This document shows, one piece after another, positions 1 through 64,000 of a DNA stretch of 64,000 nt. The stretch's first letter is position 1; the number at the start of each line of letters is the position of its first letter. This DNA comes from an uncultured Lachnospiraceae bacterium (lineage in GTDB: Bacteria; Bacillota; Clostridia; Lachnospirales; Lachnospiraceae), in NCBI GenBank assembly GCA_947382625.1, contig CANDAG010000002.1:99961-163960 (forward strand), given 5' to 3'. The notes beneath the pieces are model-generated. The model saw nothing but the letters and a program-made list of their open reading frames with translations, searched no databases and had not been told where the DNA came from. Made by a program: the position numbers and the translations under genes.

Positions 1-2
1 AT

Positions 3-215
3 ACAAGCGTAAAAGAGATACTCGCAGAAGTGTATGCAGCGTTGACAGAGAAGGGCTATAATCCTGTTAACCAGATCGTGGGCTATATTATGTCCGGTGA
101 CCCTACCTACATCACCAGCTACAAAAACGCCAGAAGCCTGATCATGAGAGTAGAGAGGGACGAGCTGGTGGAGGAACTTTTGACAGAGTATATCAGGAAC
201 AATCGGTGGAAATAA
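3..215 (+). CDS. ireB: IreB family regulatory phosphoprotein (5' truncated by window edge)
   Basis: The frame is open from base 3 and continues a protein that began before the window. Visible residues include [13 protein letters not shown] and [14 protein letters not shown], which are diagnostic of the small IreB/UPF0297 family (about 85-90 aa). IreB is a substrate of the PASTA kinase/phosphatase pair IreK/IreP in enterococci, where it affects cephalosporin tolerance; the phosphorylated threonines lie in the missing N-terminus. It is followed after 31 bases by ruvX, the usual Firmicutes order (alaS-ireB-ruvX). The product call is secure; any phospho-regulation here is inferred from the family. 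Confidence 0.93.
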
Positions 216-246
216 ACGATAAGAGCTTCCAAAAAGGCAGGAAGAT

Positions 247-681
247 ATGCGGATTATGGGTTTGGACTTTGGCTCGAAGACGGTAGGGGTGGCGATCAGC
301 GACCCGCTTCTTTTGACAGCCCAGGGGATAGAAATCATCAGAAGAAAAGAAGAAAACAAGCAGCGCCAGACATTAGCCAGGATAGAGGCGTTGATCGAAG
401 AGTATCAGGTAGAGGAAATTGTGATCGGATTACCCAAAAATATGAACGATACTCTGGGAGAACGCGTGGAAAAGACCCTGGAATTTAAGGAGAAGCTGGA
501 GCGGCGGACAGGCCTGCCGGTACATACCTGGGATGAAAGGCTGACCACGGTGGCGGCCGATAAGGCCATGATGGAAGCAGGGATACGCAGAGAAAACCGA
601 AAGGAATATGTGGATAAGATTGCGGCGGTGCTGATCTTGCAGGGATTTCTGGATCTTAGAGGAAGACAGGGCGGCGCATAA
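247..681 (+). CDS. ruvX: Holliday junction resolvase-like YqgF/RuvX (pre-16S rRNA nuclease)
   Basis: This is a 144-aa protein, the normal length for YqgF. It has the RNase H-like fold signatures: [15 protein letters not shown] at the N-terminus (first acidic residue), VIGLPKNM in the middle, and DERLTT followed by [13 protein letters not shown] at the end (C-terminal acidic residues). In E. coli, YqgF takes part in 16S rRNA 5' maturation; the resolvase role is historical and uncertain. The ATG at 247 follows AAAAAGGCAGGAAGAT, giving a plausible ribosome site. It sits between ireB and a DUF1292 gene, a conserved Clostridia housekeeping cluster probably transcribed as one unit. Confidence 0.93.
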
Positions 682-706
682 GTGTTTTGAAAGGGTATGA
701 CAGTAA

Positions 707-961
707 GTGGAAAAAATTAAGTTTACGCTGGATACACAAGAGAGCGTGGAGTTTTATGTTTTGGAACAGACGAAGCTGGGGGGAAGTCAGTATATACTGG
801 TGACAGATACCCAGGATGGGGACGGGGAAGCTCTGATCCTGAAGGAAACTTCAGAACCGGGCTTAAAGGAAAGCGTCTACGAGATCGTAGAGGATGATAC
901 GGAGCTGGCAGCGATAGCCGGCGTGTTTGAGAATCTTCTGGAGGACATTGAACTTACGTAA
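707..961 (+). CDS. DUF1292 domain protein
   Basis: An 84-aa acidic protein starting with GTG (707). It reads MEKIKFTLDTQESVEFYVLE near the start and has the ILVTDTQDGDGEALIL and IVEDDTELAAIAGVFENLL segments typical of DUF1292 (YrzB-like) proteins. The biochemical function of the family is unknown. Its place directly after ruvX is conserved in Firmicutes, so the family call is supported both by sequence and by neighbourhood. A Fur-family gene often found next in this cluster is absent; only 60 bases separate this gene from the RNase J start. Confidence 0.85.
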   Translation: MEKIKFTLDTQESVEFYVLEQTKLGGSQYILVTDTQDGDGEALILKETSEPGLKESVYEIVEDDTELAAIAGVFENLLEDIELT

Positions 962-1021
962 AACTGGTGGATCAGGCAAAAATGGCATCTTTTGGCGAAA
1001 CGGAATGTGGAGGTAATTTGC

Positions 1022-2695
1022 TTGAAAAAAATTGAACAGAAAAGAAGCTCGGCTTTAAAGGTGATCCCTTTAGGAGGCCTTGAGCAGATTGGTATGAACA
1101 TTACTGCCTTTGAATATGAAGACAGTATTATTGTTGTGGACTGCGGTCTGTCCTTTCCGGAGGACGATATGCTGGGGATCGACCTGGTGATCCCTGACGT
1201 GACATATCTCAAAAATAACATCGAAAAAGTAAAAGGATTTATCATCACCCATGGACATGAGGATCACATCGGGGCACTGCCCTATGTGCTCCGGGATATC
1301 AACGCTCCTATTTATGCAACCAAGCTGACCATGGGGATCATTGAGAACAAATTTAAGGAGCACAACCTGACCAACAATACCAAGCGGAAGGTAGTCAAAT
1401 TCGGACAGTCCATTAATTTGGGACAATTCCGCATTGAATTTATCAAAACAAACCACAGTATCGTGGATGCGGCAGCGCTGGCGATCTATTCCCCGGCGGG
1501 GATTGTGGTGCATACAGGGGACTTTAAGGTGGATTATACACCGGTGTTTGGAGATGCCATTGACCTGCAGCGTCTTGCGGAGATCGGCAAGAAGGGTGTG
1601 CTGGCGCTGATGTGCGACTCCACCAACGCTGAGAGGCCGGGATTTACCCCTTCAGAGAAGACGGTCGGAAGAACCTTTGATATGCTTTTTGAGGAGCACA
1701 AAAATACCAGGATCATTATTGCAACCTTTGCGTCTAACGTGGACAGGGTGCAGCAGATCATCAATTCAGCCTACAAGTCCGGACGGAAGGTAGTGGTGGA
1801 GGGACGCAGCATGGTGAATATCATCGAGACTGCCACCAATTTGGGCTACCTGAATGTGCCGGATAATACGCTGATCGATGTGGAGCAGCTGAAAAATTAT
1901 CCCGATGAAAAAACCGTAGTGATCACCACGGGAAGCCAGGGGGAGAGCATGGCGGCTTTAAGCCGTATGGCGGAGGATAACCATAAAAGGATATCCATCG
2001 GCCCCAGGGATACGGTGATCTTTTCTTCCCATCCCATTCCGGGTAACGAAAAGGCGGTCACCAACGTGATCAACGAGCTGTTGCTCAAGGGAGCGGATGT
2101 GATCTTCCAGGATGTGCACGTATCAGGACATGCCTGCCAGGAGGAGATCAAGCTGATCTATACTCTGGTACGTCCTAAATATGCCATTCCTGTCCATGGG
2201 GAGTTCAAGCATTTGAAGGCCCAGGCCAAGATCGCCAGGGAGCTTGGATTTGCCAAAGAAAATATTTTTATCCTCCAGTCAGGAGATGTATTGGAGCTTA
2301 CCGACGAAAAGGCTGAAGTTACCGGCAAGGTTCCGGTAGGAGATATTCTGGTGGACGGCCTTGGCGTGGGAGATGTGGGAAATATAGTACTGCGCGACCG
2401 GCAGCATCTTGCGGAGGACGGAATTCTGATCGTGGTGCTCGGCCTGGACGGGGCTACCGACGAGCTGATCAGCGGGCCGGATATTGTATCGAGAGGCTTT
2501 GTGTATGTGAGGGAGTCGGACGAGCTTATGGAAGAGGCCCGGCAGGTCATCAATGAAGCGGTGGAAGGATGCCTAAGCCGCGGGATCGCCGATTGGGGAA
2601 AGCTGAAAAGCGCCATTAAGGACGCATTGGGAGAATTCGTCTGGAAAAAGACCAAGAGACGTCCTATGATCCTGCCGATCATAATGGAAATATAG
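1022..2695 (+). CDS. rnj: Ribonuclease J
   Basis: A 557-aa metallo-beta-lactamase/beta-CASP nuclease involved in 5' exonucleolytic and endonucleolytic RNA decay and processing. The zinc motif THGHEDHIGALPY is visible near residue 70, followed by HTGDFKVDYTP, the beta-CASP segment with STNAERPG, and VSGHA and VHGEFKH in the C-terminal part. The open frame extends up to 992, but the best start is TTG at 1022, because GGAGGT sits about seven bases upstream and the family begins with basic residues followed by VIPLGGLEQIGMN. The protein ends without a long tail. RNase J1 versus J2 cannot be decided from this copy alone. Confidence 0.95.
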   Translation: MKKIEQKRSSALKVIPLGGLEQIGMNITAFEYEDSIIVVDCGLSFPEDDMLGIDLVIPDVTYLKNNIEKVKGFIITHGHEDHIGALPYVLRDINAPIYATKLTMGIIENKFKEHNLTNNTKRKVVKFGQSINLGQFRIEFIKTNHSIVDAAALAIYSPAGIVVHTGDFKVDYTPVFGDAIDLQRLAEIGKKGVLALMCDSTNAERPGFTPSEKTVGRTFDMLFEEHKNTRIIIATFASNVDRVQQIINSAYKSGRKVVVEGRSMVNIIETATNLGYLNVPDNTLIDVEQLKNYPDEKTVVITTGSQGESMAALSRMAEDNHKRISIGPRDTVIFSSHPIPGNEKAVTNVINELLLKGADVIFQDVHVSGHACQEEIKLIYTLVRPKYAIPVHGEFKHLKAQAKIARELGFAKENIFILQSGDVLELTDEKAEVTGKVPVGDILVDGLGVGDVGNIVLRDRQHLAEDGILIVVLGLDGATDELISGPDIVSRGFVYVRESDELMEEARQVINEAVEGCLSRGIADWGKLKSAIKDALGEFVWKKTKRRPMILPIIMEI

Positions 2696-2750
2696 CGGCA
2701 GACCGGGGCAGACCGGACTGCTGCGGATATAAGGAGTAACGGAAAGCAGC

Positions 2751-3143
2751 ATGAATGCAAAGTATTTAATAGTCGCAATGATAGAAACCATAATTAAAAT
2801 AGCGATCCTTGCCGCTGCAGTGGTGTTTGTCTTTCGGGGGGCCACTCAGGCCTATGATTTTGGCTATCGGGTGTTTGCAGATCAGCCTGTATCTGTTTCG
2901 GGAGGCAGGACCATTACGGTAGGGGTTTCCGAGAGCGCTTCCCTGAAGGAGATTGCGGAAATGCTGGAGGAAAAGGGCCTGATCGAGGATTCCAGGCTGT
3001 TTGTGGTCCAGGAGCTTTTGTCGGCCTATCATGGTAAGATCCTCCCCGGTATTTACGATCTGAGTACGGATATGACCGCCGAGCAGATGCTGGAGATCAT
3101 GTCCACCCAGGCAGGAGAGGAAAACACAGAGCAGGAGCAATAA
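2751..3143 (+). CDS. MltG/YceG-like membrane protein lacking the catalytic region
   Basis: A 130-aa protein with one N-terminal membrane segment (about residues 8-27) followed by a LysM-like stretch of the kind that opens MltG: TVGVSESASLKEIAEMLEEKG, then VVQELLSAYHGKILPGIYDLSTDMTAEQML. MltG endolytic transglycosylases are about 330-380 aa and carry a catalytic Glu in a C-terminal YceG domain; that domain is absent here, and the stop at 3141-3143 is followed at once by the next gene. It is therefore a natural short relative rather than an obviously broken gene. It may bind glycan or septal partners, but this is inference. Confidence 0.7.
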   Translation: MNAKYLIVAMIETIIKIAILAAAVVFVFRGATQAYDFGYRVFADQPVSVSGGRTITVGVSESASLKEIAEMLEEKGLIEDSRLFVVQELLSAYHGKILPGIYDLSTDMTAEQMLEIMSTQAGEENTEQEQ

Positions 3144-3146
3144 CCA

Positions 3147-3788
3147 GTGATCACGGAAGAAAGAATCAGTGCGTTTATTAATTCCTTTGACAAAGGAAAT
3201 ACCCCTTTTTTGGATGAGCTTGAGAAATCTGCCCTCGCGGCGGGCATACCTATTATCAGACCGGAGATGCAGAGTCTCTTGAAGCTGCTTCTGGCCATGA
3301 AACAGCCGGAGCAGATTTTGGAGGTGGGAACAGCCATTGGCTTTTCGGCGCTTCTCATGAGTGAGTACGGACCGAAGGACTGCAGGATCACCACCATAGA
3401 AAAATACGAAAAGAGAATCCCGGAAGCCCTTCTGAATTTCAGAAAGGCGGGGAAGGAGGAGGCCATCACACTGCTTGCAGGTGATGCCTCCGCTGTTTTA
3501 AAGGGCTTAAAGGGATCCTATGATCTTATTTTTATGGATGCGGCAAAGGGACAGTATATCCATTTCCTGCCGGATATTTTGCGGCTGCTGCCACAGGGCG
3601 GGCTGCTGGTCTCCGACAATGTGTTAAAGGGCGGGGAGATCATGGAATCCCGTTTTGCCGTGACCAGAAGGGATCGTACCATCCACACCAGAATGCGGGA
3701 ATATCTTTATGAGCTGAAGCATAATGAGCTTCTGGAGACGGCAATCCTGCCAGTGGGGGACGGCGTGACAGTGAGTGTCAAAAAGTAA
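3147..3788 (+). CDS. O-methyltransferase (class I SAM-dependent)
   Basis: A 213-aa protein of the bacterial YrrM/COMT-like O-methyltransferase family. The SAM-binding motif ILEVGTAIGFSALLM is at about residues 62-76, the acidic motif ITTIEKYEKR follows, and DLIFMDAAKGQY and LLVSDNVLKGG are the metal/substrate motifs. It starts at GTG 3147, four bases after the MltG-like stop, and is followed after 117 bases by a U32 peptidase-family gene; the yrrM-U32 order is common in Firmicutes. In B. subtilis, YrrM (TrmR) and the U32 proteins YrrN/YrrO act on tRNA wobble uridine (mo5U). A tRNA role for this pair is a reasonable inference. Confidence 0.88.
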   Translation: MITEERISAFINSFDKGNTPFLDELEKSALAAGIPIIRPEMQSLLKLLLAMKQPEQILEVGTAIGFSALLMSEYGPKDCRITTIEKYEKRIPEALLNFRKAGKEEAITLLAGDASAVLKGLKGSYDLIFMDAAKGQYIHFLPDILRLLPQGGLLVSDNVLKGGEIMESRFAVTRRDRTIHTRMREYLYELKHNELLETAILPVGDGVTVSVKK

Positions 3789-3905
3789 GTGTTACAGAAG
3801 AAAGTGAATAACCCTGCGGGCAGGCCTTGGGCTTGCTGCTTGTAGAAATGAAATAGCGATGGTTCGGATGGCGATTGTCCGAACTGTTATGGAAACGGAG
3901 AAAGT

Positions 3906-5147
3906 ATGCGAAAACCGGAATTACTGATACCTGCCAGTTCGCTGGAGGTTTTAAAAACAGCGGTGCTGTTCGGCGCGGATGCTGTGTATATAGGTGGAGA
4001 GGCCTTTGGCCTGCGGGCCAAGGCCAAGAATTTTTCTCCGGAGGAAATGCGCCGGGGGATTGCCTTTGCCCATGAGCATGGGGTCAGAGTGCATGTGACA
4101 GCCAATATCCTGGCTCACAACAAGGACCTGGCAGGGGCGGAGGAATATTTCAGGGAGCTTAAGGAATTAAAGCCGGATGCGCTGATCATTGCGGATCCCG
4201 GTATGTTTATGCTTGCCAGAAGGATCTGCCCGGAGATCGATATCCATATTTCCACCCAGGCCAATAATACCAATTACATGACCTGGCAGTTCTGGCATGA
4301 TTTAGGAGCAAAACGGGTAGTCTGCGCCAGGGAGCTGTCTTTGGAGGAGATCGGACAGATCAGAGAAAAAATCCCGGCGGATATGGAGATTGAAAGCTTT
4401 ATCCATGGCTCTATGTGTATCTCCTATTCGGGGCGATGTCTGCTGAGCAGCTATTTTACGGGAAGGGATGCCAACCAGGGCGCATGCACCCATCCCTGCC
4501 GGTGGAAATATGCGGTGATGGAGGAGAGCAGGCCGGGAGAATATCTGCCGGTTTATGAGAACGAACGGGGAACCTTTATTTTTAACTCCAAGGATCTGTG
4601 CATGATCGAATATCTGCCGGAAATGATAAAGGCGGGGATCGACAGCTTTAAAATAGAAGGGCGGATGAAGACGGCGCTTTATGTGGCGGCGGTGGCAAGA
4701 ACCTACCGCAAGGCGATTGATGATTATTTTGAGTCGGAGGAGAAGTACCAAAGCAATATGGATTGGTATAAGGCGGAGATCTCCAAAAGCGTCCACAGGC
4801 AGTTTAATACGGGCTTTTATTTCGGAAGGCCGGATGAGAACGCCCAGATCTATGACAGCAGCACTTATGTGAATGAGTATGTTTATCTGGGAATGGCGGA
4901 GGAGGTTTCAAAGGATGGCCGGATCCGCATTGAGCAGAAGAACAAGTTTTGCGTGGGTGATGAAATAGAGATCATGAAGCCGGACGGAAGGAATCTGCCT
5001 GTGCAGGTGCTTTCCCTGACTACGGAGGATGGTGAGAAGGTGGAAAGTGCGCCTCATGCAAGGCAGATCCTGTGGGTAGAGCTGAGCGGGCAGGCGGATC
5101 AGTACGATCTGCTCAGAGTGAAAAAGAGTGAGAACACAGGCAGATAG
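3906..5147 (+). CDS. U32 peptidase-family protein (probable tRNA uridine hydroxylation, TrhP-like)
   Basis: A 413-aa U32 family member. It opens with KPELLIPASSLEVLKTAV and contains ADAVYIGGEAFGLRAKA, the SGRCLLSSYFTGRDANQGACTHPCRWKY block (cysteines of the U32 signature) and IDSFKIEGRMK. Despite the peptidase name, close relatives (TrhP in E. coli, TrhP1/P2 in B. subtilis) are needed for prephenate-dependent 5-hydroxylation of tRNA U34. The neighbouring O-methyltransferase fits the next step, conversion of ho5U to mo5U. ATG 3906 has GGAG eight bases upstream. The 117-base leader contains a hairpin (GTTCGGA at 3862-3868 with TCCGAAC at 3878-3884) of unknown role. Confidence 0.88.
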   Translation: MRKPELLIPASSLEVLKTAVLFGADAVYIGGEAFGLRAKAKNFSPEEMRRGIAFAHEHGVRVHVTANILAHNKDLAGAEEYFRELKELKPDALIIADPGMFMLARRICPEIDIHISTQANNTNYMTWQFWHDLGAKRVVCARELSLEEIGQIREKIPADMEIESFIHGSMCISYSGRCLLSSYFTGRDANQGACTHPCRWKYAVMEESRPGEYLPVYENERGTFIFNSKDLCMIEYLPEMIKAGIDSFKIEGRMKTALYVAAVARTYRKAIDDYFESEEKYQSNMDWYKAEISKSVHRQFNTGFYFGRPDENAQIYDSSTYVNEYVYLGMAEEVSKDGRIRIEQKNKFCVGDEIEIMKPDGRNLPVQVLSLTTEDGEKVESAPHARQILWVELSGQADQYDLLRVKKSENTGR

Positions 5148-5197
5148 GGATTGCGAATACCTGCCTGCAGCGTCAAAAAAGGCAGAAAAAATATTGT

Positions 5198-5219
5198 TCA
5201 ACATGCTCAGTTGATTTTT
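5198..5219 (+). terminator. Weak intrinsic terminator candidate after the U32 gene
   Basis: TCAAC and GTTGA pair around a seven-base loop and are followed by five T residues. The stem is only five pairs, so termination may be inefficient. The rest of 5148-5512 is the glnN leader, described in the following entries. Confidence 0.35.
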
Positions 5220-5267
5220 GACATGGATTTTCTTTTTGGATAATTCTCATAAAATTGTAAAAAAGTG

Positions 5268-5296
5268 TTGCATTTAAGAGAAATATAGAGTATCTT
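5268..5296 (+). promoter_or_regulatory. Candidate glnN promoter
   Basis: TTGCAT and TATCTT are separated by exactly 17 bases. A second possible promoter lies upstream (TTGACA at 5218, 17 bases, TAATTC at 5241). Either would give a long 5' leader of over 200 bases ahead of glnN, consistent with the attenuator structure at 5376-5417. Confidence 0.4.
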
Positions 5297-5375
5297 ATTA
5301 CACGTAAATTAAAACTTTAAGGGAACAATCAGTGAGAGGATCCTTGAAGAATTTTGATAATATAAATAAAGCTTA

Positions 5376-5417
5376 TTTTGAACAAAGATGTTCCAAAGTT
5401 TTTTGGGACATTTTTTT
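5376..5417 (+). promoter_or_regulatory. Attenuator in the glnN leader: hexaloop hairpin overlapping an intrinsic terminator (ANTAR-like)
   Basis: Two mutually exclusive hairpins share bases 5388-5397. The first (5376-5397) has a GAAC/GTTC stem closed by the six-base loop AAAGAT, with A at loop position 1 and G at position 4. The second (5388-5411) is ATGTTCCAAA pairing with TTTGGGACAT, followed by a T-run to 5417. This is the arrangement used by ANTAR-protein antitermination of nitrogen genes, where a second A1/G4 hexaloop hairpin sequesters the terminator. I could not find a clean first hexaloop hairpin upstream, so the ANTAR assignment is tentative; the competing-hairpin attenuator is seen directly. 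Confidence 0.6.
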
Positions 5418-5420
5418 GTT

Positions 5421-5456
5421 AAATAAGCCGGTTCACAATGCGGGATAGGGTTTGAT
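5421..5456 (+). repeat. Dispersed ~36-bp hairpin repeat, copy 1
   Basis: The unit reads AAATAAGCCG, 20 variable bases, then TTTGAT, and starts three bases after the T-run of the glnN leader terminator. Copies with the same framework are at 14799-14833, 18243-18278 and 24737-24772, with longer-stemmed variants at 9861-9937. The hairpin core of this copy is eroded. Confidence 0.55.
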
Positions 5457-5512
5457 GCGCAAAAGGTGTGCTGAGGAATTTATGAAAAAGTGAAAGGAAA
5501 AGGTGGAGGAAA

Positions 5513-7624
5513 ATGAGTGAAATGATCAATGTGGAAGAGCTTTTTGCCAGTAAGGTTTTTACACGGGCAACCATGAGGGAACGTCTTCCGAAGAATGTGT
5601 ATAAGGAAGTCATCCGGGTGATGGATAAGGGCGGCGAGCTTTCACCGGCAGCTGCAGATGTGGTGGCCAAGGCAATGAAGGACTGGGCGGTGGAAAACGG
5701 TGCAACCCACTATACCCACTGGTTCCAGCCTCTGACCGGGATTACGGCGGAGAAGCATGATTCCTTTGTGACCCTACCGGACGAAAGCGGAAAAATGATC
5801 ATGGATTTTTCGGGTAAGGAACTGATCAAAGGGGAGCCGGACGCCTCTTCGTTTCCTTCAGGGGGGCTGAGAGCTACCTTTGAAGCAAGGGGATATACCG
5901 CATGGGATATCACCTCTCCTGCCTTTTTGAAGGAGGATGCCACAGGCGTGATCCTTTGCATCCCTACGGCGTTCTGTTCTTATAAGGGGGAAGCGCTGGA
6001 TAAGAAGACGCCGCTGCTCCGTTCCATGGAGGTGGTCAGCGAGCAGGCCCTTCGTATCGTAAAGCTTTTTGGCAATACCCAGGCCAGCAAGGTAGTGGCC
6101 AGCGTAGGTCCCGAGCAGGAATATTTTCTTGTTGACAGAGAAAAGTACTTAAAGAGACCGGATTTGATCTTTACCGGACGTACCCTGTTCGGAGCGCCGG
6201 CGCCTAAAGGACAGGAGATGGAGGATCATTACTTCGGAACTATCCGTGAGCGGGTAGGCGCATACATGAAGGATCTGAATATTGAGCTGTGGAAGCTGGG
6301 AGTGACAGCCAAAACCCAGCACAATGAGGTGGCTCCTGCCCAGCATGAGCTTGCCACCATTTACGAGATGGCAAATACTGCGGTGGATCACAATCAGCTT
6401 GTGATGGAGACCATGAAAAAGGTGGCAGGCCGCCACGGACTTACCTGCCTGCTTCATGAGAAGCCCTTTGCCGGTGTGAATGGTTCCGGTAAGCACAACA
6501 ACTGGTCACTGACTACAGATAATGGGGTGAACCTGCTGGATCCCGGCGATACTCCCAACGAAAATATTCAGTTTTTGCTGGTGCTTGCTTGCATTATCAA
6601 GGCGGTGGATAAGCATGCGGATCTTCTTCGCCAGAGCGCATCCGATGTGGGGAATGACCACAGACTTGGAGCTAACGAGGCGCCTCCTGCTATTATTTCT
6701 GTTTTCCTTGGAGAGCAGCTTGAGGATGTGGTGCGTCAGCTGGTAGAGACAGGAGAGGCAGCTCACCTTTTAGAGGGCGGAAAGCTGGAGACCGGCGTTT
6801 CCACACTGCCTGATTTTGTCAAGGATGCAACGGACAGGAACAGAACCTCGCCCTTTGCCTTCACGGGGAATAAATTTGAGTTCCGTATGGTAGGGTCTTC
6901 GGATTCTATTGCAAGCCCCAATACCATTTTGAATGCCATTGCGGCAGAGGCATTCTGTGAGGCAGCCGATATTCTGGAAAAGGCAGAGGATTTTGACATT
7001 GCAGTGCATGACCTGATCAAAGAATATCTGACGGAGCATCAGAGAATCATCTTCAACGGCAATGGCTATTCCGAGGAATGGGTGGCAGAGGCAGAGAGAA
7101 GAGGGCTTCCCAATATCAAATCTATGGTCGAAGCGGTAGGGGCTCTGACCACAGAGAAGTCCGTTCAGCTGTTTGAGAAGTTCGGGATCTTCACCGAGGC
7201 AGAATTAGAGTCCCGGGCAGAGGTTCTCTATGAAACCTATGCAAAGACCATCAACATTGAAGCGCTGACCATGATCGATATGGCCTCCAAGCAGATCATT
7301 CCTGCGGTGATGAAGTATACCAAGTCTCTGGCAGATACGGTGATCGCAGTAAAGGAAGCCGGCGCGGATGCTTCTGCTCAGACAGAAGTTCTGCAGGACG
7401 TTTCTTCGAAGCTGTCAGCAATGAAGACTGCGCTTACCAGATTAGAAGAGGTGGAAAGCAAAGCAGGTGCCATAGGCAATGCTAAGGAGCAGGCCTTCTA
7501 CTATAAAGATGAAGTCAAGGCGGCAATGGACGCCTTAAGGGCGCCTGCCGACGAGGTGGAAATGCTGGTGGATAAGAAGGTATGGCCGTTGCCTACCTAT
7601 GGAGATCTGATCTTTGAGGTATAG
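5513..7624 (+). CDS. glnN: Glutamine synthetase type III
   Basis: A 703-aa enzyme, the length of the large GSIII class found in Bacteroides and Clostridia (GSI is about 450 aa). It makes glutamine from glutamate, ammonia and ATP. GSIII hallmarks include THWFQPLTG near residue 65, [11 protein letters not shown] near 204, [13 protein letters not shown] near 265, and [15 protein letters not shown] and [17 protein letters not shown] in the C-terminal half. ATG 5513 follows GGTGGAGG with good spacing. It is monocistronic between the leader attenuator and hairpins at 7671-7728, so the leader probably controls only glnN, in response to nitrogen state. Confidence 0.97.
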
Positions 7625-7670
7625 AAGTAGCTAACCCTGAAAAGGTAAAAGGCGCAACACAAAAAACGGA

Positions 7671-7689
7671 TGTCTCGGAAAGCGAGACA
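7671..7689 (+). terminator. Hairpin downstream of glnN
   Basis: A perfect 7-bp stem TGTCTCG/CGAGACA with a GAAAG loop, 46 bases after the glnN stop. It lacks a downstream T-run on the plus strand; on the minus strand a run of T follows shortly. It may stabilise the glnN 3' end. Confidence 0.4.
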
Positions 7690-7698
7690 CCCTTATGT

Positions 7699-7730
7699 AA
7701 AAAAATCCCCCGGTTTCTCAGCCGGGGGTT
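7699..7730 (-). terminator. Intrinsic terminator of the reverse-strand C39-like gene, possibly bidirectional
   Basis: CCCCCGG (7707-7713) pairs with CCGGGGG (7722-7728). Read on the minus strand the stem is followed by a T-run (the A-run at 7699-7705 on the plus strand). On the plus strand only TT follows, so it acts best for the reverse gene. Confidence 0.8.
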
Positions 7731-7750
7731 AAATTTATGCACGTCCGATA

Positions 7751-8422
7751 TCAATCAACCTTAACTTCCAGATAACCAAGGAGCTTGCTCATGTCATACT
7801 CGGTAATGATACCCAGGTTGGAGTCATAGAACTTGCCGTCGTAGTGTACCAGATAGTGGCAGAAGAGCCCCATTCTTTCCATCATGATACAGCATTTAGG
7901 CAGGGTGGCTTCCTGACCTTCTGTATAAACAATAATATCACTGTGGTCAATACCGTAGTAGTTCAGGGCGGAGATCACACGTCCCATGGTTCCCTGCCAT
8001 TCCCGGCAGTCCATAACGCTGATGACCTCGGCGATGGTAACGCCTGCTAACATGGCCACACAGGTCTGGCCGCAGAGGCCGTCCTCCGGCTGGATGATAA
8101 TATCGATACCGTCAATCTTGCGGATCGGATTCTCAAAGCTGTAAGGACTGTTCTGATTCATCTGGATCAGGCTCTTGGTAATGTGGAGCAGAATTTTGTG
8201 CTCTTTGGTGATGTCCATATGAGAAACGTCCTCTTCCTGCAGATGGATCTTGTAGATGCCCTTGGTTTCAGGAAGAAGGGTGCATTCAACGATCTTGTTG
8301 TCAAGAACGAGAGCCCCCTCGATCTCGCCTCTCTGTCTGCAGACCTCCCATACATTGAAGGGAATGCGGATGGTGTAGATGTCCCCTTCCTTTTCAATCC
8401 TTCCATTAAAAAAATACCTCAT
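7751..8422 (-). CDS. Protein with C39-like cysteine peptidase domain and DUF1905-like N-terminus
   Basis: A 223-aa protein. The reverse-strand ATG at 8422-8420 is preceded by GGAGG and an eight-T spacer; a longer open frame to 8494 is less likely. Residues 1-75 (RYFFNGRIEKEGDIYTIRIP onward, then IEGALVLDNKIVECTLLPE) resemble a DUF1905-type beta barrel. Residues 115-223 contain QPEDGLCGQTCVAMLAG, with a candidate catalytic Cys, and HYLVHYDGKFYDSNLG, with candidate His and Asp/Asn, matching papain-like C39 peptidase folds. No export signal or transporter lies next to it, so a bacteriocin-processing role is not indicated. Substrate unknown; the domain calls are from pattern recognition. Confidence 0.6.
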   Translation of the reverse strand: MRYFFNGRIEKEGDIYTIRIPFNVWEVCRQRGEIEGALVLDNKIVECTLLPETKGIYKIHLQEEDVSHMDITKEHKILLHITKSLIQMNQNSPYSFENPIRKIDGIDIIIQPEDGLCGQTCVAMLAGVTIAEVISVMDCREWQGTMGRVISALNYYGIDHSDIIVYTEGQEATLPKCCIMMERMGLFCHYLVHYDGKFYDSNLGIITEYDMSKLLGYLEVKVD

Positions 8423-8586
8423 AAAAAAAACCTCCATTTCTGTCTGTTCCGCAAGCTCCGGCGCGGACGTAAAATTTTGTGTGAAAACCTTCACGAAATA
8501 ACAAATTGAAATACAATACGTATGTAACTATTATTATACATGATGTGATTCCATTTATAAATAAAAAATAACAGATTTTTTGATGA

Positions 8587-8640
8587 CGAAAATATATTTT
8601 CGCCGGGGATCCGTGAAATTTTCTTGCAAACTGCTTGCAA
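8587..8640. promoter_or_regulatory. Possible regulatory elements between the divergent C39-like and nucleoside hydrolase genes
   Basis: The 278-base divergent region contains a perfect palindrome CGAAAATATATTTTCG (8587-8602) and two copies of the self-palindromic hexamer TTGCAA (8624-8629 and 8635-8640) exactly one helical turn apart. These could be operator sites for the downstream hydrolase. No clear -35/-10 pair stands out. Confidence 0.3.
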
Positions 8641-8700
8641 TAACAGAAAGTGTGTGTTAATTTGAGAATCAAAGATTACAGGAAAGCGGAGGGTGCGACC

Positions 8701-9630
8701 ATGGGACAAGCTGAAATTTCATTGCTTCAAAGACTTTCAAAACCGGAGGGAAGGATTGACGTTGTATTGGATACAGATACCTACAATGAGGTGGACGATC
8801 AGTTTGCACTGGCATATTTGCTTTGTTACGGACAGAAGCTGAATCTGAAAGCCATCTGCGCAGCACCTTTTCACAATGCCAAATCCGAAGGGCCGGAGGA
8901 CGGCATGGAAAAAAGCTTCCGGGAGATCCACCGCATTCTGGAGCTGATGGGAAAGCAGGAATATGCCGGAAGGGTGTACAAGGGCTCCCGCAGCTGGATG
9001 AAGGATGAAGAGACCCCGGTGCATTCGGAAGCGGCAGAGAAGCTTGCGGAGCTTGCCATGGAGTATACGCCGGATGCGCCTTTATATGTAGTGGCTATAG
9101 GAGCTATTACCAATGTGGCTTCCGCCCTGCTTTTGAAACCGGAGATCACGGACAGGATTGTCCTTGTCTGGCTGGGAGGAAATGCCCATGATTGGCCGGA
9201 TAACCGGGAATTTAACTGTCAGCAGGATGTGGCGGCAGCCAGAGTGGTTTTTGGAAGCGGCACAGCGCTGGTGCAGCTGCCCTGTATGGGAGTGGTATCC
9301 TCCTTTTCCACCAGTGCGGGAGAGCTCGAGATGTTCCTGCGCGGAAAAAACAGACTTTGCGACTATCTGGTGGATATTGTGGAGAGAGACGGTGCGGCGG
9401 ACAGCCCATATAAGACATGGACAAGGGTGATCTGGGATGTGACCGCTGTGGCCTGGCTTCTGGAAGACGATTTTATGAAAGACAGGCTGGTGCCTGCGCC
9501 AATTCCCCAGTATGATCATCACTACAGCTTTGACTGTGAGCGACATCTGATTAGGTGCGTGTATCATGTGAACCGGGACGCTCTTTTCCAGGATCTGTTT
9601 GAAAAACTGTCCTGTGCCATGGAGAACTGA
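8701..9630 (+). CDS. Nucleoside hydrolase (inosine-uridine preferring type)
   Basis: A 309-aa protein that hydrolyses ribonucleosides to base and ribose. The calcium-binding signature DTDTYNEVDDQFALAYLL is at about residues 22-39, with AIGAITNVASALL at the second conserved block and WDVTAVAWLL near the C-terminus, where a conserved Asp completes the metal site. ATG 8701 has GGAGGG eight bases upstream; the open frame extends to GTG 8650, which lacks a ribosome site. It is a single gene upstream of a tRNA, with no transporter next to it. Substrate preference cannot be read from sequence. Confidence 0.9.
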   Translation: MGQAEISLLQRLSKPEGRIDVVLDTDTYNEVDDQFALAYLLCYGQKLNLKAICAAPFHNAKSEGPEDGMEKSFREIHRILELMGKQEYAGRVYKGSRSWMKDEETPVHSEAAEKLAELAMEYTPDAPLYVVAIGAITNVASALLLKPEITDRIVLVWLGGNAHDWPDNREFNCQQDVAAARVVFGSGTALVQLPCMGVVSSFSTSAGELEMFLRGKNRLCDYLVDIVERDGAADSPYKTWTRVIWDVTAVAWLLEDDFMKDRLVPAPIPQYDHHYSFDCERHLIRCVYHVNRDALFQDLFEKLSCAMEN

Positions 9631-9703
9631 CAGGTCTGGTCCTTAAATGAAGGATTGTACTTAAAAAGAAACAATTTTTGCGGCCAAAAATTTAAAATAG
9701 TGC

Positions 9704-9732
9704 TTGCAAAATGTGATATGGTCATGTATAAT
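9704..9732 (+). promoter_or_regulatory. Promoter of tRNA-Gln
   Basis: TTGCAA and a perfect TATAAT are separated by 17 bases, and the tRNA begins 18 bases after the -10 box. Confidence 0.8.
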
Positions 9733-9750
9733 AGCATTCGTACTTGACAT

Positions 9751-9822
9751 TGGGCTATCGCCAAACGGTAAGGCAACGGACTCTGACTCCGTCATTTCAA
9801 GGTTCGAATCCTTGTAGCCCAG
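9751..9822 (+). tRNA. tRNA-Gln (anticodon CTG)
   Basis: The full cloverleaf can be folded by eye: acceptor TGGGCTA/TAGCCCA with discriminator G, D-arm GCC/GGC, anticodon stem ACGGA/TCCGT with loop CTCTGAC (anticodon CTG, reading CAG), a five-base variable loop, and T-arm CAAGG/CCTTG with loop TTCGAAT. No CCA is encoded. It is the intact left boundary of the accessory island: its 3' part is repeated at 17594-17683 and again, shorter, at 18180-18240. Confidence 0.95.
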
Positions 9823-9831
9823 CGAATGTGA

Positions 9832-9860
9832 CCCGGCAGATTTGATCTGCCGGGTTTTTT
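9832..9860 (+). terminator. tRNA-Gln intrinsic terminator
   Basis: CCCGGCAGA pairs with TCTGCCGGG around a five-base loop, followed by six T residues. The same terminator recurs almost unchanged after both downstream copies of the tRNA 3' end. Confidence 0.93.
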
Positions 9861-9937
9861 AACATAAGGACAGTTCGCGAAGCGTGCTGTCCGTTGTTAA
9901 CATAAGGATAACTCGCAGAGCGTGTTATCCGTTGTTT
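9861..9937 (+). repeat. Two tandem covarying hairpin repeats directly after the tRNA-Gln terminator
   Basis: Two 38-39 base units begin AACATAAGGA and end CCGTTGTT. Unit 1 folds as GGACAG..CGC-GAA-GCG..CTGTCC and unit 2 as GGATAAC.CGC-AGA-GCG.GTTATCC. The outer stems differ in sequence but remain complementary, so the pairing is preserved by compensatory change. They are longer-stemmed relatives of the dispersed 36-bp repeat family. Confidence 0.7.
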
Positions 9938-10518
9938 ATGCCCGGAAATACTATGTTTATGCGTATTCTGGAAATATGGCTTCTTTGGTCTTGGATTTTC
10001 CCTGATCGAAAAGGAAAAGGTGATTTTCTGAAAAATTCTGGTTTTTAGTATATTTTTCTAATGAATAGGTCAATTCATAGGTCAATTTAAAAATGGTTTT
10101 AAGTAGGCATAAATTAAAGGTTTTCATTAGGAATAAATATCTTGATCATTAAAAATGTGCTATGTTCTAATATGAGGAACTTCTCTGTGATGTAAAATTG
10201 TTTTTCAATATTTATAAATTGAGGCTGATAAGATTTAATTGTAGCAGTCAGAAAAGCGGAAAAGTGGGAATGGCATATTAAGGCAGAAGTTAAGTTTTCT
10301 GGTTTGCTGTTATGAGGGAAGCAGGGATATAATGCAACCTATTAAGGTTGATGAAAGGAGTATCCAGAGAGAGGATGCTCTTTTTTGTTACACAAACAAT
10401 GGAGAAAAGGAAAGAAAGGGATTAAGCGACATATTTTAAAAATTAGTTGGATGGATTAAGTATCAAGATTGTTGATATTAAGCTTATAAGCTGCTCGCAA
10501 TAAGGGAGGGCATTTACA
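9938..10518. other. Non-coding left flank of the island
   Basis: No credible coding region is seen; stop codons are frequent and the sequence is AT-rich. It holds the paired TAGGTCAAT repeats at 10066-10086. Around 9980-10003 a stretch beginning TTGGTCTTGG is partly inverted-complementary to the right flank just before the att copy (about 17570-17593). A hairpin-like segment with TTTTTT at 10360-10387 may be a weak terminator. Confidence 0.5.
10066..10086 (+). repeat. Paired TAGGTCAAT direct repeats, left end
   Basis: Two exact TAGGTCAAT nonamers start 12 bases apart (10066 and 10078). The same pair with the same 12-base offset occurs at the right end (17520 and 17532, the second copy with one change). 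Single copies occur at 11402 and, inverted, at 11738 and 11763. They could be recombinase arm-type or repressor sites. Confidence 0.65.
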
Positions 10519-10644
10519 TTGAAGGAGAAAAGACGTATGCAGTTAGAAAGTTTAGATAAACTCAGAAGGGCGGAAGATCTCATAAATGGGCTACTGGACA
10601 CAATGATATATATTGAAGATGCCAAACAGGATAAATTAAGGTAG
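10519..10644 (+). CDS. Small hypothetical protein (41 aa, or 35 aa from an internal ATG)
   Basis: An open frame with TTG at 10519 preceded by GGGAGGG, or ATG at 10537 preceded by GGAG. The product is charged and amphipathic: LDKLRRAEDLINGLLDTM, then IYIEDAKQDKLR. There is no recognisable domain. A reverse-strand frame overlaps it (10718-10443) but has no ribosome site. It may be a surviving small gene of the element, or chance. Confidence 0.35.
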   Translation: MKEKRRMQLESLDKLRRAEDLINGLLDTMIYIEDAKQDKLR

Positions 10645-10672
10645 TGTAAAATAGTTTGAGTCTTTGGAAAAA

Positions 10673-10727
10673 ATTGCTTCTTTTGGATAAGAATTATGAT
10701 GTGACAATTCTTACCCAAAGGAGCAAT
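10673..10727. repeat. Long imperfect inverted repeat
   Basis: Arms of 22-23 bases (10673-10695 and 10705-10727) pair almost throughout around a nine-base loop; they begin ATTGCTTC and end GAGCAAT. It could be a bidirectional terminator without strong T-runs, or the fused ends of a deleted insertion element. No target-site duplication was evident. Confidence 0.5.
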
Positions 10728-11472
10728 TGCTAGCTAACAGATAGAGACCAGAGAAACTATCAAAAAAATGAAAAAGAAGTGATTTGCGAATACCAGTCCT
10801 TCGCGGAAAGAATGGAATATTGCACTGTAGAGTCCCTGGCATGGAGGTTGCACCGGGAAGGACAGTGGTGAGTGTGAGTATATAATCAGGAATTTATAAC
10901 TAGAGAAAGACCGGGAATGCCATCGGAAGCGGTATAGGGAGCAGGTGTGGCCAATTGATGAAGATACATTTTTTGTCGGAGTAAGCGCCTGCAGAGGTAT
11001 ATTGAACAGTTGAAAACAAAAAGGCTAAAACAGTTTTCATATGGTGCATCTGGAGAGATTTCATGCAGAATGCATTGTGTGGGAACTGGAGAACTACAAG
11101 TTCTCTGGCTGATTTGGTAAAGATTCCATTCATTTTCAGGAGAAGGTAAAATATTACCTTCGGCACTGAGAAATGAATGGAATGAGTGCTAATTGATGTA
11201 GGTTAATGCAAAAATCAAACTAGCTTGGTGAATATTTTAGCCTTTGACCCAATTATGTAAACCAGCAGAATGTTTCGGGCATTTGCTAGTACTACCGGGA
11301 ATAGGCTTTGTACTACGCGCAGTGCTTCTTCCACATCTTGTGCATACCCATCTAATAACCTGTGCCATGAGAGCCCCCCTTTCTTATGTATATATAAAGA
11401 ATAGGTCAATTCAACCCTAAAGTCAAGGGAAACATCTAGAGAATGGCAAAGCAACAACACTAGTTTGTCGTT
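10728..11472. pseudogene. Gene-poor stretch with decayed coding fragments
   Basis: No intact gene is seen. Short plus-strand frames read like protein debris: about 10780-10869 contains EYQSFAERMEYC and ESLAWRLHREGQW, and about 11043-11112 contains LERFHAECIVWELENYKFSG, interrupted by stops and frame changes. I do not recognise the parent gene(s). A reverse-strand open frame at 11460-11215 lacks a ribosome site and is not called. Confidence 0.35.
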
Positions 11473-11697
11473 CTATTTTATACTGCTACGTGGGTAGGGA
11501 GTTTCGATATCTGTCAATCCAGCCAGATAATCCATACTCGTATTTAAAGCGATGGCAATTCTTTTGCATTGCTCAAAGGTGTAATACCTTTTACCGTTTT
11601 CAATTTTTGAGTAATCACTTTGGTCAATTCCTGTTAAGAGTTGCATTTTTACTTGAGTATACCCTTTACTCTTTCGTAGTTCTTTTAGTCTCGACAT
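11473..11697 (-). CDS. Xre/HTH_3 family transcriptional regulator
   Basis: A 74-aa protein that is almost entirely one Cro/CI helix-turn-helix: MSRLKELRKSKGYTQVKMQ, then TGIDQSDYSKIENGKRYYT and CKRIAIALNTSMDYLAGLTD. The reverse-strand ATG at 11697 has GGAGG seven bases upstream. It faces away from the zinc-ribbon ORF and AAA+ operon; inverted TAGGTCAAT motifs at 11738 and 11763 lie in the intervening region, where a repressor of the element could bind. That link is inference from position. Confidence 0.88.
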   Translation of the reverse strand: MSRLKELRKSKGYTQVKMQLLTGIDQSDYSKIENGKRYYTFEQCKRIAIALNTSMDYLAGLTDIETPYPRSSIK

Positions 11698-11737
11698 ATA
11701 TTTCCTCCATATAATAATATTTTCTTAAATATGGCAT

Positions 11738-11771
11738 ATTGACCTATTGACAGTAGGGGGTTATTGACCTA
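11738..11771 (-). repeat. Inverted-orientation TAGGTCAAT motifs between xre and the AAA+ operon
   Basis: ATTGACCTA occurs at 11738-11746 and 11763-11771, the reverse complement of the nonamer found in pairs at both element ends. They fall in the divergent promoter region, so they could also be operators for the Xre protein. Confidence 0.5.
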
Positions 11772-11803
11772 AAATTATGAAAAAGAAAAGGGAGATTTAT
11801 CCT

Positions 11804-11944
11804 ATGCAAATAGAATATATGTGTAGATTTTGCGGAAAGAAAGAAATCAGAAGTACCAACTCAGGAAGGCCGCTTCCCGGGACTTGTTCGAGGAGAGGAA
11901 AAAATATGCCGCATAGTTGGGGGGTGAATAGACGGTTAAAATAG
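11804..11944 (+). CDS. Small zinc-ribbon-like protein (46 aa)
   Basis: ATG 11804 is preceded by AGGGAGA at good spacing. The 46-aa product begins MQIEYMCRFCGKKEIR and has a later Cys in PGTCSRRGKN, giving a CxxC...C pattern that suggests a partial metal-binding knuckle. It sits 40 bases upstream of the AAA+ gene and probably belongs to that transcript. No function is known to me. Confidence 0.55.
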   Translation: MQIEYMCRFCGKKEIRSTNSGRPLPGTCSRRGKNMPHSWGVNRRLK

Positions 11945-11984
11945 GATGGTTAAGCTGTAGAATTAAAGAAATCGGAGTAGAGAG

Positions 11985-12977
11985 ATGCCATTAGGTAAAC
12001 GTATAAATTTGTCGGTAAAAGAAGCCGCATCACAAAGAGATAAAGATATACTTACTCATACTTCACCTGATTCAGTTAAAGTAGGAAATAATGATGGGAA
12101 TACTGTATTTACCTTATTTCAAAGTGCGGAGCCTCAATGTAGTTTTAATGATATTATATTAAATAGCGATACATATGATGCTATACAGGATGTACTTACA
12201 TTATATGAGAAACGAGAATTGATCTTCGATAAATGGGGATTAAAAAACACTCATAAAAACCAAAACCGTGCAGGAATCAATCTTTATGGGCCTTCAGGAA
12301 CAGGAAAAAGCGTAACAGCTCATGCTATTGCTGCTCAAGTCGGAAGAAAGATCCTAACAGTTGATTATTCCCAAATAGAATCGAAGTATGTAGGTGAAAC
12401 ATCAAAAAATCTTGCAACTTTGTTTGAGTATGCCAAAGAATCAAAGTCAATTATATTTTTTGACGAAGCGGATGCATTGCTTAGTAGGCGGGTAAATAAT
12501 ATGTCAAATTCTACAGATGTAAGCGTAAACCAAACACGTTCGGTTTTGCTTATGTTGATAAATGAATTTGATGATTTAATATTGTTTGCCTCTAACTTTA
12601 TTACAAATTATGACCCGGCATTTATGCGAAGAATACTGGCTCATATTAAATTTGAATTGCCAGATGAAATAAGCCGTTTTAAGTTATGGCGGATGTATAT
12701 TCCAGAAACGATGCCAACGAATGTGGATATCAGGGCATTAGCTGCAAAATATAATGGGGTATCGGGAGCAGACATTTCAAATGCCGTACTGAATGCTTCA
12801 TTAAGAGCGGCAAGATTGGAACAAGCAACTGTAAGACATACTTATTTTGAAGAGGCAATAGAAATGATCATTCATAGCAAAGATGATAATGATGAATTGG
12901 GGACATTTGCCTCAAGACGTACTGTAAGTGAAGATTATGTGAAGACTCAATTTAAAGGAGAATTAACAAAAAGATGA
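11985..12977 (+). CDS. AAA+ family ATPase (first gene of unknown island operon)
   Basis: A 330-aa classic AAA protein with a single ATPase module. Walker A GPSGTGKS is at residues 104-111, Walker B IIFFDEAD at about 156-163, and a sensor-1-like LFASN precedes NYDPAFMRRI, which carries the arginine finger of the second region of homology. GVSGADISNAVLNASLRAAR is the C-terminal helical (sensor 2) region. About 95 N-terminal residues have no recognised domain and may bind substrate. No protease domain is present, so it is likely a remodelling ATPase. Ribosome site GGAG precedes ATG 11985. It overlaps the next gene by four bases, implying translational coupling with three small or membrane proteins. 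Confidence 0.9.
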   Translation: MPLGKRINLSVKEAASQRDKDILTHTSPDSVKVGNNDGNTVFTLFQSAEPQCSFNDIILNSDTYDAIQDVLTLYEKRELIFDKWGLKNTHKNQNRAGINLYGPSGTGKSVTAHAIAAQVGRKILTVDYSQIESKYVGETSKNLATLFEYAKESKSIIFFDEADALLSRRVNNMSNSTDVSVNQTRSVLLMLINEFDDLILFASNFITNYDPAFMRRILAHIKFELPDEISRFKLWRMYIPETMPTNVDIRALAAKYNGVSGADISNAVLNASLRAARLEQATVRHTYFEEAIEMIIHSKDDNDELGTFASRRTVSEDYVKTQFKGELTKR

Positions 12978-13327
12978 TTGCAATTACTATTATATTAGCA
13001 TTAACAACAACTGTGATCGCAGGGCTGTTTAAGTTCTGGCAAACTATTATAGGATGGATTAAAAAGGTCGTAAATAAGATAAAGGAAGTATTAGGACTGA
13101 CGCCGGATGGAACCAGAACTTTTATTACCAGAACTGCTGATGGGCTCAAAAACAAATCAAAATATTATTATAAAAGCAAGGTAACCAGTGAGTGGGAAGA
13201 GATTGTATATACGAAAGCTGTTGATGAAAGTGAAGTGCCACCGGAGATATTAGCAAAGGTATATAAGCAAACAGTCGATGTGGAAGTGTCAACTACTGAG
13301 GAATTGAAACTGGCTATCAATGCATAG
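12974..13327 (+). CDS. Hypothetical single-pass membrane protein of the AAA+ operon
   Basis: A 117-aa protein whose start overlaps the ATPase stop (ATGA). One hydrophobic segment spans residues 2-22 (IAITIILALTTTVIAGLFKF), followed by an amphipathic basic stretch (IGWIKKVVNKIKEVL) and a soluble domain containing GTRTFITRTADGLKNKSKYY and EWEEIVYTKAVDESEVP. No known family is recognised. The tight coupling suggests that it anchors or regulates the ATPase at the membrane; this is inferred from position only. Confidence 0.75.
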   Translation: MIAITIILALTTTVIAGLFKFWQTIIGWIKKVVNKIKEVLGLTPDGTRTFITRTADGLKNKSKYYYKSKVTSEWEEIVYTKAVDESEVPPEILAKVYKQTVDVEVSTTEELKLAINA

Positions 13328-13338
13328 GAGGAGATGGC

Positions 13339-13761
13339 ATGTCGTTAGTAACAGGAGCATTAACTCATGTCGCAATGGAGGCACTGACTATCGTAATAGG
13401 ACCCTTAGTGGAAGATGCTAGGGATGCATTATCAGATGCCGCGCAAGATGCAATCAGAAGTAAAGTTGCGGGAAAAATGTCTATTGAAGAATGGGCGAAT
13501 ATTGTTTCACAAGGTGCTGATATGGTAAAAGAAAGAGTTATAAATGAAAGTAACCTTCAATTCGTTGGGGGAAAATTGAAATTGGCAGTAGTTGAAAAAA
13601 ATTTGAAAAAAGTTACTGTTTCTTTTCAGCTCTATTTTATAGATGAATTGGAGAAGTGGCAAATAGCTACGGCGGAAACGGATATACCAATTTCCAAATT
13701 TACAGATGATGCATTAAATGAATTGAGGACTAGTGGCGAAATACTGTTTGAAGTGGAGTGA
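13339..13761 (+). CDS. Hypothetical protein of the AAA+ operon
   Basis: A 140-aa protein with GGAGG immediately upstream of ATG 13339. The N-terminal half is helical with small residues (AMEALTIVIGPLVEDARDAL, then AAQDAIRSKVAGKM). The C-terminal half looks like a beta-rich domain (LKLAVVEKNLKKVTVSFQLY, then EKWQIATAETDIPISKF). It may be a substrate, adaptor or effector for the AAA+ protein. I do not recognise the family. Confidence 0.7.
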   Translation: MSLVTGALTHVAMEALTIVIGPLVEDARDALSDAAQDAIRSKVAGKMSIEEWANIVSQGADMVKERVINESNLQFVGGKLKLAVVEKNLKKVTVSFQLYFIDELEKWQIATAETDIPISKFTDDALNELRTSGEILFEVE

Positions 13762-14723
13762 TGGGTTTGCATTATATATTTATAATTATATTTATGGCTG
13801 TAAAGCTTTTACTATTTGATCCAAAAGTAAATTCTATCATATGGCTGATTCTTTTTGTTGTGAGGTTGGCGGTAGGAGATGTTTTTGCTATTATTGGGAT
13901 TATTGATTGTATCAAGGATATTTATATTGGGAAAGATTATTACGAAAACTCAAAAATAAAAGTTGATAAGCTTTATGTAGTAAAGAGTCTTACATCTCTA
14001 TTTACATGGGGTTATGCACGAATAATCTTTCTTCTTATAGTCGGGCCGATACTGAAGCATTCCGCATCGACTGAGATTAAAAAGAAAATGCAGCTCGACT
14101 ATCCGTTGCCTGATGCCTCATGTTTCAGCAATTTACAGGCAAAAAATTATTATTATAAGAAGCAAATTGACAAGCTGGAAAATAAAGGGGTGATCATATC
14201 TAACAAAAAAACTGTTGATAGTGAGGCTGAAATGCGCCGGAAGAAATTGGAAAATCTTTATCCTGAGAAGATAGTCAACAAAATTATTGAGATAATTGCA
14301 GGAGATAAGGAATTAAAGGATAAACGTAAAAATGCGGAAAGAAAGCTTGATAAGTTGTCATTAAGAAATTGCTATGCATATATAAAAAAGGATGTATTTG
14401 AACAATATCCAATAGCAATTACGGAAGCGATGGCTGACAAAGGACGATATTCTGTATCTGCAATTAAAAAATTTAAAGAACTGAAAACATTTCACCTTAT
14501 GTATCCTGTTACTAGTGCAGATGAACATGGGGATGCAGAATGGAGTGAGTATTTTATCATACAGGCTTTACAGCCGCTTGTGGACGAAGGCATTTTTGAT
14601 GATGATGACTTCAATGATCGGGATGCAATGGACAATCATGCTTATCGCTATGCAATGAGCCCAGTGGCGATGCCGAGTATAGATGTCAGCAGTGACCCAC
14701 GTTTTGCATTAGATGATGATTAA
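13761..14723 (+). CDS. Hypothetical multi-pass membrane protein of the AAA+ operon
   Basis: A 320-aa protein whose ATG overlaps the preceding stop (TGATG). Hydrophobic segments occupy about residues 4-18, 26-50 and 87-100, followed by a long charged cytoplasmic-looking part with LENLYPEKIVNKIIEIIAGD and a very acidic C-terminus (DDDDFNDRDAMDNHAYRY, ending DDD). It is the last gene of the four-gene unit. No family is recognised. An acidic tail plus membrane anchor could serve as a docking site for the AAA+ ring, but nothing in the sequence proves it. Confidence 0.75.
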   Translation: MGLHYIFIIIFMAVKLLLFDPKVNSIIWLILFVVRLAVGDVFAIIGIIDCIKDIYIGKDYYENSKIKVDKLYVVKSLTSLFTWGYARIIFLLIVGPILKHSASTEIKKKMQLDYPLPDASCFSNLQAKNYYYKKQIDKLENKGVIISNKKTVDSEAEMRRKKLENLYPEKIVNKIIEIIAGDKELKDKRKNAERKLDKLSLRNCYAYIKKDVFEQYPIAITEAMADKGRYSVSAIKKFKELKTFHLMYPVTSADEHGDAEWSEYFIIQALQPLVDEGIFDDDDFNDRDAMDNHAYRYAMSPVAMPSIDVSSDPRFALDDD

Positions 14724-14798
14724 GTATAAATTAAAGGGTATGAGTAATATTTTATCAGTTCTAAATTTAAAGGGTTCTATGGTAGTTCACTTTTTATC

Positions 14799-14833
14799 AA
14801 ATAACTGGCTCGCGAAGTGTGATAATGTTTGAT
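14799..14833 (+). repeat. Dispersed ~36-bp hairpin repeat, copy in the island
   Basis: AAATAACTG, 20 bases with a CGC-GAA-GTG core, then TTTGAT. The rest of the 14724-15002 gap is AT-rich without a gene, apart from the terminator at 14949-14981. Confidence 0.55.
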
Positions 14834-14948
14834 TTTAAAAGCGGTTTAGGAAAAAGGTGAGAAATGAGGCCATGGATATCCTGCTAGGTTAACAGTGTGA
14901 TTGTAAAGTCAAATAAATGAAATCATATATCATAAAAGTGAAGTAAGG

Positions 14949-14981
14949 GAGAGCCTTTAAAAGGGCTCTCTTTTCTTTTTT
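14949..14981 (+). terminator. Intrinsic terminator downstream of the AAA+ operon
   Basis: GAGAGCC and GGCTCTC form a 7-bp stem that can extend through the A/T loop, followed by TTTTCTTTTTT. Confidence 0.85.
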
Positions 14982-15002
14982 AGCAGAACAGCCTTCAAGT
15001 AG

Positions 15003-15524
15003 GCAAGTTTTAATGTTTGGAAAGCAAATGAAAATGATAAGAATTACATAATGGTTGAAGGGACGACCAAAAACGAAAAGGCACGGACAATCAAACTTAC
15101 AGAAAAAGCGCTGGAGATATTACGGCAGATAAAAACAATTTACGGAACAAATGATGGTGTAGAGGAGAAGATAGTAAAAACACGCACAGGAAAGCCGAAT
15201 ACAGCAACTAATTTGGAACATAGAATGGCGACAATCTTTAAGAATGCAGGATTGGCTGAACTGAATGGCGGGTTACATATATTTCGCAGAACCTTTGCCA
15301 CCAGAATGTATGAGAATAAAGCCAGAGTAAAGGAGATAGCGGCATACATAGGGGATTTGGAGTCTACTACGGAGCAGTACTATATTGCCGTGCGTAAAAA
15401 AATTATAGAAGACGGTGAGGAAAAACAGGTAGTTATGGTTCCGGCACCGGCGCACCAGAGAAATGAAAGTAAGTGGATGGATGATGAGCCGTATAGAATG
15501 CACAGGGGGAGAACATATGTGTGA
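15003..15524 (+). pseudogene. Tyrosine recombinase/integrase, N-terminus missing
   Basis: The reading frame opens directly after a stop at 15000-15002 and gives about 173 residues (first possible ATG at 15051). Visible integrase parts are the beta-strand region with the conserved Lys (TTKNEKARTIKLT), box II LHIFRRTFATRM (HxxR), and the C-terminal YIGDLESTTEQYYIAV, which contains the nucleophilic Tyr. The SAM-like DNA-binding domain and the first catalytic Arg are missing, so it should be inactive. Its presence inside the tRNA-Gln element supports integration by a phage-type integrase, followed by decay. Confidence 0.8.
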
Positions 15525-15579
15525 ATTGTTATGTGCCATCAGTTTAGTAAGAGAGATAGATAATGTTGTCGGTACTTGA

Positions 15580-15608
15580 TTGTATTTAACAGAGAAGCTG
15601 TGTATAAT
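15580..15608 (+). promoter_or_regulatory. Promoter of the Rpn-type nuclease gene
   Basis: TTGTAT, a 17-base spacer, then TATAAT. The spacer ends AAGCTGTG, shared with the promoter at 21143-21171; the gene begins 22 bases after the -10 box. Confidence 0.65.
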
Positions 15609-15629
15609 AATGATAAAAGGAGCAGAAGC

Positions 15630-16541
15630 ATGAAAATAGTCAATACACCGTATGATGATGTGTTCCGGACGTTATTGAATGACTGTAGTAGTCTGATTAT
15701 ACCTGTTATAAATGAAGTGTTTGGTGAGAACTATACAGGGGACGAGCAGATTGTATTTTCACCGAATGAGCATTTCCTAAACAGGCAGGGTGGGGATGAA
15801 GAAGAACGAATTACGGATACAAATTTTAAGATATTGGGAACAGAAACAAAAAAATATCACTGGGAATGCCAGAGCAGTACCGACAGCAGTATGCTGGTCA
15901 GGTTTTTTGAGTACGATACTCAGATTGCGCTTGATGAAGGCGAGCTAAAAGGGAATGTCCTTACAGTGATCCTTCCGCATTCGGCGGCTTTGTTTTTGCG
16001 TTGTGATATGTCTACACCGGACAATATGGAAATAGAAATTGTGACACCGGGGGGAAGTGTTGGCTATAATATCCCGGTAATGAAGTCGCAGACTTATACA
16101 ATAGATGAGATTTTTGAAAAAGAGCTTTTATTCTTGGTTCCCTTTTATATCTTTTCACATGAGAGCCGCTTTGAAGAATATAATAAAGATGAAGATAAGT
16201 TAAACAACTTGAAAAAGGAATATGCGGATATTGTATATCGGCTTGAAAGACTGATGGAAACAGGAAAGATTAGTGAGTACACAAAGTGTACAATTGTTGA
16301 TATGTCGAATAAGGTGTTGGAACACATTGCAGGGAAATATGAGAACGTTAGGGAAGGAGTGAAATCAGTCATGGGCGGAAAGGTTCTTGATTATGAGGCA
16401 AAGAAGATAAAGAATGAAGGGAAACTGGAAATGCTTTTTGACCTTGTGCGTAATAACATTATATCATTGAAAGAGGCTGCAACTCAGGCAAAATTAACGG
16501 AAGAAGCATTTCAGGAAAAAATGCAGAGTTATAATGGATAA
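15630..16541 (+). CDS. Rpn family (PD-(D/E)XK) nuclease / transposase-like protein
   Basis: A 303-aa protein of the large Rpn/PDDEXK family common in Lachnospiraceae. The N-terminus MKIVNTPYDDVFRTLLND and the core FKILGTETKKYHWECQSSTD (E..Q near residues 75-85) fit the degenerate nuclease active site. The C-terminal helices KEAATQAKLTEEAFQEKM match the tail often found in these proteins. E. coli RpnA promotes RecA-independent recombination; others act in phage defence. The ATG at 15630 has AAAGGAG upstream; an earlier open frame (15576) overlaps the promoter and is unlikely. It is in a probable cargo position between the integrase remnant and the MNT/HEPN genes. Confidence 0.8.
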   Translation: MKIVNTPYDDVFRTLLNDCSSLIIPVINEVFGENYTGDEQIVFSPNEHFLNRQGGDEEERITDTNFKILGTETKKYHWECQSSTDSSMLVRFFEYDTQIALDEGELKGNVLTVILPHSAALFLRCDMSTPDNMEIEIVTPGGSVGYNIPVMKSQTYTIDEIFEKELLFLVPFYIFSHESRFEEYNKDEDKLNNLKKEYADIVYRLERLMETGKISEYTKCTIVDMSNKVLEHIAGKYENVREGVKSVMGGKVLDYEAKKIKNEGKLEMLFDLVRNNIISLKEAATQAKLTEEAFQEKMQSYNG

Positions 16542-16585
16542 GTGTTGGCGCTGTTAATGTGATTATATGGATGGAGGAATGAGGG

Positions 16586-16777
16586 ATGAGTGTGGCTGAA
16601 TTAGCAGTGAAACTGGAAGCTTTATCACAGGAAGATTACAATATGGTTGTAATGTTGGTTGAACGGTTATCTGATAAGCCTTCAAATATTTTAAAAAAGG
16701 CCAGAGAGAAATATGTGAAGCAAAATCCTATGTCAATGGAAGAAATTGACGAGAAAATAAAAAAATTACAGGTATAA
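16586..16777 (+). CDS. Small antitoxin-like or hypothetical protein (63 aa)
   Basis: ATG 16586 follows GGAGGAATGAGGG. The product begins MSVAELAVKLEALSQEDYN and ends with MSMEEIDEKIKKLQV, a helical, charged protein like those that precede toxin genes in Clostridia. No toxin of the RelE type follows; instead the MNT gene starts 16 bases downstream. It may be a leftover of another toxin-antitoxin module or a third component of the MNT/HEPN unit. Confidence 0.6.
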   Translation: MSVAELAVKLEALSQEDYNMVVMLVERLSDKPSNILKKAREKYVKQNPMSMEEIDEKIKKLQV

Positions 16778-16792
16778 AAAAGGGTGCTCGGT

Positions 16793-17125
16793 ATGGAAGA
16801 AAAAAAGAGAGTTCTTTATCTGTTTATTGGTGAAGTACAGAAAAGACTTGGAAGTTTAATAAGCAAAATCATATTGTATGGATCATATGCCAGGTTGGAT
16901 TACAGGGAAGATTCAGATATCGATATTATGATATTGACATCCTTGCCGGATAGTGAAATAAAGGAAATTGAAAATGAGGTATATGACATAGCCTATGATT
17001 ATGGCTTGGAGTATAATGTTTCAATAAGTATTAATATAAAGAATGAGGATCATTTTAACTACTGGTTAGGGGCATTGCCATATTATGACAATATTAAAAG
17101 GGAGGGCATTATCCTTGCAGGATGA
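16793..17125 (+). CDS. MNT-type minimal nucleotidyltransferase (antitoxin of MNT/HEPN pair)
   Basis: A 110-aa protein with the polymerase-beta NT signature: IILYGSYARLDYREDSDIDIM, where GS and DxD form the catalytic site, at about residues 26-45. MNT proteins paired with HEPN toxins adenylylate or AMPylate the toxin and neutralise it (HepT/MntA). ATG 16793 has AGGGTG upstream. Its end overlaps the HEPN gene by 11 bases, consistent with a toxin-antitoxin operon. Confidence 0.88.
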   Translation: MEEKKRVLYLFIGEVQKRLGSLISKIILYGSYARLDYREDSDIDIMILTSLPDSEIKEIENEVYDIAYDYGLEYNVSISINIKNEDHFNYWLGALPYYDNIKREGIILAG

Positions 17126-17519
17126 AAGAAAAATAGATTTATGCAGGTATCGGCTGGGAAATTCGGCGGATAGCCTTAAGGTTGCTCAGGACTGTCTGGA
17201 AAAAGAGTATTATAAAGATGCTATTAACCGCTCCTATTATGCTGTATTTTATGCCATTAAATCTGTTCTGGCATTAGAAGGGAAAGACTTTAAAAGGCAT
17301 AAGGATGTGATTGCCTATTTCAACCAAACTTATGTTGCATCAGGCGTCATCTCCAAGGAAGTTGGAAGAAAGATAGGGAGGTTGCAGCAGAAGAGGGAAA
17401 AAAGCGACTATGATGACTTCTATCTTGCCTCAAAAGAAGAAACATTGGAACAGATAGTAAATGCAAGTGAGATTATTGAGGTCATTAAGGAATACTTAAA
17501 GAGAGACAGATTATTGTGA
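17115..17519 (+). CDS. HEPN domain protein (putative toxin of MNT/HEPN pair)
   Basis: A 134-aa helical protein. The best start is TTG 17115, with GGAGGG eight bases upstream; the frame is open to ATG 17085. HEPN features include AINRSYYAVFYAIKSVLALEG and KREKSDYDDFYLAS. This is the HEPN subgroup with an R..SDY motif in place of the canonical Rx4-6H RNase motif, so RNase activity is uncertain. Partner of the overlapping MNT. It is the last gene before the right-end repeats of the element. Confidence 0.85.
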   Translation: MQDERKIDLCRYRLGNSADSLKVAQDCLEKEYYKDAINRSYYAVFYAIKSVLALEGKDFKRHKDVIAYFNQTYVASGVISKEVGRKIGRLQQKREKSDYDDFYLASKEETLEQIVNASEIIEVIKEYLKRDRLL

Positions 17520-17540
17520 TAGGTCAATCCATAGATCAAT
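17520..17540 (+). repeat. Paired TAGGTCAAT direct repeats, right end
   Basis: TAGGTCAAT at 17520-17528 and TAGATCAAT at 17532-17540 have the same 12-base offset as the left-end pair, 54 bases before the att copy. The first base of the repeat directly follows the HEPN stop codon. Confidence 0.65.
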
Positions 17541-17593
17541 TATGTAGAAATATACTGAAGAAACCGCATAAAATCAAGGAAAAACAAGACCAA

Positions 17594-17683
17594 GCAACGG
17601 ACTTAAGACTCCGTCATTTCAAGGTTCGAATCCTTGTAGCCCAGCGAATGTGACCCGGTAGATTTGATCTGCCGGGTTTTTTA
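17594..17683 (+). repeat. att copy: 3' half of tRNA-Gln plus its terminator
   Basis: Starting GCAACGGACT, this segment reproduces the tRNA-Gln gene from the anticodon stem to the end, then the spacer and terminator, with one base change in the terminator stem. The only other difference is the anticodon, CTG replaced by TAAG, giving an eight-base loop. No 5' half precedes it, so it is not a functional tRNA. It marks the right boundary of the integrated element. Confidence 0.85.
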
Positions 17684-17704
17684 CGTCCGGAAATCAGCGC
17701 TTTA

Positions 17705-17733
17705 TTGTAATTGGCGGAAAAGATGTGTATAAT
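17705..17733 (+). promoter_or_regulatory. Promoter upstream of the second MNT gene
   Basis: TTGTAA, a 17-base spacer ending GATGTG, then TATAAT. It is of the same type as the promoters at 15580 and 21143. Confidence 0.65.
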
Positions 17734-17804
17734 AGTTTAAAAGAAAGAAGCAAAGTCAGATATAAGGGAAAGAGCTCAAATCGAAGGTTGTGGAGTGGAA
17801 AAGA

Positions 17805-18158
17805 ATGGGAAATTTAGCTTTAAATCCTGAAACGATCGGACATGTTAAAGTGGAAGTGACCGAAATGGCAAAAAAGCTTATAGGTGCTGATTTGGTAGAA
17901 GTGATTCTGTATGGATCTTGTGCGAGAGGGGATTATACGGAGGATTCAGATATAGATATTGCTCTTCTTATGAAATGTGGCCGCATAGAGGCAAAGAAGT
18001 ATGATGACGTGTTGGCAGGAATATCAACTGAACTGGCAATGAAGTATTTTGCTATCGTTAATTTTGTCAGTTTACCATACAGCGAATTTGTTGAAAAAAA
18101 ACCGTGGTATGAATATTTTAGAAATATAGACAGGGAAGGGGAGGTGTTGTATGGATAG
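17805..18158 (+). CDS. MNT-type minimal nucleotidyltransferase, second copy
   Basis: A 117-aa protein with VEVILYGSCARGDYTEDSDI, then DIALL, the GS...DxD nucleotidyltransferase signature of MNT antitoxins. ATG 17805 has GGAG nine bases upstream; the GTG at 17790 is less likely. It is clearly divergent from the 16793 gene. Its stop overlaps the ATG of a HEPN-like gene that is cut after ten codons (18151-18240), so this antitoxin has lost its partner. Confidence 0.85.
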   Translation: MGNLALNPETIGHVKVEVTEMAKKLIGADLVEVILYGSCARGDYTEDSDIDIALLMKCGRIEAKKYDDVLAGISTELAMKYFAIVNFVSLPYSEFVEKKPWYEYFRNIDREGEVLYG

Positions 18159-18240
18159 AGTATATTATTTAGAGCTTGCTTCGAATCCTTGCAACCCAGC
18201 GAAAAACGACCCGGTAGAGATAATCTGCCGGGTTTTTTGA
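18151..18240 (+). pseudogene. HEPN gene truncated at a tRNA-derived att copy
   Basis: ATG 18151 overlaps the MNT stop, as in intact MNT/HEPN operons, and encodes MDRVYYLELA, like the start of HEPN partners. At base 18180 the sequence switches to the 3' end of a tRNA plus terminator, and the frame runs through it to a stop at 18238-18240 (29 codons). The HEPN body is lost. The junction falls exactly at the repeat boundary, pointing to a recombination-driven deletion. Confidence 0.7.
18180..18240 (+). repeat. Third copy of tRNA 3' end plus terminator (att remnant)
   Basis: TTCGAATCCTTG, then a diverged acceptor end (CAACCCAGC), and a terminator with the same nine-base stem motif and T-run. It is shorter and less similar than the 17594 copy, with several changes in the spacer. 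It is the outer right boundary of the island. Confidence 0.8.
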
Positions 18241-18242
18241 TT

Positions 18243-18278
18243 TAACAAGCTGTCTCGCAAAGCGTGACGGCGTTTGAT
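18243..18278 (+). repeat. Dispersed ~36-bp hairpin repeat, copy at the island's right end
   Basis: TAACAAGCTG, 20 bases with the CGC-AAA-GCG core, then TTTGAT; it starts two bases after the last T of the preceding terminator region. GC-GTC and GAC-GC stem parts are retained with a T.G wobble. Confidence 0.6.
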
Positions 18279-18371
18279 GTTATAGAAGAGAAAATAGTAC
18301 CAGTTTTGCAATGTACAGACAGATTTTTGAATAGAAAAGCCGCGATAAGACCGGATATAATGGATATGGAC

Positions 18372-19154
18372 TCAGGAGAAATACTTTTCTTTTCTGTATT
18401 GAGACGGACTTTTCTTATAAAATTTGCGGAATGCTTTATAGAACTGAGAGGAGTCTGTGTAGCCGCATTCCGATCCGATTTCCAGAACAGACATTTCCGA
18501 GCAGGCAAGGAGCCGGGCTGCTTTTTGCATACGGATGCCTGTGAGATAAGCATGAGCGGTGACGCCGATCTCAGCTTTCATTCGTTTGTTGATATATTCT
18601 GCAGAGTAATTGAACTGTTCGGACAACATCTGTGAAGTAACGGACAGTGCAAGGTTTTCACTGAGAAAACGCATTACGGAAGAGGTCAGAGAGGTATAGG
18701 TTTCTTCCTGGGTATATAGCAGGTTAAGAAGCTTGAAAAAATCGCTCTGGATCTCTAAAGGGTTCTGAGGTCTCTGCCAGAAAAGCGTATGCATTTTTTT
18801 CAGATGCGGCAGAACAAGAGCGGAATGGAACTGGCCGCGGACAGGCAATTTGATACGGTTGAGCAGGTCATCCGTATAGTCTGCCTCAAAATGAAGATAA
18901 TAGTACTCTGCATTCGGGCTGGAAAAGGGTGAACTCTGCCAGGTGTTTTTCTTCTGGATATACCATTCGCCGCTCTGCAGGGTAGTGAGAATGGAGTCTT
19001 CTGTAAATTTCAGCTGGTTGTTCAGCATGAATATGAGTACAAAGCATTCACAGTAGCGGGAACAATGGTATTCATGGGCGCCAAAGCGCTTTAAATCAAA
19101 GCCGGTCATATAGGGCATTGGAGCCGTATTCAGGAAAATGTATTTTGTGTCCAT
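18372..19154 (-). CDS. AraC family transcriptional regulator
   Basis: A 260-aa protein: an N-terminal cupin-like sensing region (YHCSRYCECFVLIFMLNNQ) and two C-terminal helix-turn-helix units, with ALSVTSQMLSEQFNYSAEYI and EIGSECGYTDSSQFYKAFRK at about residues 165-255. The reverse-strand ATG at 19154 has AAGGA upstream; the open frame further upstream is likely untranslated. It is divergent from the GH127-like gene, 91 bases away, the usual layout for a local sugar-responsive activator. Confidence 0.9.
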   Translation of the reverse strand: MDTKYIFLNTAPMPYMTGFDLKRFGAHEYHCSRYCECFVLIFMLNNQLKFTEDSILTTLQSGEWYIQKKNTWQSSPFSSPNAEYYYLHFEADYTDDLLNRIKLPVRGQFHSALVLPHLKKMHTLFWQRPQNPLEIQSDFFKLLNLLYTQEETYTSLTSSVMRFLSENLALSVTSQMLSEQFNYSAEYINKRMKAEIGVTAHAYLTGIRMQKAARLLACSEMSVLEIGSECGYTDSSQFYKAFRKFYKKSPSQYRKEKYFS

Positions 19155-19245
19155 AGGGGGTTCCTTTTCAGATATTGTGTCGGAAGCAATTATAAATATT
19201 ATCATAGCATGAGTTCGAGAGAAACGGAACAAAAAGGAGGAAGAG

Positions 19246-21102
19246 ATGTATCAAACAAAATGGAGACCGCTTACAACAAGACAGCTGCGTCCGGAGGGAT
19301 GGCTCAGACGGCAGCTGGAGATACAGGCAAAAGGGCTTTCCGGGCATTTGGATCTGATCTGGCCGGATATTCGGGAGAGCAGATGGATCGGTGGTGACAG
19401 GGAAGGATGGGAGAGGGTGCCGTACTGGCTGGATGGGTTCATACCTCTGGCCTGGCTTTTGGAGGATGAGGCTCTGCAGGAGAGGGCGAAACGCTACATA
19501 GATGCAATCCTGGCGGCACAGAAGCCTGACGGCTGGATCTGCCCCTGTGAAGAGGAGGAACGGGCAGGCTATGATGTGTGGGCAGCGTTCCTGATCTGCA
19601 AGGTATTGGTGCTATATTATGACTGTACACTGGACGAGAGGATCGAAGAGGCAGTCTACAGGGCGATGAAGCAGTTGTTGAGACATATTTCTGACCATAC
19701 TCTTTTTAACTGGGCAGCCACACGGTGGTATGAGTGCCTGATCCCGTTATTCTGGCTTTATGAACGAAGACCGGAAGCATGGATGATGGATTTGGCTCAT
19801 CTGCTGGAGATAGAGGGCGTGGACTTTGAAAAAGCTTATGAAGCATTTGACTTTGCGCATCCTCCCGTGAAAAAATACTGGACTCAGATCAATCATGTGG
19901 TGAACGCGGCAATGGCATTAAAATGCCGTGCGTTGATGTCCTATATTACAGGGGAGGATCCAAATGAATTTGCAAAAAAGATGTATGGGAAGATCATGAA
20001 GTATAACAGCATGGTGACCGGGCATTTTACCGGAGACGAATGCTTTTCCGGAGACTCTCCCATACAGGGGAGTGAATGCTGCAGCGTGGCGGAGGCCATG
20101 TACTCCTTTGAGGTCTTGCTGGCCATGGGGGGAGAGGTGCTGTGGGGAGACCTGCTGGAGAAGGAGGCCTTTAATATGATGCCTGCCACCACCACAGAGG
20201 ATATGTGGACTCATCAGTATGTGCAGATGACCAACCAGATCTGTGCCAAAAGGATTCCCGAGGAGTCTGTTCCCTTCAATTCCAATTCCGGGGAATCCCA
20301 TATGTTCGGGCTGGAACCGAATTTCGGGTGCTGTACGGCTAATTTTAATCAGGCCTGGCCCAAGTTTGCCCTGGCAACGATCATGGAGGGAGAGGAGGGG
20401 ATCGCAGTGAATACTCTGGCACCTTCCTCGGCCCGTGTGGAGAGGGATGGGGCAAAGATCCGTATCTGTATCCGCTCTGAATATCCTTTCCGGGATGATG
20501 CCGTGATAGAGGTGGAAACGGACAGGCCGGTTACGTTTACCCTGGCTGTCCGTATCCCCGGCTTTGCCCAAAGCGCCCGTGTAGAGGGGCGTGATACAGC
20601 CTGTGGTATCTGGCATGAAGTGAACCGGGAATGGACAGGGATTAGCAGGATTTCAGTAGAATTAGGCTTTGACATAAAATTGGTGGACAGACCATATGGT
20701 GCGAAGGCTTTGATCCGGGGGCCTCTGGTATTTGCTGTTCCGGTGAAAGCGGCGGTAAGGGAGCTGGAATATTCTAAGGATGGGGTAGAGCGGAAAGCAC
20801 CCTGGTGCGATCTGGAGATGACGCCCGTCTCGCCCTGGAATTACGGATTTTGTACCGGGGAAACAGAGAAGTATGAAGTGGTACATAGCGGGATAGGAGA
20901 GTATCCTTTTGCAGTATCAGACCCTCCTGTGAAAATAAAGGCAAAGATGGTGAGGATACCATGGAAAGAAAAGGATGGCGTGTGTGAAATAGAACCGGAT
21001 GAAAGGAAGGCGCTGGGAGAACCGGAGACAGTTTTCCTCCAGCCCTACGGCTGTACAAATCTGCGGATGACAGAAATGCCGCTGGTGAAAATACCGGTAT
21101 AG
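19246..21102 (+). CDS. GH127-like glycoside hydrolase (beta-L-arabinofuranosidase family, DUF1680)
   Basis: A 618-aa protein with the (alpha/alpha)6-barrel features of HypBA1-type enzymes: VPYWLDGFIPLAWLLED near residue 57, and the zinc/cysteine catalytic motifs E277-C278-C279 (GSECCSVAEAMYS) and C362-C363 (NFGCCTANF). In HypBA1 a Glu and three Cys bind zinc and one Cys is the nucleophile; the same set is present here. No signal peptide is visible, so it acts in the cytoplasm on imported oligosaccharides. It has a perfect AAGGAGG site and is divergent from an AraC regulator. L-arabinofuranoside as substrate is inferred from the family. Confidence 0.85.
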   Translation: MYQTKWRPLTTRQLRPEGWLRRQLEIQAKGLSGHLDLIWPDIRESRWIGGDREGWERVPYWLDGFIPLAWLLEDEALQERAKRYIDAILAAQKPDGWICPCEEEERAGYDVWAAFLICKVLVLYYDCTLDERIEEAVYRAMKQLLRHISDHTLFNWAATRWYECLIPLFWLYERRPEAWMMDLAHLLEIEGVDFEKAYEAFDFAHPPVKKYWTQINHVVNAAMALKCRALMSYITGEDPNEFAKKMYGKIMKYNSMVTGHFTGDECFSGDSPIQGSECCSVAEAMYSFEVLLAMGGEVLWGDLLEKEAFNMMPATTTEDMWTHQYVQMTNQICAKRIPEESVPFNSNSGESHMFGLEPNFGCCTANFNQAWPKFALATIMEGEEGIAVNTLAPSSARVERDGAKIRICIRSEYPFRDDAVIEVETDRPVTFTLAVRIPGFAQSARVEGRDTACGIWHEVNREWTGISRISVELGFDIKLVDRPYGAKALIRGPLVFAVPVKAAVRELEYSKDGVERKAPWCDLEMTPVSPWNYGFCTGETEKYEVVHSGIGEYPFAVSDPPVKIKAKMVRIPWKEKDGVCEIEPDERKALGEPETVFLQPYGCTNLRMTEMPLVKIPV

Positions 21103-21109
21103 GACAAAG

Positions 21110-21140
21110 GGGATCAGAGTACGACGCTCTGATCCCTTTT
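21110..21140 (+). terminator. Intrinsic terminator after the GH127-like gene
   Basis: GGGATCAGAG and CTCTGATCCC form a perfect 10-bp stem with a seven-base loop, followed by TTTT. Confidence 0.88.
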
Positions 21141-21142
21141 GG

Positions 21143-21171
21143 TTGTGTTTGACAAAAAAGCTGTGTATAAT
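21143..21171 (+). promoter_or_regulatory. Promoter of the RlmA-like gene
   Basis: TTGTGT, 17 bases, then TATAAT. The spacer ends AAGCTGTG, as in the promoter at 15580-15608. Confidence 0.65.
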
Positions 21172-21204
21172 GATTCCAACAAACAAGACAAGGAAAGTGA
21201 CAAT

Positions 21205-22017
21205 ATGATACAGACAGACAACCTGAAATGCCCCATCTGCTCTTCTTCCTTTACCCTTGGAAACAACAGCAAAAGCATGATCTGCAGCAGGGGCCACAAT
21301 TTTGACATGGCAAAGCAGGGCTATGTGAATTTTTGCGGCGGCTCCATGGGGAAGCTGTATGAGGACAAAGAGCTTTTCAGGGCAAGAAGGAATATTTATG
21401 AGGCGGGATTTTTCAGAGGAGTGGAAGAAGCGGTGAGCGGGAGCCTGAAGGAGCTTCTGAACAAAGAGGGCAGCGTGATCGCGGAGGCCGGATGTGGGGA
21501 AGGCTCATTGCTTTCCTTTTTGCAGAGGGAAAATCCCGGACACAGCTATATTGGTCTGGATATCTCCAAGAGTGCAGTAAAAATGGCGGCGCAGCAGAAC
21601 GGGCAGATCAGCTGGCTGGTGGCGGATGTGTGTAAGATACCCCTGAAGGATGGAAGTATTGACTGCCTGATCGATATGCTGACGCCGGCCAATTACGGGG
21701 AATTTCAGAGGATACTGAAGCCGGGAGGCTATATCATCAAGATCATTCCCAATGACGGTTACCTCACAGAGCTGAGGCAGAGGCTGGGGAAGAAGGCCTA
21801 TGAAGATAAAGAGGTGGACAAGTTCTTTTCCAGACACTTTGCATTAATTTGTCAAAAGCAGATAAAATACACTTTTGTCTGTGAGCCTTCTGTTCAGGAG
21901 GATATTTATGTTATGACACCTATGTCAGGAAAGGCAGATGGCAATGGAAGCAGAGATAAGGTGGATTCCGTCACTATGGATCTGTCAATCCTGATCGGGA
22001 GAAAGGAGAAGAAATGA
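21205..22017 (+). CDS. RlmA-like 23S rRNA (guanine-N1)-methyltransferase
   Basis: A 270-aa protein with an N-terminal zinc finger (CPICSSSF, then MICSRGHNFDMAKQGYVNF: CxxC...C...H) and a C-terminal Rossmann methyltransferase domain (VIAEAGCGEGSLLSF, DISKSAVKMAA, LIDMLTPANYGEFQRIL). RlmA-I/RlmA-II (TlrB) methylate G745/G748 in helix 35 of 23S rRNA; RlmA-II confers tylosin resistance in producers. Sub-type cannot be set by eye. The start at 21205 has AAGGA upstream. It overlaps the SGNH gene by four bases. Confidence 0.88.
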   Translation: MIQTDNLKCPICSSSFTLGNNSKSMICSRGHNFDMAKQGYVNFCGGSMGKLYEDKELFRARRNIYEAGFFRGVEEAVSGSLKELLNKEGSVIAEAGCGEGSLLSFLQRENPGHSYIGLDISKSAVKMAAQQNGQISWLVADVCKIPLKDGSIDCLIDMLTPANYGEFQRILKPGGYIIKIIPNDGYLTELRQRLGKKAYEDKEVDKFFSRHFALICQKQIKYTFVCEPSVQEDIYVMTPMSGKADGNGSRDKVDSVTMDLSILIGRKEKK

Positions 22018-22556
22018 GAGTATTGTTTATTGGAAACAGCCACACCTACTATAATGATATGCCTCATATGTTTGCGGAGGTCTGTCGTCAGAATCAGCAG
22101 GAGGTGGAGGTCACTATGCTGTCCCATGGCGGCAGGGGATGGGATTTTCATGTGGAGGAGCCTGAGGTAAGGTTCAACATTTTGTATGGAGGATATGATG
22201 CGGTAGTCCTTCAGCATACGGCGCATCCCATGGGAGACCTGGAAGTAATGGATGCGTGCGGTCAAAAGCTGATCGGGTGGGTAAAGGAGGCGGGGGCAAG
22301 GCCGATCCTTTATATGACGTGGACCACAAAGGCAGATGGAGAAGAGGCGCAGGGGGCTATGAGCAGCGCATACCGGAGGCTGCAGCAGGAGACCGGCTGC
22401 GAGCTGGCACCTGTGGGGGAAATCTGGTGGCGCTATCACAGGGAGCATCCGGAGGAAGAGCTGTATGCGGAGGACGGGCAGCATGCTTCGAGGATCGGAT
22501 CCCAAGTGGCGGCAAAGGCCATAGCAGAGGTTTATCTCGGCAAAAAGATATGTTAA
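22014..22556 (+). CDS. SGNH/GDSL-like hydrolase
   Basis: A 180-aa protein with block I LFIGNSHTYYNDMP (nucleophile Ser), a central Gly block (LSHGGRGWDFH), an Asn/His region (VVLQHTAHP) and block V DGQHASRIGS (Asp-x-x-His). The family covers esterases, acetyl-hydrolases and lipases; no signal peptide is seen, so it is intracellular. It is coupled to the RlmA-like gene by ATGA overlap. Substrate unknown; sugar deacetylation is one possibility given the GH127-like gene nearby. Confidence 0.8.
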   Translation: MRVLFIGNSHTYYNDMPHMFAEVCRQNQQEVEVTMLSHGGRGWDFHVEEPEVRFNILYGGYDAVVLQHTAHPMGDLEVMDACGQKLIGWVKEAGARPILYMTWTTKADGEEAQGAMSSAYRRLQQETGCELAPVGEIWWRYHREHPEEELYAEDGQHASRIGSQVAAKAIAEVYLGKKIC

Positions 22557-22576
22557 GGGGAGAGAAAAGAATTTAA

Positions 22577-22607
22577 TTTTTGTCAATGGATTCTGATTTT
22601 TGCCTAT
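22577..22607 (+). promoter_or_regulatory. Direct repeat upstream of the LytTR response regulator
   Basis: TTTTTGTCAAT and TTTTTGCCTAT start 20 bases apart (22577 and 22597), two helical turns, the geometry of LytTR-dimer sites. They lie about 95 bases upstream of the regulator start and may be an autoregulatory site. Confidence 0.35.
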
Positions 22608-22701
22608 ATAAATGCCATGAGTTTGTTGCTAAACTATAAATCAGGAATTAAAATAATATCCATTTCTGGTTTGGATGGAGGCAGCTGGTAAGAGGTGGAT
22701 C

Positions 22702-23442
22702 ATGTATAGGATCGGAATTTGTGACGATGAGATAGCATTCGGACATCTGGTGGAGGGGTATCTGCAGGAGTACGCACGGCGGGCGGGAATCCGACTGGAT
22801 ATTACTGTTTTTTCAAGCGGAGAGGAATATTTAAAACTTCTCAGAGAAGGGATGATTCTGGATCTTCTGTTTTTGGACATAGAATTTGGCGGGAGTATGG
22901 ACGGGGTGAAGGTTGGGGAAATGCTCCGCTCCGACCTGGCAAACGAGAGCACGCAGATCGTATATGTGTCGGCAATGGAGAGCTATGCTCTGCAGCTTTT
23001 CCGGAACCGTCCCATGGACTTTTTGGTCAAGCCCGTAAAAAAGCAGGATATAGAGAAGGTCATGAAGGAATATATACGTGTCTTTGGAAAAAAGAGGGAT
23101 GCTGTTTTTGGATATAAAATCGGGCGCAGACGGTTTCGGGTAGCAGAGGATGAAATCCTGTATTTTCAATGTGCGGGAAGGAAAGTGGGTATCGTCACTG
23201 GCAAAGGAGAAAAGGCAGAATTCTATGGGAGCATGGAAGAGGTGGCCTGCCGGCTGGATGAAAACCGATTCTGGCGGATCCATAAATCGTATATCGTAAA
23301 TGTCAGCCATGTGTCAGAGTTCCGGGCGAAGGAGGTCTGCCTGAACAATGGAGAGACACTCCCTGTGAGCCGCTCGTTCAGAGAAAGTGTGCAGGAAAAG
23401 CTTTTGCGTGAAAGGACGGGGGAAGAAGGTAAATGGGAGTAG
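22702..23442 (+). CDS. LytTR family response regulator (AgrA-like)
   Basis: A 246-aa protein with a receiver domain (IGICDDE, then LLFLDIEF with the phospho-acceptor Asp near residue 60, and DFLVKPVKK) and a C-terminal LytTR DNA-binding domain (DEILYFQCAGRKVGIVTG, then FWRIHKSYIVNVSHV). ATG 22702 follows AGAGGTGG; an upstream ATG at 22675 is in frame but has a poorer site. It overlaps the histidine kinase gene by 10 bases. LytTR regulators bind direct repeats about two turns apart, and two such repeats exist in this locus. Confidence 0.92.
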   Translation: MYRIGICDDEIAFGHLVEGYLQEYARRAGIRLDITVFSSGEEYLKLLREGMILDLLFLDIEFGGSMDGVKVGEMLRSDLANESTQIVYVSAMESYALQLFRNRPMDFLVKPVKKQDIEKVMKEYIRVFGKKRDAVFGYKIGRRRFRVAEDEILYFQCAGRKVGIVTGKGEKAEFYGSMEEVACRLDENRFWRIHKSYIVNVSHVSEFRAKEVCLNNGETLPVSRSFRESVQEKLLRERTGEEGKWE

Positions 23443-24692
23443 CGGATATCCTGTTCAATATGATCTGCAATATATTGAGTGTTTATGGAACAATCCGGGG
23501 GATGGAGTTATTCCTCACATCAAGACACAGGAAATGGCAGGTTTCAGTTCCCTTATACATTGGGGCGTGGCTGGTCAATTCTCTGTGCTTTGTATCTACG
23601 AACATTCGCCTTACGAATTTATCTTTTTTTCTCTGTTTTATGACCATTGCCGCTTTTCTGTATGAAGGAGGCTGGAAACGAAAAGTCCTGGCAGTGTTGG
23701 CGATGATGGGGACGGGGATCATTCTGGAGGATATTGTATGGGTGATCATCAGCATGATGGGAGACCCTGTGGAGAATGTTGCCCTTGGATGTCTGTGCGC
23801 AGGGGTACTGATGCTGTTTCTTGTAGTGCTGATCGAAAAGCTGCTTTCCCTTGACCGGTATGCGGTGCTTCCGTTTAGCGGCTATGTCAGCATCAGTATC
23901 CTGTCAATTGGAAGTGTGATATTGGCTGAGATCATAACTGAGGAAGTGGGTTCTTATGAATTGGCGATGACAGCCCTGAGCATCATCTGTATTGTGGATA
24001 TAAGTACCTATCATATATACCATAAAATAGCTGAAAATCATAAAAAAGATATGCAGAGAGCAATTCTGCTTCAGGAAAACCAGATGTATGCGAAGCAGTT
24101 AGAGCTTCTACAGCAGTCCGGGCAGTATGTCAGGGCGCTTCGCCATGATATGAAAAACCATATGCTGCTGCTTGGTACTTATCTGGGAAAGGCGGAGTAT
24201 GAGAAAGCCAGGGAATATGCAGAGAGTCTGGCAGAAAGCCATGGCATGGCGCAGGAGTATGTAGGAACCGGAAATCTGGGAGTGGACAGTCTGCTGAATT
24301 ACAAGCTGGATCTGATCTGCAGGCAGTCGGGATGTATACCGCACCTGTCTGTGGAGATACCCAGGGAGTCGGTTATACCGGAGGTGGATCTGAACGTTAT
24401 CCTGGGAAATCTGCTGGACAATGCGGCAGAGGGGATTGCAGGGGCGGATGAGAAGTATCTGGAGCTGCAAATGAGATATGACAGGAATGTATTGTACATC
24501 AGTGTTTATAACAGCTTTGACGGGAAGGTGGAGCTGGATAAGAGAGGAAGACTCCTGACGAGAAAAGCCGGAAAGGAAGGACATGGGATCGGGCTGGAGA
24601 GCGTGGGACTGGTGGTGAAGAAGTATGACGGAATACTGAAGACCTCCCACGAAAACTGTATATTTAAAGTGGATCTGATGCTTTATGCGTAG
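23433..24692 (+). CDS. GHKL sensor histidine kinase (AgrC-like)
   Basis: A 419-aa kinase. About six hydrophobic segments fill residues 1-195, followed by a coiled region, the phospho-acceptor block ALRHDMKNHMLLLGTYLG (His in RHD) and the GHKL ATPase N-box NLLDNAAEGI, ending with HGIGLESVGLVVKKYDG. This is the peptide-sensing AgrC layout. No agrD or agrB gene was found on either side, so the ligand is unknown. It is translationally coupled to the LytTR regulator and ends at an intrinsic terminator. Confidence 0.9.
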   Translation: MGVADILFNMICNILSVYGTIRGMELFLTSRHRKWQVSVPLYIGAWLVNSLCFVSTNIRLTNLSFFLCFMTIAAFLYEGGWKRKVLAVLAMMGTGIILEDIVWVIISMMGDPVENVALGCLCAGVLMLFLVVLIEKLLSLDRYAVLPFSGYVSISILSIGSVILAEIITEEVGSYELAMTALSIICIVDISTYHIYHKIAENHKKDMQRAILLQENQMYAKQLELLQQSGQYVRALRHDMKNHMLLLGTYLGKAEYEKAREYAESLAESHGMAQEYVGTGNLGVDSLLNYKLDLICRQSGCIPHLSVEIPRESVIPEVDLNVILGNLLDNAAEGIAGADEKYLELQMRYDRNVLYISVYNSFDGKVELDKRGRLLTRKAGKEGHGIGLESVGLVVKKYDGILKTSHENCIFKVDLMLYA

Positions 24693-24693
24693 G

Positions 24694-24736
24694 CTGCTGC
24701 CAGAGGAGAAAAGGAACTGCTCTGGCGGCAGTTTTT
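24694..24736 (+). terminator. Intrinsic terminator of the two-component operon
   Basis: CTGCTGCCAGAG pairs with CTCTGGCGGCAG (one G.T), followed by TTTTT, starting one base after the kinase stop codon. Confidence 0.9.
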
Positions 24737-24772
24737 GAATAAGCTGGTTCACGGGGCGAGGCCGCATTTGAT
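24737..24772 (+). repeat. Dispersed ~36-bp hairpin repeat, copy after the kinase terminator
   Basis: GAATAAGCTG, 20 bases, TTTGAT, immediately after the T-run. The outer AAGCTG and TTTGAT match the 18243 copy exactly; the core reads CAC-GGG-GCG. Confidence 0.6.
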
Positions 24773-24801
24773 TATCTCGCAAGGCGTACAGTAATTGAGG
24801 C

Positions 24802-24837
24802 GTGCAAGTTTTTACAACCAAAGTGCGAGTTTTTACC
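24802..24837 (+). promoter_or_regulatory. LytTR-type direct repeat upstream of lipoprotein gene
   Basis: GTGCAAGTTTTTACA and GTGCGAGTTTTTACC start 21 bases apart (24802 and 24823). The spacing suits a LytTR dimer, and an A/T-rich -10-like TAAAAT lies about 30 bases downstream. The target gene would be 24967-25593. Confidence 0.45.
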
Positions 24838-24966
24838 ACATGTGAAAAAGAAGGGAATTAATATGGTAAAATAAAATATACTGATTAAAATACTCTGCGG
24901 ATTTCTGCGGGATTATCAGGGAATGGTTCGTGTGGCGGGGTAGAGTTCAAGCGAGGGGATTGCATT

Positions 24967-25593
24967 ATGAAGAAAAACATAATATTTTTGGCCATAACAA
25001 TTGCATTCATACTTTCATTATACGGTTGCGGAAGGTCGAATGGCTCCGATATCAAAACAGTAAGGGTATCTCAATTTACTGATCTGATCTTTGAGGATAC
25101 CAGTTTCCTTCCCAATAATGAATTTACCTGGAATATGGGTAAGGATGACTTCCTGTCCATGGTGTACGGGGCAGATACCATGGATCCTGACAGTGAGAGC
25201 TTTGAGGAGTATCGGTATTTTTATTCGGAAGAAACCAATATAACTACCTTTACGCCCCCAATGGTCTATGCGGTTAATGATATCCCGGGTGAGGCTGAAG
25301 CGGCGTTTGCCTTTAATGAAGGCGGATTATTCAAGGCAGGATATGTCTGGACTTATAAAGCGGATGAAGCGGAGAAGGCTGAAAAAGCGGTAACGATTCT
25401 TGCACAGGATTTTAATACCAATGAGAATATTGTGGAAGGTCAGCCGGAAATACCGGATTTTTCAGATGAGGATAGTAACCCGTTTCCGTATCGATATCAG
25501 TGGCCGCTTGTAGGAGGATCACAGGGATATATTGAGCTGTCTGTTTTGAAGATGCAGGAAAATATTATAGTTCAGCTTACGGTAGGGATTTAG
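24967..25593 (+). CDS. Hypothetical lipoprotein
   Basis: A 208-aa protein with a lipoprotein signal: MKKNIIFLAITIAFILSL followed by YGC, with the lipid-modified Cys at residue 21. The mature part is acidic with no recognised domain; aromatic-rich stretches (EFTWNMGKDDFLSMVYG, FSDEDSNPFPYRYQW) suggest a compact beta domain. ATG 24967 has GAGGGG upstream. The direct repeat at 24802-24837 and the adjacent LytTR system suggest that it may be a target of that system. Confidence 0.7.
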   Translation: MKKNIIFLAITIAFILSLYGCGRSNGSDIKTVRVSQFTDLIFEDTSFLPNNEFTWNMGKDDFLSMVYGADTMDPDSESFEEYRYFYSEETNITTFTPPMVYAVNDIPGEAEAAFAFNEGGLFKAGYVWTYKADEAEKAEKAVTILAQDFNTNENIVEGQPEIPDFSDEDSNPFPYRYQWPLVGGSQGYIELSVLKMQENIIVQLTVGI

Positions 25594-25619
25594 AGCCAAG
25601 AGTGAATTTTAAAAACCAC

Positions 25620-25648
25620 TTGCTTTTTCTTCAGAAATATTGTATGTT
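25620..25648 (+). promoter_or_regulatory. Promoter of the T-box/metG transcript
   Basis: TTGCTT, 17 bases, then TATGTT, ending about 20 bases before the T-box leader begins. A closely similar promoter (TTGCTT-N17-TATACT) precedes the 27721 lipoprotein. Confidence 0.55.
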
Positions 25649-25669
25649 AAATCAAACACTGCCGTGCCC

Positions 25670-25984
25670 AGTAAGACAGCGTGCAGATCATATAGAAAAG
25701 GCGTTGAAGAGAAGAGTAGGTCATTTGCGCTTTTACAGAGACCTCAGGCTGGTGAAAATGAGGAAAGCTACAGAATGACTGAACATGGCCTCGGAGCTGC
25801 GTACCGAAACAGAAAGTTTAGGCTGCGACGGGTTCACCCGTTATAGTGACAGGCTATCGGCAGATCATTTCCTGCCCGCAGCTGATGAGGCTTGTACCGT
25901 GAGGTATGGGTGAATTTAGGGTGGTATCACGAAGCAACAGGCTCTCGTCCCTGAAAAGAAATTTTCAGAGAGGAGGGCTTTTTT
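25670..25984 (+). promoter_or_regulatory. T-box riboswitch (methionine, specifier AUG) controlling metG
   Basis: The conserved T-box element AGGGTGGTATCACG lies at 25918-25931. Stem I shows the AGTA turn followed by GGTCATT, which pairs with AATGACT (25774-25780), and the distal GGCTGGTGAAAA loop. Immediately 3' of that helix, the specifier-loop sequence GAAC-ATG-G places AUG at 25785-25787, matching the downstream methionyl-tRNA synthetase. The terminator is the GGCTCTCGTCCCTGAAAA hairpin with AGGAGGGC and TTTTTT (about 25940-25984). Uncharged tRNA-Met should stabilise the antiterminator and switch on metG. Confidence 0.92.
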
Positions 25985-25985
25985 G

Positions 25986-27641
25986 ATGCATGGAAACAAG
26001 AAGGAAAAAAATATTTTAGTTGCAGGAGCATGGCCTTATGCCAACGGATCGCTCCACATCGGCCACATTGTAAGCTTATTACCGGGGGATGTGCTGGCGC
26101 GCTATCACCGGGCAAAGGGGGACAGAGTCTGCTATGTCTCAGGAAGTGACTGCCACGGCACGCCTGTGGCGATCAGAGCCAGAAAGGAAGGCAAAAGGCC
26201 GGAGGAAATCTGCGATCATTATCACAGGGAGTTTGAACAGTGCTTTGAATGGCTGGGATTCAGTTATGACCGGTATTCCAAAACTTCGGCCGAAGAGCAC
26301 ATCCGGTTTGTACAGGACTTTCATGAGAAGCTGTATCAAAGCCCTTATGTATATGAGAAGGAAGTGCCCCAGGCTTATTGTGAGCGCTGCCAAAGCTTTC
26401 TGGCAGACCGGTTTGTGGTGGGAAAATGTCCGGTCTGTGGGGAGGCGGCCAGAGGAGACCAGTGCGACGCCTGCGGGGAGGTATTGGAACCGGAGCGTCT
26501 GGAGGAGCCGGTATGTGCCGTCTGCGGCGATGCGGTCACTTTCAGGACATCGAAGCATCTTTATATTGCCATATCAAAACTGGAGAAGGAGCTGCGGGCG
26601 TTTGTGGGAAGTCATGAAAACTGGAGAAAAAATGCCATTGCTTTTTCTAACCGATACATTGAGGAGGGACTCAGGGACAGGGCGCTGACCAGAGACCTGG
26701 ATTGGGGGATCGATGTGCCGAAAAAGGGATATGAGGACAAAAAGATTTATATCTGGGCAGAAAATGTGTTAGGATATCTTTCTCTGAGCAAAGTCGTGAC
26801 TGCAGAGCGGGGAGAGAATTTTAGGGAGCTTTGGGGTTCCCGGGCAAAGCATTACTACGTCCATGGGAAAGACAATATTCCCTTTCACACCATCATACTT
26901 CCTGCACTGCTTCTGGCAGAGGGGGAGGACTGGCGTCTGCCGGATGACATTGTTTCCGGAGAATATCTGACCCTGGAGGGAAAGAAGATTTCCACCAGCC
27001 GGAATTACGCTGTTTGGGTGAAGGATCTGATAGGAAAATACGAACCTGATTCCCTGCGGTATTATCTGATCGCAAACGGAGCCGAGAAGCGGGACGCGGA
27101 TTTCTCCTGGCGGGATTTTGTCACCAGCCATAACAATGAGCTTTTGGGAGCCTGGGGAAATTTTGTCAACCGTACTCTGACCTTCATCGTCAAATATCTG
27201 GGCGGCAGAGTGCCGGAAGGGGTTATTGAAAAGGAAACGGCGGAGAAGATTGGCAGGCTTTACGATGTGGCGGGAGAGAAGATAGAAAAGGGACGATTTA
27301 AGGACGCCATTGCGGATATTTTCGGGGTAGTCCGCTATTCCAACAAGTATTTTGACCAGGGCAGGCCATGGATCACAAGAAATACCGATTTAAAGAGCTG
27401 TGAAAATACTTTATATAATTGCGCATGGCTGATCGCAAACCTGGCAGTCCTGTTAGAGCCCTTTCTTCCCTTTTCATCACAAAAGGTGAGGAGCTGGCTT
27501 GGAATTGACAACCGTTGGGAAATCAAAGAGATTTCACCTGGGCTTCCGATCCCGGAAATTGAGATTCTCTTTACGCGGATCGATAAGAGTGTTATAGAAG
27601 AAGAGGAGGAAGGACTGCGCAGGCTCCTTTTTGCAGAATAG
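25986..27641 (+). CDS. metG: Methionyl-tRNA synthetase
   Basis: A 551-aa class I synthetase. AGAWPYANGSLHIGHI contains the HIGH motif near residue 25. Two zinc knuckles follow (CERCQSF..CPVC near residue 135 and CDACGE..CAVC near 165), then WAENVLGYLS and the KMSKS-equivalent GKKISTSRN near residue 338, and the anticodon-binding helical domain. It lacks the C-terminal Trbp111-like tRNA-binding domain found in many Firmicutes enzymes (about 640-670 aa) and resembles the archaeal/E. coli-like four-Cys type. ATG 25986 follows AGGAGGG, which is also part of the terminator hairpin. A second metRS may exist elsewhere in the genome. Confidence 0.93.
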   Translation: MHGNKKEKNILVAGAWPYANGSLHIGHIVSLLPGDVLARYHRAKGDRVCYVSGSDCHGTPVAIRARKEGKRPEEICDHYHREFEQCFEWLGFSYDRYSKTSAEEHIRFVQDFHEKLYQSPYVYEKEVPQAYCERCQSFLADRFVVGKCPVCGEAARGDQCDACGEVLEPERLEEPVCAVCGDAVTFRTSKHLYIAISKLEKELRAFVGSHENWRKNAIAFSNRYIEEGLRDRALTRDLDWGIDVPKKGYEDKKIYIWAENVLGYLSLSKVVTAERGENFRELWGSRAKHYYVHGKDNIPFHTIILPALLLAEGEDWRLPDDIVSGEYLTLEGKKISTSRNYAVWVKDLIGKYEPDSLRYYLIANGAEKRDADFSWRDFVTSHNNELLGAWGNFVNRTLTFIVKYLGGRVPEGVIEKETAEKIGRLYDVAGEKIEKGRFKDAIADIFGVVRYSNKYFDQGRPWITRNTDLKSCENTLYNCAWLIANLAVLLEPFLPFSSQKVRSWLGIDNRWEIKEISPGLPIPEIEILFTRIDKSVIEEEEEGLRRLLFAE

Positions 27642-27652
27642 TCTGGTGCCGC

Positions 27653-27681
27653 TTGCTTTTTCGACTCCTTTTCCTTATACT
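27653..27681 (+). promoter_or_regulatory. Promoter of the 27721 lipoprotein gene
   Basis: TTGCTT, 17 bases, TATACT; the gene starts 39 bases after the -10 box. Confidence 0.65.
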
Positions 27682-27720
27682 GATAAAGGAATATAAGAGA
27701 AAAAGATCAGAGGTTAATTT

Positions 27721-28380
27721 ATGAAAAAGCAATTATTGCCATGCCTTTTAGTCGGACTGATGAGCATTATCTTAACTGCCTGCCAGCCTTCCGATGAGAA
27801 GATCGCAGAGGCCAAAGAGAAATATGCGCAGCTTGCACAGATCCACAATCAGGTGGTGGAAGCCCATGGGAAGGTGGCGGATGACTCTCTGGATCAGGAG
27901 CTGAAGGCTTTAAGAGACAGGGCCGGTGAAATGGAAAGCTATAATCTGGCGGAGATGAAGGATGAGGAGATTGATGGGATCATAGGGACAATGGACGATA
28001 TGATCGCAGAGTATGAGGAGTATCTTGCCCTCCTTTCCGATATTAAGGGGGAGGAGGAGGCTGCTGTGGTCACGTCTGTGACCTTAGCGCTTACCAATCG
28101 TACGGAATTCTCCTTTTCAGGAATCACACTTTATGAAAAAGGGGAAAGCGGCGCCTATGAAAATCTTCTCGGAGAGGGACAGATACTGACGCCGGGGCAG
28201 GCTCTGACGGGGCTGGTCGTTCGCAGGGATGCGGAGAGTACACCGTGGGTCCTTGTCCTGATGGAAGAGAGCGGACGGGAGTTTGAGCTTGAGTTGCCTG
28301 TAGGTGAATATTCAGAGAACGGAGTGGTTTCCCTGGCGCTTTCCTACGACGGGGAGTTGGACAAGGTTCTGATTCAATAA
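27721..28380 (+). CDS. Hypothetical lipoprotein
   Basis: A 219-aa protein with a clear lipobox (MKKQLLPCLLVGLMSIILTA then C21). Residues 25-110 form a likely coiled coil (EAKEKYAQLAQIHNQVVEAH onward), followed by a beta-rich domain from about 115 (VTSVTLALTNRTEFSFSGIT). No family is recognised. It is probably surface-exposed. It has its own promoter and lies upstream of an AraC-type regulator. Confidence 0.75.
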   Translation: MKKQLLPCLLVGLMSIILTACQPSDEKIAEAKEKYAQLAQIHNQVVEAHGKVADDSLDQELKALRDRAGEMESYNLAEMKDEEIDGIIGTMDDMIAEYEEYLALLSDIKGEEEAAVVTSVTLALTNRTEFSFSGITLYEKGESGAYENLLGEGQILTPGQALTGLVVRRDAESTPWVLVLMEESGREFELELPVGEYSENGVVSLALSYDGELDKVLIQ

Positions 28381-28438
28381 GCTGGCAGACAAAAGATCAG
28401 ACAGAAAGTTTTTTGGGAAATAACGAAGGAGAGCGCAG

Positions 28439-29338
28439 ATGGAAAAGGCATATGAGCTGGAGTTTTTGGGGGAAAAGAGCGGAAGCCTGTTCTTAAATTG
28501 CTGCGGGATGTCGCGGACAGAGCCTTTTCACAGCTTTGGACCGGCGATCAAGCCTCATTATGTGATCCACTTTGTGCTGAGCGGTCAGGGGAGATTTTCC
28601 ATCGGCGGTAAGGAATATCTGCTGGAGAGAGGGTATGGGTTCCTGATACCGCCGGATGAGCTTGTTTTTTATGAGGCAGATGAGAAGGATCCGTGGACCT
28701 ATCTCTGGGTGGGATTTAACGGGAGCATGGCGGATGAGTTGATCGCCGCCATGGGACTCTCCCTGACCAGCCCGGTGTTCGGTTCCGATAAGGAGAAGGA
28801 GCTTTCCCAGGCAGTGATGGATATGATGGAGCATAACACCGTAGGGATTGCCAATGAGCTGAGGCGGAACGGGCAGCTTCATCTCTTTTTGTCATTGATC
28901 GCCGAGAGTGCCCATATTGAAGAAAAAGGAGAGACGGATAAGGCAGACCAATACGTGAGACGGGCAGTGGAATTTATCCTGAATAATTACTGTAATCCTA
29001 TTAAGGTTACAGATGTGGCGGATTATGTCTGTATCAACAGAAGCTATCTGTATACCCTGTTTCGGAACGCCATGGGGATGTCACCTCAGCAGTTTCTTGC
29101 CACATTCCGTATCAACAGGGCGGCGGAGCTTTTGCAGCTTACTTCCCTTCCTATAGAAAGCATAGCCTTATCCTGCGGCTATTCGGACCCTTTGGTATTC
29201 ACCAAATCCTTTAAGCAGATGAAAAAGATGTCCCCCTCCTCCTACCGGAAGGAGATGCAGAAGGGCGAGACAAGAAAAAGCAAGGAATATCTAAAGCAGA
29301 TCGAGGACTTTATCGATCAGGTAAATAAGCACAGATAA
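28439..29338 (+). CDS. AraC family transcriptional regulator
   Basis: A 299-aa protein with an N-terminal AraC cupin (KPHYVIHFVLSGQGRFSIGG, then YGFLIPPDELVFYEAD) and the paired C-terminal helix-turn-helix (KVTDVADYVCINRSYLYTLF; SIALSCGYSDPLVFTKSFKQ). ATG 28439 has GAAGGAG upstream. Such proteins respond to sugars. No transporter or glycosidase is adjacent, so the target is unknown; the signalling cluster starting at 29391 is the nearest downstream unit. Confidence 0.92.
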   Translation: MEKAYELEFLGEKSGSLFLNCCGMSRTEPFHSFGPAIKPHYVIHFVLSGQGRFSIGGKEYLLERGYGFLIPPDELVFYEADEKDPWTYLWVGFNGSMADELIAAMGLSLTSPVFGSDKEKELSQAVMDMMEHNTVGIANELRRNGQLHLFLSLIAESAHIEEKGETDKADQYVRRAVEFILNNYCNPIKVTDVADYVCINRSYLYTLFRNAMGMSPQQFLATFRINRAAELLQLTSLPIESIALSCGYSDPLVFTKSFKQMKKMSPSSYRKEMQKGETRKSKEYLKQIEDFIDQVNKHR

Positions 29339-29390
29339 AGAGTTTCTGACAAGGCGGAGCAGGAGGGCGATCATTGGAACTTGATGGAGA

Positions 29391-31277
29391 ATGGAGATTG
29401 GAGAGAGCCCGGCAGAAGAGATGGAGGAGCAGACGAGAAAGGTGAAGCTGAAGCGGCAGAAAACGGAGCGGAATAAAAGGCGCTTTTATGGAGATTGCCT
29501 GGGAATGGCTTTGATCGCAGGGGCGTTGACGCTGGCGGCGGCCTCCGGCATATTGGAGAAGGCGGATCTGCAGGCAATGGACGCCTGGTATCAGACCAGA
29601 AGTGCGTCGGACGGAGAGATCGTACTTGTCGGCATCGACCAGAGAGCATTGGAGGAGATCGGCCCTTACAATCAATGGGGGCGGGACATCATTGCCATGG
29701 CCCTGGAGGCAATGAACCAGTCTGAGGAATGCCGGCCTGCGGCAATTGCCCTGGATGTGCTTTATGTGGGAGAGACAGCGGCGGAGGCAGATGAATGGCT
29801 GGCGGAGGCGGCCGGGCAGTATGGAAACGTGGTGACGGCCTGTGCCGCAGAGTTCGGGGATGAGCTTGGGACAAGAGAGGACGGAGAACATTATCTGGAT
29901 AATTTTTCAGTACTGGCCTTTGACGAACCCTATGACGGGCTGAGGGAGGTCACGGACCAGGGACATATTAATGCCATGCTGGACGGGGACGGGATCCTGC
30001 GCCATCATCTTTTGTCAATTACGCTGCCGGACGGAAGAGAGGTTCCCTCTCTGGCGTTGGCAGCAGTGCGGAAGTACTGGCAATATCGGGGATTAGGAGA
30101 AGGCAGCCTGCCCAGGACCGATAAAAGGGGTTTCTGGTACGTTCCTTTCTGCGGGATGCCGGGGGATTTTTATGAATCCATTTCCGTGGCGGATCTGCTT
30201 TCGGGAGAAGTTCCTGCAGATTACTTTGCCGGAAAGATCGTACTGATCGGTCCCTATGCGGTGGGGCTGCAGGACAGCTATGTGACGGCGGCGGATCACG
30301 CCCAGCCCATGTATGGAGTAGAGTTCCAGGCCAATGCCATCCAAGCGCTGCTCTGGGGAGACTATAAGCAGGAGGCAGGGGAGAGGATTCAGCTTGCCCT
30401 CCTGTTTTTGTCGCTTTTTGTGGCTATGGCCGGATTCTGGAAAAGACCCGTAAAGGTTTCCACCGGATTGTGGCTCCTTCTTTGCGGCGGCTATCTGCTT
30501 TTGAGCAAGGCAATGTACCGGGCCGGTTATCTGCTTCATGTGCTCTGGATCCCGCTGGGAGTCAGCGTTTTATATGTGGCATGCATTGCCGTAAATTATA
30601 TCCGGGCAGCAGTGGAGAAGCATCGGGTGACCAGTACCTTTAAGCGTTATGTGGCGCCGGAGATCGTGAACGAGATCCTGAAGGAGGGATCCGAGTCGAT
30701 GGAGCTTGGGGGAAGGCTGACGGAGATTGCGGTACTCTTTGTGGATGTCAGAGGATTTACGCCTATGTCGGAAATGCTGCAGCCAACCCAGGTGGTGGAG
30801 ATTTTAAACCGCTATCTGACCCTGATCTCTGAATGCATTTTCAGAAACGGAGGCACCCTGGATAAATTTGTGGGAGATGCGGCCATGGCCTTTTGGGGAG
30901 CGCCGCTTCCTCAGGAGGATTATGTGATGCACGCCGTACAGGCGGCGGCAGATATGGTAAACGGCTCCCTTGCTCTTTCCAAGGAGTTGCAGGAGCGTTA
31001 TGGAAGGACGGTGTCCTTCGGGATCGGCGTCCATGTGGGGGAAGCGGTTGTGGGAAACATCGGCTCTCCGGAGAGGATGGATTACACTGCCATCGGCGAT
31101 ACGGTAAATACTGCCGCACGGTTGGAGGCAAACGCTCCGGGCGGAACCATTTATATCTCAAGGGCGGTGGCAGACGCCTTAAAGGGCCGGATCCGTGCCA
31201 CCTCCCTGGGAGCTTCGGTCAGGCTGAAAGGAAAAAAAGAAGGCTTTGAGGTCCTGACTATGGACGGGATCCTGTAG
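29391..31277 (+). CDS. CHASE2 domain membrane adenylate cyclase (class III)
   Basis: A 628-aa protein. A short basic cytoplasmic N-terminus precedes a membrane segment (residues 36-53), then an extracytoplasmic CHASE2 sensor (about 55-325, with EIVLVGIDQRALEEIG and GKIVLIGPYAVGLQDSY). Three membrane helices follow (330-402), and a class III cyclase domain (about 435-620). Catalytic features: metal-binding Asp in VLFVDVRGFTPMSE, TLDKFVGDAAMAFWG (Lys typical of ATP specificity, plus the second Asp), and YTAIGDTVNTAARLE (Asn, Arg). All key residues are present, so cAMP production is likely. The exact start is uncertain because no strong ribosome site precedes ATG 29391. Confidence 0.9.
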   Translation: MEIGESPAEEMEEQTRKVKLKRQKTERNKRRFYGDCLGMALIAGALTLAAASGILEKADLQAMDAWYQTRSASDGEIVLVGIDQRALEEIGPYNQWGRDIIAMALEAMNQSEECRPAAIALDVLYVGETAAEADEWLAEAAGQYGNVVTACAAEFGDELGTREDGEHYLDNFSVLAFDEPYDGLREVTDQGHINAMLDGDGILRHHLLSITLPDGREVPSLALAAVRKYWQYRGLGEGSLPRTDKRGFWYVPFCGMPGDFYESISVADLLSGEVPADYFAGKIVLIGPYAVGLQDSYVTAADHAQPMYGVEFQANAIQALLWGDYKQEAGERIQLALLFLSLFVAMAGFWKRPVKVSTGLWLLLCGGYLLLSKAMYRAGYLLHVLWIPLGVSVLYVACIAVNYIRAAVEKHRVTSTFKRYVAPEIVNEILKEGSESMELGGRLTEIAVLFVDVRGFTPMSEMLQPTQVVEILNRYLTLISECIFRNGGTLDKFVGDAAMAFWGAPLPQEDYVMHAVQAAADMVNGSLALSKELQERYGRTVSFGIGVHVGEAVVGNIGSPERMDYTAIGDTVNTAARLEANAPGGTIYISRAVADALKGRIRATSLGASVRLKGKKEGFEVLTMDGIL

Positions 31278-31299
31278 GGGCGGCGGCTTTTGAGAAAGA

Positions 31300-32217
31300 A
31301 TGAAAAGGAAGGCGGATATTGGGATGGAAGAGAAGTGGATCCTGCAGGTCCATGGAGTGCGGGGCTCCGCCCCTGCAGCAGAGAGAGAATTTCTGACATA
31401 CGGCGGGAACACCTCCTGCATCAGCCTGGATTACGGCAGGGGAGTTCTGGCATTTGATGCGGGTACCGGGCTGTCCGGGCTTGGCAGAAGGATGTGCGAC
31501 AAAAATATAAAAAGAGCGGATATCCTGCTCAGCCATCTGCATATGGATCACCTCAGCGGTTTGTTCGGGTTTTTGCCCTTTTACGATCCGGAGGCAGAGA
31601 TTCATATTTATGGACGGGCAGGCATAGGATTCCCTGAGTACCTGCATTTGTTGGTGGGCAGGCCTTTTTGGCCTGTGGGACTGAAAGAGGTACCGGCGCG
31701 TATCAGGTTCCATGAAATAGAGCCGGGGCAGAGCTTTGCCCTTGCGGAAAAGAACCCCGCGGGGAAGGATCCTGCGGAAAAGAACCTTGCGGGAAGGAAC
31801 CCTGCAGAAGAGAAGGAGCCGGAAAATAGGATACAGATTGATACCCTTCCGGGAAATCATCCCGGGGGAAGCCTGCTTTACCGGGTGAGGACAGCAGAAA
31901 AGAGTGTGGTGTATGCACTTGACTGCGAGATGAGCGAGGAGATGGTCGATGCACTGGCTGATTTTTCAACAGGAAGCGATCTTCTGATATGGGATGCGGC
32001 CTTTACTCCCCGGGATCTGGAGAAGCATAAGGGATGGGGGCATTCCACCTGGGAGCAGGGGATTGCTCTCCGGCGCAGGGCAGGAGCAAAGGCGGCGCTT
32101 ATGACACATTTTTCACAGGGCTATACAGACGGGTTTTTACAGCAGCAGGAGCAACTGGCAAGGGAGGCTGACAGCGCCGCCTGCTTTGCCAGGGAAGGGA
32201 TGGTGATAAGGATATGA
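31300..32217 (+). CDS. Metallo-beta-lactamase-fold hydrolase
   Basis: A 305-aa protein. It begins with VHGVRGSAP and YGGNTSCI, typical of the phosphodiesterase/cyclic-nucleotide-type MBL group, and has LLSHLHMDHLSGLFGF (metal-binding HxHxDH) and, near the end, DAAFTP and GHSTWEQGI, then THFSQGY. Many relatives are annotated as cAMP/RNase Z-like phosphodiesterases, which fits its position after an adenylate cyclase. A low-complexity insert of tandem K-N/D-P-A units at about residues 148-170 breaks the fold between beta strands. ATG 31324 is an alternative start. It overlaps the next gene by four bases. Confidence 0.83.
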   Translation: MKRKADIGMEEKWILQVHGVRGSAPAAEREFLTYGGNTSCISLDYGRGVLAFDAGTGLSGLGRRMCDKNIKRADILLSHLHMDHLSGLFGFLPFYDPEAEIHIYGRAGIGFPEYLHLLVGRPFWPVGLKEVPARIRFHEIEPGQSFALAEKNPAGKDPAEKNLAGRNPAEEKEPENRIQIDTLPGNHPGGSLLYRVRTAEKSVVYALDCEMSEEMVDALADFSTGSDLLIWDAAFTPRDLEKHKGWGHSTWEQGIALRRRAGAKAALMTHFSQGYTDGFLQQQEQLAREADSAACFAREGMVIRI

Positions 32218-33668
32218 GACAGGAGGATATCAAAAAGATTCTGGAGGTAGGCGTGCTGCTTTCCTCGGAAAGGGATTTAAATCATTTGCTGGAAAGCATT
32301 CTTTCCTGTGTCATGGAGCTGTCCGGATGTGATGCGGGAACCTTATATCTACGGGATGGGGACAGCCTGCGGTTCAAGATCATGCGCAACAACACCCTGC
32401 AGACCTATTCCGGCGGAGATGGGAAGGATCCGGAGCTGCCTCCGGTTCCCCTCGATAAAGGAAATGTCTGTGCACTTGCGCTGCTGGAGGATCGGATAAT
32501 CTGTATTGAGAATGTGAAGGACAACAAGGAGTATGATTTTTCCGGCCCGGCCAGATATGACGCCATGACAGGGTACAATACCAGATCCATGCTGGTAGTT
32601 CCCATGCGCAACCGGGAGGGGGAAAAGATCGGCGTGCTGCAGCTGATCAACGCCCAGGATGAAAAGGGAGAGGTCTGCGCTTTCGCCGGGGATATGGTGC
32701 TGGTGGTAGAGTCTGTGGCTTCTCAGGCGGCCATCACGATCCAGAATGTGCGTTATATAGAAGAGATCAAGGAGCTGTATCAGTCCTTTGTGCGTGTGAT
32801 GTCCTCAGCCATCGATGAAAGGACGCCTTACAACGCCAGCCACGCCCGCCATATGGCAGAGTGCGGCAGCAGGTTTGTTGATTATCTGGGAACCTGCAAA
32901 GGACAGGAAAAATTTTCTCCTGCCAAAAAGGAAGAGTTTCTGATGAGCATCCTGCTCCATGACATCGGGAAGCTGGTCATACCTCTTGAGGTGATGAATA
33001 AATCACAGCGTCTTTTGCCGGAGCAGTACGGAGCCCTTGTCCACCGCATGGAGACGGCGGAACTTCTGGCACAGATCGACTGGCTCTCTGACCTCATTAC
33101 CTCAGAAGAAAAGGAGAAGCGGGTCAAAAAGATCCGGGAAGCCGCAGCACTGGTGGATAGAATCAATACAGCCGGTTTTGTTACAGATGAGCAGGCAGAG
33201 CAGCTTCAGGAGCTTCAAAAAGAATCCTATAGAGGGCAGGACGGTTCGCAGAAACCCTTTGTGACGCCGGAGGAATATCATATGCTGTCGATCCGGAGGG
33301 GAACCCTTTCGGAGGAAGAGCGCAGAACCATGGAGGAGCATGTGAGCATTACGGATAAGCTGCTATCCCAGATCCATTTTCCCCCGGAGCTTTCTCATGT
33401 GCGGGAGTGGGCCGCTGCCCATCACGAGTTTTTAAACGGAAGCGGTTATCCGAAGCAGAGGAAGGGGGAGGAGATCCCCAGGGAGGTAAGGATGATCACG
33501 ATCCTGGATATTTTTGATTCCCTGGTGGCGGATGACCGTCCCTATAAACGGGCCATGCCCGTAGAACGGGCGCTGTCCATTCTGACAGCAATGGCGGAGA
33601 AGGAAGGGAAGCTGGATCCGGAGCTCACCGGATTATTTATAGAAAGCAGATGCTGGGAAAGGAGTTAA
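32214..33668 (+). CDS. GAF domain plus HD-GYP-like phosphohydrolase
   Basis: A 484-aa protein. The GAF domain (about 15-180) includes LLESILSCVMELSGCDAGTL and SMLVVPMRNREGEKIGVLQL. The HD domain (about 200-470) has HARHMAECG, LLHDIGKLVIP, AAHHEFLNGSGYPKQ and RMITILDIFDSLVADDRPYK, matching HD-GYP c-di-nucleotide phosphodiesterases, with HHEFLNGSGYP standing for the GYP motif. A stretch of about 90 residues of charged helical sequence (residues 270-360) lies between the HD and GYP parts, longer than usual. It overlaps the MBL gene by ATGA. Together with the cyclase this forms a compact nucleotide-signalling operon. Confidence 0.88.
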   Translation: MRQEDIKKILEVGVLLSSERDLNHLLESILSCVMELSGCDAGTLYLRDGDSLRFKIMRNNTLQTYSGGDGKDPELPPVPLDKGNVCALALLEDRIICIENVKDNKEYDFSGPARYDAMTGYNTRSMLVVPMRNREGEKIGVLQLINAQDEKGEVCAFAGDMVLVVESVASQAAITIQNVRYIEEIKELYQSFVRVMSSAIDERTPYNASHARHMAECGSRFVDYLGTCKGQEKFSPAKKEEFLMSILLHDIGKLVIPLEVMNKSQRLLPEQYGALVHRMETAELLAQIDWLSDLITSEEKEKRVKKIREAAALVDRINTAGFVTDEQAEQLQELQKESYRGQDGSQKPFVTPEEYHMLSIRRGTLSEEERRTMEEHVSITDKLLSQIHFPPELSHVREWAAAHHEFLNGSGYPKQRKGEEIPREVRMITILDIFDSLVADDRPYKRAMPVERALSILTAMAEKEGKLDPELTGLFIESRCWERS

Positions 33669-33705
33669 CATTTTGACAGCCTTTCTTAACAAAGCAGTAT
33701 GGCTG

Positions 33706-33729
33706 TAAATACAGGATTTATCCTATAAT
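33706..33729 (+). promoter_or_regulatory. Candidate galK promoter
   Basis: A perfect TATAAT (33724-33729) lies 92 bases upstream of the galK start. The -35 is unclear; TGGCTG at 18 bases or a TTGACA further upstream (33673) are options. Confidence 0.4.
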
Positions 33730-33821
33730 ATCAGTATCAAAGGCAGTGGGTGGCAGATTTTCGGAACTGCCCTTATGTTAAAAAACACATCACCGTTTAT
33801 ACGGCAGAATGGGAGGCAAAA

Positions 33822-34985
33822 ATGAAGGAAACATTATTGAAGAAATTTGAGGAAGTGTATGGGGATGTCGAAGGAGTAAAGGTATTTTTTGCACCGGGAC
33901 GGGTGAATCTGATCGGAGAGCATACGGATTATAACGGCGGCCATGTATTTCCCTGCGCGCTTACCATCGGAACCTATGGCGCTGCGAGAGTAAGGGAGGA
34001 CAGAAAGCTTCGCTTTTATTCCATGAATTTTGACCATCTGGGAGTGATCGAATCGGATCTGGATTCCTTAACGCCCCAGAAAGAGGCAGGCTGGACCAAT
34101 TATCCCAAGGGGGTAATGTGGGCCTTCGAGAAGAGAGGTCTTGCGATCCCTTCCGGTATGGATATTCTTTTGAACGGAAATATCCCCAACGGTTCAGGGC
34201 TTTCTTCTTCTGCTTCCATTGAGGTTCTTATGGGCTATATCCTCCGGGAGTTCTTTGGATTTGAAGTGAGCAATCAGGATCTGGCGCTGATCGGCCAGTA
34301 TTCCGAAAACAATTTTAACGGTGTAAACTGCGGGATCATGGATCAGTTTGCCATTGCCATGGGCAAAAAGGAACACGCCATCTTTTTGGATACGGCAGAT
34401 CTGTCCTACACCTATGCGCCGGTGAAGCTGAAAGGGGCCAAGCTTGTGATCGCCTGTAGCAACAAGAAGAGAGGACTTGGAGATTCCAAGTACAATGAGA
34501 GAAGGAGCGAGTGCGAGACGGCTCTTGCAGAGCTGCAGAAGGTTGTGGATATCAGGAGCCTTGGGGATCTGACAGAGGAGCAGTTTGAGGAGTACAAGTC
34601 TGCTATCAAGGATCCGGTAAGGGTAAAAAGAGCAAAGCATGCGGTTTATGAGAACCAGCGTACCATTAAGGCTGTGGAAGCCCTTCAGGCAAACGATATC
34701 GCACAGTTCGGCCAGATGATGAATGCCTCTCACGTATCCTTGCGGGATGACTATGAGGTGACAGGAATTGAGCTGGATACCCTGGTAGAGGAAGCCTGGA
34801 AGGCAGAGGGCGTGATCGGTTCCCGTATGACAGGGGCAGGCTTTGGCGGCTGTACCGTGAGCCTGGTAAAGGATGAGGCCATTGACAGCTTTATTAAGCA
34901 GGTAGGGGATGCCTATCTTGCAAAGATCGGCTACAGTGCGGATTTTTATGCAGTGGAAGTGGGAGACGGTCCCTGCACTTTATAA
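33822..34985 (+). CDS. galK: Galactokinase
   Basis: A 387-aa GHMP kinase that phosphorylates galactose at C1 (Leloir pathway). Signature VFFAPGRVNLIGEHTDYNGG is near residue 25, the ATP-binding PNGSGLSSSASIEVL near 120, and MTGAGFGGCTVSLV near the C-terminus. The start at 33822 has GGGAGG upstream; the open frame extends to 33750 without a good site. It is followed after 77 bases by galT, making a galKT operon; no epimerase (galE) is in the window. Confidence 0.96.
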   Translation: MKETLLKKFEEVYGDVEGVKVFFAPGRVNLIGEHTDYNGGHVFPCALTIGTYGAARVREDRKLRFYSMNFDHLGVIESDLDSLTPQKEAGWTNYPKGVMWAFEKRGLAIPSGMDILLNGNIPNGSGLSSSASIEVLMGYILREFFGFEVSNQDLALIGQYSENNFNGVNCGIMDQFAIAMGKKEHAIFLDTADLSYTYAPVKLKGAKLVIACSNKKRGLGDSKYNERRSECETALAELQKVVDIRSLGDLTEEQFEEYKSAIKDPVRVKRAKHAVYENQRTIKAVEALQANDIAQFGQMMNASHVSLRDDYEVTGIELDTLVEEAWKAEGVIGSRMTGAGFGGCTVSLVKDEAIDSFIKQVGDAYLAKIGYSADFYAVEVGDGPCTL

Positions 34986-35062
34986 ATTTTTGAGAAATCA
35001 TAGGAAGAACATTGGGGCTGCAGAGGAAGGTCTGCAGCCCGGGAAAGGTGAGGGTGTTGGGT

Positions 35063-36583
35063 ATGATACAGACAGATATCAGAAAATTGGCACAGTACGG
35101 CGTAAAAACGGGACTGGTACCTCAGGAGGATAAGATCTATACCATCAATCGTCTGCTGGAGCTTTTTGAACTGGATGAGCTGGAGGAGATCAGCGAAGCA
35201 CAGGCGGTAGAAATCGAAAATACACAGATCGAGGAGCTGGAGGAGATTCTGGGAAGGCTTCTTGACTATGCCTATGAAAAGGGAATCCTTAAGGAAAACG
35301 GCGTGGTTTACAGGGATCTTTTGGATACCAGGATCATGAGCCTTCTGATGCCCCGCCCCAGCGAGGTGATCAGGAGCTTTAAGGAGTTTTACGCCCAAGA
35401 CGCCAGGGAGGCCACCGATTATTATTATAAGCTGAGCTGTGATTCCGATTATATCAGACGCTACCGTATCAAAAAGGATGTGAAATGGATCACCTCCACA
35501 GAGTATGGGGATCTGGATATTACCATCAACCTTTCCAAACCGGAAAAGGATCCCAAGGCCATTGCCGCCGCAAGGACAGCGAAGCAGTCAGGGTATCCCA
35601 AGTGCCTCCTTTGCAAAGAAAATGAGGGCTACGCCGGAAGGGTCAACCATCCGGCCAGACAGAACCACAGGATCATTCCGGTGACCATCCAGGGGGATAC
35701 CTGGGGATTCCAGTATTCTCCTTATGTTTATTATAATGAGCATTGCATTGTGTTCAACGGACAGCATATCCCCATGAAGATCGACAGGGGGGCGTTCTGC
35801 AAGCTTTTTGATTTTGTGAAGCAGTTCCCCCATTATTTTGTGGGCTCCAATGCGGACCTTCCTATTGTGGGAGGCTCCATCTTAAGCCATGATCATTTCC
35901 AGGGCGGCCACTATGAGTTTGCCATGGCAAAGGCGCCTGTGGAGAGAAGCGTTGCGATCAAAGGCTTTGAGGACGTGGAGGCAGGGATCGTGAAGTGGCC
36001 TATGTCCGTGATCCGGCTGAAAGCAAAGGATACGGAGCGCATTATTGAGCTGGCGGATATGATCCTGCATCACTGGAGGGGCTATACGGATGAGGAGGCG
36101 TTTATCCTGGCAGAGACGGAAGGAGAACCTCACAATACCATCACCCCTATTGCCCGTAAGAGGGGCGAATACTTTGAACTGGATTTGGTACTGAGAAATA
36201 ACATAACCACCGAGGAGCATCCTCTGGGAGTTTATCATCCTCATGCCAATCTGCATCACATTAAGAAGGAAAACATCGGACTGATCGAGGTTATGGGGCT
36301 TGCGGTTCTTCCTGCCCGTTTGAAGGATGAAATGGAAGGGCTTAAAAAGGCAATTCTCGAGGGGAAAGATTTGCGTCAGGATGAGGTTCTTGAAAAACAT
36401 GCGGATTGGGTAGACGAGTTTAAGGGAAATTATGAAACCATCGACGCCTCCAATATCGATGAGATCATCCGCAAGGAGATCGGGATCGTATTTATGCAGG
36501 TGCTTACAGACGCCGGGGTTTACAAAAGGACGCCGGAAGGGCAGCAGGCCTTTGACAGATTTATTGCCAGTCTGAATGGGTGA
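35063..36583 (+). CDS. galT: UDP-glucose--hexose-1-phosphate uridylyltransferase (type II)
   Basis: A 506-aa Firmicutes-type GalT2, unrelated in length to the about 350-aa E. coli GalT. Features include GYPKCLLCKENEGYAGR, PIVGGSILSHDHFQGGHYEF (HxH active-site region) and YHPHANLHHIKKENIGLIEV. It transfers UMP between UDP-glucose and galactose-1-phosphate. ATG 35063 follows AAAGGTGAGG; the frame is open further upstream to 35012. It is in an operon with galK. Confidence 0.95.
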   Translation: MIQTDIRKLAQYGVKTGLVPQEDKIYTINRLLELFELDELEEISEAQAVEIENTQIEELEEILGRLLDYAYEKGILKENGVVYRDLLDTRIMSLLMPRPSEVIRSFKEFYAQDAREATDYYYKLSCDSDYIRRYRIKKDVKWITSTEYGDLDITINLSKPEKDPKAIAAARTAKQSGYPKCLLCKENEGYAGRVNHPARQNHRIIPVTIQGDTWGFQYSPYVYYNEHCIVFNGQHIPMKIDRGAFCKLFDFVKQFPHYFVGSNADLPIVGGSILSHDHFQGGHYEFAMAKAPVERSVAIKGFEDVEAGIVKWPMSVIRLKAKDTERIIELADMILHHWRGYTDEEAFILAETEGEPHNTITPIARKRGEYFELDLVLRNNITTEEHPLGVYHPHANLHHIKKENIGLIEVMGLAVLPARLKDEMEGLKKAILEGKDLRQDEVLEKHADWVDEFKGNYETIDASNIDEIIRKEIGIVFMQVLTDAGVYKRTPEGQQAFDRFIASLNG

Positions 36584-36607
36584 TTGCGGGGATCAGAAAG
36601 AGGTATC

Positions 36608-38491
36608 ATGCAGTTTTTACTTACGGCAGTCAATGCAAAGTACATTCATTCCAACCCTGCGATTTACAGTCTCAGGGCTTATGCAGGAGAGGAATTCCGG
36701 CCATTTGTGGGATTGGCGGAGTATACCATCAACCAGAGAATGGAAGAGATCCTGGCCGATCTTTATCAGAGAAAGCCGGATGTGATCGGATTTTCCTGTT
36801 ACATCTGGAATATCAGTCTGATCAGGGAGCTGTTGAAGGAAATTCCCAAGGTGCTGCCCGGCACGGATCTGTGGCTGGGCGGCCCGGAGGTTTCCTTCGA
36901 GGCGGAAAAGCTTCTTAAGGAATTTCCGGAGCTTCGCGGAATCATGGTAGGCGAAGGGGAGGAAACCTTTAAGGAGCTTCTTGCTTTTTATGTGAACAGG
37001 GAAAGCCGCCATCTGATGGGCGAGGCCATGCCGGAGCTTAAAAAGATACCGGGACTGGTGCTGCAGAGCGGAGCTACTCCTGCAAGGGAGCTTACGGATA
37101 TGGATAAGCTTCCCTTTCTTTATCTTTCGGGAGAATGCACGGGGAGCAGCGGAGGGGATCTCTCCGCCCCAGGGGAGCTGGCGGAGTTTGAGAACAGGAT
37201 CATTTATTATGAGACAAGCCGGGGATGCCCTTTCCGATGCGGCTACTGCCTTTCCTCCATTGACAAGAAGGTAAGATTCCGCAGTTTGGAGACGGTCAAG
37301 AGAGAGCTTCAGTTTTTTCTGGATCAAAAGGTTCCTCAGGTTAAGCTCATCGACAGAACCTTCAACTGCAGCCATGACCACGCCATGGAAATCTGGCGGT
37401 ATATCAGGGATCATGACAACGGGGTCACCAATTTTCATTTCGAGATCGCCGGGGATATTATGAGCCAGGAGCAGATCCGGCTTCTGCAAAGCATGCGGCC
37501 GGGGCTGGTGCAGCTGGAGATCGGCGTGCAGACCACCAACGGCGCTGTGCTTAAAGAGATCGACCGGGCAAAAATGTACCGCACAGAAAGGGATGGCGCT
37601 TTGGATGAGACACAGGAGCTGCCGGCCTCTGTCCAAAGGATCAAAGAAGTGGTACAGGCTCTGCATGAGAGCAGGAATATCCACATCCATCTGGATCTGA
37701 TCGCAGGCCTGCCGCTGGAGGATTACGGGAGCTTCCGGAATTCCTTTAACCAGGTATATGCCATGAAGCCACATCAGCTCCAGCTTGGATTTTTGAAGGT
37801 CTTAAAAGGGACGGCCATTTGGGAAAGGGCGGGGAGCTATGGGATTGCTTATCAGGAGAAGCCTCCCTATGAGGTGCTTTACACCAGATGGATCTCTTAT
37901 GAGGAGCTTTTGAAGCTGAAGCAGGTGGAGGAGATGGTGGAGCTGTACTATAATTCCGGTCAGTTTACCCGCACATTGTCTTTGCTGGAGGAGGAGTTTC
38001 CCTCACCCTTTGCTCTTTTTCAGGCACTGGCAGAATTTTATGAGAGGAAGGGTTATTTTGTCCGGACCCCTGCAAGAAGCCGCAGATATCAGGTGCTCCT
38101 GGAATTCGCGAAGGAAACAAACGATGCGCAGGAAGAGCTGTGGAGAGAGCTTCTGACCTTTGATTTTTATTTGAGGGAGAAGGCTAAGAGCCGTCCTTCT
38201 TTTGGGAGAGATTTATCTCTTTATCGGGAGGAAATATGGGAGATCTATCAAAGGGAGGAGAAGGAACCCAGGCTGCTTAAGGATTACAGCCATTTTCACG
38301 CGAGACAGACAATGAATATGACCCATATGGACATTTTCTTTTATCCGGTGTGGGAGAGCGGGAAAGCAACTGTGAAACAGCGCCGGATAGAGCCGGGGTT
38401 TGTACTTTTCGACTATGGAACAAGGGATCCGCTGAGCGGAAATGCGGCGGTATATGTAGTGCAGGGAAAGGATGCAGAAGAACCGGTATAA
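36608..38491 (+). CDS. B12-binding radical SAM protein (DUF4080 type)
   Basis: A 627-aa protein. The N-terminal cobalamin-binding-like domain (about 1-130) has VNAKYIHSNPAIYSLRAYAG and DVIGFSCYIWN and WLGGPEVSFEAE. The radical SAM core has RGCPFRCGYCLSSID (CxxxCxxC) near residue 205, and the C-terminal part has DIFFYPVWESG, matching DUF4080 proteins. These are broadly conserved in Clostridia with unknown substrate. ATG 36608 has AAGAGG upstream, 24 bases after galT, so it may be cotranscribed with the galactose genes without a clear pathway link. Confidence 0.87.
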   Translation: MQFLLTAVNAKYIHSNPAIYSLRAYAGEEFRPFVGLAEYTINQRMEEILADLYQRKPDVIGFSCYIWNISLIRELLKEIPKVLPGTDLWLGGPEVSFEAEKLLKEFPELRGIMVGEGEETFKELLAFYVNRESRHLMGEAMPELKKIPGLVLQSGATPARELTDMDKLPFLYLSGECTGSSGGDLSAPGELAEFENRIIYYETSRGCPFRCGYCLSSIDKKVRFRSLETVKRELQFFLDQKVPQVKLIDRTFNCSHDHAMEIWRYIRDHDNGVTNFHFEIAGDIMSQEQIRLLQSMRPGLVQLEIGVQTTNGAVLKEIDRAKMYRTERDGALDETQELPASVQRIKEVVQALHESRNIHIHLDLIAGLPLEDYGSFRNSFNQVYAMKPHQLQLGFLKVLKGTAIWERAGSYGIAYQEKPPYEVLYTRWISYEELLKLKQVEEMVELYYNSGQFTRTLSLLEEEFPSPFALFQALAEFYERKGYFVRTPARSRRYQVLLEFAKETNDAQEELWRELLTFDFYLREKAKSRPSFGRDLSLYREEIWEIYQREEKEPRLLKDYSHFHARQTMNMTHMDIFFYPVWESGKATVKQRRIEPGFVLFDYGTRDPLSGNAAVYVVQGKDAEEPV

Positions 38492-38583
38492 CGGGAATGG
38501 CAGATCAAAACTGACAGTTATGAATACGGAGAAAAAATCAGCCATATATTGTAACAGACGTAAAAGAATGCAGGTTACAATTT

Positions 38584-39120
38584 ATGGCTGGTGTTTTGTC
38601 CAATATTTCCAATATTATCATACCGGTGCTGATATTTTATGTGATTGCCTACGGTGTGGCAGGTAAGACCAATGTCTATGAGGATTTTGTGAGAGGAGCC
38701 AGGGAAGGGCTTAAGACGGTGGTGGGTATTATGCCGACGCTGGTAGCACTCATGACTGCCGTTGGAATATTGCGGGCGTCCGGCTTTCTCACATTTCTGG
38801 GAAATCTGGTGCGTCCTGTGACGGAGAAAATGGGATTTCCGGCGGAGTTGGTACCCCTTACCTTCATAAAAATGTTTTCTTCCTCCGCGGCAACCTCCCT
38901 GGTACTGGATATTTTCAAAAATTACGGCACGGATTCCCTGATCGGACTGATCACCTCCATCATGATGAGTTGCACAGAAACGATTTTTTATACCATGAGC
39001 GTATATTTCCTGGCGGCTAAGGTGACAAAAACAAGGCATACCCTGAAGGGGGCGCTTTTATCCACCCTGGCAGGGATTATTGCAAGCGTAGTGCTGGCGG
39101 GGATGATGACAGGCAGCTGA
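38584..39120 (+). CDS. spmB: Spore maturation protein B
   Basis: A 178-aa membrane protein with about five hydrophobic helices, containing YGVAGKTNVYEDFVRGAREG, GIMPTLVALMTAVGILRASG, SSSAATSLVLDIFKNYGTDS and ETIFYTMSVYF. SpmA and SpmB are needed for spore core dehydration in B. subtilis; they form a nucleoside-recognition (Gate) domain pair. The usual partner spmA is not upstream here; a radical SAM gene occupies that place. The ribosome site is modest (GCAGG). Its presence indicates a spore former. Confidence 0.9.
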   Translation: MAGVLSNISNIIIPVLIFYVIAYGVAGKTNVYEDFVRGAREGLKTVVGIMPTLVALMTAVGILRASGFLTFLGNLVRPVTEKMGFPAELVPLTFIKMFSSSAATSLVLDIFKNYGTDSLIGLITSIMMSCTETIFYTMSVYFLAAKVTKTRHTLKGALLSTLAGIIASVVLAGMMTGS

Positions 39121-39124
39121 ACTT

Positions 39125-39739
39125 TTACGCCATAACCTCCTGGCTTCTGATCAGCTGGCGGATGGCGTCAAAAAGATAGGGCTTAAAGTGCTCAATGTCC
39201 GCAGGCTCATTGTACAAAATAGTGCTGTAGCAGGTAGAGCTTACAAGCTCCACGATCATGAACAGAAGGATCTCCGGATCCTTAAAGGCCTTCGGAGAGT
39301 GTTCAAGGATTTTGTAAATATTATAAAAATCCACATCAGAGTCATCATTGGAGGATATCAGTTCATTTTTAAAGATTCCCCAGCTTAAATTCTTGGAAAT
39401 AAAGGTGAGAAGGGACTTATCATCGTTAAACTGTCCGATGATGTTGTCTGCCAGAAAAATAATCCTGTCCTCTAAATCCGTTAAATCCGTCCTTGCCAGG
39501 GCAGCGTCCGCAATGGAAAAAATATGGCTGGCCTTATGGGCGATGAGCTTATTGCGGATATCATATTTATCCTTAAAATAAAGATAAAAGGTTCCTTTGG
39601 CCACACCGGCCGCATCTACGATATTATTGATAGTCGTCTTATTGATCCCCTGAGTGGTAAACAGTTCAAACGCAGTGTTCAGAAGCGCATCCCGCTTCTG
39701 TTTTTTGTTTAAGTCAACTTTTTTCATAGAAATAGCCAT
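39125..39739 (-). CDS. TetR/AcrR family transcriptional regulator
   Basis: A 204-aa protein with the TetR N-terminal helix-turn-helix (KRDALLNTAFELFTTQGINK, then NIVDAAGVAKGTFYLYFKDK) and an all-helical ligand domain. The start is either ATG 39739 or ATG 39727; neither has a strong ribosome site. It is divergent from the MMPL gene, and two near-palindromic motifs (39911-39923, 39953-39965) lie in the MMPL promoter region, which suggests that it represses the transporter operon. Confidence 0.9.
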   Translation of the reverse strand: MAISMKKVDLNKKQKRDALLNTAFELFTTQGINKTTINNIVDAAGVAKGTFYLYFKDKYDIRNKLIAHKASHIFSIADAALARTDLTDLEDRIIFLADNIIGQFNDDKSLLTFISKNLSWGIFKNELISSNDDSDVDFYNIYKILEHSPKAFKDPEILLFMIVELVSSTCYSTILYNEPADIEHFKPYLFDAIRQLIRSQEVMA

Positions 39740-39752
39740 GCCTTTCTCACAA

Positions 39753-39809
39753 CCTGCGAACTTTGGGCCGCAGGCACAAATTCGCGTGTGAAAAATTTAT
39801 TTTTCACAC
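39753..39809. promoter_or_regulatory. Hairpin and A/T palindrome in the tetR upstream region
   Basis: CCTGCG (39753-39758) pairs with CGCAGG (39769-39774). Next to it, a perfect palindrome has arms GTGTGAAAAAT (39786-39796) and ATTTTTCACAC (39799-39809) separated by TT. Both lie in the reverse-strand leader of tetR. They could be a terminator/attenuator or an operator; the role is unknown. Confidence 0.5.
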
Positions 39810-39910
39810 TATTCTCCTTATTTTCGCCCTGCATATCTACATTATAAAGAAAAATGACGAAAAGTCAAAATTATAAAATTTATTTTAGATTTACTTTATA
39901 ATTTCATAAT

Positions 39911-39965
39911 TGACCAATGGTCATTTCGGTGCCATAATACATAATATAAAAATGACTATTGGTCA
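39911..39965. promoter_or_regulatory. Two TetR-type operators upstream of the MMPL operon
   Basis: TGACCAATGGTCA (39911-39923) is a perfect palindrome around a central A, and TGACTATTGGTCA (39953-39965) is a near copy 42 bases away. They flank or overlap the likely promoter of the 39988 gene. Spacing of four helical turns would allow cooperative binding by the divergent TetR protein. Confidence 0.75.
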
Positions 39966-39987
39966 TAAAACAAAAGGGGTGTGTACT

Positions 39988-42087
39988 ATGAAAAAATTTG
40001 GAAGATGGGTGGTGCAGCTGAGGATACCGATCCTGATCTTAAGTCTGGCGCTTTTGGTTCCGTCCTTTATGGGCTATGTAAGTACCAGGGTCAATTATGA
40101 TATTCTCTCGTATCTGCCAAAGGACATTGAAACTATGGTGGGGCAGGATATTCTGGTAGATGAGTTCGGAACGGGTGCCTTTTCCATGTTCGTGGCGGAG
40201 GGGATGGCACCGAAGGAGGTGGCCCGGCTGAAGGCGGAGATTGAGCAGATCGAGCATGTGGAAAAGGTGATCTGGTATGACTCTGTTATGGATCTGTCAG
40301 TGCCCATGGAGGTGATACCTGATGAACTGTATGAAGCCTTTAACAGCGGTGACGCCACCATGATGGCGATCATATTCAATGAGACAACATCGGCAGACGG
40401 GACCATGGAGGCCATAGAGAATATCAGGAGGGTAGCCGATAAGAACTGCTTTTTAAGTGGAATGTCGGCGGTGGTGACAGATACGAAGAATCTGTCAGAG
40501 AGAGAGGCTCCCATTTATGTGTGCATTGCAGTGCTGCTCTCCTGCCTGGTATTGTCCCTGACCATGGATTCCTTCCTGATCCCGTTCATTTTTTTGATGA
40601 GTATAGGGATGGCCATTGTATATAACCTTGGAAGCAACGTCTTTATGGGAGAAATTTCCTATATTACCAAGGCCTTAAGCGCGGTGCTGCAGCTGGGAGT
40701 CACCATGGATTATTCCATTTTCTTATGGCACAGCTATCAGGAAAAGAACCAGCAGATACCGGACAAAAAGGAAGCCATGGCCGAAGCTATCGGCGATACC
40801 ATCACCTCGGTGGTGAGCAGCTCCATGACAACGGTGGCAGGCTTTATCGCATTGTGTTTTATGAGCTTTACCCTTGGAATGGATCTGGGGATCGTTATGG
40901 CAAAGGGCGTGGTGATCGGCGTGATCGCCTGTATTACCGTCCTGCCGTCCATGATACTTGTCTTTGACAGGGCGCTGAGAAAGACAAAGCATAAGGCGCT
41001 TTTGCCTGACATGAAAGGGATCGGCGGGTTTGTCACAAAGCATTATGGGATATTTATCGCACTGTTTGTGCTTCTCTTAGTTCCGGCCTTGTTTGGATAT
41101 AAAAATACGAAGGTTTACTACAATCTGGATGAGACCCTTCCCAAAGATCTGCCCAGTATTGTGGCAAATGATAAGTTGAATGAAAGCTTTGATATGAACG
41201 CCACCCATATGCTGCTGCTTGATGCAGAGCTTCCGGATAAGGATGTAAAGCATATGGTGGAGGATATGAAGAAGGTGGAGGGAGTCAACTGGATACTGGG
41301 ACTTAACGCCATAAAGGGACCTTCCGTTCCCGGGGAACTGATCCCTTCGGACCTGACAGACTCTCTGGAAAATGAAAACTGGCAGCTTCTTCTGATCGGT
41401 TCTCAGTATAAGGTTGCTTCTGAGGAGGTGAACAGACAGTGCGAGAGCTTAAGCGCTATCTGTAAATCCTATGATAAGAAGGGGATGCTGGTAGGGGAGG
41501 CACCCTGCACCAAAGATCTCATAGAGATCACGGATAAGGATTTCAGTACGGTAAGCGTGGTTTCCATCGGCGTTATCTTTCTCATTATCATGCTGGTGTT
41601 CCGATCCGTATCCCTGCCGGTGATCCTGGTGTCAGTGATCGAGATGGCGATCTTTGTAAATATGGGGATCCCTTATTATACGGGAACGGAAATTCCTTTC
41701 ATTGCATCGGTGGTGATCGGGACCATCCAGCTGGGTGCCACTGTGGATTACGCCATATTGATGACCACAAGATACCGGAAGGAGAGGATCTCTGGCGTAG
41801 AAAAGAAGGAAGCGGTTGCCATTGCCTGCCAGAGCAGTGTGAAGTCCATCATGGTCAGCGCCTTATCCTTTTTTGCGGCAACCTTTGGGGTGGGGCTGTA
41901 TTCTAACATCGATATGATCAGTTCCCTCTGTACGCTGATGGCCAGGGGCGCTCTGATCAGTATGGTGGCAGTTATTTTTACCCTTCCATCCATGTTCATG
42001 GTGTTTGACAGGGTGATCATGAGAAGTGCATTTAAAAATAAAAAAGATAAAAATCATTCTATAGGACAGGAGGCAGTTTCGTTATGA
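39988..42087 (+). CDS. MMPL/RND family transporter
   Basis: A 699-aa protein with the MMPL duplicated layout: a membrane helix at residues 12-32, an extracytoplasmic domain, five helices with LQLGVTMDYSIFLWHSYQEK (a GxxxDY proton-relay motif), then a second half with IQLGATVDYAILMTTRYRKE. ATG 39988 has AAAGGGG upstream; the open frame to 39910 overlaps the operators and is not used. MMPL proteins export lipids, peptides or drugs. It is translationally coupled (TATGA overlap) to the large repeat lipoprotein, a common pairing in Clostridia. Confidence 0.93.
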   Translation: MKKFGRWVVQLRIPILILSLALLVPSFMGYVSTRVNYDILSYLPKDIETMVGQDILVDEFGTGAFSMFVAEGMAPKEVARLKAEIEQIEHVEKVIWYDSVMDLSVPMEVIPDELYEAFNSGDATMMAIIFNETTSADGTMEAIENIRRVADKNCFLSGMSAVVTDTKNLSEREAPIYVCIAVLLSCLVLSLTMDSFLIPFIFLMSIGMAIVYNLGSNVFMGEISYITKALSAVLQLGVTMDYSIFLWHSYQEKNQQIPDKKEAMAEAIGDTITSVVSSSMTTVAGFIALCFMSFTLGMDLGIVMAKGVVIGVIACITVLPSMILVFDRALRKTKHKALLPDMKGIGGFVTKHYGIFIALFVLLLVPALFGYKNTKVYYNLDETLPKDLPSIVANDKLNESFDMNATHMLLLDAELPDKDVKHMVEDMKKVEGVNWILGLNAIKGPSVPGELIPSDLTDSLENENWQLLLIGSQYKVASEEVNRQCESLSAICKSYDKKGMLVGEAPCTKDLIEITDKDFSTVSVVSIGVIFLIIMLVFRSVSLPVILVSVIEMAIFVNMGIPYYTGTEIPFIASVVIGTIQLGATVDYAILMTTRYRKERISGVEKKEAVAIACQSSVKSIMVSALSFFAATFGVGLYSNIDMISSLCTLMARGALISMVAVIFTLPSMFMVFDRVIMRSAFKNKKDKNHSIGQEAVSL

Positions 42088-44930
42088 ATAAAAATAGAAA
42101 GACAGTTGGAAGAAAGGAACAGTTGACAGTGAAAAATCCCAGGGGAGCAAAGGTGATATGCCTTGCCTTAAGCACGGCAATGATCCTGACAGCCTGTGGC
42201 ACACAGGAAGAGTCTTCCTCCAAAGCCGTATCTGCGGTCACATCTGTGATTACAGAGGAGAATCAGGAGCAGGTCCTTAAGGGGTTGCTGAATGCACAGG
42301 TAAACCCCTCTCACAGCAGTGAGGCGGGGAAGGAAGAAACGGTTTATGTGCTGGCAGACGCAAGAGGCGGCGTGGATCAGGTCATTGTCAGCGACTGGCT
42401 GAAAAACAGCAGCGGCGGAAGCAGCCTTACAGACTGCAGCGATCTGACAGATATTGAAAATGTAAAGGGATATGAGACATTCCGGAAGGATGAGAACGGC
42501 AATATTACCTGGGAGGCAGAAGGGGCGGATATTTATTACAGAGGCAGTACGGATAAGGAGGTTCCGGTAGAGGTGAAGCTTTCCTATCAGCTGGACGGAA
42601 AGGATATCTCACCGGAGGAGCTTGCAGGAAAGAGCGGCAGGGTAAGGATCCGTATGGACTATATCAATAAGGAGACTAAAACGGTGGAGATCGGCGGCAA
42701 AAAACAGGAGATCAAGGTGCCCTTTGCAATGCTCTCCGGCATGGTGCTTCCCCAGGATACCTTTTCCAATATAGAGGTGACCAACGCAAGGCTTTTGTCC
42801 GAGGGAAGCAATAGCGTAATAGTGGGTATCGCCTTCCCCGGACTTAAGGAAAGCATTGATATAGAAGATCTTAAAGGTAAGATTGAGGATAAGATCGGAG
42901 ATCAGGAGGACGGAGAAGATCTGGAGGATCTGGAAATTCCCGAGTATATTGAGATTACCGCGGACGCCGAAAATTTTGAACTGGGAATGACCATGACCAT
43001 AGCAATGAGTGATGTACTCTCTGAGATCAGCCTGACAGATTCCTTTGATCTGTCGGAGATTAATGATTCCATGGATGATCTGCAGGAGGCCTCTGATCAG
43101 CTGAAGGACGGCACAGTGGAATTAAAGGACGGGAGCAGCCGTCTGAAGGATGGTTCCGAAGAGCTCCTTGCAGGAACCCGGGAGCTTTGGGACGGCACGG
43201 CAGAGCTGAAGGACGGAACCCAGGAGTTGTTTGAAAAATCCGGACTTTTGGATGACGGCGCAGGCCGGTTAAGTGATGGCGCTGCCAGATTGGATGAGGG
43301 GGCAGAAAAGCTTGATGAGGGCGCTTCGGCTCTTCTGGATGGAACCTCAGCCCTTGTGGACGGAACCGAAACCCTGCAGGAAGGTGTATCAGAGCTTACC
43401 CGGGGAGCAAATTCCCTGCAGGATGGGGGACAAAGGCTGGCAGAAGGGACAGGAAGCCTTGTGAGCGGCGCAAGGGAGCTGGATGCGGGAGCCGACAGAC
43501 TGGCAAAGGGAATTCTTTCCGCAGAAGCAGGAGCAGAGCAGATACAGGTCAATATGCAGACCCTTCGGGCGGCTTCCGATCAGCTTACCCAAAGCTCTGC
43601 GGGATTGTATCAGCTGGCAGCCCAGTTCCTGAATGGGAATACCCAGACCACACAGGAATTGGCGTCTGTTATTGAGGAAGAGCTGGATCAGGCAAGAGAA
43701 AACAGAGCCCAGGCCGAAGGAGCTGCAGAGCAGGCCCTGGCTGCCTGCCAGAGTGCGGAAGAAACACTGGTTCTGGCCTGCACGCCGGAGCAGTACAGCG
43801 TGGAGGTGGCTGCAGAGGCCGGAACGCAGACAGTCAGTCAGGAGGTGGCTGTGGACGTGGAGGTTCCCGTGACCACCAGAACCTTCAGCAGTTATCAGAC
43901 CCTTGCAGGAGGGGAAGATGAGGACAGTGAGCCGGAGATCATTACGGAGGAGTCCGTGGATGAGACTACCAGCTTTGAGACACAGACGGTATATGAAACC
44001 GTAGAAATGGAAGTGCCGGTATATGAAACGGAAACCATAGAGGTGCAGTCGCTTGATACCAGTGGAATACAGGAAGCGCTGGCGGCATACCGGGAAGCAG
44101 GGAACTGGCTGACGTCCTGTGAAGCGGATGTGGCGGCTTATGATGAGCAGATCGCAGCCCTGGAAAGTCTCTCTGCAGTCCTGGCACAAGGAACTGTCGC
44201 TGATGCCCAGGCGGAGGCACTCCTGAGGGGACTTGAACAGCTGGCAGGCGGGATGGAGGCTCTGGATGCAGGCCTTGGACAGCTGTCAGCAGGGGTAGAC
44301 ACACTGGCAGGAGACCAGGGATTAAAGGCCCTGCGTACGGGAGCAGATCAGCTAAAGAGCGGCACGGCATCCGCTGTGTCGGGCGCACAGGAGTTAGATG
44401 GCGGAGCCAATGCATTAAAGCAGGGGATCACAGCCTTAAATGAAGGAGCCGGACGTCTGTCAGCAGGAACCGGAAGCTTAAAGGACGGAGCGGCACAGCT
44501 AAAGAGCGGTACTCAGGAGTTAAAGAGTGGTACATCCGAATTAAAGAACGGTACATCGGAGCTGCGAAGCGGTGCAGGAGAGCTGAAGGACGGCACGACA
44601 CAGCTGGTGGAAGGCACCGGAACCTTAAATGACGGGGCCGGAACCCTTAAGGATGGCGTAACCACATTGCAGGACGGTGTGCTGACACTGGATGAGGGCG
44701 TGGGAACCTTAGACGAGGGTGTGCTGACTCTGATGGACGGGATGTTCGAATTCGACGAGGAGGGGATCAGCAGGCTGACAGGGCTCTTCGGAGATGACGT
44801 ACAGGATGTGATCGACAGATTAAAAGCGGTTTCTGATGCAGGAAAGGAGTATAAGACCTTCACCGGCCTGCCGGAAGGGATGGATGGCAGTGTGAAGTTC
44901 ATTATTAAGACGGAAGGGATCAAGGGATAA
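42084..44930 (+). CDS. Large YhgE/Pip-like heptad-repeat lipoprotein, partner of the MMPL transporter
   Basis: A 948-aa protein. An N-terminal lipoprotein-type signal ends ILTAC (Cys about residue 38). Residues 60-310 form a globular domain with three predicted beta-rich parts. Two long runs of seven-residue repeats follow, of the type LKDGTxE/LxDGAxx (about residues 330-480 and 750-895), as in YhgE/Pip proteins. Between them is a helical coiled segment with a beta/acidic insert (about 565-680; VETQTVYETVEMEVP-like text). YhgE-type proteins usually have flanking membrane helices; here a lipid anchor seems to replace them. It probably forms a long periplasm-spanning or wall-spanning rod working with the MMPL pump. 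Confidence 0.75.
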   Translation: MNKNRKTVGRKEQLTVKNPRGAKVICLALSTAMILTACGTQEESSSKAVSAVTSVITEENQEQVLKGLLNAQVNPSHSSEAGKEETVYVLADARGGVDQVIVSDWLKNSSGGSSLTDCSDLTDIENVKGYETFRKDENGNITWEAEGADIYYRGSTDKEVPVEVKLSYQLDGKDISPEELAGKSGRVRIRMDYINKETKTVEIGGKKQEIKVPFAMLSGMVLPQDTFSNIEVTNARLLSEGSNSVIVGIAFPGLKESIDIEDLKGKIEDKIGDQEDGEDLEDLEIPEYIEITADAENFELGMTMTIAMSDVLSEISLTDSFDLSEINDSMDDLQEASDQLKDGTVELKDGSSRLKDGSEELLAGTRELWDGTAELKDGTQELFEKSGLLDDGAGRLSDGAARLDEGAEKLDEGASALLDGTSALVDGTETLQEGVSELTRGANSLQDGGQRLAEGTGSLVSGARELDAGADRLAKGILSAEAGAEQIQVNMQTLRAASDQLTQSSAGLYQLAAQFLNGNTQTTQELASVIEEELDQARENRAQAEGAAEQALAACQSAEETLVLACTPEQYSVEVAAEAGTQTVSQEVAVDVEVPVTTRTFSSYQTLAGGEDEDSEPEIITEESVDETTSFETQTVYETVEMEVPVYETETIEVQSLDTSGIQEALAAYREAGNWLTSCEADVAAYDEQIAALESLSAVLAQGTVADAQAEALLRGLEQLAGGMEALDAGLGQLSAGVDTLAGDQGLKALRTGADQLKSGTASAVSGAQELDGGANALKQGITALNEGAGRLSAGTGSLKDGAAQLKSGTQELKSGTSELKNGTSELRSGAGELKDGTTQLVEGTGTLNDGAGTLKDGVTTLQDGVLTLDEGVGTLDEGVLTLMDGMFEFDEEGISRLTGLFGDDVQDVIDRLKAVSDAGKEYKTFTGLPEGMDGSVKFIIKTEGIKG

Positions 44931-45069
44931 GAGAGAACATTGTAAAGGCTGCCACCTGTGAAATGCCGGATTTATTTTCGATAAAGGTTGCATCTGTCTG
45001 TAAGAAAGGGTAAAGTAAAAGCAGTATGAAATACAAGTACAGACAGGAAAGGTTAAAAGGGTAAGGATT

Positions 45070-45861
45070 ATGGCAGTTTTGGCACTGAAGGTATTAAATA
45101 AGGAAGGGAAGACACTTTTTGTCAGCAGCGGAGAGGACGCCTGCAGTCTGGTTTGTACGGCGGAGTATCAGGAGGGAGATATGATTATCCTGGAATCCTC
45201 CGAGAAGAATATTCACGTATGGCTGCAGGTGGACGATGCTATGGGAGCGGCGTTTTGCTATATCACAGACAATGTTATTTATAAGATCCCCTTTGGGGAA
45301 AAGAGGATCAGCTATTCTCCCAAGGTCTTTTCCGGAAACAGGCATTATCTGTATGCAAGGACGGCAAGAGCAGATGAGGTTTCAGCCTATCGGAATCTTG
45401 CCCTGAATGTATGGGACCAGCATGGAGATACTCATTGCTATCCTCATGCCTTCGCCAATGTGGAAACCAGGGGTGAAGCAGTGTTTGCTGCCCGCAATGC
45501 CATTGACGGGGTTTGCGAAAACCGTTCTCATGGAGAGTGGCCTTATGAATCCTGGGGGATCAACAGAAGGGATGATGCGGAAATGACGGTGGATTTCGGC
45601 AGGGAAGTGGAAGCCGACAGGATCGTACTGTATACAAGGGCGGATTTCCCTCATGATAACTGGTGGAAACAGGTGACCCTTACGTTTTCCGATGGCACCA
45701 GCATTGACTGGGAGCTTGAAAAGAGCCAGCTTCCGCACACCTTATCCATAGAAAAGAAGAAAATCACATGGGTAAAGCTGAGCAATCTGATCAAGGCAGA
45801 TGACCCTTCACCTTTCCCGGCGCTGAGCCAGATCGAGGTGTATGGCAGGGTAGTGGTCTAA
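45070..45861 (+). CDS. Protein with C-terminal discoidin-like (F5/8 type C) domain
   Basis: A 263-aa protein without signal peptide. Residues 1-115 contain two strands-rich segments (LALKVLNKEGKTLFVSS; IILESSEKNIHVWLQVDDAM). Residues 115-263 look like a galactose-binding-like fold: RNLALNVWDQHGD, ARNAIDGVCENRSHGEWPYE, WGINRRDDAEMTVDFGREVE, and YGRVVV at the end. Found 23 bases upstream of the GH2 gene and probably cotranscribed. The function is likely carbohydrate recognition, but no catalytic motif is visible. Confidence 0.7.
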   Translation: MAVLALKVLNKEGKTLFVSSGEDACSLVCTAEYQEGDMIILESSEKNIHVWLQVDDAMGAAFCYITDNVIYKIPFGEKRISYSPKVFSGNRHYLYARTARADEVSAYRNLALNVWDQHGDTHCYPHAFANVETRGEAVFAARNAIDGVCENRSHGEWPYESWGINRRDDAEMTVDFGREVEADRIVLYTRADFPHDNWWKQVTLTFSDGTSIDWELEKSQLPHTLSIEKKKITWVKLSNLIKADDPSPFPALSQIEVYGRVVV

Positions 45862-45884
45862 GTGTTTGGGGAAAGGATATTGAT

Positions 45885-48371
45885 ATGGATACAGTGGTAA
45901 TGGAGTTAAGACAGGACTGGCGCTTTCATTTAGGGGAGTGCGAGGAGGCCTGGTATAAAGGATATGACGACAGCAGCTGGAGACAGGTGATGGTTCCTCA
46001 TGACTGGTCGGTGGAGGCTCCCTTTTCCAGGGATCATTCCAGCGGAACCGGCTATTTGGCAGGAGGGATCGGCTGGTATCGGATCCGGTTTTCTTTGCCG
46101 GAGGCGTACCGGGGCAAAAGGATCCGCCTGGTTTTTGACGGTGTATATAAGAACAGCCAGGTGTGGTGCAACAGCTATTATCTGGGAAAAAGGCCAAACG
46201 GATACACGGCCTTTTCCTACGATATCAGTGACTTTGCCGTTTTTGGTCAGACGGATAATGAGATCAGCGTGAAGGTGACCCACACAGACCTGGCAGATTC
46301 CCGTTGGTTTACCGGCAGCGGAATCACGAGAAAGGTGTGGCTTGCCATTGAGGAGGCGGTGCATCCCGCAGAATACGGTTGTACTTTCCGGACAAAGAGC
46401 GTCTCAGGGACAGAAAAGGGATATTCGGCGGAAATCGAGATCCTCCATGAGCCGGTAAATACCGGGAAGGAAGCCGTACAGCTCAAAATAGAGACAGTTC
46501 TGTTGACAAAGGACGGAGATGTAGCCGCAAGGCTTACGGGTGAGATGGAATTGCCTGCTGCCAAAGGAGCAGGGCTTTTTGCAGGAACGGGAGCTTTTGG
46601 AGACAGAGAAGACAGACAGAGCCCTGAGACAGGCACTCTGAAACTTGAGGGAACCGTGGAGAATGCAGAGCTCTGGTCGCCGGAGAGGCCCTGTCTGTAT
46701 CGGATGCAGACCCGGTATCTGGTAAACGGCGGCGAGGCCTGTCTGGTTCATGAAGAAAAGGTGGGGATCCGTACCATCGCGTTTAGGCCGGAGGAAGGGT
46801 TCTTCCTGAACGGACAGGAGGTAAAGCTGAAGGGTGTCTGCGTCCATCATGACGGAGGATGTCTTGGGGCAGCTATGAGCGCTGAGGTATGGCAGAGAAG
46901 GCTCGCAGAGCTGAAGGAATGCGGCTGCAATGCCATCCGGTGCAGCCATAATCCTCACATGCCGGAGCTTTACGCTCTTTGTGATCATATGGGATTTCTT
47001 ATGATGGATGAGGCCTTTGACGAGTGGGAGAACCCCAAAAACAAATGGTCGGTGGGACACAATGTTTATCCGCCGAAGCATCAGGGATACTTTGAAGACT
47101 TTCCTGCCTGGCATGAAAAGGATCTGCGCACCATGGTCCGCAGGGACAGAAACCACCCCTCTGTGATCCTCTGGAGCATTGGAAACGAGATTGATTATCC
47201 CAACGATCCCTACTGTCATCCCATGTTTCAGACCATGACCGGGAATAACGATGCCAACAAACCGGCAGCAGAGCGGCAGTATGATACGGATAAGCCCAAT
47301 ATGGAGAGGCTTTCGGTGATCGCGGCCCATCTGGCACAGATCGTAAGACAGGAGGACGAGAGCCGGCCGGTGACACTGGCAGCCGCTTTTCCGGAGCTGT
47401 CCTCCCGGATCGGATTTTTGGATGCGCTGGATGTAGTGGGGTACAATTACAAAGAGCATTTGTATGAAGAGGATCATAAGAGGTTCCCTGACAAAACCTT
47501 TCTGGGAAGCGAAAACAGCCACAGCTATGAGGCCTGGCGGGCGGTAACCGACCATCCTTATATCTGCGGGCAGTTTTTGTGGACAGGGATCGATTATCTG
47601 GGAGAGGCTCACGGATGGCCGATCCACGGCTCGAGGGCTGGGATCCTGACCACTGCCGGATTCCGGAAGCCAGAGTACTACCGGCGGAAGAGCTTCTGGC
47701 AGGAGGAGATGACCATGCAGCTTGCCACCCGGAAGGATAAGCAGGGGGCTCCGGACTGGCTTCCCATGAGTGAGAGCTGGAACTATCCGGAGGGAACGGA
47801 GGTTCTGGTGAAGTGCTATGCCAATCCGCCGGAGGGAGCCTGCATCATTCTGAAATGCAATGGAAGAGAAGTGGGACGGCAGAATGCATATCAGGCCGAC
47901 GGAGCGTTTCTTTTCCGTATGGAATATGAACCGGGCCTTTTGGAGGCGGTATGCTGCGGAAAGGATGAGAGTATTCTGGGAACCTGCTGCCTGAAGACCA
48001 CGGGAGAGACTGCAGGGTTTTCGTATGAGCTGTGGCAGGAAGGGGATCTTCTCACCGGATCAGGCTGGGAGGAGCGTTCGGCTGAGGCAGGATATCTTTA
48101 CCAGATCCTTGTGACCCTGGAGGATGCACAGGGAGAAAGGACCGTGTGGGATGACCGGGAGATCAGGGTCCAGGTCCAGGGTGCAGCACAGCTTGCAGGA
48201 ATGGACAACGGAAATCTGGCAGATGTTACGCCCTTTTCCTCTGAGATCAGGAAGACCGCAGAAGGAAAAATGGCGGTATATGTGCGCAGGACAGGACCGG
48301 GAAGCATTCAAGTATTTTTGGAGATGACAGGAAGCAAGGGTCCTTCTTATGGGACAGTTGTTTCGCTATAA
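45885..48371 (+). CDS. Glycoside hydrolase family 2 (beta-galactosidase/glucuronidase-like)
   Basis: An 828-aa enzyme with the three-domain GH2 N-terminus: sugar-binding (WRFHLGECEE; DDSSWRQVMVPHDWSVE), Ig-like, and TIM barrel. Catalytic acid/base: VILWSIGNEIDYP (NE, about residue 433); nucleophile: TFLGSENSHSYE (about 544). The C-terminal part has extra beta domains typical of DUF4982-type GH2 members. No signal peptide, so it is cytoplasmic. The substrate class (galactoside, mannoside, glucuronide) cannot be settled by eye. The preceding discoidin-like gene and the following Mrr-like gene appear in the same transcript. Confidence 0.9.
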   Translation: MDTVVMELRQDWRFHLGECEEAWYKGYDDSSWRQVMVPHDWSVEAPFSRDHSSGTGYLAGGIGWYRIRFSLPEAYRGKRIRLVFDGVYKNSQVWCNSYYLGKRPNGYTAFSYDISDFAVFGQTDNEISVKVTHTDLADSRWFTGSGITRKVWLAIEEAVHPAEYGCTFRTKSVSGTEKGYSAEIEILHEPVNTGKEAVQLKIETVLLTKDGDVAARLTGEMELPAAKGAGLFAGTGAFGDREDRQSPETGTLKLEGTVENAELWSPERPCLYRMQTRYLVNGGEACLVHEEKVGIRTIAFRPEEGFFLNGQEVKLKGVCVHHDGGCLGAAMSAEVWQRRLAELKECGCNAIRCSHNPHMPELYALCDHMGFLMMDEAFDEWENPKNKWSVGHNVYPPKHQGYFEDFPAWHEKDLRTMVRRDRNHPSVILWSIGNEIDYPNDPYCHPMFQTMTGNNDANKPAAERQYDTDKPNMERLSVIAAHLAQIVRQEDESRPVTLAAAFPELSSRIGFLDALDVVGYNYKEHLYEEDHKRFPDKTFLGSENSHSYEAWRAVTDHPYICGQFLWTGIDYLGEAHGWPIHGSRAGILTTAGFRKPEYYRRKSFWQEEMTMQLATRKDKQGAPDWLPMSESWNYPEGTEVLVKCYANPPEGACIILKCNGREVGRQNAYQADGAFLFRMEYEPGLLEAVCCGKDESILGTCCLKTTGETAGFSYELWQEGDLLTGSGWEERSAEAGYLYQILVTLEDAQGERTVWDDREIRVQVQGAAQLAGMDNGNLADVTPFSSEIRKTAEGKMAVYVRRTGPGSIQVFLEMTGSKGPSYGTVVSL

Positions 48372-48844
48372 TGACAGATATGGAAGTAAAAGTGACAGTA
48401 GGTATAGCAGGACTGCTTCTGGCAGTCCTGTTATGGTGGATCCTCCGCAGATTTCTATGGAGACGGCGCAGAAGATCCGATATTTTTGAGGATATGGAAG
48501 GCCGTGAGTTTGAATATTTCTGTGCGGAGCTGCTTGAGCAGAGCGGGTTTACGGAGGTAGAGGTCACCAGAGGCAGCGGAGACTACGGAATCGATATTCT
48601 TGCGGAAAAGGACGGCGTGACCTACGCAGTCCAGTGCAAACGATACACGGCGGCTGTGGGAGTGAAGGCTGTCCAGGAGGCATATGCAGGGAGAGATTAC
48701 TATGACCGGATGGTGGGAGCCGTAATGACCAACCAGTACTTTACGGCTCCGGCAGTGGAGGCCGCCGGGAAGCTGAAGATCCTTTTGTGGGACGGCGGGT
48801 ATGTAGAGCGGATGATGGAGGAGACCGGCGTCCGGCAGGCATAA
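48371..48844 (+). CDS. Membrane-anchored Mrr-like restriction endonuclease domain protein
   Basis: A 157-aa protein. A single membrane helix spans residues 7-26 (TVGIAGLLLAVLLWWILRRF), followed by a basic RRRR segment and a PD-(D/E)XK nuclease of the Mrr type: GREFEYFCAELLEQSGF (conserved Glu), GSGDYGIDILAEKDG (catalytic Asp) and YAVQCKRYT (QxK). The ATG shares its A with the GH2 stop (TAATG), so the two are coupled. Single-helix Mrr proteins are widespread in Firmicutes; cellular role (DNA uptake, phage defence) is unproven. All catalytic residues appear intact. Confidence 0.85.
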   Translation: MTDMEVKVTVGIAGLLLAVLLWWILRRFLWRRRRRSDIFEDMEGREFEYFCAELLEQSGFTEVEVTRGSGDYGIDILAEKDGVTYAVQCKRYTAAVGVKAVQEAYAGRDYYDRMVGAVMTNQYFTAPAVEAAGKLKILLWDGGYVERMMEETGVRQA

Positions 48845-48878
48845 GAGTCTGGCCGGATTACTGCGTTCTTGTGTGAGT

Positions 48879-50708
48879 TCAGTCTCCGGCCAAGCTCACA
48901 AGCCGGTCATGAAGTCCCTGGAAATCCGAGGGCCCGGTCTCCAGAACAAAGCGGTGAAAGCGCAGCAGGCTGAAATCTTCCCCCCATATTTGGACAGCCT
49001 GGTCCCTCAGGGCCAGAAATTCCAGGAAGCCCAGATAATATTTCAGATAATTGGCAGGCTCCTCCACGATATACTGATAGACAGCGTTTACTGTTTCGGC
49101 GCTGCTGATCCCCATTTTGGCCAAAATAGCCTGAACCTGACCGGGAGTGGCTCCCTCGTAGTGGATGGCGATGTCAAGAAGGGAGTACAGGCACAGCTGC
49201 AGGTTTCTGTTGAGCCGGCAGGCCTCATACCAGGCACTTTCGGAAGGGTAGGAGTCCTGCACCATTTGCCGGGCATAATAATAAGACAGGTTTTCCGCAT
49301 AGAGAGCCCAGCCTTCCGTGTATCCGCCGTAATGCAGCAGATAGCGGAGGCAGGAGGCATCCTGTTCCTTCAGGTAGAGCTGGGCAAACACAGTCTGATA
49401 AAGATGCCCCGGATAACCCTCGTGAGCCAATGTGGTATACAGAGTCAGGGCGTCCGGCATGTTTTTGTGATTGATATAGATAATGTTATTGCTCATATCA
49501 TCTATGGGAGGAGTCAGGTAATAAGCCGGGCTGCTGTGATCTTCCATGGAAGGGGACACGCTTTTGATGGTGCAGGCAGGCGTAAAGCCCTCCTCTGTTT
49601 CAGGGAAAGGAGGGAAATCTCCGGTGATGCGGCTCTGAAGGTCTGCCAGCATTTCTTCCGGGACGGTATAGGGGAAGAGGCCGGAGTCTGTTCCCGGTAC
49701 TCTGGCGGCAAGATCCGGATATTCCTGCAGTAAACTGGCCAGAGAGTACAGGTTTTTCTGGAAATCCTCCCAAAGCAGAGCCTTGATCTGGGCGACGCTC
49801 CTTGAAGAACCGGTGGCAGTGGAGAGCAGATACTCATAGTAAGCGCGCCCCTCCGGGAAATAGCACAATCCCATAGAATTGCTGCCGCTGCCTTTAAGAA
49901 CGGTGAAGGCGTCCGCCAGCTTTTCATAGGCAGGCGCTACTATCGTGGTAAGCAGCCGGTCATTTTCAGAGATCCACTGCTGCTTTTGCCCGGATGTGAT
50001 CATGCCTTCTTTTTCCAGAGCATTCAAACGCTCCTCGAAGGTGGTATGGAGAAAATGAGTTCCCTGGGAAAGGGCGGTCTTATCCATAATAAGCGTACAC
50101 GCGTCTATGATCTTCTGGGCAGCGGCATCGGACATAAAAAGCCCCTTGTCGGATTTTTCTTTTTCATATTGGATCAGCCCCTGAAAATAATCATCGATCT
50201 GATACAGGATATGCAGATAATCCTCTACATCCTGGGGAGAACGAAAGGTATAGTCGGCAAGAAGGATGGGCAGGCCCGAGTGCATTCCCTGGGAGGGAGA
50301 GAGGGGCTCGTCATAATGGGTATAAGCAACGCCCGAAAGGCGCAGTGTGAAATAACGGTTTAATAATTGCCAGGTGTAGGCGTCGCTTTCGCTAAGGCGC
50401 TCCGGGGAGATACGGGAAAGTCTTGAAAGAGCTGCTTCCAGTTCGCCTCTTCCGTTATCCGGATCCGGGGCATAGGAGGGAAGACGGACATCTGCGGAAA
50501 TTCCGTAGTCTGTTGGATAAGCTAATGTATAGTGCAGATTTAGGGTGTTGCCGGAGAGCTCCGAACGGAATAATTCTTTTGCCAGGGTATGGAACCGGCG
50601 GCTGTCGCCTGTCAGAAGGCAAAAGCACAGTATCAGAGCCAAAAGGCAGAGGAATAAAAGAGAATAAAGGATTCCCTGTTTGCGGGTGAATTTCTTTTTT
50701 ACAGACAA
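48879..50708 (-). CDS. DUF885 family membrane-anchored/secreted peptidase-like protein
   Basis: A 609-aa protein. An N-terminal signal or anchor (ILYSLLFLCLLALILCFCLL, residues 14-33) precedes an all-helical DUF885 domain with the zinc-type motif LAHEGYPGHLYQT (HExxxxH-like, with a downstream Glu in GGYTEGWALYAENL). DUF885 proteins resemble M2/M32-type metallopeptidases. It is the only reverse gene between 45 and 64 kb. A plus-strand open frame inside it (48873-49733) is a shadow. Hairpin GGCCGGA/TCCGGCC (about 48852-48893) overlaps the 3' ends of this and the Mrr-like gene. Confidence 0.85.
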   Translation of the reverse strand: MSVKKKFTRKQGILYSLLFLCLLALILCFCLLTGDSRRFHTLAKELFRSELSGNTLNLHYTLAYPTDYGISADVRLPSYAPDPDNGRGELEAALSRLSRISPERLSESDAYTWQLLNRYFTLRLSGVAYTHYDEPLSPSQGMHSGLPILLADYTFRSPQDVEDYLHILYQIDDYFQGLIQYEKEKSDKGLFMSDAAAQKIIDACTLIMDKTALSQGTHFLHTTFEERLNALEKEGMITSGQKQQWISENDRLLTTIVAPAYEKLADAFTVLKGSGSNSMGLCYFPEGRAYYEYLLSTATGSSRSVAQIKALLWEDFQKNLYSLASLLQEYPDLAARVPGTDSGLFPYTVPEEMLADLQSRITGDFPPFPETEEGFTPACTIKSVSPSMEDHSSPAYYLTPPIDDMSNNIIYINHKNMPDALTLYTTLAHEGYPGHLYQTVFAQLYLKEQDASCLRYLLHYGGYTEGWALYAENLSYYYARQMVQDSYPSESAWYEACRLNRNLQLCLYSLLDIAIHYEGATPGQVQAILAKMGISSAETVNAVYQYIVEEPANYLKYYLGFLEFLALRDQAVQIWGEDFSLLRFHRFVLETGPSDFQGLHDRLVSLAGD

Positions 50709-50816
50709 AGCCAGAACCTCAGGGGACTATTCGTTTGATTATATGAAGCAGTTGTGATAAAATATTACAAGGTTGTTTGTTCAAATTGATAAAATAGAAA
50801 GATACGGGTATTGCAT

Positions 50817-51506
50817 ATGTACATTTTAGCGCCATCTCTTCTTGCGGCGGACTTCAATATTTTAGGACAACAGATCAGGGAAACGGAGCATGCCGGTGCA
50901 AAATACCTTCACATAGATGTTATGGACGGAATGTTCGTTCCCAGCATTTCCTTCGGGATGCCTCTGATCCAGTCCATCAGACCTGCCAGCAGGCAGTTTT
51001 TTGATGTGCATCTGATGATCGTGCACCCGGAGCGGCATATCAGAGAATTTACAGAGTGCGGTGCAGACGGCATTACCTTTCATTTAGAGGCCGCCGAAAA
51101 TGCGGCAGAGCTGATAAGGAGCATTCACTCCTTCGGGGCAAAGGCAGGGATCTCCATTAAGCCCGGGACTCCGGTGGAAGCGGTATACCCTTATCTGGAG
51201 CAGGTGGAGATGATCCTGATCATGAGTGTGGAGCCGGGAGCCGGCGGACAGTCTTTTATGCCGGAGGCTTACGAGAGGATCCGGCAGCTGAGGGACTATA
51301 TCGATGCCCATGAGCTGCCGGTAAAGATCGAAGTGGATGGCGGCGTGGGCAAGAAGAACGTGAGAAAGATCATAGACGCCGGAGCGGATATTTTTGTGGC
51401 AGGCTCCGCCGTGTTTAAGAAGCGCAGCATAAGCAGCAATATCTCCCAGTTTATGGAAGCATTCCAGGAAAAAGAAGGTATAAGAAAAAATGGAAAAGAT
51501 AAGTAG
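50817..51506 (+). CDS. rpe: Ribulose-phosphate 3-epimerase
   Basis: A 229-aa TIM-barrel enzyme interconverting ribulose-5-P and xylulose-5-P. Motifs include LAPSLLAADFNILG, HIDVMDGMFVPSISFG, FDVHLMIVHPERHI, MSVEPGAGGQSF and EVDGGVGKKN, which contribute metal and phosphate sites. The start at ATG 50817 is chosen from homologous N-termini (MYILAPS); its ribosome site is weak. The 3' end overlaps the methionine aminopeptidase gene by 17 bases. Confidence 0.93.
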   Translation: MYILAPSLLAADFNILGQQIRETEHAGAKYLHIDVMDGMFVPSISFGMPLIQSIRPASRQFFDVHLMIVHPERHIREFTECGADGITFHLEAAENAAELIRSIHSFGAKAGISIKPGTPVEAVYPYLEQVEMILIMSVEPGAGGQSFMPEAYERIRQLRDYIDAHELPVKIEVDGGVGKKNVRKIIDAGADIFVAGSAVFKKRSISSNISQFMEAFQEKEGIRKNGKDK

Positions 51507-52362
51507 AAACGCTCCCTGTTGGTGCGGCAGCGGCAAAAAATACAAAACCTGCCACATGGCAATGGATGAAAAGATCCATCGTTATGAGCTGGAAGGGCAT
51601 ATGGTGCCGGACAGGGATATGCTTAAGACAAAGGAGCAGATTGACGGGATCAGGGAAAGCAGTGCATTAAACATTGCTATTCTGGATGCAGTGGGAAAGA
51701 TGATCGGACCGGGGGTAACGACCCAGCAGATCGATGACCTTGTGCATAATATGACGCTTGAGCTGGGAGGCATTCCGGCTACCCTGCATTACGAGGGCTA
51801 TCCCAAAAGTGTCTGCACCTCTATCAATGAGGTAGTCTGCCACGGGATTCCTTCAGAGGATATCGTGCTGAAGGAAGGGGATATTGTAAATGTGGACGCA
51901 ACCACCATATACAAAGGCTATTTTGCAGATTCCTCCAGAATGTATTGTATCGGAGAGGTCAGCGAAGAAAAGAAAAAGCTGGTGAGGGTTACCAAAGAAT
52001 GTGTGGAGAGGGGTCTTGCCATGGTGAAGCCATGGGGATTTCTCGGAGATATGGCACAGGCGGTCAACGACCATGCAAGAGCCAATGGCTACAGTGTGGT
52101 GGTAGAGATCGGCGGTCACGGCGTGGGATTGGAATTTCATGAGGATCCCTTTGTGAGCTATGTGGCCAAGGCGGGGACAGAGATGCTTCTGGTGCCGGGA
52201 ATGGTATTTACCATAGAGCCTATGGTGAACATGGGGACCAGCGAGGTCTATATAGATGAGGAAGATAACTGGACGGTGTATACGGCGGACGGAAAGCCGT
52301 CGGCGCAGTGGGAGATCACCGTGGCAGTGACGGAGGAGGGCTGTGAGGTTCTCACCTGGTAA
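51490..52362 (+). CDS. map: Methionine aminopeptidase (type I) with N-terminal SEC-C zinc motif
   Basis: A 290-aa protein. Residues 1-25 carry a SEC-C motif (RNAPCWCGSGKKYKTCH), and the rest is a type I MetAP with VCTSINEVVCHGIP, IVNVDATTIYKGYFADSSRM (metal Asp residues), GGHGVGLEFHEDP (His) and FTIEPMVNMG (Glu). It removes initiator Met from nascent proteins. SEC-C in MetAPs probably helps docking on the ribosome or SecA. It overlaps rpe, giving translational coupling between unrelated enzymes. Confidence 0.94.
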   Translation: MEKISRNAPCWCGSGKKYKTCHMAMDEKIHRYELEGHMVPDRDMLKTKEQIDGIRESSALNIAILDAVGKMIGPGVTTQQIDDLVHNMTLELGGIPATLHYEGYPKSVCTSINEVVCHGIPSEDIVLKEGDIVNVDATTIYKGYFADSSRMYCIGEVSEEKKKLVRVTKECVERGLAMVKPWGFLGDMAQAVNDHARANGYSVVVEIGGHGVGLEFHEDPFVSYVAKAGTEMLLVPGMVFTIEPMVNMGTSEVYIDEEDNWTVYTADGKPSAQWEITVAVTEEGCEVLTW

Positions 52363-52372
52363 ACTGAAAATC

Positions 52373-52400
52373 CTCAGTCTGAAATTTTCGGACTGAGACA
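52373..52400 (+). terminator. Hairpin between map and the glycerol cassette
   Basis: CTCAGTC and GACTGAG pair around a TGAAATTTTCG loop; no T-run follows, so it may be a processing or stability element rather than a terminator. Confidence 0.4.
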
Positions 52401-52477
52401 TTCACGAACGGCTATGCATGAAGGAAGCTGCGAAGCTTTGGTGCGGCCGTTTTTTCAATAAGAGAAAGGGTAAGAGG

Positions 52478-53953
52478 ATGTATGACGTAATTATTATCGG
52501 TGCAGGAGTAAGTGGATGTGCCATCGCCAGGGAGCTTTCCAGACTGGAACTGAAAACGGCAGTTCTTGAGAAGGCTCTTGATGTATGCGAGGGCACCTCA
52601 AAGGCCAACAGCGGGATCGTGCATGCAGGCTATGACGCGATTCCGGGTACGCTGAAGGCAAGGCTGAATGTGGAAGGAAGCCGTAAGATGGAGGCTCTCT
52701 CAAAGGAACTGGATTTTTCCTACAGGAGAAACGGTTCATTGGTGCTGTGCTTCGACGAAAAGGAACAGGATAAGCTGACAGAGCTGAAGGAGCGGGGAGA
52801 AGAAAGCGGTGTGGAGGGGATCCGGATCTTAAGCAGGCAGGAGCTGGTTTCCTTAGAGCCGGAGGTTGGAGATGAGGCAGTAGCAGCATTGTATGCCCCT
52901 ACAGGAGGCATCGTGTGTCCCTTCGGCCTTACCATCGCTCTGGCAGAGAACGCGGCGGACAACGGCGTGGAATTTTATTTCGGCAGGGAAGTTAAGGGGA
53001 TTGAAAGGAAAGAAGAGGGCTATCTCATAGACACCGGGGAAGAGACCTATGAGACCAGAGTAGTCATCAATGCGGCAGGCGTCTACGCAGACCAGATCCA
53101 CAATCTTGTGAGCAAAGCCTTTATGGAGATCACCCCCAGAAAGGGAGAATATCTGCTCTATGACAAGAAAACAGGCGGGATGGTAAGCAACACCTTGTTC
53201 CAGCTTCCTACAGCTCTTGGAAAAGGCATTCTGGTGACGCCTACGGTACACGGAAATTTACTGACCGGACCTACCGCCCAGGACATCGGGGACAGGGAGG
53301 GAACAAATACTTCCAGAGAAGGGCTTGCTCAGGTGTCAGCCAAGGCGGCGCTCAGTGTAAAGAGGGTTCCGGGCAGGGATGTGATCACCTCCTTCTCCGG
53401 ACTGCGGGCCCATGTTACGGTCCGGCCCAAGGCAGGAGACCATGGATACGTGGGAGAGGAAGAGGATTTTGTAATAGGGGAGGCAGCAGACGCCCCCGGA
53501 TTTATTGATGTGGCAGGGATGGAGTCGCCGGGACTTTCCTGTGCGCCGGCGACAGGGGAATATGTGGCGGGGCTGGTCAAAAAGCTTCTGCAGCCGGAAG
53601 AAAAGAAAAATTTTGTCAGTACCAGAAAGGGGATCCCCAATATGGCCCTGGCATCTGATGAGGAGCGGCACAGGCTGATCAGAGAGAATCCGGCTTACGG
53701 CAACGTAATATGCCGCTGTGAGATGGTCACCGAGGGAGAAATCTTAGATGCCATACACAGAACCCTGGGAGCGGTCACCGTTGACGGTATCAAACGCCGG
53801 ACCCGGGCAGGCATGGGGAGATGCCAGTCAGGCTTCTGCAATCCGAAGGTGGTGGAGATCCTGGCAAGAGAGCTTGGGAAGGACGAAAGCGAGATCCGCA
53901 AATCAGGGAAGGATTCCTGGTTTTTGGTCAATAAAGAAAAGGAGCAGCTATGA
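52478..53953 (+). CDS. FAD-dependent glycerol-3-phosphate dehydrogenase with C-terminal BFD-type [2Fe-2S] domain
   Basis: A 491-aa flavoprotein. FAD-binding VIIIGAGVSGCAIARELSRL at residues 4-23, DAO-type core with TSKANSGIVHAGYD, and AGVYADQIHN. From about residue 400 a BFD-like domain has CRCEMVTEGEILDAI and RAGMGRCQSGFCNP, four Cys for an Fe-S cluster, as in GlpA and Clostridia GlpO-like enzymes. ATG 52478 follows AAAGGG. It overlaps the second flavoprotein by ATGA and precedes glpK, so glycerol-3-phosphate oxidation is the likely role. Confidence 0.88.
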   Translation: MYDVIIIGAGVSGCAIARELSRLELKTAVLEKALDVCEGTSKANSGIVHAGYDAIPGTLKARLNVEGSRKMEALSKELDFSYRRNGSLVLCFDEKEQDKLTELKERGEESGVEGIRILSRQELVSLEPEVGDEAVAALYAPTGGIVCPFGLTIALAENAADNGVEFYFGREVKGIERKEEGYLIDTGEETYETRVVINAAGVYADQIHNLVSKAFMEITPRKGEYLLYDKKTGGMVSNTLFQLPTALGKGILVTPTVHGNLLTGPTAQDIGDREGTNTSREGLAQVSAKAALSVKRVPGRDVITSFSGLRAHVTVRPKAGDHGYVGEEEDFVIGEAADAPGFIDVAGMESPGLSCAPATGEYVAGLVKKLLQPEEKKNFVSTRKGIPNMALASDEERHRLIRENPAYGNVICRCEMVTEGEILDAIHRTLGAVTVDGIKRRTRAGMGRCQSGFCNPKVVEILARELGKDESEIRKSGKDSWFLVNKEKEQL

Positions 53954-55359
53954 AAAGGACAGATTTGATCATTGTGGGCGGAGGTCCTGCCGGAATGGCG
54001 GCAGCGCTGGCTGCCCGTGAAAAAGGGATCAGGGATATTCTGATCCTGGAGCGGGATAAAGAGCTTGGGGGAATCTTAAACCAGTGTATCCATAACGGGT
54101 TTGGGCTTCATACCTTTAAGGAGGAGCTGACGGGTCCGGAATACGCCGCCCGTTATGTGGATATGGTTCGGGAAAAGAAGATCCAGGGCCTGCTTAATAC
54201 CATGGTGATCGACGTACAGGGGGGAAATCCCTGCAGGGTTACGGCCATGAACAGAGAAGAGGGCATGTTCCAGATAGAGGCCAGGGCAGTGGTTCTGGCT
54301 ATGGGCTGCCGGGAGCGCCCCAGAGGGGCGATGAACATACCGGGCTACCGGCCGGCAGGGATTTTTTCGGCGGGAACAGCCCAGAGGTATGTGAATATCG
54401 AGGGAAGAATGCCGGGACGGGAGGTAGTGGTGCTTGGCTCCGGGGATATCGGACTGATCATGGCCAGACGCATGACCCTCCAGGGAGCGAAGGTCAGGAT
54501 GGTTGCGGAGATCATGCCTTATTCGGGAGGGCTTAAGAGAAATATTGTCCAGTGTCTGGATGATTTCGGGATTCCCTTAAAGCTCAGCCATACCGTGACA
54601 GAGATCCACGGCAGGGAACGGGTGGAAGGCGTGACCGTTGCGAAGGTAGATGAAAATCTGGCGCCCATTCCGGGAACGGAAGAGTATGTGGCCTGCGATA
54701 CCCTGCTTTTGTCCTGCGGTCTGATCCCTGAAAATGAGCTGAGTCAGGCGGCAGGGGCGGAGATGGACGATGTGACTCAGGGGCCTGTGGTCAACGCAAG
54801 ACTGGAAACCACGGCAGAGGGGATCTTTGCCTGCGGAAATGTGCTCCATGTACATGACCTGGTGGACAACGTTTCGATAGAAGCAGAGCGTGCGGGAGCC
54901 TTTGCCGCAGAATACATTCTGGAAGGGAGAGGCGACTGGGGAGAAGCCCTCCGTCCTAAGATCCCGGCCAAAAGCAAATCCACACTGCCGGAGGGCAGGG
55001 ACGCTTCCAGCCAGCTGATCTGTATCGGCTGCCCGGTGGGATGCCTTATCACAGTGGAAAAGAAGGAGGACGGGAGCCTTAACATTACAGGAAATACCTG
55101 CCAAAAGGGGGAGGCATATGCCCGTAATGAGTTTACAGCACCGGTCAGAACCGTGACCTCCATGATCCGCGTAGAGGGCGGACGGGGAAAGGTGGTTCCG
55201 GTAAAGACTGCTTCGGAAATCCCCAAAGGGAAGATCGGGGAGTGTATGGATGAGATCCGAAGGGCGAAAGCCCTGGCGCCTGTCAGAGTGGGAGACGTAC
55301 TGATAAAGAATGTGGCGGGAACCGGAGTTTCGGTGATCGCAACAGGAAACATGGATTAA
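53950..55359 (+). CDS. FAD/NAD(P)-dependent oxidoreductase fused to DUF1667
   Basis: A 469-aa protein. Residues 1-335 form a pyridine nucleotide-disulfide-type oxidoreductase ([52 protein letters not shown]). From about residue 350 comes a full DUF1667 domain ([59 protein letters not shown]). In most Clostridia these are two adjacent genes; here a short linker joins them. DUF1667 has conserved Cys (CIGCPVGC..C) likely to carry a cluster. Acts with the G3P dehydrogenase upstream; electron acceptor unknown. Confidence 0.87.
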
Positions 55360-55370
55360 GGGGGTATTGT

Positions 55371-56867
55371 ATGAGCAGATATATCATGGCATTAGATCAG
55401 GGGACTACCAGCTCCAGATGTATTCTTTTTAACAGGAAAGGAGAGATCCAGAGTATTGCCCAGAAGGAATTCGGGCAGATCTATCCCAGGCCCGGGTGGG
55501 TGGAGCATAATCCCATGGAGATCTGGTCCTCCCAGATGGCGGTGACCATGGAGGCCATGGCACAGGTGGGAGCGGATTCCTCGGATATTGCGGGGATCGG
55601 CATTACCAATCAGCGGGAGACCACCATTGTGTGGGATAAGATTACCGGAGAACCGGTTTATAACGCTATCGTATGGCAGTGCCGCAGGACTGCAGAGAAG
55701 GTGGATGAACTGGTGGAGGCAGGATACGGAGAGCTGATACGGGAAAAAACCGGGCTGGTACCGGACGCCTACTTCAGCGCTACGAAGATCGCCTGGATCC
55801 TGGATCATGTTCCGGATGCCAGAAAGCGGGCAGAGAATGGAGAGCTTTTATTCGGCACGGTGGACAGCTGGCTGATCTGGAATCTGACCAAGGGGGAGAT
55901 CCACGTTACGGATTATACCAATGCTGCCCGTACCATGCTTTATGATATCCATAAGCTGTGCTGGGACGAAGAGCTTCTTAAGCTTTTTAATATTCCGGCC
56001 TGTATCCTGCCACAGGTAAAGCCCTCAAGCTGTATCTACGGGTACACGGAGAGCACCATATTGGGGGGCAGGATCCCCATTTCAGGGATCGCCGGCGATC
56101 AGCAGGCGGCGCTGTTCGGACAATGCTGTTTTTCCAGAGGACAGGTGAAGAATACCTATGGAACAGGGTGCTTTCTTTTGATGAATACAGGAACAGAGGC
56201 CATTACTTCCAATAACGGGCTTTTAACCACCATAGCGGCAAGCATTGGAGATCAGGTGGAATATGCCCTGGAAGGAAGCGTGTTTGTGGCGGGGGCGGCG
56301 GTACAGTGGCTCAGGGACGGTATGCGTATGGTAAAGAGCGCAGCCCAGACAGAGGATTACGCCCATCAGGCGGAAGGAGGAACGGAAGGGGTTTATGTGG
56401 TCCCTGCTTTTGCAGGTATGGGTGCGCCTTATTGGAATCCTTACGCAAGAGGCTGTGTGGTGGGGATCACCAGAGGCTGCCAGAAGGAACACTTTATCCG
56501 TGCAACCTTAGAATCCATTGCGTATCAGACCTATGATGTGCTGAAGGCCATGGAGGAGGATGCGGAGGTTTCCATTGCAGGCCTTAAGGTGGACGGCGGA
56601 GCCAGCGCCAATGACTTTTTGATGCAGTTCCAGGCTGACATTCTGGGGGCGAGAGTCTACCGGCCGGAATGTATAGAGACAACGGCGCTGGGAGCGGCAT
56701 ATCTGGCAGGCCTGGCCTGCGGTTACTGGACAAGCCGGGAAGAGATCTGCGAAAACTGGCAGCTGGGCAGGGAGTTTATCCATGATATGAGCGAAAACAG
56801 CAGGGAGAAGCTTTTAAAAGGTTGGAAAAAGGCAGTGAAGTGTGCGCTTGCCTGGACGGAGGAATAA
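55371..56867 (+). CDS. glpK: Glycerol kinase
   Basis: A 498-aa FGGY kinase. Motifs include [53 protein letters not shown] and [11 protein letters not shown], with [15 protein letters not shown] near the C-terminus. It phosphorylates glycerol at C3, producing the substrate for the preceding dehydrogenase. It follows the flavoprotein by 11 bases and has GGGGG upstream of ATG 55371. No glycerol facilitator is seen in the window. Confidence 0.96.
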
Positions 56868-56871
56868 AGAG

Positions 56872-57807
56872 ATGAAACCGATTTTATTTTTGAATCCTGT
56901 ATTTAAACAGATGATCTGGGGCGGAAGCCGGCTTGCGGAGCAGTTTGGCTATGATATTCCGGGAGATGATACCGGTGAATGTTGGGCAGTCAGCGCCCAT
57001 CCCAACGGAGACTGTACCATAAGGGAAGGAATCTATGAGGGGAAGACACTGTCAGAGTTGTGGTCCTCCCACCCGGAGCTGTTTGGAAATCCCGGACTTG
57101 ACAGATTTCCGCTTCTGATAAAGATCATAGATGCCAGGGATGATCTGAGCATTCAGGTACATCCCAACGACACTTATGCCAGAGAACACGAAAACGGTTC
57201 CCTGGGCAAGACGGAGTGCTGGTATATCCTTGACTGTCCTGAGGATGCCGCTCTGGTAGTGGGGCATAATGCCGGGACAAGACAGGAACTGGCAGAAATG
57301 ATCCACGAGGGAAAATGGACAGAGCTGATCCGTCAGATCCCGGTAAAAAGAGGCGATTTTATCCAGATCGATCCCGGCACGGTCCACGCCATCAAGGGCG
57401 GCATGATGATCCTGGAAACCCAGCAGAACAGTGATGTCACCTACAGAGTATACGACTATGACAGGCTTACAGGCGGAAAGCCCAGACAGCTTCATGTGGA
57501 GCAGAGCATTGATGTCATTACGGTACCTGCGCCTTCCGCAGATGAAAGCGTAAGCTCTGTCGCAGAGCTGTCCAAAAACACCCTGCATGAACTGATCGCC
57601 TGTGATTATTATAAGGTATGGAAGCTGGAGACGGCAGAGACATTTTCCTTTGAGCAGACCCATCCTTTTCTGATCGTCAGTGTGATCGGCGGACAGGGTC
57701 AGGTGAATGGAAAGGAAATCCGAAAGGGTGACCATTTTATTTTGCCGGAAGGATTTGGAACGGTTGCGCTGCAGGGAGATATGCAGCTGATCATGTCATC
57801 AATTTAA
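56872..57807 (+). CDS. manA: Mannose-6-phosphate isomerase (type I, class I PMI)
   Basis: A 311-aa short-form PMI of Firmicutes. FLNPVFKQMIWGGSRLAEQF opens the protein; IQVHPNDTYAREHE and KTECWYILDCP carry metal His/Glu residues; HAIKGGMMILETQQNSDVTY includes the active-site Gln/Asp region. It interconverts mannose-6-P and fructose-6-P. ATG 56872 has GGAGG upstream and follows glpK by four bases, so it is probably cotranscribed. Confidence 0.93.
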   Translation: MKPILFLNPVFKQMIWGGSRLAEQFGYDIPGDDTGECWAVSAHPNGDCTIREGIYEGKTLSELWSSHPELFGNPGLDRFPLLIKIIDARDDLSIQVHPNDTYAREHENGSLGKTECWYILDCPEDAALVVGHNAGTRQELAEMIHEGKWTELIRQIPVKRGDFIQIDPGTVHAIKGGMMILETQQNSDVTYRVYDYDRLTGGKPRQLHVEQSIDVITVPAPSADESVSSVAELSKNTLHELIACDYYKVWKLETAETFSFEQTHPFLIVSVIGGQGQVNGKEIRKGDHFILPEGFGTVALQGDMQLIMSSI

Positions 57808-57829
57808 GTAAGGCGGAGGGAGAAATGCA

Positions 57830-59014
57830 ATGATCAACGAGCAATATAAGAAGATGCTGGAGGGAAAATCCGTCATCAGACAGCTGTCCGAATTTGCCAC
57901 AGCCAGAGGGAAGGAGATTGGCTATGAAAATGTATATGATTACAGCCTTGGAAATCCTTCTGTTCCGGTTCCCGAAAGATTTACGGAGGTGATGATAGAT
58001 CTTCTTCAGACCAGGAATTCCATGGAGCTTCACGGCTACAGTCCCAGCGTTGGTATTGCCTCTGTGAAGGATAAGATCGCGGCATCCTTAAATAAGAGAT
58101 TCGGGATGACATACACGGGAAATCATATTTTTCCGACTACAGGGGCGGCAGGTGCGCTGGCACACGCTTTGCGCTGCGTCACAAAGCCCGGAGATGAGGT
58201 GCTGGTTCCCGCGCCCTATTTCCCTGAATATTCCTGTTATATCAATCTGACAGGCGCAAGGATGAAGGTGGTGCCTGCAGACACGGAGAGATTCCAGATC
58301 CATATGGAGAAGCTGGAGGAAATGCTGACAGACAATGTTGCGGCGCTTCTGATCAATACCCCCAATAATCCCTCCGGTGCAGTATACGATGAAAAAACAT
58401 TAAAGGAGCTTGCGGATCTCCTTGTCAGGAAGCAAAGGGAATACGGACATGATATTTTCCTGATCTCCGACGAGCCTTACAGAGAAATCCTGTTTGACGG
58501 AATAGAAGCGCCTTATGTGTCCAAATACTATGATAATACCCTGTCCTGCTATTCTTACTCCAAATCCTTATCTCTGCCCGGGGAGAGGATCGGATATGTG
58601 GCAGTGAACCCCAGGTGCAGGGATGCGGAGCTGATCAGCGCTATCTGCAGCCAGATATCAAGAGGGATCGGACATAACTGTCCGCCCTCTATCATCCAGC
58701 TGGCGGTTGCCGAGGTGGAAGGGCTTACAGGGGACATGGCGGTGTATGAGACCAATCGGAATCTTCTATATAAAGAACTGACGGAGCTTGGCTTTGAATG
58801 TGTAAAGCCCGGGGGAACCTTTTATATTTTCCCCAAAGCCCTGGAGGAAGACGCGGCGGCCTTCTGCAGGAAGGCGCTCAAGTACGATCTGGTGCTGGTG
58901 CCCTCCGACAGCTTCGGGGTGCCGGGTTATTTCCGTATGGCCTACTGTATCGATACGCAAAAGGTAGAATGTTCTCTTCCGGCGCTGCGTAAGTTTGTAA
59001 GAGAGAATTATTAA
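57830..59014 (+). CDS. PLP-dependent aminotransferase (class I/II)
   Basis: A 394-aa fold-type I aminotransferase. VYDYSLGNPSVPVPERF at the N-terminus, NHIFPTTGAAGALAHALR, NTPNNPSGAVY, ISDEPYREILFDG, and SYSKSLSLPGERIGY with the PLP-binding Lys (about residue 245). This matches the Clostridia aspartate/alanine-type aminotransferases. Substrate is not clear by eye. ATG 57830 has GGCGGAGGGAG upstream. Probably last or next-to-last gene of the long run beginning at 52478. Confidence 0.9.
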   Translation: MINEQYKKMLEGKSVIRQLSEFATARGKEIGYENVYDYSLGNPSVPVPERFTEVMIDLLQTRNSMELHGYSPSVGIASVKDKIAASLNKRFGMTYTGNHIFPTTGAAGALAHALRCVTKPGDEVLVPAPYFPEYSCYINLTGARMKVVPADTERFQIHMEKLEEMLTDNVAALLINTPNNPSGAVYDEKTLKELADLLVRKQREYGHDIFLISDEPYREILFDGIEAPYVSKYYDNTLSCYSYSKSLSLPGERIGYVAVNPRCRDAELISAICSQISRGIGHNCPPSIIQLAVAEVEGLTGDMAVYETNRNLLYKELTELGFECVKPGGTFYIFPKALEEDAAAFCRKALKYDLVLVPSDSFGVPGYFRMAYCIDTQKVECSLPALRKFVRENY

Positions 59015-59030
59015 AGAGAGGGATGGATAA

Positions 59031-59882
59031 ATGGTAGAATTTTTAAAAGCGGTACTGTTCGGGATTGTGGAGGGAATTACGGAGTGGCTTCCGATCAGCA
59101 GTACAGGCCATATGATACTGCTGGATGAATTTGTGAAGCTGGATGTTTCCGAGGAGTTCTGGGAAATGTTCCTGGTGGTGATCCAGTTAGGCGCTATTCT
59201 GGCGGTAGTCCTTCTGTTTTGGAATAAGATCTGGCCCTTTGGCAAGAAAAATAACAGACACCCTGTAAAGCCTGACGGATTTCTTTCCTACTGTAAGAAG
59301 GATATATGGATGCTGTGGTTTAAGATCATCGTGGCATGTCTGCCTGCGGCAGTGGTGGGGCTGCTTTTTGATGAGTTTTTTGAGAGCCTGTTTTATAACA
59401 GCGTGTGCGTAGCTATCGCACTGATCGTATTCGGTATAGGATTTATTCTGATCGAAAACAGGAATAAGGGAGTGCGTGCAAAGATCAGGACATTGCCCGA
59501 TATTACCTTTACCACGGCGCTGATCATAGGCATGTTTCAGCTGATCGCCGCCATCTTTCCCGGAACCTCCCGTTCGGGAGCCACAATACTGGGAGCGCTC
59601 CTGATCGGAGTATCGAGGACGGTAGCGGCGGAATTCACCTTTTTCCTTGCCATACCGGTGATGCTGGGCGCGAGTCTGCTTAAGATGGTGAAATTCGGAT
59701 TTTCCTTCAGCGGAAATGAGATCATGGTACTGGTCACTGGGATGGTTACGGCTTTTCTTGTCTCGGTCATTGTGATCCGTTTTCTGATGGGCTATATCAA
59801 GAAGCATGATTTTAAGGTGTTCGGATGGTATCGGATCCTATTGGGAGCCGTGGTGCTTTTGTATTTCGGGTTTGTGAGTTGA
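59031..59882 (+). CDS. uppP: Undecaprenyl-diphosphatase
   Basis: A 283-aa integral membrane protein with about eight hydrophobic helices. Motifs GIVEGITEWLPISSTGHMIL (E-rich active-site loop) and FPGTSRSGATILGALLIG (PGxSRSG) are diagnostic of BacA/UppP, which recycles undecaprenyl pyrophosphate for wall synthesis and gives bacitracin resistance when overproduced. ATG 59031 follows GAGAGGGATGG. Confidence 0.95.
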   Translation: MVEFLKAVLFGIVEGITEWLPISSTGHMILLDEFVKLDVSEEFWEMFLVVIQLGAILAVVLLFWNKIWPFGKKNNRHPVKPDGFLSYCKKDIWMLWFKIIVACLPAAVVGLLFDEFFESLFYNSVCVAIALIVFGIGFILIENRNKGVRAKIRTLPDITFTTALIIGMFQLIAAIFPGTSRSGATILGALLIGVSRTVAAEFTFFLAIPVMLGASLLKMVKFGFSFSGNEIMVLVTGMVTAFLVSVIVIRFLMGYIKKHDFKVFGWYRILLGAVVLLYFGFVS

Positions 59883-59991
59883 CAAATGGGAAATTAAAGA
59901 GTATACTGCTTGTCGAGTAAAAGTATAGTGTTTTTAGGTAGACGGTACATGTCAGAGAATGAGTTTCTCTGCGTGAAAGGAGTTTGATATC

Positions 59992-60483
59992 ATGGCAGTA
60001 AAGAAAACAGAAACTACAGCAAAATCCAAGACAACACCGGCAAAGAAAGAAGTTAAGCCTGCAGAGAAGGCATCAGAGGTAAAGACAGAAGTAAAGGCAG
60101 AGGCCGAAGAAGTTAAGGAACCCGTAAAGAAAACAACAAGAAGGACCAGCACTAAGACTGCTGCAGCAAAAGCAGAAGAGGCTAAGAAGGAAACAGTTAA
60201 AAAAGAGTCCGTAAAGAAAGAAACTGTTAAAAAAGAAGCTGTAAAGAAGGAGACTGCAAAGAAAGTGAAAGCAGAACCTGAGGTAAAGGAAACAGTTCAT
60301 TTCGAGTTTGGCGGTAAGACCTATACACCCGAAGATCTGCTTAAGATCAGCAAGGACGTTTGGAAATATGACTTAAACGGCAAGGAAGAGGATTTTAAAA
60401 GCGTTGAACTGTATGTGAAGCCTGAAGAGAGCATTACATATTATGTGATCAACGGAGATGTAAAGGGCAGCTTTAACATATAA
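59992..60483 (+). CDS. DUF6465 family protein with Lys-rich N-terminus
   Basis: A 163-aa protein. Residues 1-105 are low-complexity, Lys/Glu/Ala-rich with repeated KKETVKKE units, resembling histone-H1-like tails. The C-terminal 60 residues form the DUF6465 domain (HFEFGGKTYTPEDLLKISKD, then VELYVKPEESITYYVINGDV). It is common in Lachnospiraceae; function unknown, with nucleic-acid binding a plausible inference from the tail. ATG 59992 has GAAAGGAG upstream, and the gene has its own leader after uppP. Confidence 0.8.
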   Translation: MAVKKTETTAKSKTTPAKKEVKPAEKASEVKTEVKAEAEEVKEPVKKTTRRTSTKTAAAKAEEAKKETVKKESVKKETVKKEAVKKETAKKVKAEPEVKETVHFEFGGKTYTPEDLLKISKDVWKYDLNGKEEDFKSVELYVKPEESITYYVINGDVKGSFNI

Positions 60484-60584
60484 GAAAAATTATTGCAGGA
60501 TCATTTCAAATATAAAAGCATTTCTTATATCGGAAGAAGGCACTGTCGAGGTTTTCTTCAGATAGATATTCTGGAAGTTCAACA

Positions 60585-60631
60585 GGCATAAAAAATGGAT
60601 ACCGCTCAGGCAGTGTCCATTTTTTTATGCC
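60585..60631 (+). terminator. Intrinsic terminator after the DUF6465 gene
   Basis: A long imperfect hairpin: GGCATAAAAAATGGATAC pairs with GTGTCCATTTTTTTATGCC around CGCTCAGGCA. The T-run is embedded in the 3' arm; a mirrored A-run makes it bidirectional. Confidence 0.8.
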
Positions 60632-60673
60632 TTTGGTTTTAGAATTTTTTAATAATTATTTGATCTATTTATG

Positions 60674-60702
60674 TTGACAATAAATAGGGTAAGTGATATT
60701 TT
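60674..60702 (+). promoter_or_regulatory. Promoter of the hrcA operon
   Basis: A perfect TTGACA, 17 bases, then TATTTT, located just upstream of the CIRCE operator. Confidence 0.8.
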
Positions 60703-60716
60703 ATGTTAAGAAGATG

Positions 60717-60743
60717 TTAGCACTCCATTTGATTGAGTGCTAA
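60717..60743. promoter_or_regulatory. CIRCE operator (HrcA binding site)
   Basis: Perfect TTAGCACTC-N9-GAGTGCTAA inverted repeat, the canonical CIRCE element. It lies about 15 bases downstream of the -10 box, so bound HrcA would block initiation or elongation and autoregulate hrcA-grpE-dnaK. Confidence 0.98.
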
Positions 60744-60807
60744 TAAAACAAAAACAGGCAGGATGGCATTAATAAGGAAGCTGCTGATACGGAAAGGGAT
60801 GATGGAG

Positions 60808-61839
60808 TTGCAGTTAAGTGAAAGAAAAATTAAAATATTGCAGGCCATTATCCGTAATTACCTGGAGACAGGAGAACCGGTAGGGAGCAGGACGATCTCC
60901 AAATATACGGATCTGAATTTAAGCTCGGCGACCATCCGCAATGAGATGTCAGACTTAGAGGAGATGGGGTATATCGTACAGCCTCACACCTCAGCGGGAA
61001 GGATCCCGTCTGATATGGGGTACCGGCTTTATGTGGATACCATGATGGAGGAGAAGGACAGGGAGTTAGAGGAGCTCAAGGAGATGATGCTGGAGAAGGA
61101 GGATAAGATGGATCATCTTCTCAAGCAGGTGGCGAAGCTCCTTGCAACCAACACAAATTATGTGTCCATGATCTCCGCACCTGCCATTCATACCAATAAG
61201 ATCAAATTCATACAGCTTTCCCGGATGGATGCCAGCCAGATACTGGCAGTGGTAGTGGCAGAGGGAAATGTGATCAAGAATAATATCATTCCTGTGCCGG
61301 AGAGGCTGGATGATGAAACTCTGCTGAAGCTGAACATCCTCTTAAATACCCATTTAAACGGCCTTGCCCTGGAGGAGATCAATCTCGGTATGATCTCGGC
61401 GATCAAACAGCAGGCAGGAATACACAGCGCTATTATCGCAGATGTAATAGATGCCATCGCGGAGTCCATTAAGGCAGAGGAGGATCTGGAGGTATATACC
61501 AGCGGAGCCAACAATATTTTCAAGTATCCTGAGCTGGCCGATCACCAGAAGGCAAGTGAGATCATCAATACCTTTGAGGAGAGCCAGATGCTGACAGAGC
61601 TGGTGCAGGGAACGCTTTCAGATGAGAACAGCACAGGCATTCAGGTTTATATAGGAAATGAGACGCCCATCCAGGCAATGAAGGATTGCAGCGTAGTGAC
61701 GGCTACTTATGAATTGGGTGAGGGAATGCGGGGAACCATCGGCATTATCGGTCCCAAGCGGATGGACTACGACAAGGTAATAGGGGCGCTTAAGACGATC
61801 ACCCACCAATTGGATGAACTATACAAGAACAAGACATAG
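60808..61839 (+). CDS. hrcA: Heat-inducible transcription repressor HrcA
   Basis: A 343-aa repressor from TTG 60808, chosen because family members begin with QLSERKIKILQAIIRNYLET and AAAGGG sits nine bases upstream. In-frame alternatives are ATG 60799/60802 and ATG 60763. The N-terminal winged helix (VGSRTISKYTDLNLSSATIR, then NEMSDLEEMGY) is followed by a dimerisation/GAF-like region and GTIGIIGPKRMDYDKVIG at the C-terminus. It binds CIRCE and is activated by GroEL in B. subtilis. The grpE ORF follows closely. Confidence 0.95.
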   Translation: MQLSERKIKILQAIIRNYLETGEPVGSRTISKYTDLNLSSATIRNEMSDLEEMGYIVQPHTSAGRIPSDMGYRLYVDTMMEEKDRELEELKEMMLEKEDKMDHLLKQVAKLLATNTNYVSMISAPAIHTNKIKFIQLSRMDASQILAVVVAEGNVIKNNIIPVPERLDDETLLKLNILLNTHLNGLALEEINLGMISAIKQQAGIHSAIIADVIDAIAESIKAEEDLEVYTSGANNIFKYPELADHQKASEIINTFEESQMLTELVQGTLSDENSTGIQVYIGNETPIQAMKDCSVVTATYELGEGMRGTIGIIGPKRMDYDKVIGALKTITHQLDELYKNKT

Positions 61840-61860
61840 AGATGGAAAGGGATGAAGCGG

Positions 61861-62565
61861 ATGAGTGAAGAAATAAACAAGGATATACAGGAAAATACAG
61901 CGGAGACAGAAGAGCCTGCAGCGGGAGCAGCTGAAAACGAAGCAGAAGACCTTCAGGATGCAGCGTCCGGCAGTCCGGAGAGCGGAGAGGCAGACGTCGC
62001 AGAGGAGGAAGGGACAGGGACTTCGGACGAAGAAGCCGAAGCCGGATCAGAACCGGCCAAAGCCGGGGAAGAGAGCTGGGCAGAAAAAAGAGCGGCCAAA
62101 AAAAAGCAAAAGGCCGACAAAAAGCAGGATGCTCTGAAGGAAAAGATCGATGAGCTGGAAGACAGAGTAAAGCGTCAGATGGCGGAATTTGAGAATTTCC
62201 GGAAACGCACCGACAAAGAAAAAACAGCCATGTTTGAAACAGGAGCCAAAAGCGTGATCGAAAAGATCCTGCCGGTGGTAGACAATTTTGAGAGAGGCCT
62301 GGCTACCGTCTCCGAAGAGGATAAGGGCACGCCCTTTGCGGAGGGGATGGAAATGATCTATAAGCAGCTGATGACAGAGCTTGAAAAGATGGAAGTGAAG
62401 CCCATTCCGGCGCTGGGAGAGGAATTCGATCCCAATTTCCATAACGCAGTCATGCAGGTGGAGAGCGACGAATATGGATCCGGTGTGATCGCCCAGGAGC
62501 TGCAGAAGGGCTATACCTACAGAGACAGCGTGGTAAGGCACAGCATGGTAGCAGTGGTGCAGTAG
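61861..62565 (+). CDS. grpE: Nucleotide exchange factor GrpE
   Basis: A 234-aa protein from ATG 61861 (AAAGGG nine bases upstream; ATG 61852 is too close to that site). An unusually long acidic N-terminal tail (residues 1-75, rich in E/A/G) precedes the coiled coil (KEKIDELEDRVKRQMAEFEN, then FRKRTDKEK) and the beta-wing domain ending GYTYRDSVVRHSMVAVV. It releases ADP from DnaK. Order hrcA-grpE-dnaK is the class I heat-shock arrangement. Confidence 0.95.
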   Translation: MSEEINKDIQENTAETEEPAAGAAENEAEDLQDAASGSPESGEADVAEEEGTGTSDEEAEAGSEPAKAGEESWAEKRAAKKKQKADKKQDALKEKIDELEDRVKRQMAEFENFRKRTDKEKTAMFETGAKSVIEKILPVVDNFERGLATVSEEDKGTPFAEGMEMIYKQLMTELEKMEVKPIPALGEEFDPNFHNAVMQVESDEYGSGVIAQELQKGYTYRDSVVRHSMVAVVQ

Positions 62566-62639
62566 CCCGGCGGACCAAATTAATTTGACAGCAATTTACT
62601 ATTTAAGAGTATATAAACAAAATCCAGGAGGAGATAATC

Positions 62640-64000
62640 ATGAGTAAAATAATCGGTATTGACTTAGGTACAACAAATAGCTGCGTAGCAGTTATGGAGG
62701 GCGGCAAGCCCACTGTTATCGCAAATGCAGAGGGAGCAAGAACCACACCTTCCGTTGTGGCATTTACCAAAACAGGAGAGAGACTGATCGGTGAGCCTGC
62801 AAAGCGTCAGGCTGTAACAAATGCAGAGAAGACCATTTCTTCCATCAAGAGAGATATGGGTACAGACAGAGGCCGTACCATTGATGACAAGAAATATTCA
62901 CCCCAGCAGATTTCCGCTATGATCCTGCAGAAGCTGAAAGCAGATGCAGAGAGCTACTTAGGAGAGAAAGTAACAGAGGCAGTTATCACTGTTCCCGCTT
63001 ACTTCAACGATGCTCAGCGTCAGGCAACCAAGGATGCCGGTAAGATTGCCGGACTGGATGTAAAGCGTATCATCAACGAGCCTACAGCCGCTGCACTGGC
63101 CTATGGACTTGACAACGAAAAGGAACAGAGGATCATGGTATACGACCTTGGCGGCGGTACCTTTGATGTTTCTATCATTGAGATTGGCGAGGGTGTTATC
63201 GAAGTACTGGCAACCAACGGAGATACCCACCTTGGCGGCGATGATTTTGATAATAAGCTGACCGATTGGATGATCAGTGAGTTCAAGAAGGCAGAGGGAG
63301 TTGACTTATCAGGAGATAAGATGGCTCTTCAGAGACTGAAGGAAGCAGCAGAGAAGGCGAAGAAGGAGCTCTCTTCCGCTACTACCACAAACATTAACCT
63401 TCCGTTCATTACTGCTACGGCAGAGGGACCCAAGCATTTTGATATGAACCTGTCAAGGGCCAAATTCGATGAGCTGACCCACGACCTGGTAGAAAGAACA
63501 GCAATCCCGGTTCAGAACGCAATGAAGGATGCAGGCCTTACCAATGCTGATCTGGGTCAGGTACTCTTAGTAGGCGGTTCCACACGTATTCCTGCCGTAC
63601 AGGATAAGGTAAAGCAGATCACAGGACATGAACCCAGCAAGTCCTTAAATCCTGATGAGTGCGTTGCATTAGGCGCTTCCATCCAGGGCGGTAAGCTTGC
63701 GGGCGATGCAGGCGCAGGAGAGATCCTTCTTCTGGATGTTACCCCTCTTTCCCTGTCTATTGAGACCATGGGCGGTATTGCAACCAGACTGATCGAGAGA
63801 AATACAACGATCCCTACCAAGAAGAGCCAGATCTTCTCCACGGCAGCAGACAACCAGACCGCAGTAGATATCAATGTACTGCAGGGCGAGAGACAGTTTG
63901 CAAGGGATAATAAGTCCTTAGGACAGTTCAGGCTTGACGGAATTCCTCCGGCAATGCGCGGTGTGCCTCAGATCGAGGTTACCTTTGATATTGATGCCAA
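62640..64000 (+). CDS. dnaK: Chaperone DnaK (Hsp70), 3' end outside the window
   Basis: ATG 62640 has AGGAGG seven bases upstream. About 453 residues are visible: the ATPase domain starts [18 protein letters not shown], with [50 protein letters not shown], and the linker/substrate domain start [17 protein letters not shown]. Roughly 160-170 residues are missing past the window edge. It is the third gene of the CIRCE operon; a 75-base spacer after grpE shows no terminator. Confidence 0.97.

Follow-up and report, generated by a model that had tools for sequence, protein, structure and literature searches.

Does a AAA ATPase gene that sits in a tRNA island next to three genes of no obvious family form one machine with them, and what would such a machine be for? 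The question is raised by a locus in the window, i.e., the whole 64,000-nucleotide stretch of Lachnospiraceae DNA analysed here, where a zinc-ribbon open reading frame (ORF), a AAA ATPase (A), a protein with one transmembrane (TM) segment (B), a soluble protein (C) and a multi-TM protein with an acidic tail (D) follow one another in this order (Table 1). Here, we report that A, B and C are inherited together in distant bacteria, plasmids and viral sequences, which suggests a previously undescribed membrane-remodelling machine. The literature search, which covered main texts, returned no description of this operon. An initial annotation had proposed four ORFs coupled by overlaps or short gaps, and the coordinates bear this out: B overlaps A by 4 nt and C begins 11 nt past B. 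The ORF of D mechanically opens at GTG 13758, and its ATG at 13761 overlaps the stop codon of C.

Table 1 Features of the island and operon (positions in the window)
Feature	Position	Strand	Remark
tRNA-Gln (CTG)	9751..9823	+	integration site of island; ARAGORN
77-bp direct repeat, left copy	9785..9861	+	tRNA 3' part and bases after it; blastn
HTH_3 regulator, 74 aa	11473..11697	-	divergent; Pfam HTH_3 4.4e-13
Three TATTGAC[CA] repeats (11737, 11745, 11762)	11737..11769	.	overlie promoter-like site; read from sequence
Best promoter-like site, TTGACA-17-TAAAAT	11747..11775	+	11 of 12 matched
Zinc-ribbon-like ORF, 46 aa	11804..11944	+	optional fifth member
A, classical AAA ATPase, 330 aa	11985..12977	+	C-tail VSEDYVKTQ
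B, one-TM protein, 117 aa	12974..13327	+	C-terminal motif TKAVDESEVPPEILAKV
C, soluble partner, 140 aa	13339..13761	+	possibly distant relative of B
D, multi-TM protein, 320 aa	13761..14723	+	acidic tail FALDDD; exchangeable module
Terminator-like site	14945..14974	+	sole one within 11400-15100; 1 found vs 1.8 expected from shuffles
Phage-type integrase, N-terminally truncated	15051..15524	+	Pfam Phage_integrase 8e-12, positions 60-170 of 172
77-bp direct repeat, right copy	17607..17683	+	end of island

The island spans 7.8 kb at the tRNA-Gln gene and is bounded by two repeat copies that are 98.7% identical, as expected of the tRNA island proposed earlier. A tRNA-Gln gene also lies 5' of the operon in another genome (G690), and two species of this genus have the operon at such a site. 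The island also holds a HEPN protein and an MNT-like ORF. The TATTGAC[CA] repeats are a possible operator; promoter-like sites are weak as a class, because 21 were found vs 15.1 expected from shuffles. The zinc ribbon, suspected to be a fifth member, appears to be an occasional one: by eye, clearly similar ORFs directly precede A in L051 (6737-6916) and, separated from the downstream A by one other ORF, are present in L053 (6293-6445). The order A-B-C-D is kept in a same-genus genome and in two further genome loci (L046, L047), and dN/dS is low in A and B (0.07-0.16 where dS is unsaturated); for these two reasons we consider the arrangement to be beyond chance.

A is the full AAA ATPase that had been annotated, with Pfam AAA (3.5e-26) and AAA_lid_3 (1.1e-6) matches, Walker A GPSGTGKS, Walker B FFDEAD and an SRH reading NYDPAFMRRI. 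Aligned with five relatives, the window's protein shares with all of them the Walker A G and K, the Walker B D and E, the sensor N and one R of the SRH, and A has every residue used to test AAA-domain membership (Walker A/B, sensor, SRH arginine). Its nearest solved relatives are p97/Cdc48, and its SKYVGE presumably corresponds to a pore loop. The partners are of a different nature. B has one hydrophobic segment (residues 1-19), the N-terminus of C is at most borderline hydrophobic, and D has hydrophobic segments in its first ~100 residues followed by a soluble part ending in DPRFALDDD, in line with the single-pass B and the acidic-tailed, multi-pass D described before. In the libraries searched, none of B, C and D could be assigned to a family with an accepted match, as the annotation had anticipated; no homology of B or C to a known non-defence system appeared, with neither giving an accepted Pfam or PDB-sequence match. 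Comparison of B with C by hhalign gave an E of 2.8e-4 at a probability of only 41%, and C is possibly a distant relative of B.

How far, then, do these genes travel together? Neighbourhoods were read for 51 of 80 genome loci, 17 of 25 viral loci and 7 annotated records, and A-B-C was found in Lachnospiraceae, Oscillospiraceae, Selenomonadaceae, Synergistaceae, two plasmids and viral contigs (L126/L127). Among 189 Selenomonadaceae-type genomes, 68 have A and B, two A only, six B only and 113 neither (A in 70, B in 74, four of them weak, and C in 69, all 69 with B); the A-B association has a Fisher value of 1.6e-41, calculated without kinship correction. An ATPase mostly without its partners, named in the annotation as the finding that would undo it, is therefore not what we see: A lacks B in 2 of 70 genomes, or 4 of 70 if B matches weaker than 1e-10 are left uncounted. 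Of the 32 B loci fetched after the profiles were built (L195-L226), 30 have C next to B and 21 have A. Once seven loci judged by eye to repeat earlier ones (L197, L198, L199, L202, L203, L204, L206) are removed, C is adjacent in 24 of 25 and A in 14 of 25; L199, the same locus as L059, has B adjoining A and lacks C. The other 11 of the 25 are B-C pairs without an adjoining A, and A is found elsewhere in nine of these 11 genomes and not in G822 and G829. When two B proteins were searched by tblastn against 72,556 plasmid records, only two plasmids matched, both carrying A; one is typed mobilizable and the other is 10 kb long. B searches in phages and A searches of viral contigs (three single proteins) yielded no further system beyond L126/L127. 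A Moraxella phage record has A alone, at its very end.

In the ATPase tree, all 17 ATPases that have both B and C fall into one 25-row clade with support 96/98. Eighteen of the 25 rows have B, one is cut by the record end, and six nested ones show no B in the stretch read. L127, L139, L140, L141, L086, L095, L096 and L134 were deliberately omitted from the tree, and L080 was dropped because of its length. ATPases related to A on Lactobacillus and Synechococcus plasmids lie outside the clade and have no profile-recognised B, and among 30 family loci fetched only the window's own reaches at least 37% identity to A. A wider tracer of the family, phrog_3757, was dropped as too broad, matching 298 of 299 genomes and 14 of 14 controls. 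The six nested Selenomonad genes, together with the near universality of AAA genes of the broad kind, are what would be expected if an ordinary AAA ATPase merely happened to lie next to unrelated small genes; such a chance neighbourhood is contradicted by the genome-level co-occurrence and by B occurring only with A among plasmids, and we give it hardly any credence.

The proteins are connected further by short motifs, concentrated in these operons, that recur in B, in some of the D proteins, in extra proteins and in the C-tail of the ATPase. The motif common to B, part of the D proteins and the extra proteins reads roughly R-x-[IV]-x-E-x-E-[VI]-P-x-x-I-x-x-K. With a profile built from 10 B tails, 27 of 9,751 ORFs score at least 5.2, the ten training sequences included, and every one is A or lies no more than about 2 kb from A; shuffled sets give about 4 matches each. 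Shuffled ORFs score up to 12.8, so a lone weak match proves nothing and position is the argument. The motif also stands at the N-terminus of a later-found D protein, with scores of 21.4 and 20.4 for the same gene fetched twice. In the ATPases, VSE[DE]YVKxQ at many C-tails is a possible variant of the shared motif, missing in some, e.g., L040 and L060. The pattern VSE[DE]Y[VA][KQ]xQ occurs in 27 of 11,990 ORFs, some loci being fetched twice, and these are 25 of ATPase size, where it is C-terminal, and two small operon proteins.

The fourth gene behaves differently. D diverges fast or is replaced from locus to locus, and a search with the window's D found it in 1 of 299 genomes, the window's own. 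This D has no match to the shared motif, and only its tail fits. An LD-tail pattern, picked post hoc from tails already seen, is found in the D tails of 7 of 10 complete operons, plus L162, with L127 omitted as a near copy of L126. After A-B-C in L196, L235 and L236, the latter two close relatives, comes a pair of dynamin-like GTPases, one of which in L196 begins with a fused C domain; no dynamin-type GTPase pair was seen among the proteins scanned in the window's island.

From these sequence features we favour, by little more than an even chance, a ring similar to that of p97, bound to membrane adaptors, that remodels a membrane complex. A would assemble into an ATPase ring of the p97/Cdc48 kind that lacks an N-domain, B (TM helix, then soluble tail) and the soluble, perhaps related C would hold it at the cytoplasmic membrane face, and the short linear motif may serve as a docking handle that gathers the parts. 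Driven by ATP, the ring would pull on, take apart or reset a complex at the membrane that contains D, an exchangeable sensor or effector, or in some genomes the dynamin-like GTPase pair. The topology, the direction of action and the remodelling are predictions, and what we claim as new, within the searches made, is the gene system, with the mechanism inferred from it. The earlier proposal that all four proteins act as a membrane-associated machine has good support from co-occurrence and synteny in the case of A, B and C, and for D as an exchangeable part.

The purpose of this putative ring may be defence: D would act as a sensor of membrane damage or of infection there, and A would release or activate a membrane effector by way of B and C, the outcome being abortive infection or a block of DNA entry. 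Such immunity, outcome included, is the likeliest single purpose, though we would rate it somewhat below an even chance. It agrees with the tRNA-Gln site in two species, with carriage by two plasmids, viral contigs and the Moraxella phage record, with WYL regulators preceding A in L051, L126 and Mcat5, and with the fast divergence or replacement of D. The HEPN protein and MNT-like ORF of the island point the same way, as does L195, where B-C precedes genes that resemble a type I restriction-modification set (M matched by search, S and R by presumed likeness). Large N6-methyltransferase ORFs lie 0-3 nt from an orphan A in L239-L241, loci that were selected because a methyltransferase was listed nearby; however, by eye, in the 68 of 74 B genomes compared, whose assemblies are fragmented, just one B locus has a listed N6-methyltransferase match at a distance of 20 kb or less. 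PADLOC has no match for the window's B, C or D. Pfam and PADLOC scans of flanking ORFs (95 of 165 listed) gave scattered matches without a control set, and for this reason no defence-island enrichment is claimed. Also against defence, of the 65 consecutively listed genomes G771-G835, 60 have B and 58 have A, and orphan A stands beside housekeeping-like genes in six of the eight loci read. The anti-phage or inter-element role in the initial annotation is a candidate one, favoured by mobile sites, regulators and some neighbours, and weakened by this regular presence and the mostly negative methyltransferase comparison.

B in 60 of 65 such genomes argues for upkeep, and we tentatively consider, behind defence, a PSP- or dynamin-like device for envelope repair or stress, domesticated in Selenomonadaceae and mobile elsewhere. 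The GTPase pairs with their C-domain fusion and the presence of B in 74 of 189 genomes are consistent with envelope maintenance, as is the layout of D in L049, L050 and L237, in which, by eye, a short N-terminal stretch and one TM segment are followed by a common C-terminal domain, in a predicted topology. Plasmids and viral contigs are odd carriers for such a device, and full-length B occurs in just 1 of 391 genomes of the window's class and 2 of 37 of its genus, hence being dispensable there. These counts leave out weak B matches (2 of the 3 matched genomes in the class, 6 of the 8 in the genus), which cover just the N-terminal part of B and belong to long ORFs (720-1080 aa); a phrog_1272 match suggests tape-measure-like proteins. 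A role that benefits the carrying element, such as entry exclusion, plasmid stability or superinfection exclusion, would suit pZM22-1, a 10-kb Comamonas plasmid of which the operon takes up more than a fifth, beside toxin-antitoxin-type genes; the chromosomal, housekeeping-like setting in Selenomonadaceae speaks against it, and we regard it as improbable, somewhat more so than all purposes not named here, themselves unlikely.

If the preferred ring-and-adaptor reading is right, bacteria possess a modular machine of AAA ring and adaptors (in places also dynamin-like) that moves between genomes. In several phyla, co-occurrence, gene order and motifs link two families that lack an accepted match to a single motor, and the reading yields testable predictions on docking partners and motif, whether the process concerns the membrane or immunity. 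A bolder version, which we think rather doubtful, is an ESCRT-independent kit of a AAA ring, tandemly duplicated B/C membrane adaptors with a peptide handle, a swappable D and sometimes a GTPase pair with a fused adaptor, serving as a transferable device for membrane surveillance or immunity.

Among known systems, p97/Cdc48 resembles A in its AAA domain, in nearest solved sequences and in KYVGE, which we assume to be pore-loop-like. It has an N-domain and two AAA rings, whereas A has 330 residues, a single AAA domain, no N-domain match and a coupling to B and C; A is therefore not p97 proper. The best PADLOC (8.1e-38) and NCBIfam (2e-36) match of A is IetA of IetAS, a system that carries an adjoining subtilisin-type protease, IetS. 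A scores 125.9 bits against the 510-bit NCBIfam cut-off, and B, C and D stand in place of a protease, none being found among eight window proteins scanned; for the flanks of other loci, this check covers 25 Pfam families, the first of 128 that matched. FtsH combines a TM anchor with a metalloprotease domain, and A has neither a TM-like segment nor a protease match. In ESCRT, a AAA ring works with small membrane-linked partners bearing short docking motifs, and the likeness of the operon to ESCRT-III/Vps4 is one of working only: A has no Pfam match to the Vps4 MIT domain, 19 B and 15 C members have none to Snf7, and in a sequence comparison against the PDB the B profile reaches Vps24 with no better than E 0.49. 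PSP envelope-stress operons likewise tie AAA ATPase genes to membrane-proximal partners (PMC11237479); PSP membership is rejected, as the window operon and the B and C members have no Pfam match to a PspA/IM30-type partner. Bacterial dynamin-like protein pairs (PMC6104087) are two GTPases in one operon, an arrangement shared by L196, L235 and L236 and not by the window; these three loci differ from such pairs in the linkage to A-B-C and, in L196, in the fusion of a C domain to a GTPase.

The four coupled ORFs claimed by the initial annotation are present as described when the sequence is checked: an AAA ATPase of 330 aa (A), a one-TM protein of 117 aa (B), a soluble partner of 140 aa (C), and a multi-TM protein of 320 aa with an acidic tail (D). 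Three TATTGAC[CA] repeats overlap the best promoter-like site and may be an operator; as classes, neither promoter-like nor terminator-like sites stand clearly above shuffles.

Features of the operon and the surrounding tRNA-Gln island (window coordinates)
Feature	Position	Remark
tRNA-Gln	9751-9823	
Direct repeat, 77 bp	9785-9861 and 17607-17683	98.7%
Recurring stretch past tRNA-Gln	9855-9900	~45 bp
HTH_3 gene	11473-11697	divergent, faces operon
Best promoter-like site	11747-11775	TTGACA-17-TAAAAT
Zinc-ribbon ORF, 46 aa	11804-11944	just after best promoter-like site
A	11985-12977	classical AAA ATPase
B	12974-13327	4-base overlap with A
C	13339-13761	begins 11 bases past B
D	ATG at 13761	start overlaps stop of C
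Terminator-like site	14945-14974	only one in scanned stretch
Island cargo past operon	15576-17519	321-aa ORF, MNT-like ORF, HEPN protein
MNT-like ORF	17790-18158	between right repeat and third tRNA-Gln copy
Third, partial copy of tRNA-Gln 3' end	18180-18240	beyond island's right repeat

The direct repeat bounds a span of about 7.8 kb, which holds the operon and an integrase without its N-terminal part in addition to the cargo listed, the MNT-like ORF preceding the HEPN protein. The 321-aa ORF has no accepted Pfam match; we take it to resemble an Rpn/PD-(D/E)XK-type protein. The third tRNA-Gln copy may mark a second island, now decayed, lying in tandem, and the recurring stretch, repeated at many sites in the window's genome and other genomes of the genus at roughly 83-100% identity, would be a dispersed intergenic element or a common terminator. 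In G690, another genome of this genus, a tRNA-Gln lies about 4 kb upstream of A-B-C-D (locus L162) with different neighbors; the stretch between them (L162:3992-6606) encodes an HNH-type protein, RtcB, and an RF-1-domain protein, presumably PrfH-like. Full-length B was found in 2/37 genomes of the window's genus and in 1/391 genomes drawn from the class, i.e., the window's own only, and B is thus patchy in both.

Pfam supplied the classification of A, the nearest solved chains are p97/Cdc48 rings, and the catalytic residues are invariant in an alignment of the window and five relatives. The hydrophobic segment of B is single and N-terminal, and D has several within its first third. No accepted match to the window's B, C, or D was found in Pfam, NCBIfam, or PADLOC, and PHROG gave weak matches, the best being phrog_1272 with B (3.7e-4), a weak likeness to phage tape-measure helices; weak genome matches of the B profile may likewise be tape-measure-like. 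Pfam returned one marginal match among 19 B members and one among 15 C members, the B and C profiles had no confident match among PDB chains, and of 7 + 4 other D proteins scanned, one (viral contig L126) gave Sel1/TPR matches and the rest nothing accepted. B aligned to C by hhalign with an E value of 2.8e-4 (probability 41%), and reciprocal profile matches were weak, over similar regions; judged by these alignments, B and C could be remote relatives.

With the ATPase as query, two plasmids showed the identical gene order, one from Moraxella osloensis and a 10-kb one from Comamonas. A-B-C also turned up on a pair of near-identical viral contigs and in genomes of Oscillospiraceae, Lachnospiraceae, Selenomonadaceae, Intestinimonas, Ruminococcus callidus, and Synergistaceae. 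B and C profiles built from these relatives found more copies adjoining A, which are not independent evidence because the loci had been fetched via A. In the tree, the 17 rows that have both B and C all fall within one clade of 25 rows (support 96/98), inside which six Selenomonad A genes without the B/C neighbors are nested.

The following tests of co-occurrence are independent. When two B proteins were searched by tblastn against 72,556 plasmid records, only two plasmids matched, both carrying A. Across 189 whole genomes from the family to which L049's genome belongs (its record title names a Selenomonadaceae MAG), at E thresholds of 1e-80 (A), 1e-3 (B), and 1e-6 (C), A was found in 70, B in 74, and C in 69; A and B occur together in 68, A alone in 2, B alone in 6, and neither in 113 (Fisher 1.6e-41, uncorrected for kinship), and B is present in 69/69 C-bearing genomes. 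Four B genomes rely on matches weaker than 1e-10, and excluding them leaves 66 with both, 4 with A only, and 4 with B only. At 32 loci (L195-L226), B is adjoined by C in 30 and by A in 21; without seven repeats of earlier loci, C is adjacent in 24/25 and A in 14/25. C is not adjacent in L209, which lies at a contig end, or in L199, which duplicates L059. For the 11 loci without an adjacent A, nine of the genomes carry A elsewhere; the search found none in G822 and G829.

Other ATPase neighborhoods were also observed. Two or three B-like proteins, several bearing an [LI]-P-x-x-[VI]-[RC] motif, precede A in cyanobacterial, Chloroflexi, and Planctomycetes loci (L066, L067, L083). In L080, L081, L084, and L128, small proteins with similar hydrophobic C-tails (LIILK, PIVVLN, KLVVLS, MIVLK) precede related ATPases; such loci could represent another version of this design in which the handle sits at the extreme C-terminus. 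On a faecal phage-labelled contig (L045:5773-10930), a related ATPase is followed by a helical protein, a 715-aa protein, and a 231-aa protein, the latter two of which we take to be MotA/ZorA-like and OmpA-like, i.e., a Zorya-like neighborhood. On a Streptomyces plasmid (L044:5409-12078), a gene annotated as encoding a CHAT-domain protein directly follows a related ATPase, and another annotated as SduA (Shedu)-type is close by. Protein kinase genes lie shortly upstream of two Selenomonadaceae operons (L196:2519-4303, L049:5049-6536).

An 18-residue motif profile, trained on ten B tails, was run over 9,751 ORFs; 27 scored at least 5.2, the ten training sequences included, and each either is A itself or lies no more than about 2 kb from it. 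Shuffled sets gave about four matches each at this score, with a best of 12.8. Non-B carriers include a 170-aa amphipathic-looking protein in L062 (11.5), an L049 protein resembling Sel1 repeats (10.5), and the L061 ATPase tail (7.7); each of these scores within the best-shuffled range, so the argument is one of position, not of score. The motif also occurs in L053 and L056, in short ORFs resembling B. Among the loci added afterwards, the D protein of L200/L237 has it N-terminally (21.4 and 20.4 for a single gene fetched twice), and L205 (12.6) and L211 (8.4) match more weakly. Another motif, VSE[DE]Y[VA][KQ]xQ, occurs in 27/11,990 ORFs (some loci fetched twice), at the C-termini of 25 of ATPase size and in two small proteins encoded in the L235 and L236 operons; several clade ATPases are without this tail. 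An [x]LD(D)-type C-terminus of D, a pattern picked after viewing the tails, was seen in 7/10 complete operons and 5/7 D families by our own grouping; 3 other ORFs have it among the 1,623 that are 150 aa or longer.

When the window, L162, and two further A-B-C-D loci (L046, L047) are compared, identity is 64-76% for A and B, 33-63% for C, and 31-52% for D, and dN/dS or pN/pS is higher in C and D. The D profile found no relative outside this group among the loci gathered at that time. The D position is taken in L126 by a Sel1-type protein, in L237 by a 641-aa protein, in L049/L050 by a different kind of membrane protein, and in L060, L061, and the two plasmids by other TM proteins. B and C are multiplied in tandem in L235 and L236, and these loci and L196 have two GTPase genes downstream of the A-B-C cluster, the second incomplete in L196 and L235, where it ends with the stretch. 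Of five GTPase proteins scanned, three exceeded the 27-bit Dynamin_N cut-off (38.4, 36.6, 27.7), and the 859-aa GTPase of L196 has a C domain at its start. Bacterial dynamin-like genes are mostly paired in operons, according to PMC6104087.

The purpose is split between immunity and envelope upkeep, since evidence lies on both sides of the defence reading. Immunity, which we put somewhat short of an even chance, is favored by the mobile locations of the operon and the fast turnover of D. In L195, moreover, the B-C pair lies upstream of type I restriction-modification-like genes, the methyltransferase gene by search and the S and R genes, we presume, by likeness. Large N6-methyltransferase ORFs lie 0-3 bases from A in L239-L241, loci chosen for a nearby listed methyltransferase. 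WYL regulator genes precede A in L051, L126, and phage Mcat5, and PMC4012209 and PMC9122588 describe the control of defence systems by WYL proteins. However, across 68 of the 74 B genomes, judged by eye in fragmented assemblies, just one B locus has a listed N6-methyltransferase match at 20 kb or less. Also against immunity, A is beside housekeeping-like genes in 6/8 loci read, which we take to be pth-, proS-, or thiD-like, and in the genomes G771-G835, B is found in 60/65 and A in 58/65; our guess is that the operon is "core in a genus" there. Envelope upkeep we put only a little lower than immunity, at roughly a third of our belief.

The simplest model using all parts would be a membrane-docked AAA ring that remodels a membrane complex: A would form the ring and dock at the membrane, the adaptors B and C and the exchangeable clients would share one peptide handle, and the ring would act on the complex with a presumed direction of pulling. 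No description of the operon was found in the literature searched by titles, abstracts, and passages, a body that covers few subscription papers, supplements, and bioRxiv preprints. A was rejected as FtsH, with no TM-like segment and no protease match, and as IetA, at 125.9 bits versus a 510-bit cut-off; the operon falls outside IetAS, FtsH, p97 proper, and PSP. As to ESCRT-III/Vps4, Pfam gave no MIT match in A and no Snf7 match among the 19 B and 15 C members, and among PDB chains the B profile touched Vps24 at an E value of 0.49. Within these searches the gene system appears to be new, with a motor of a familiar type.
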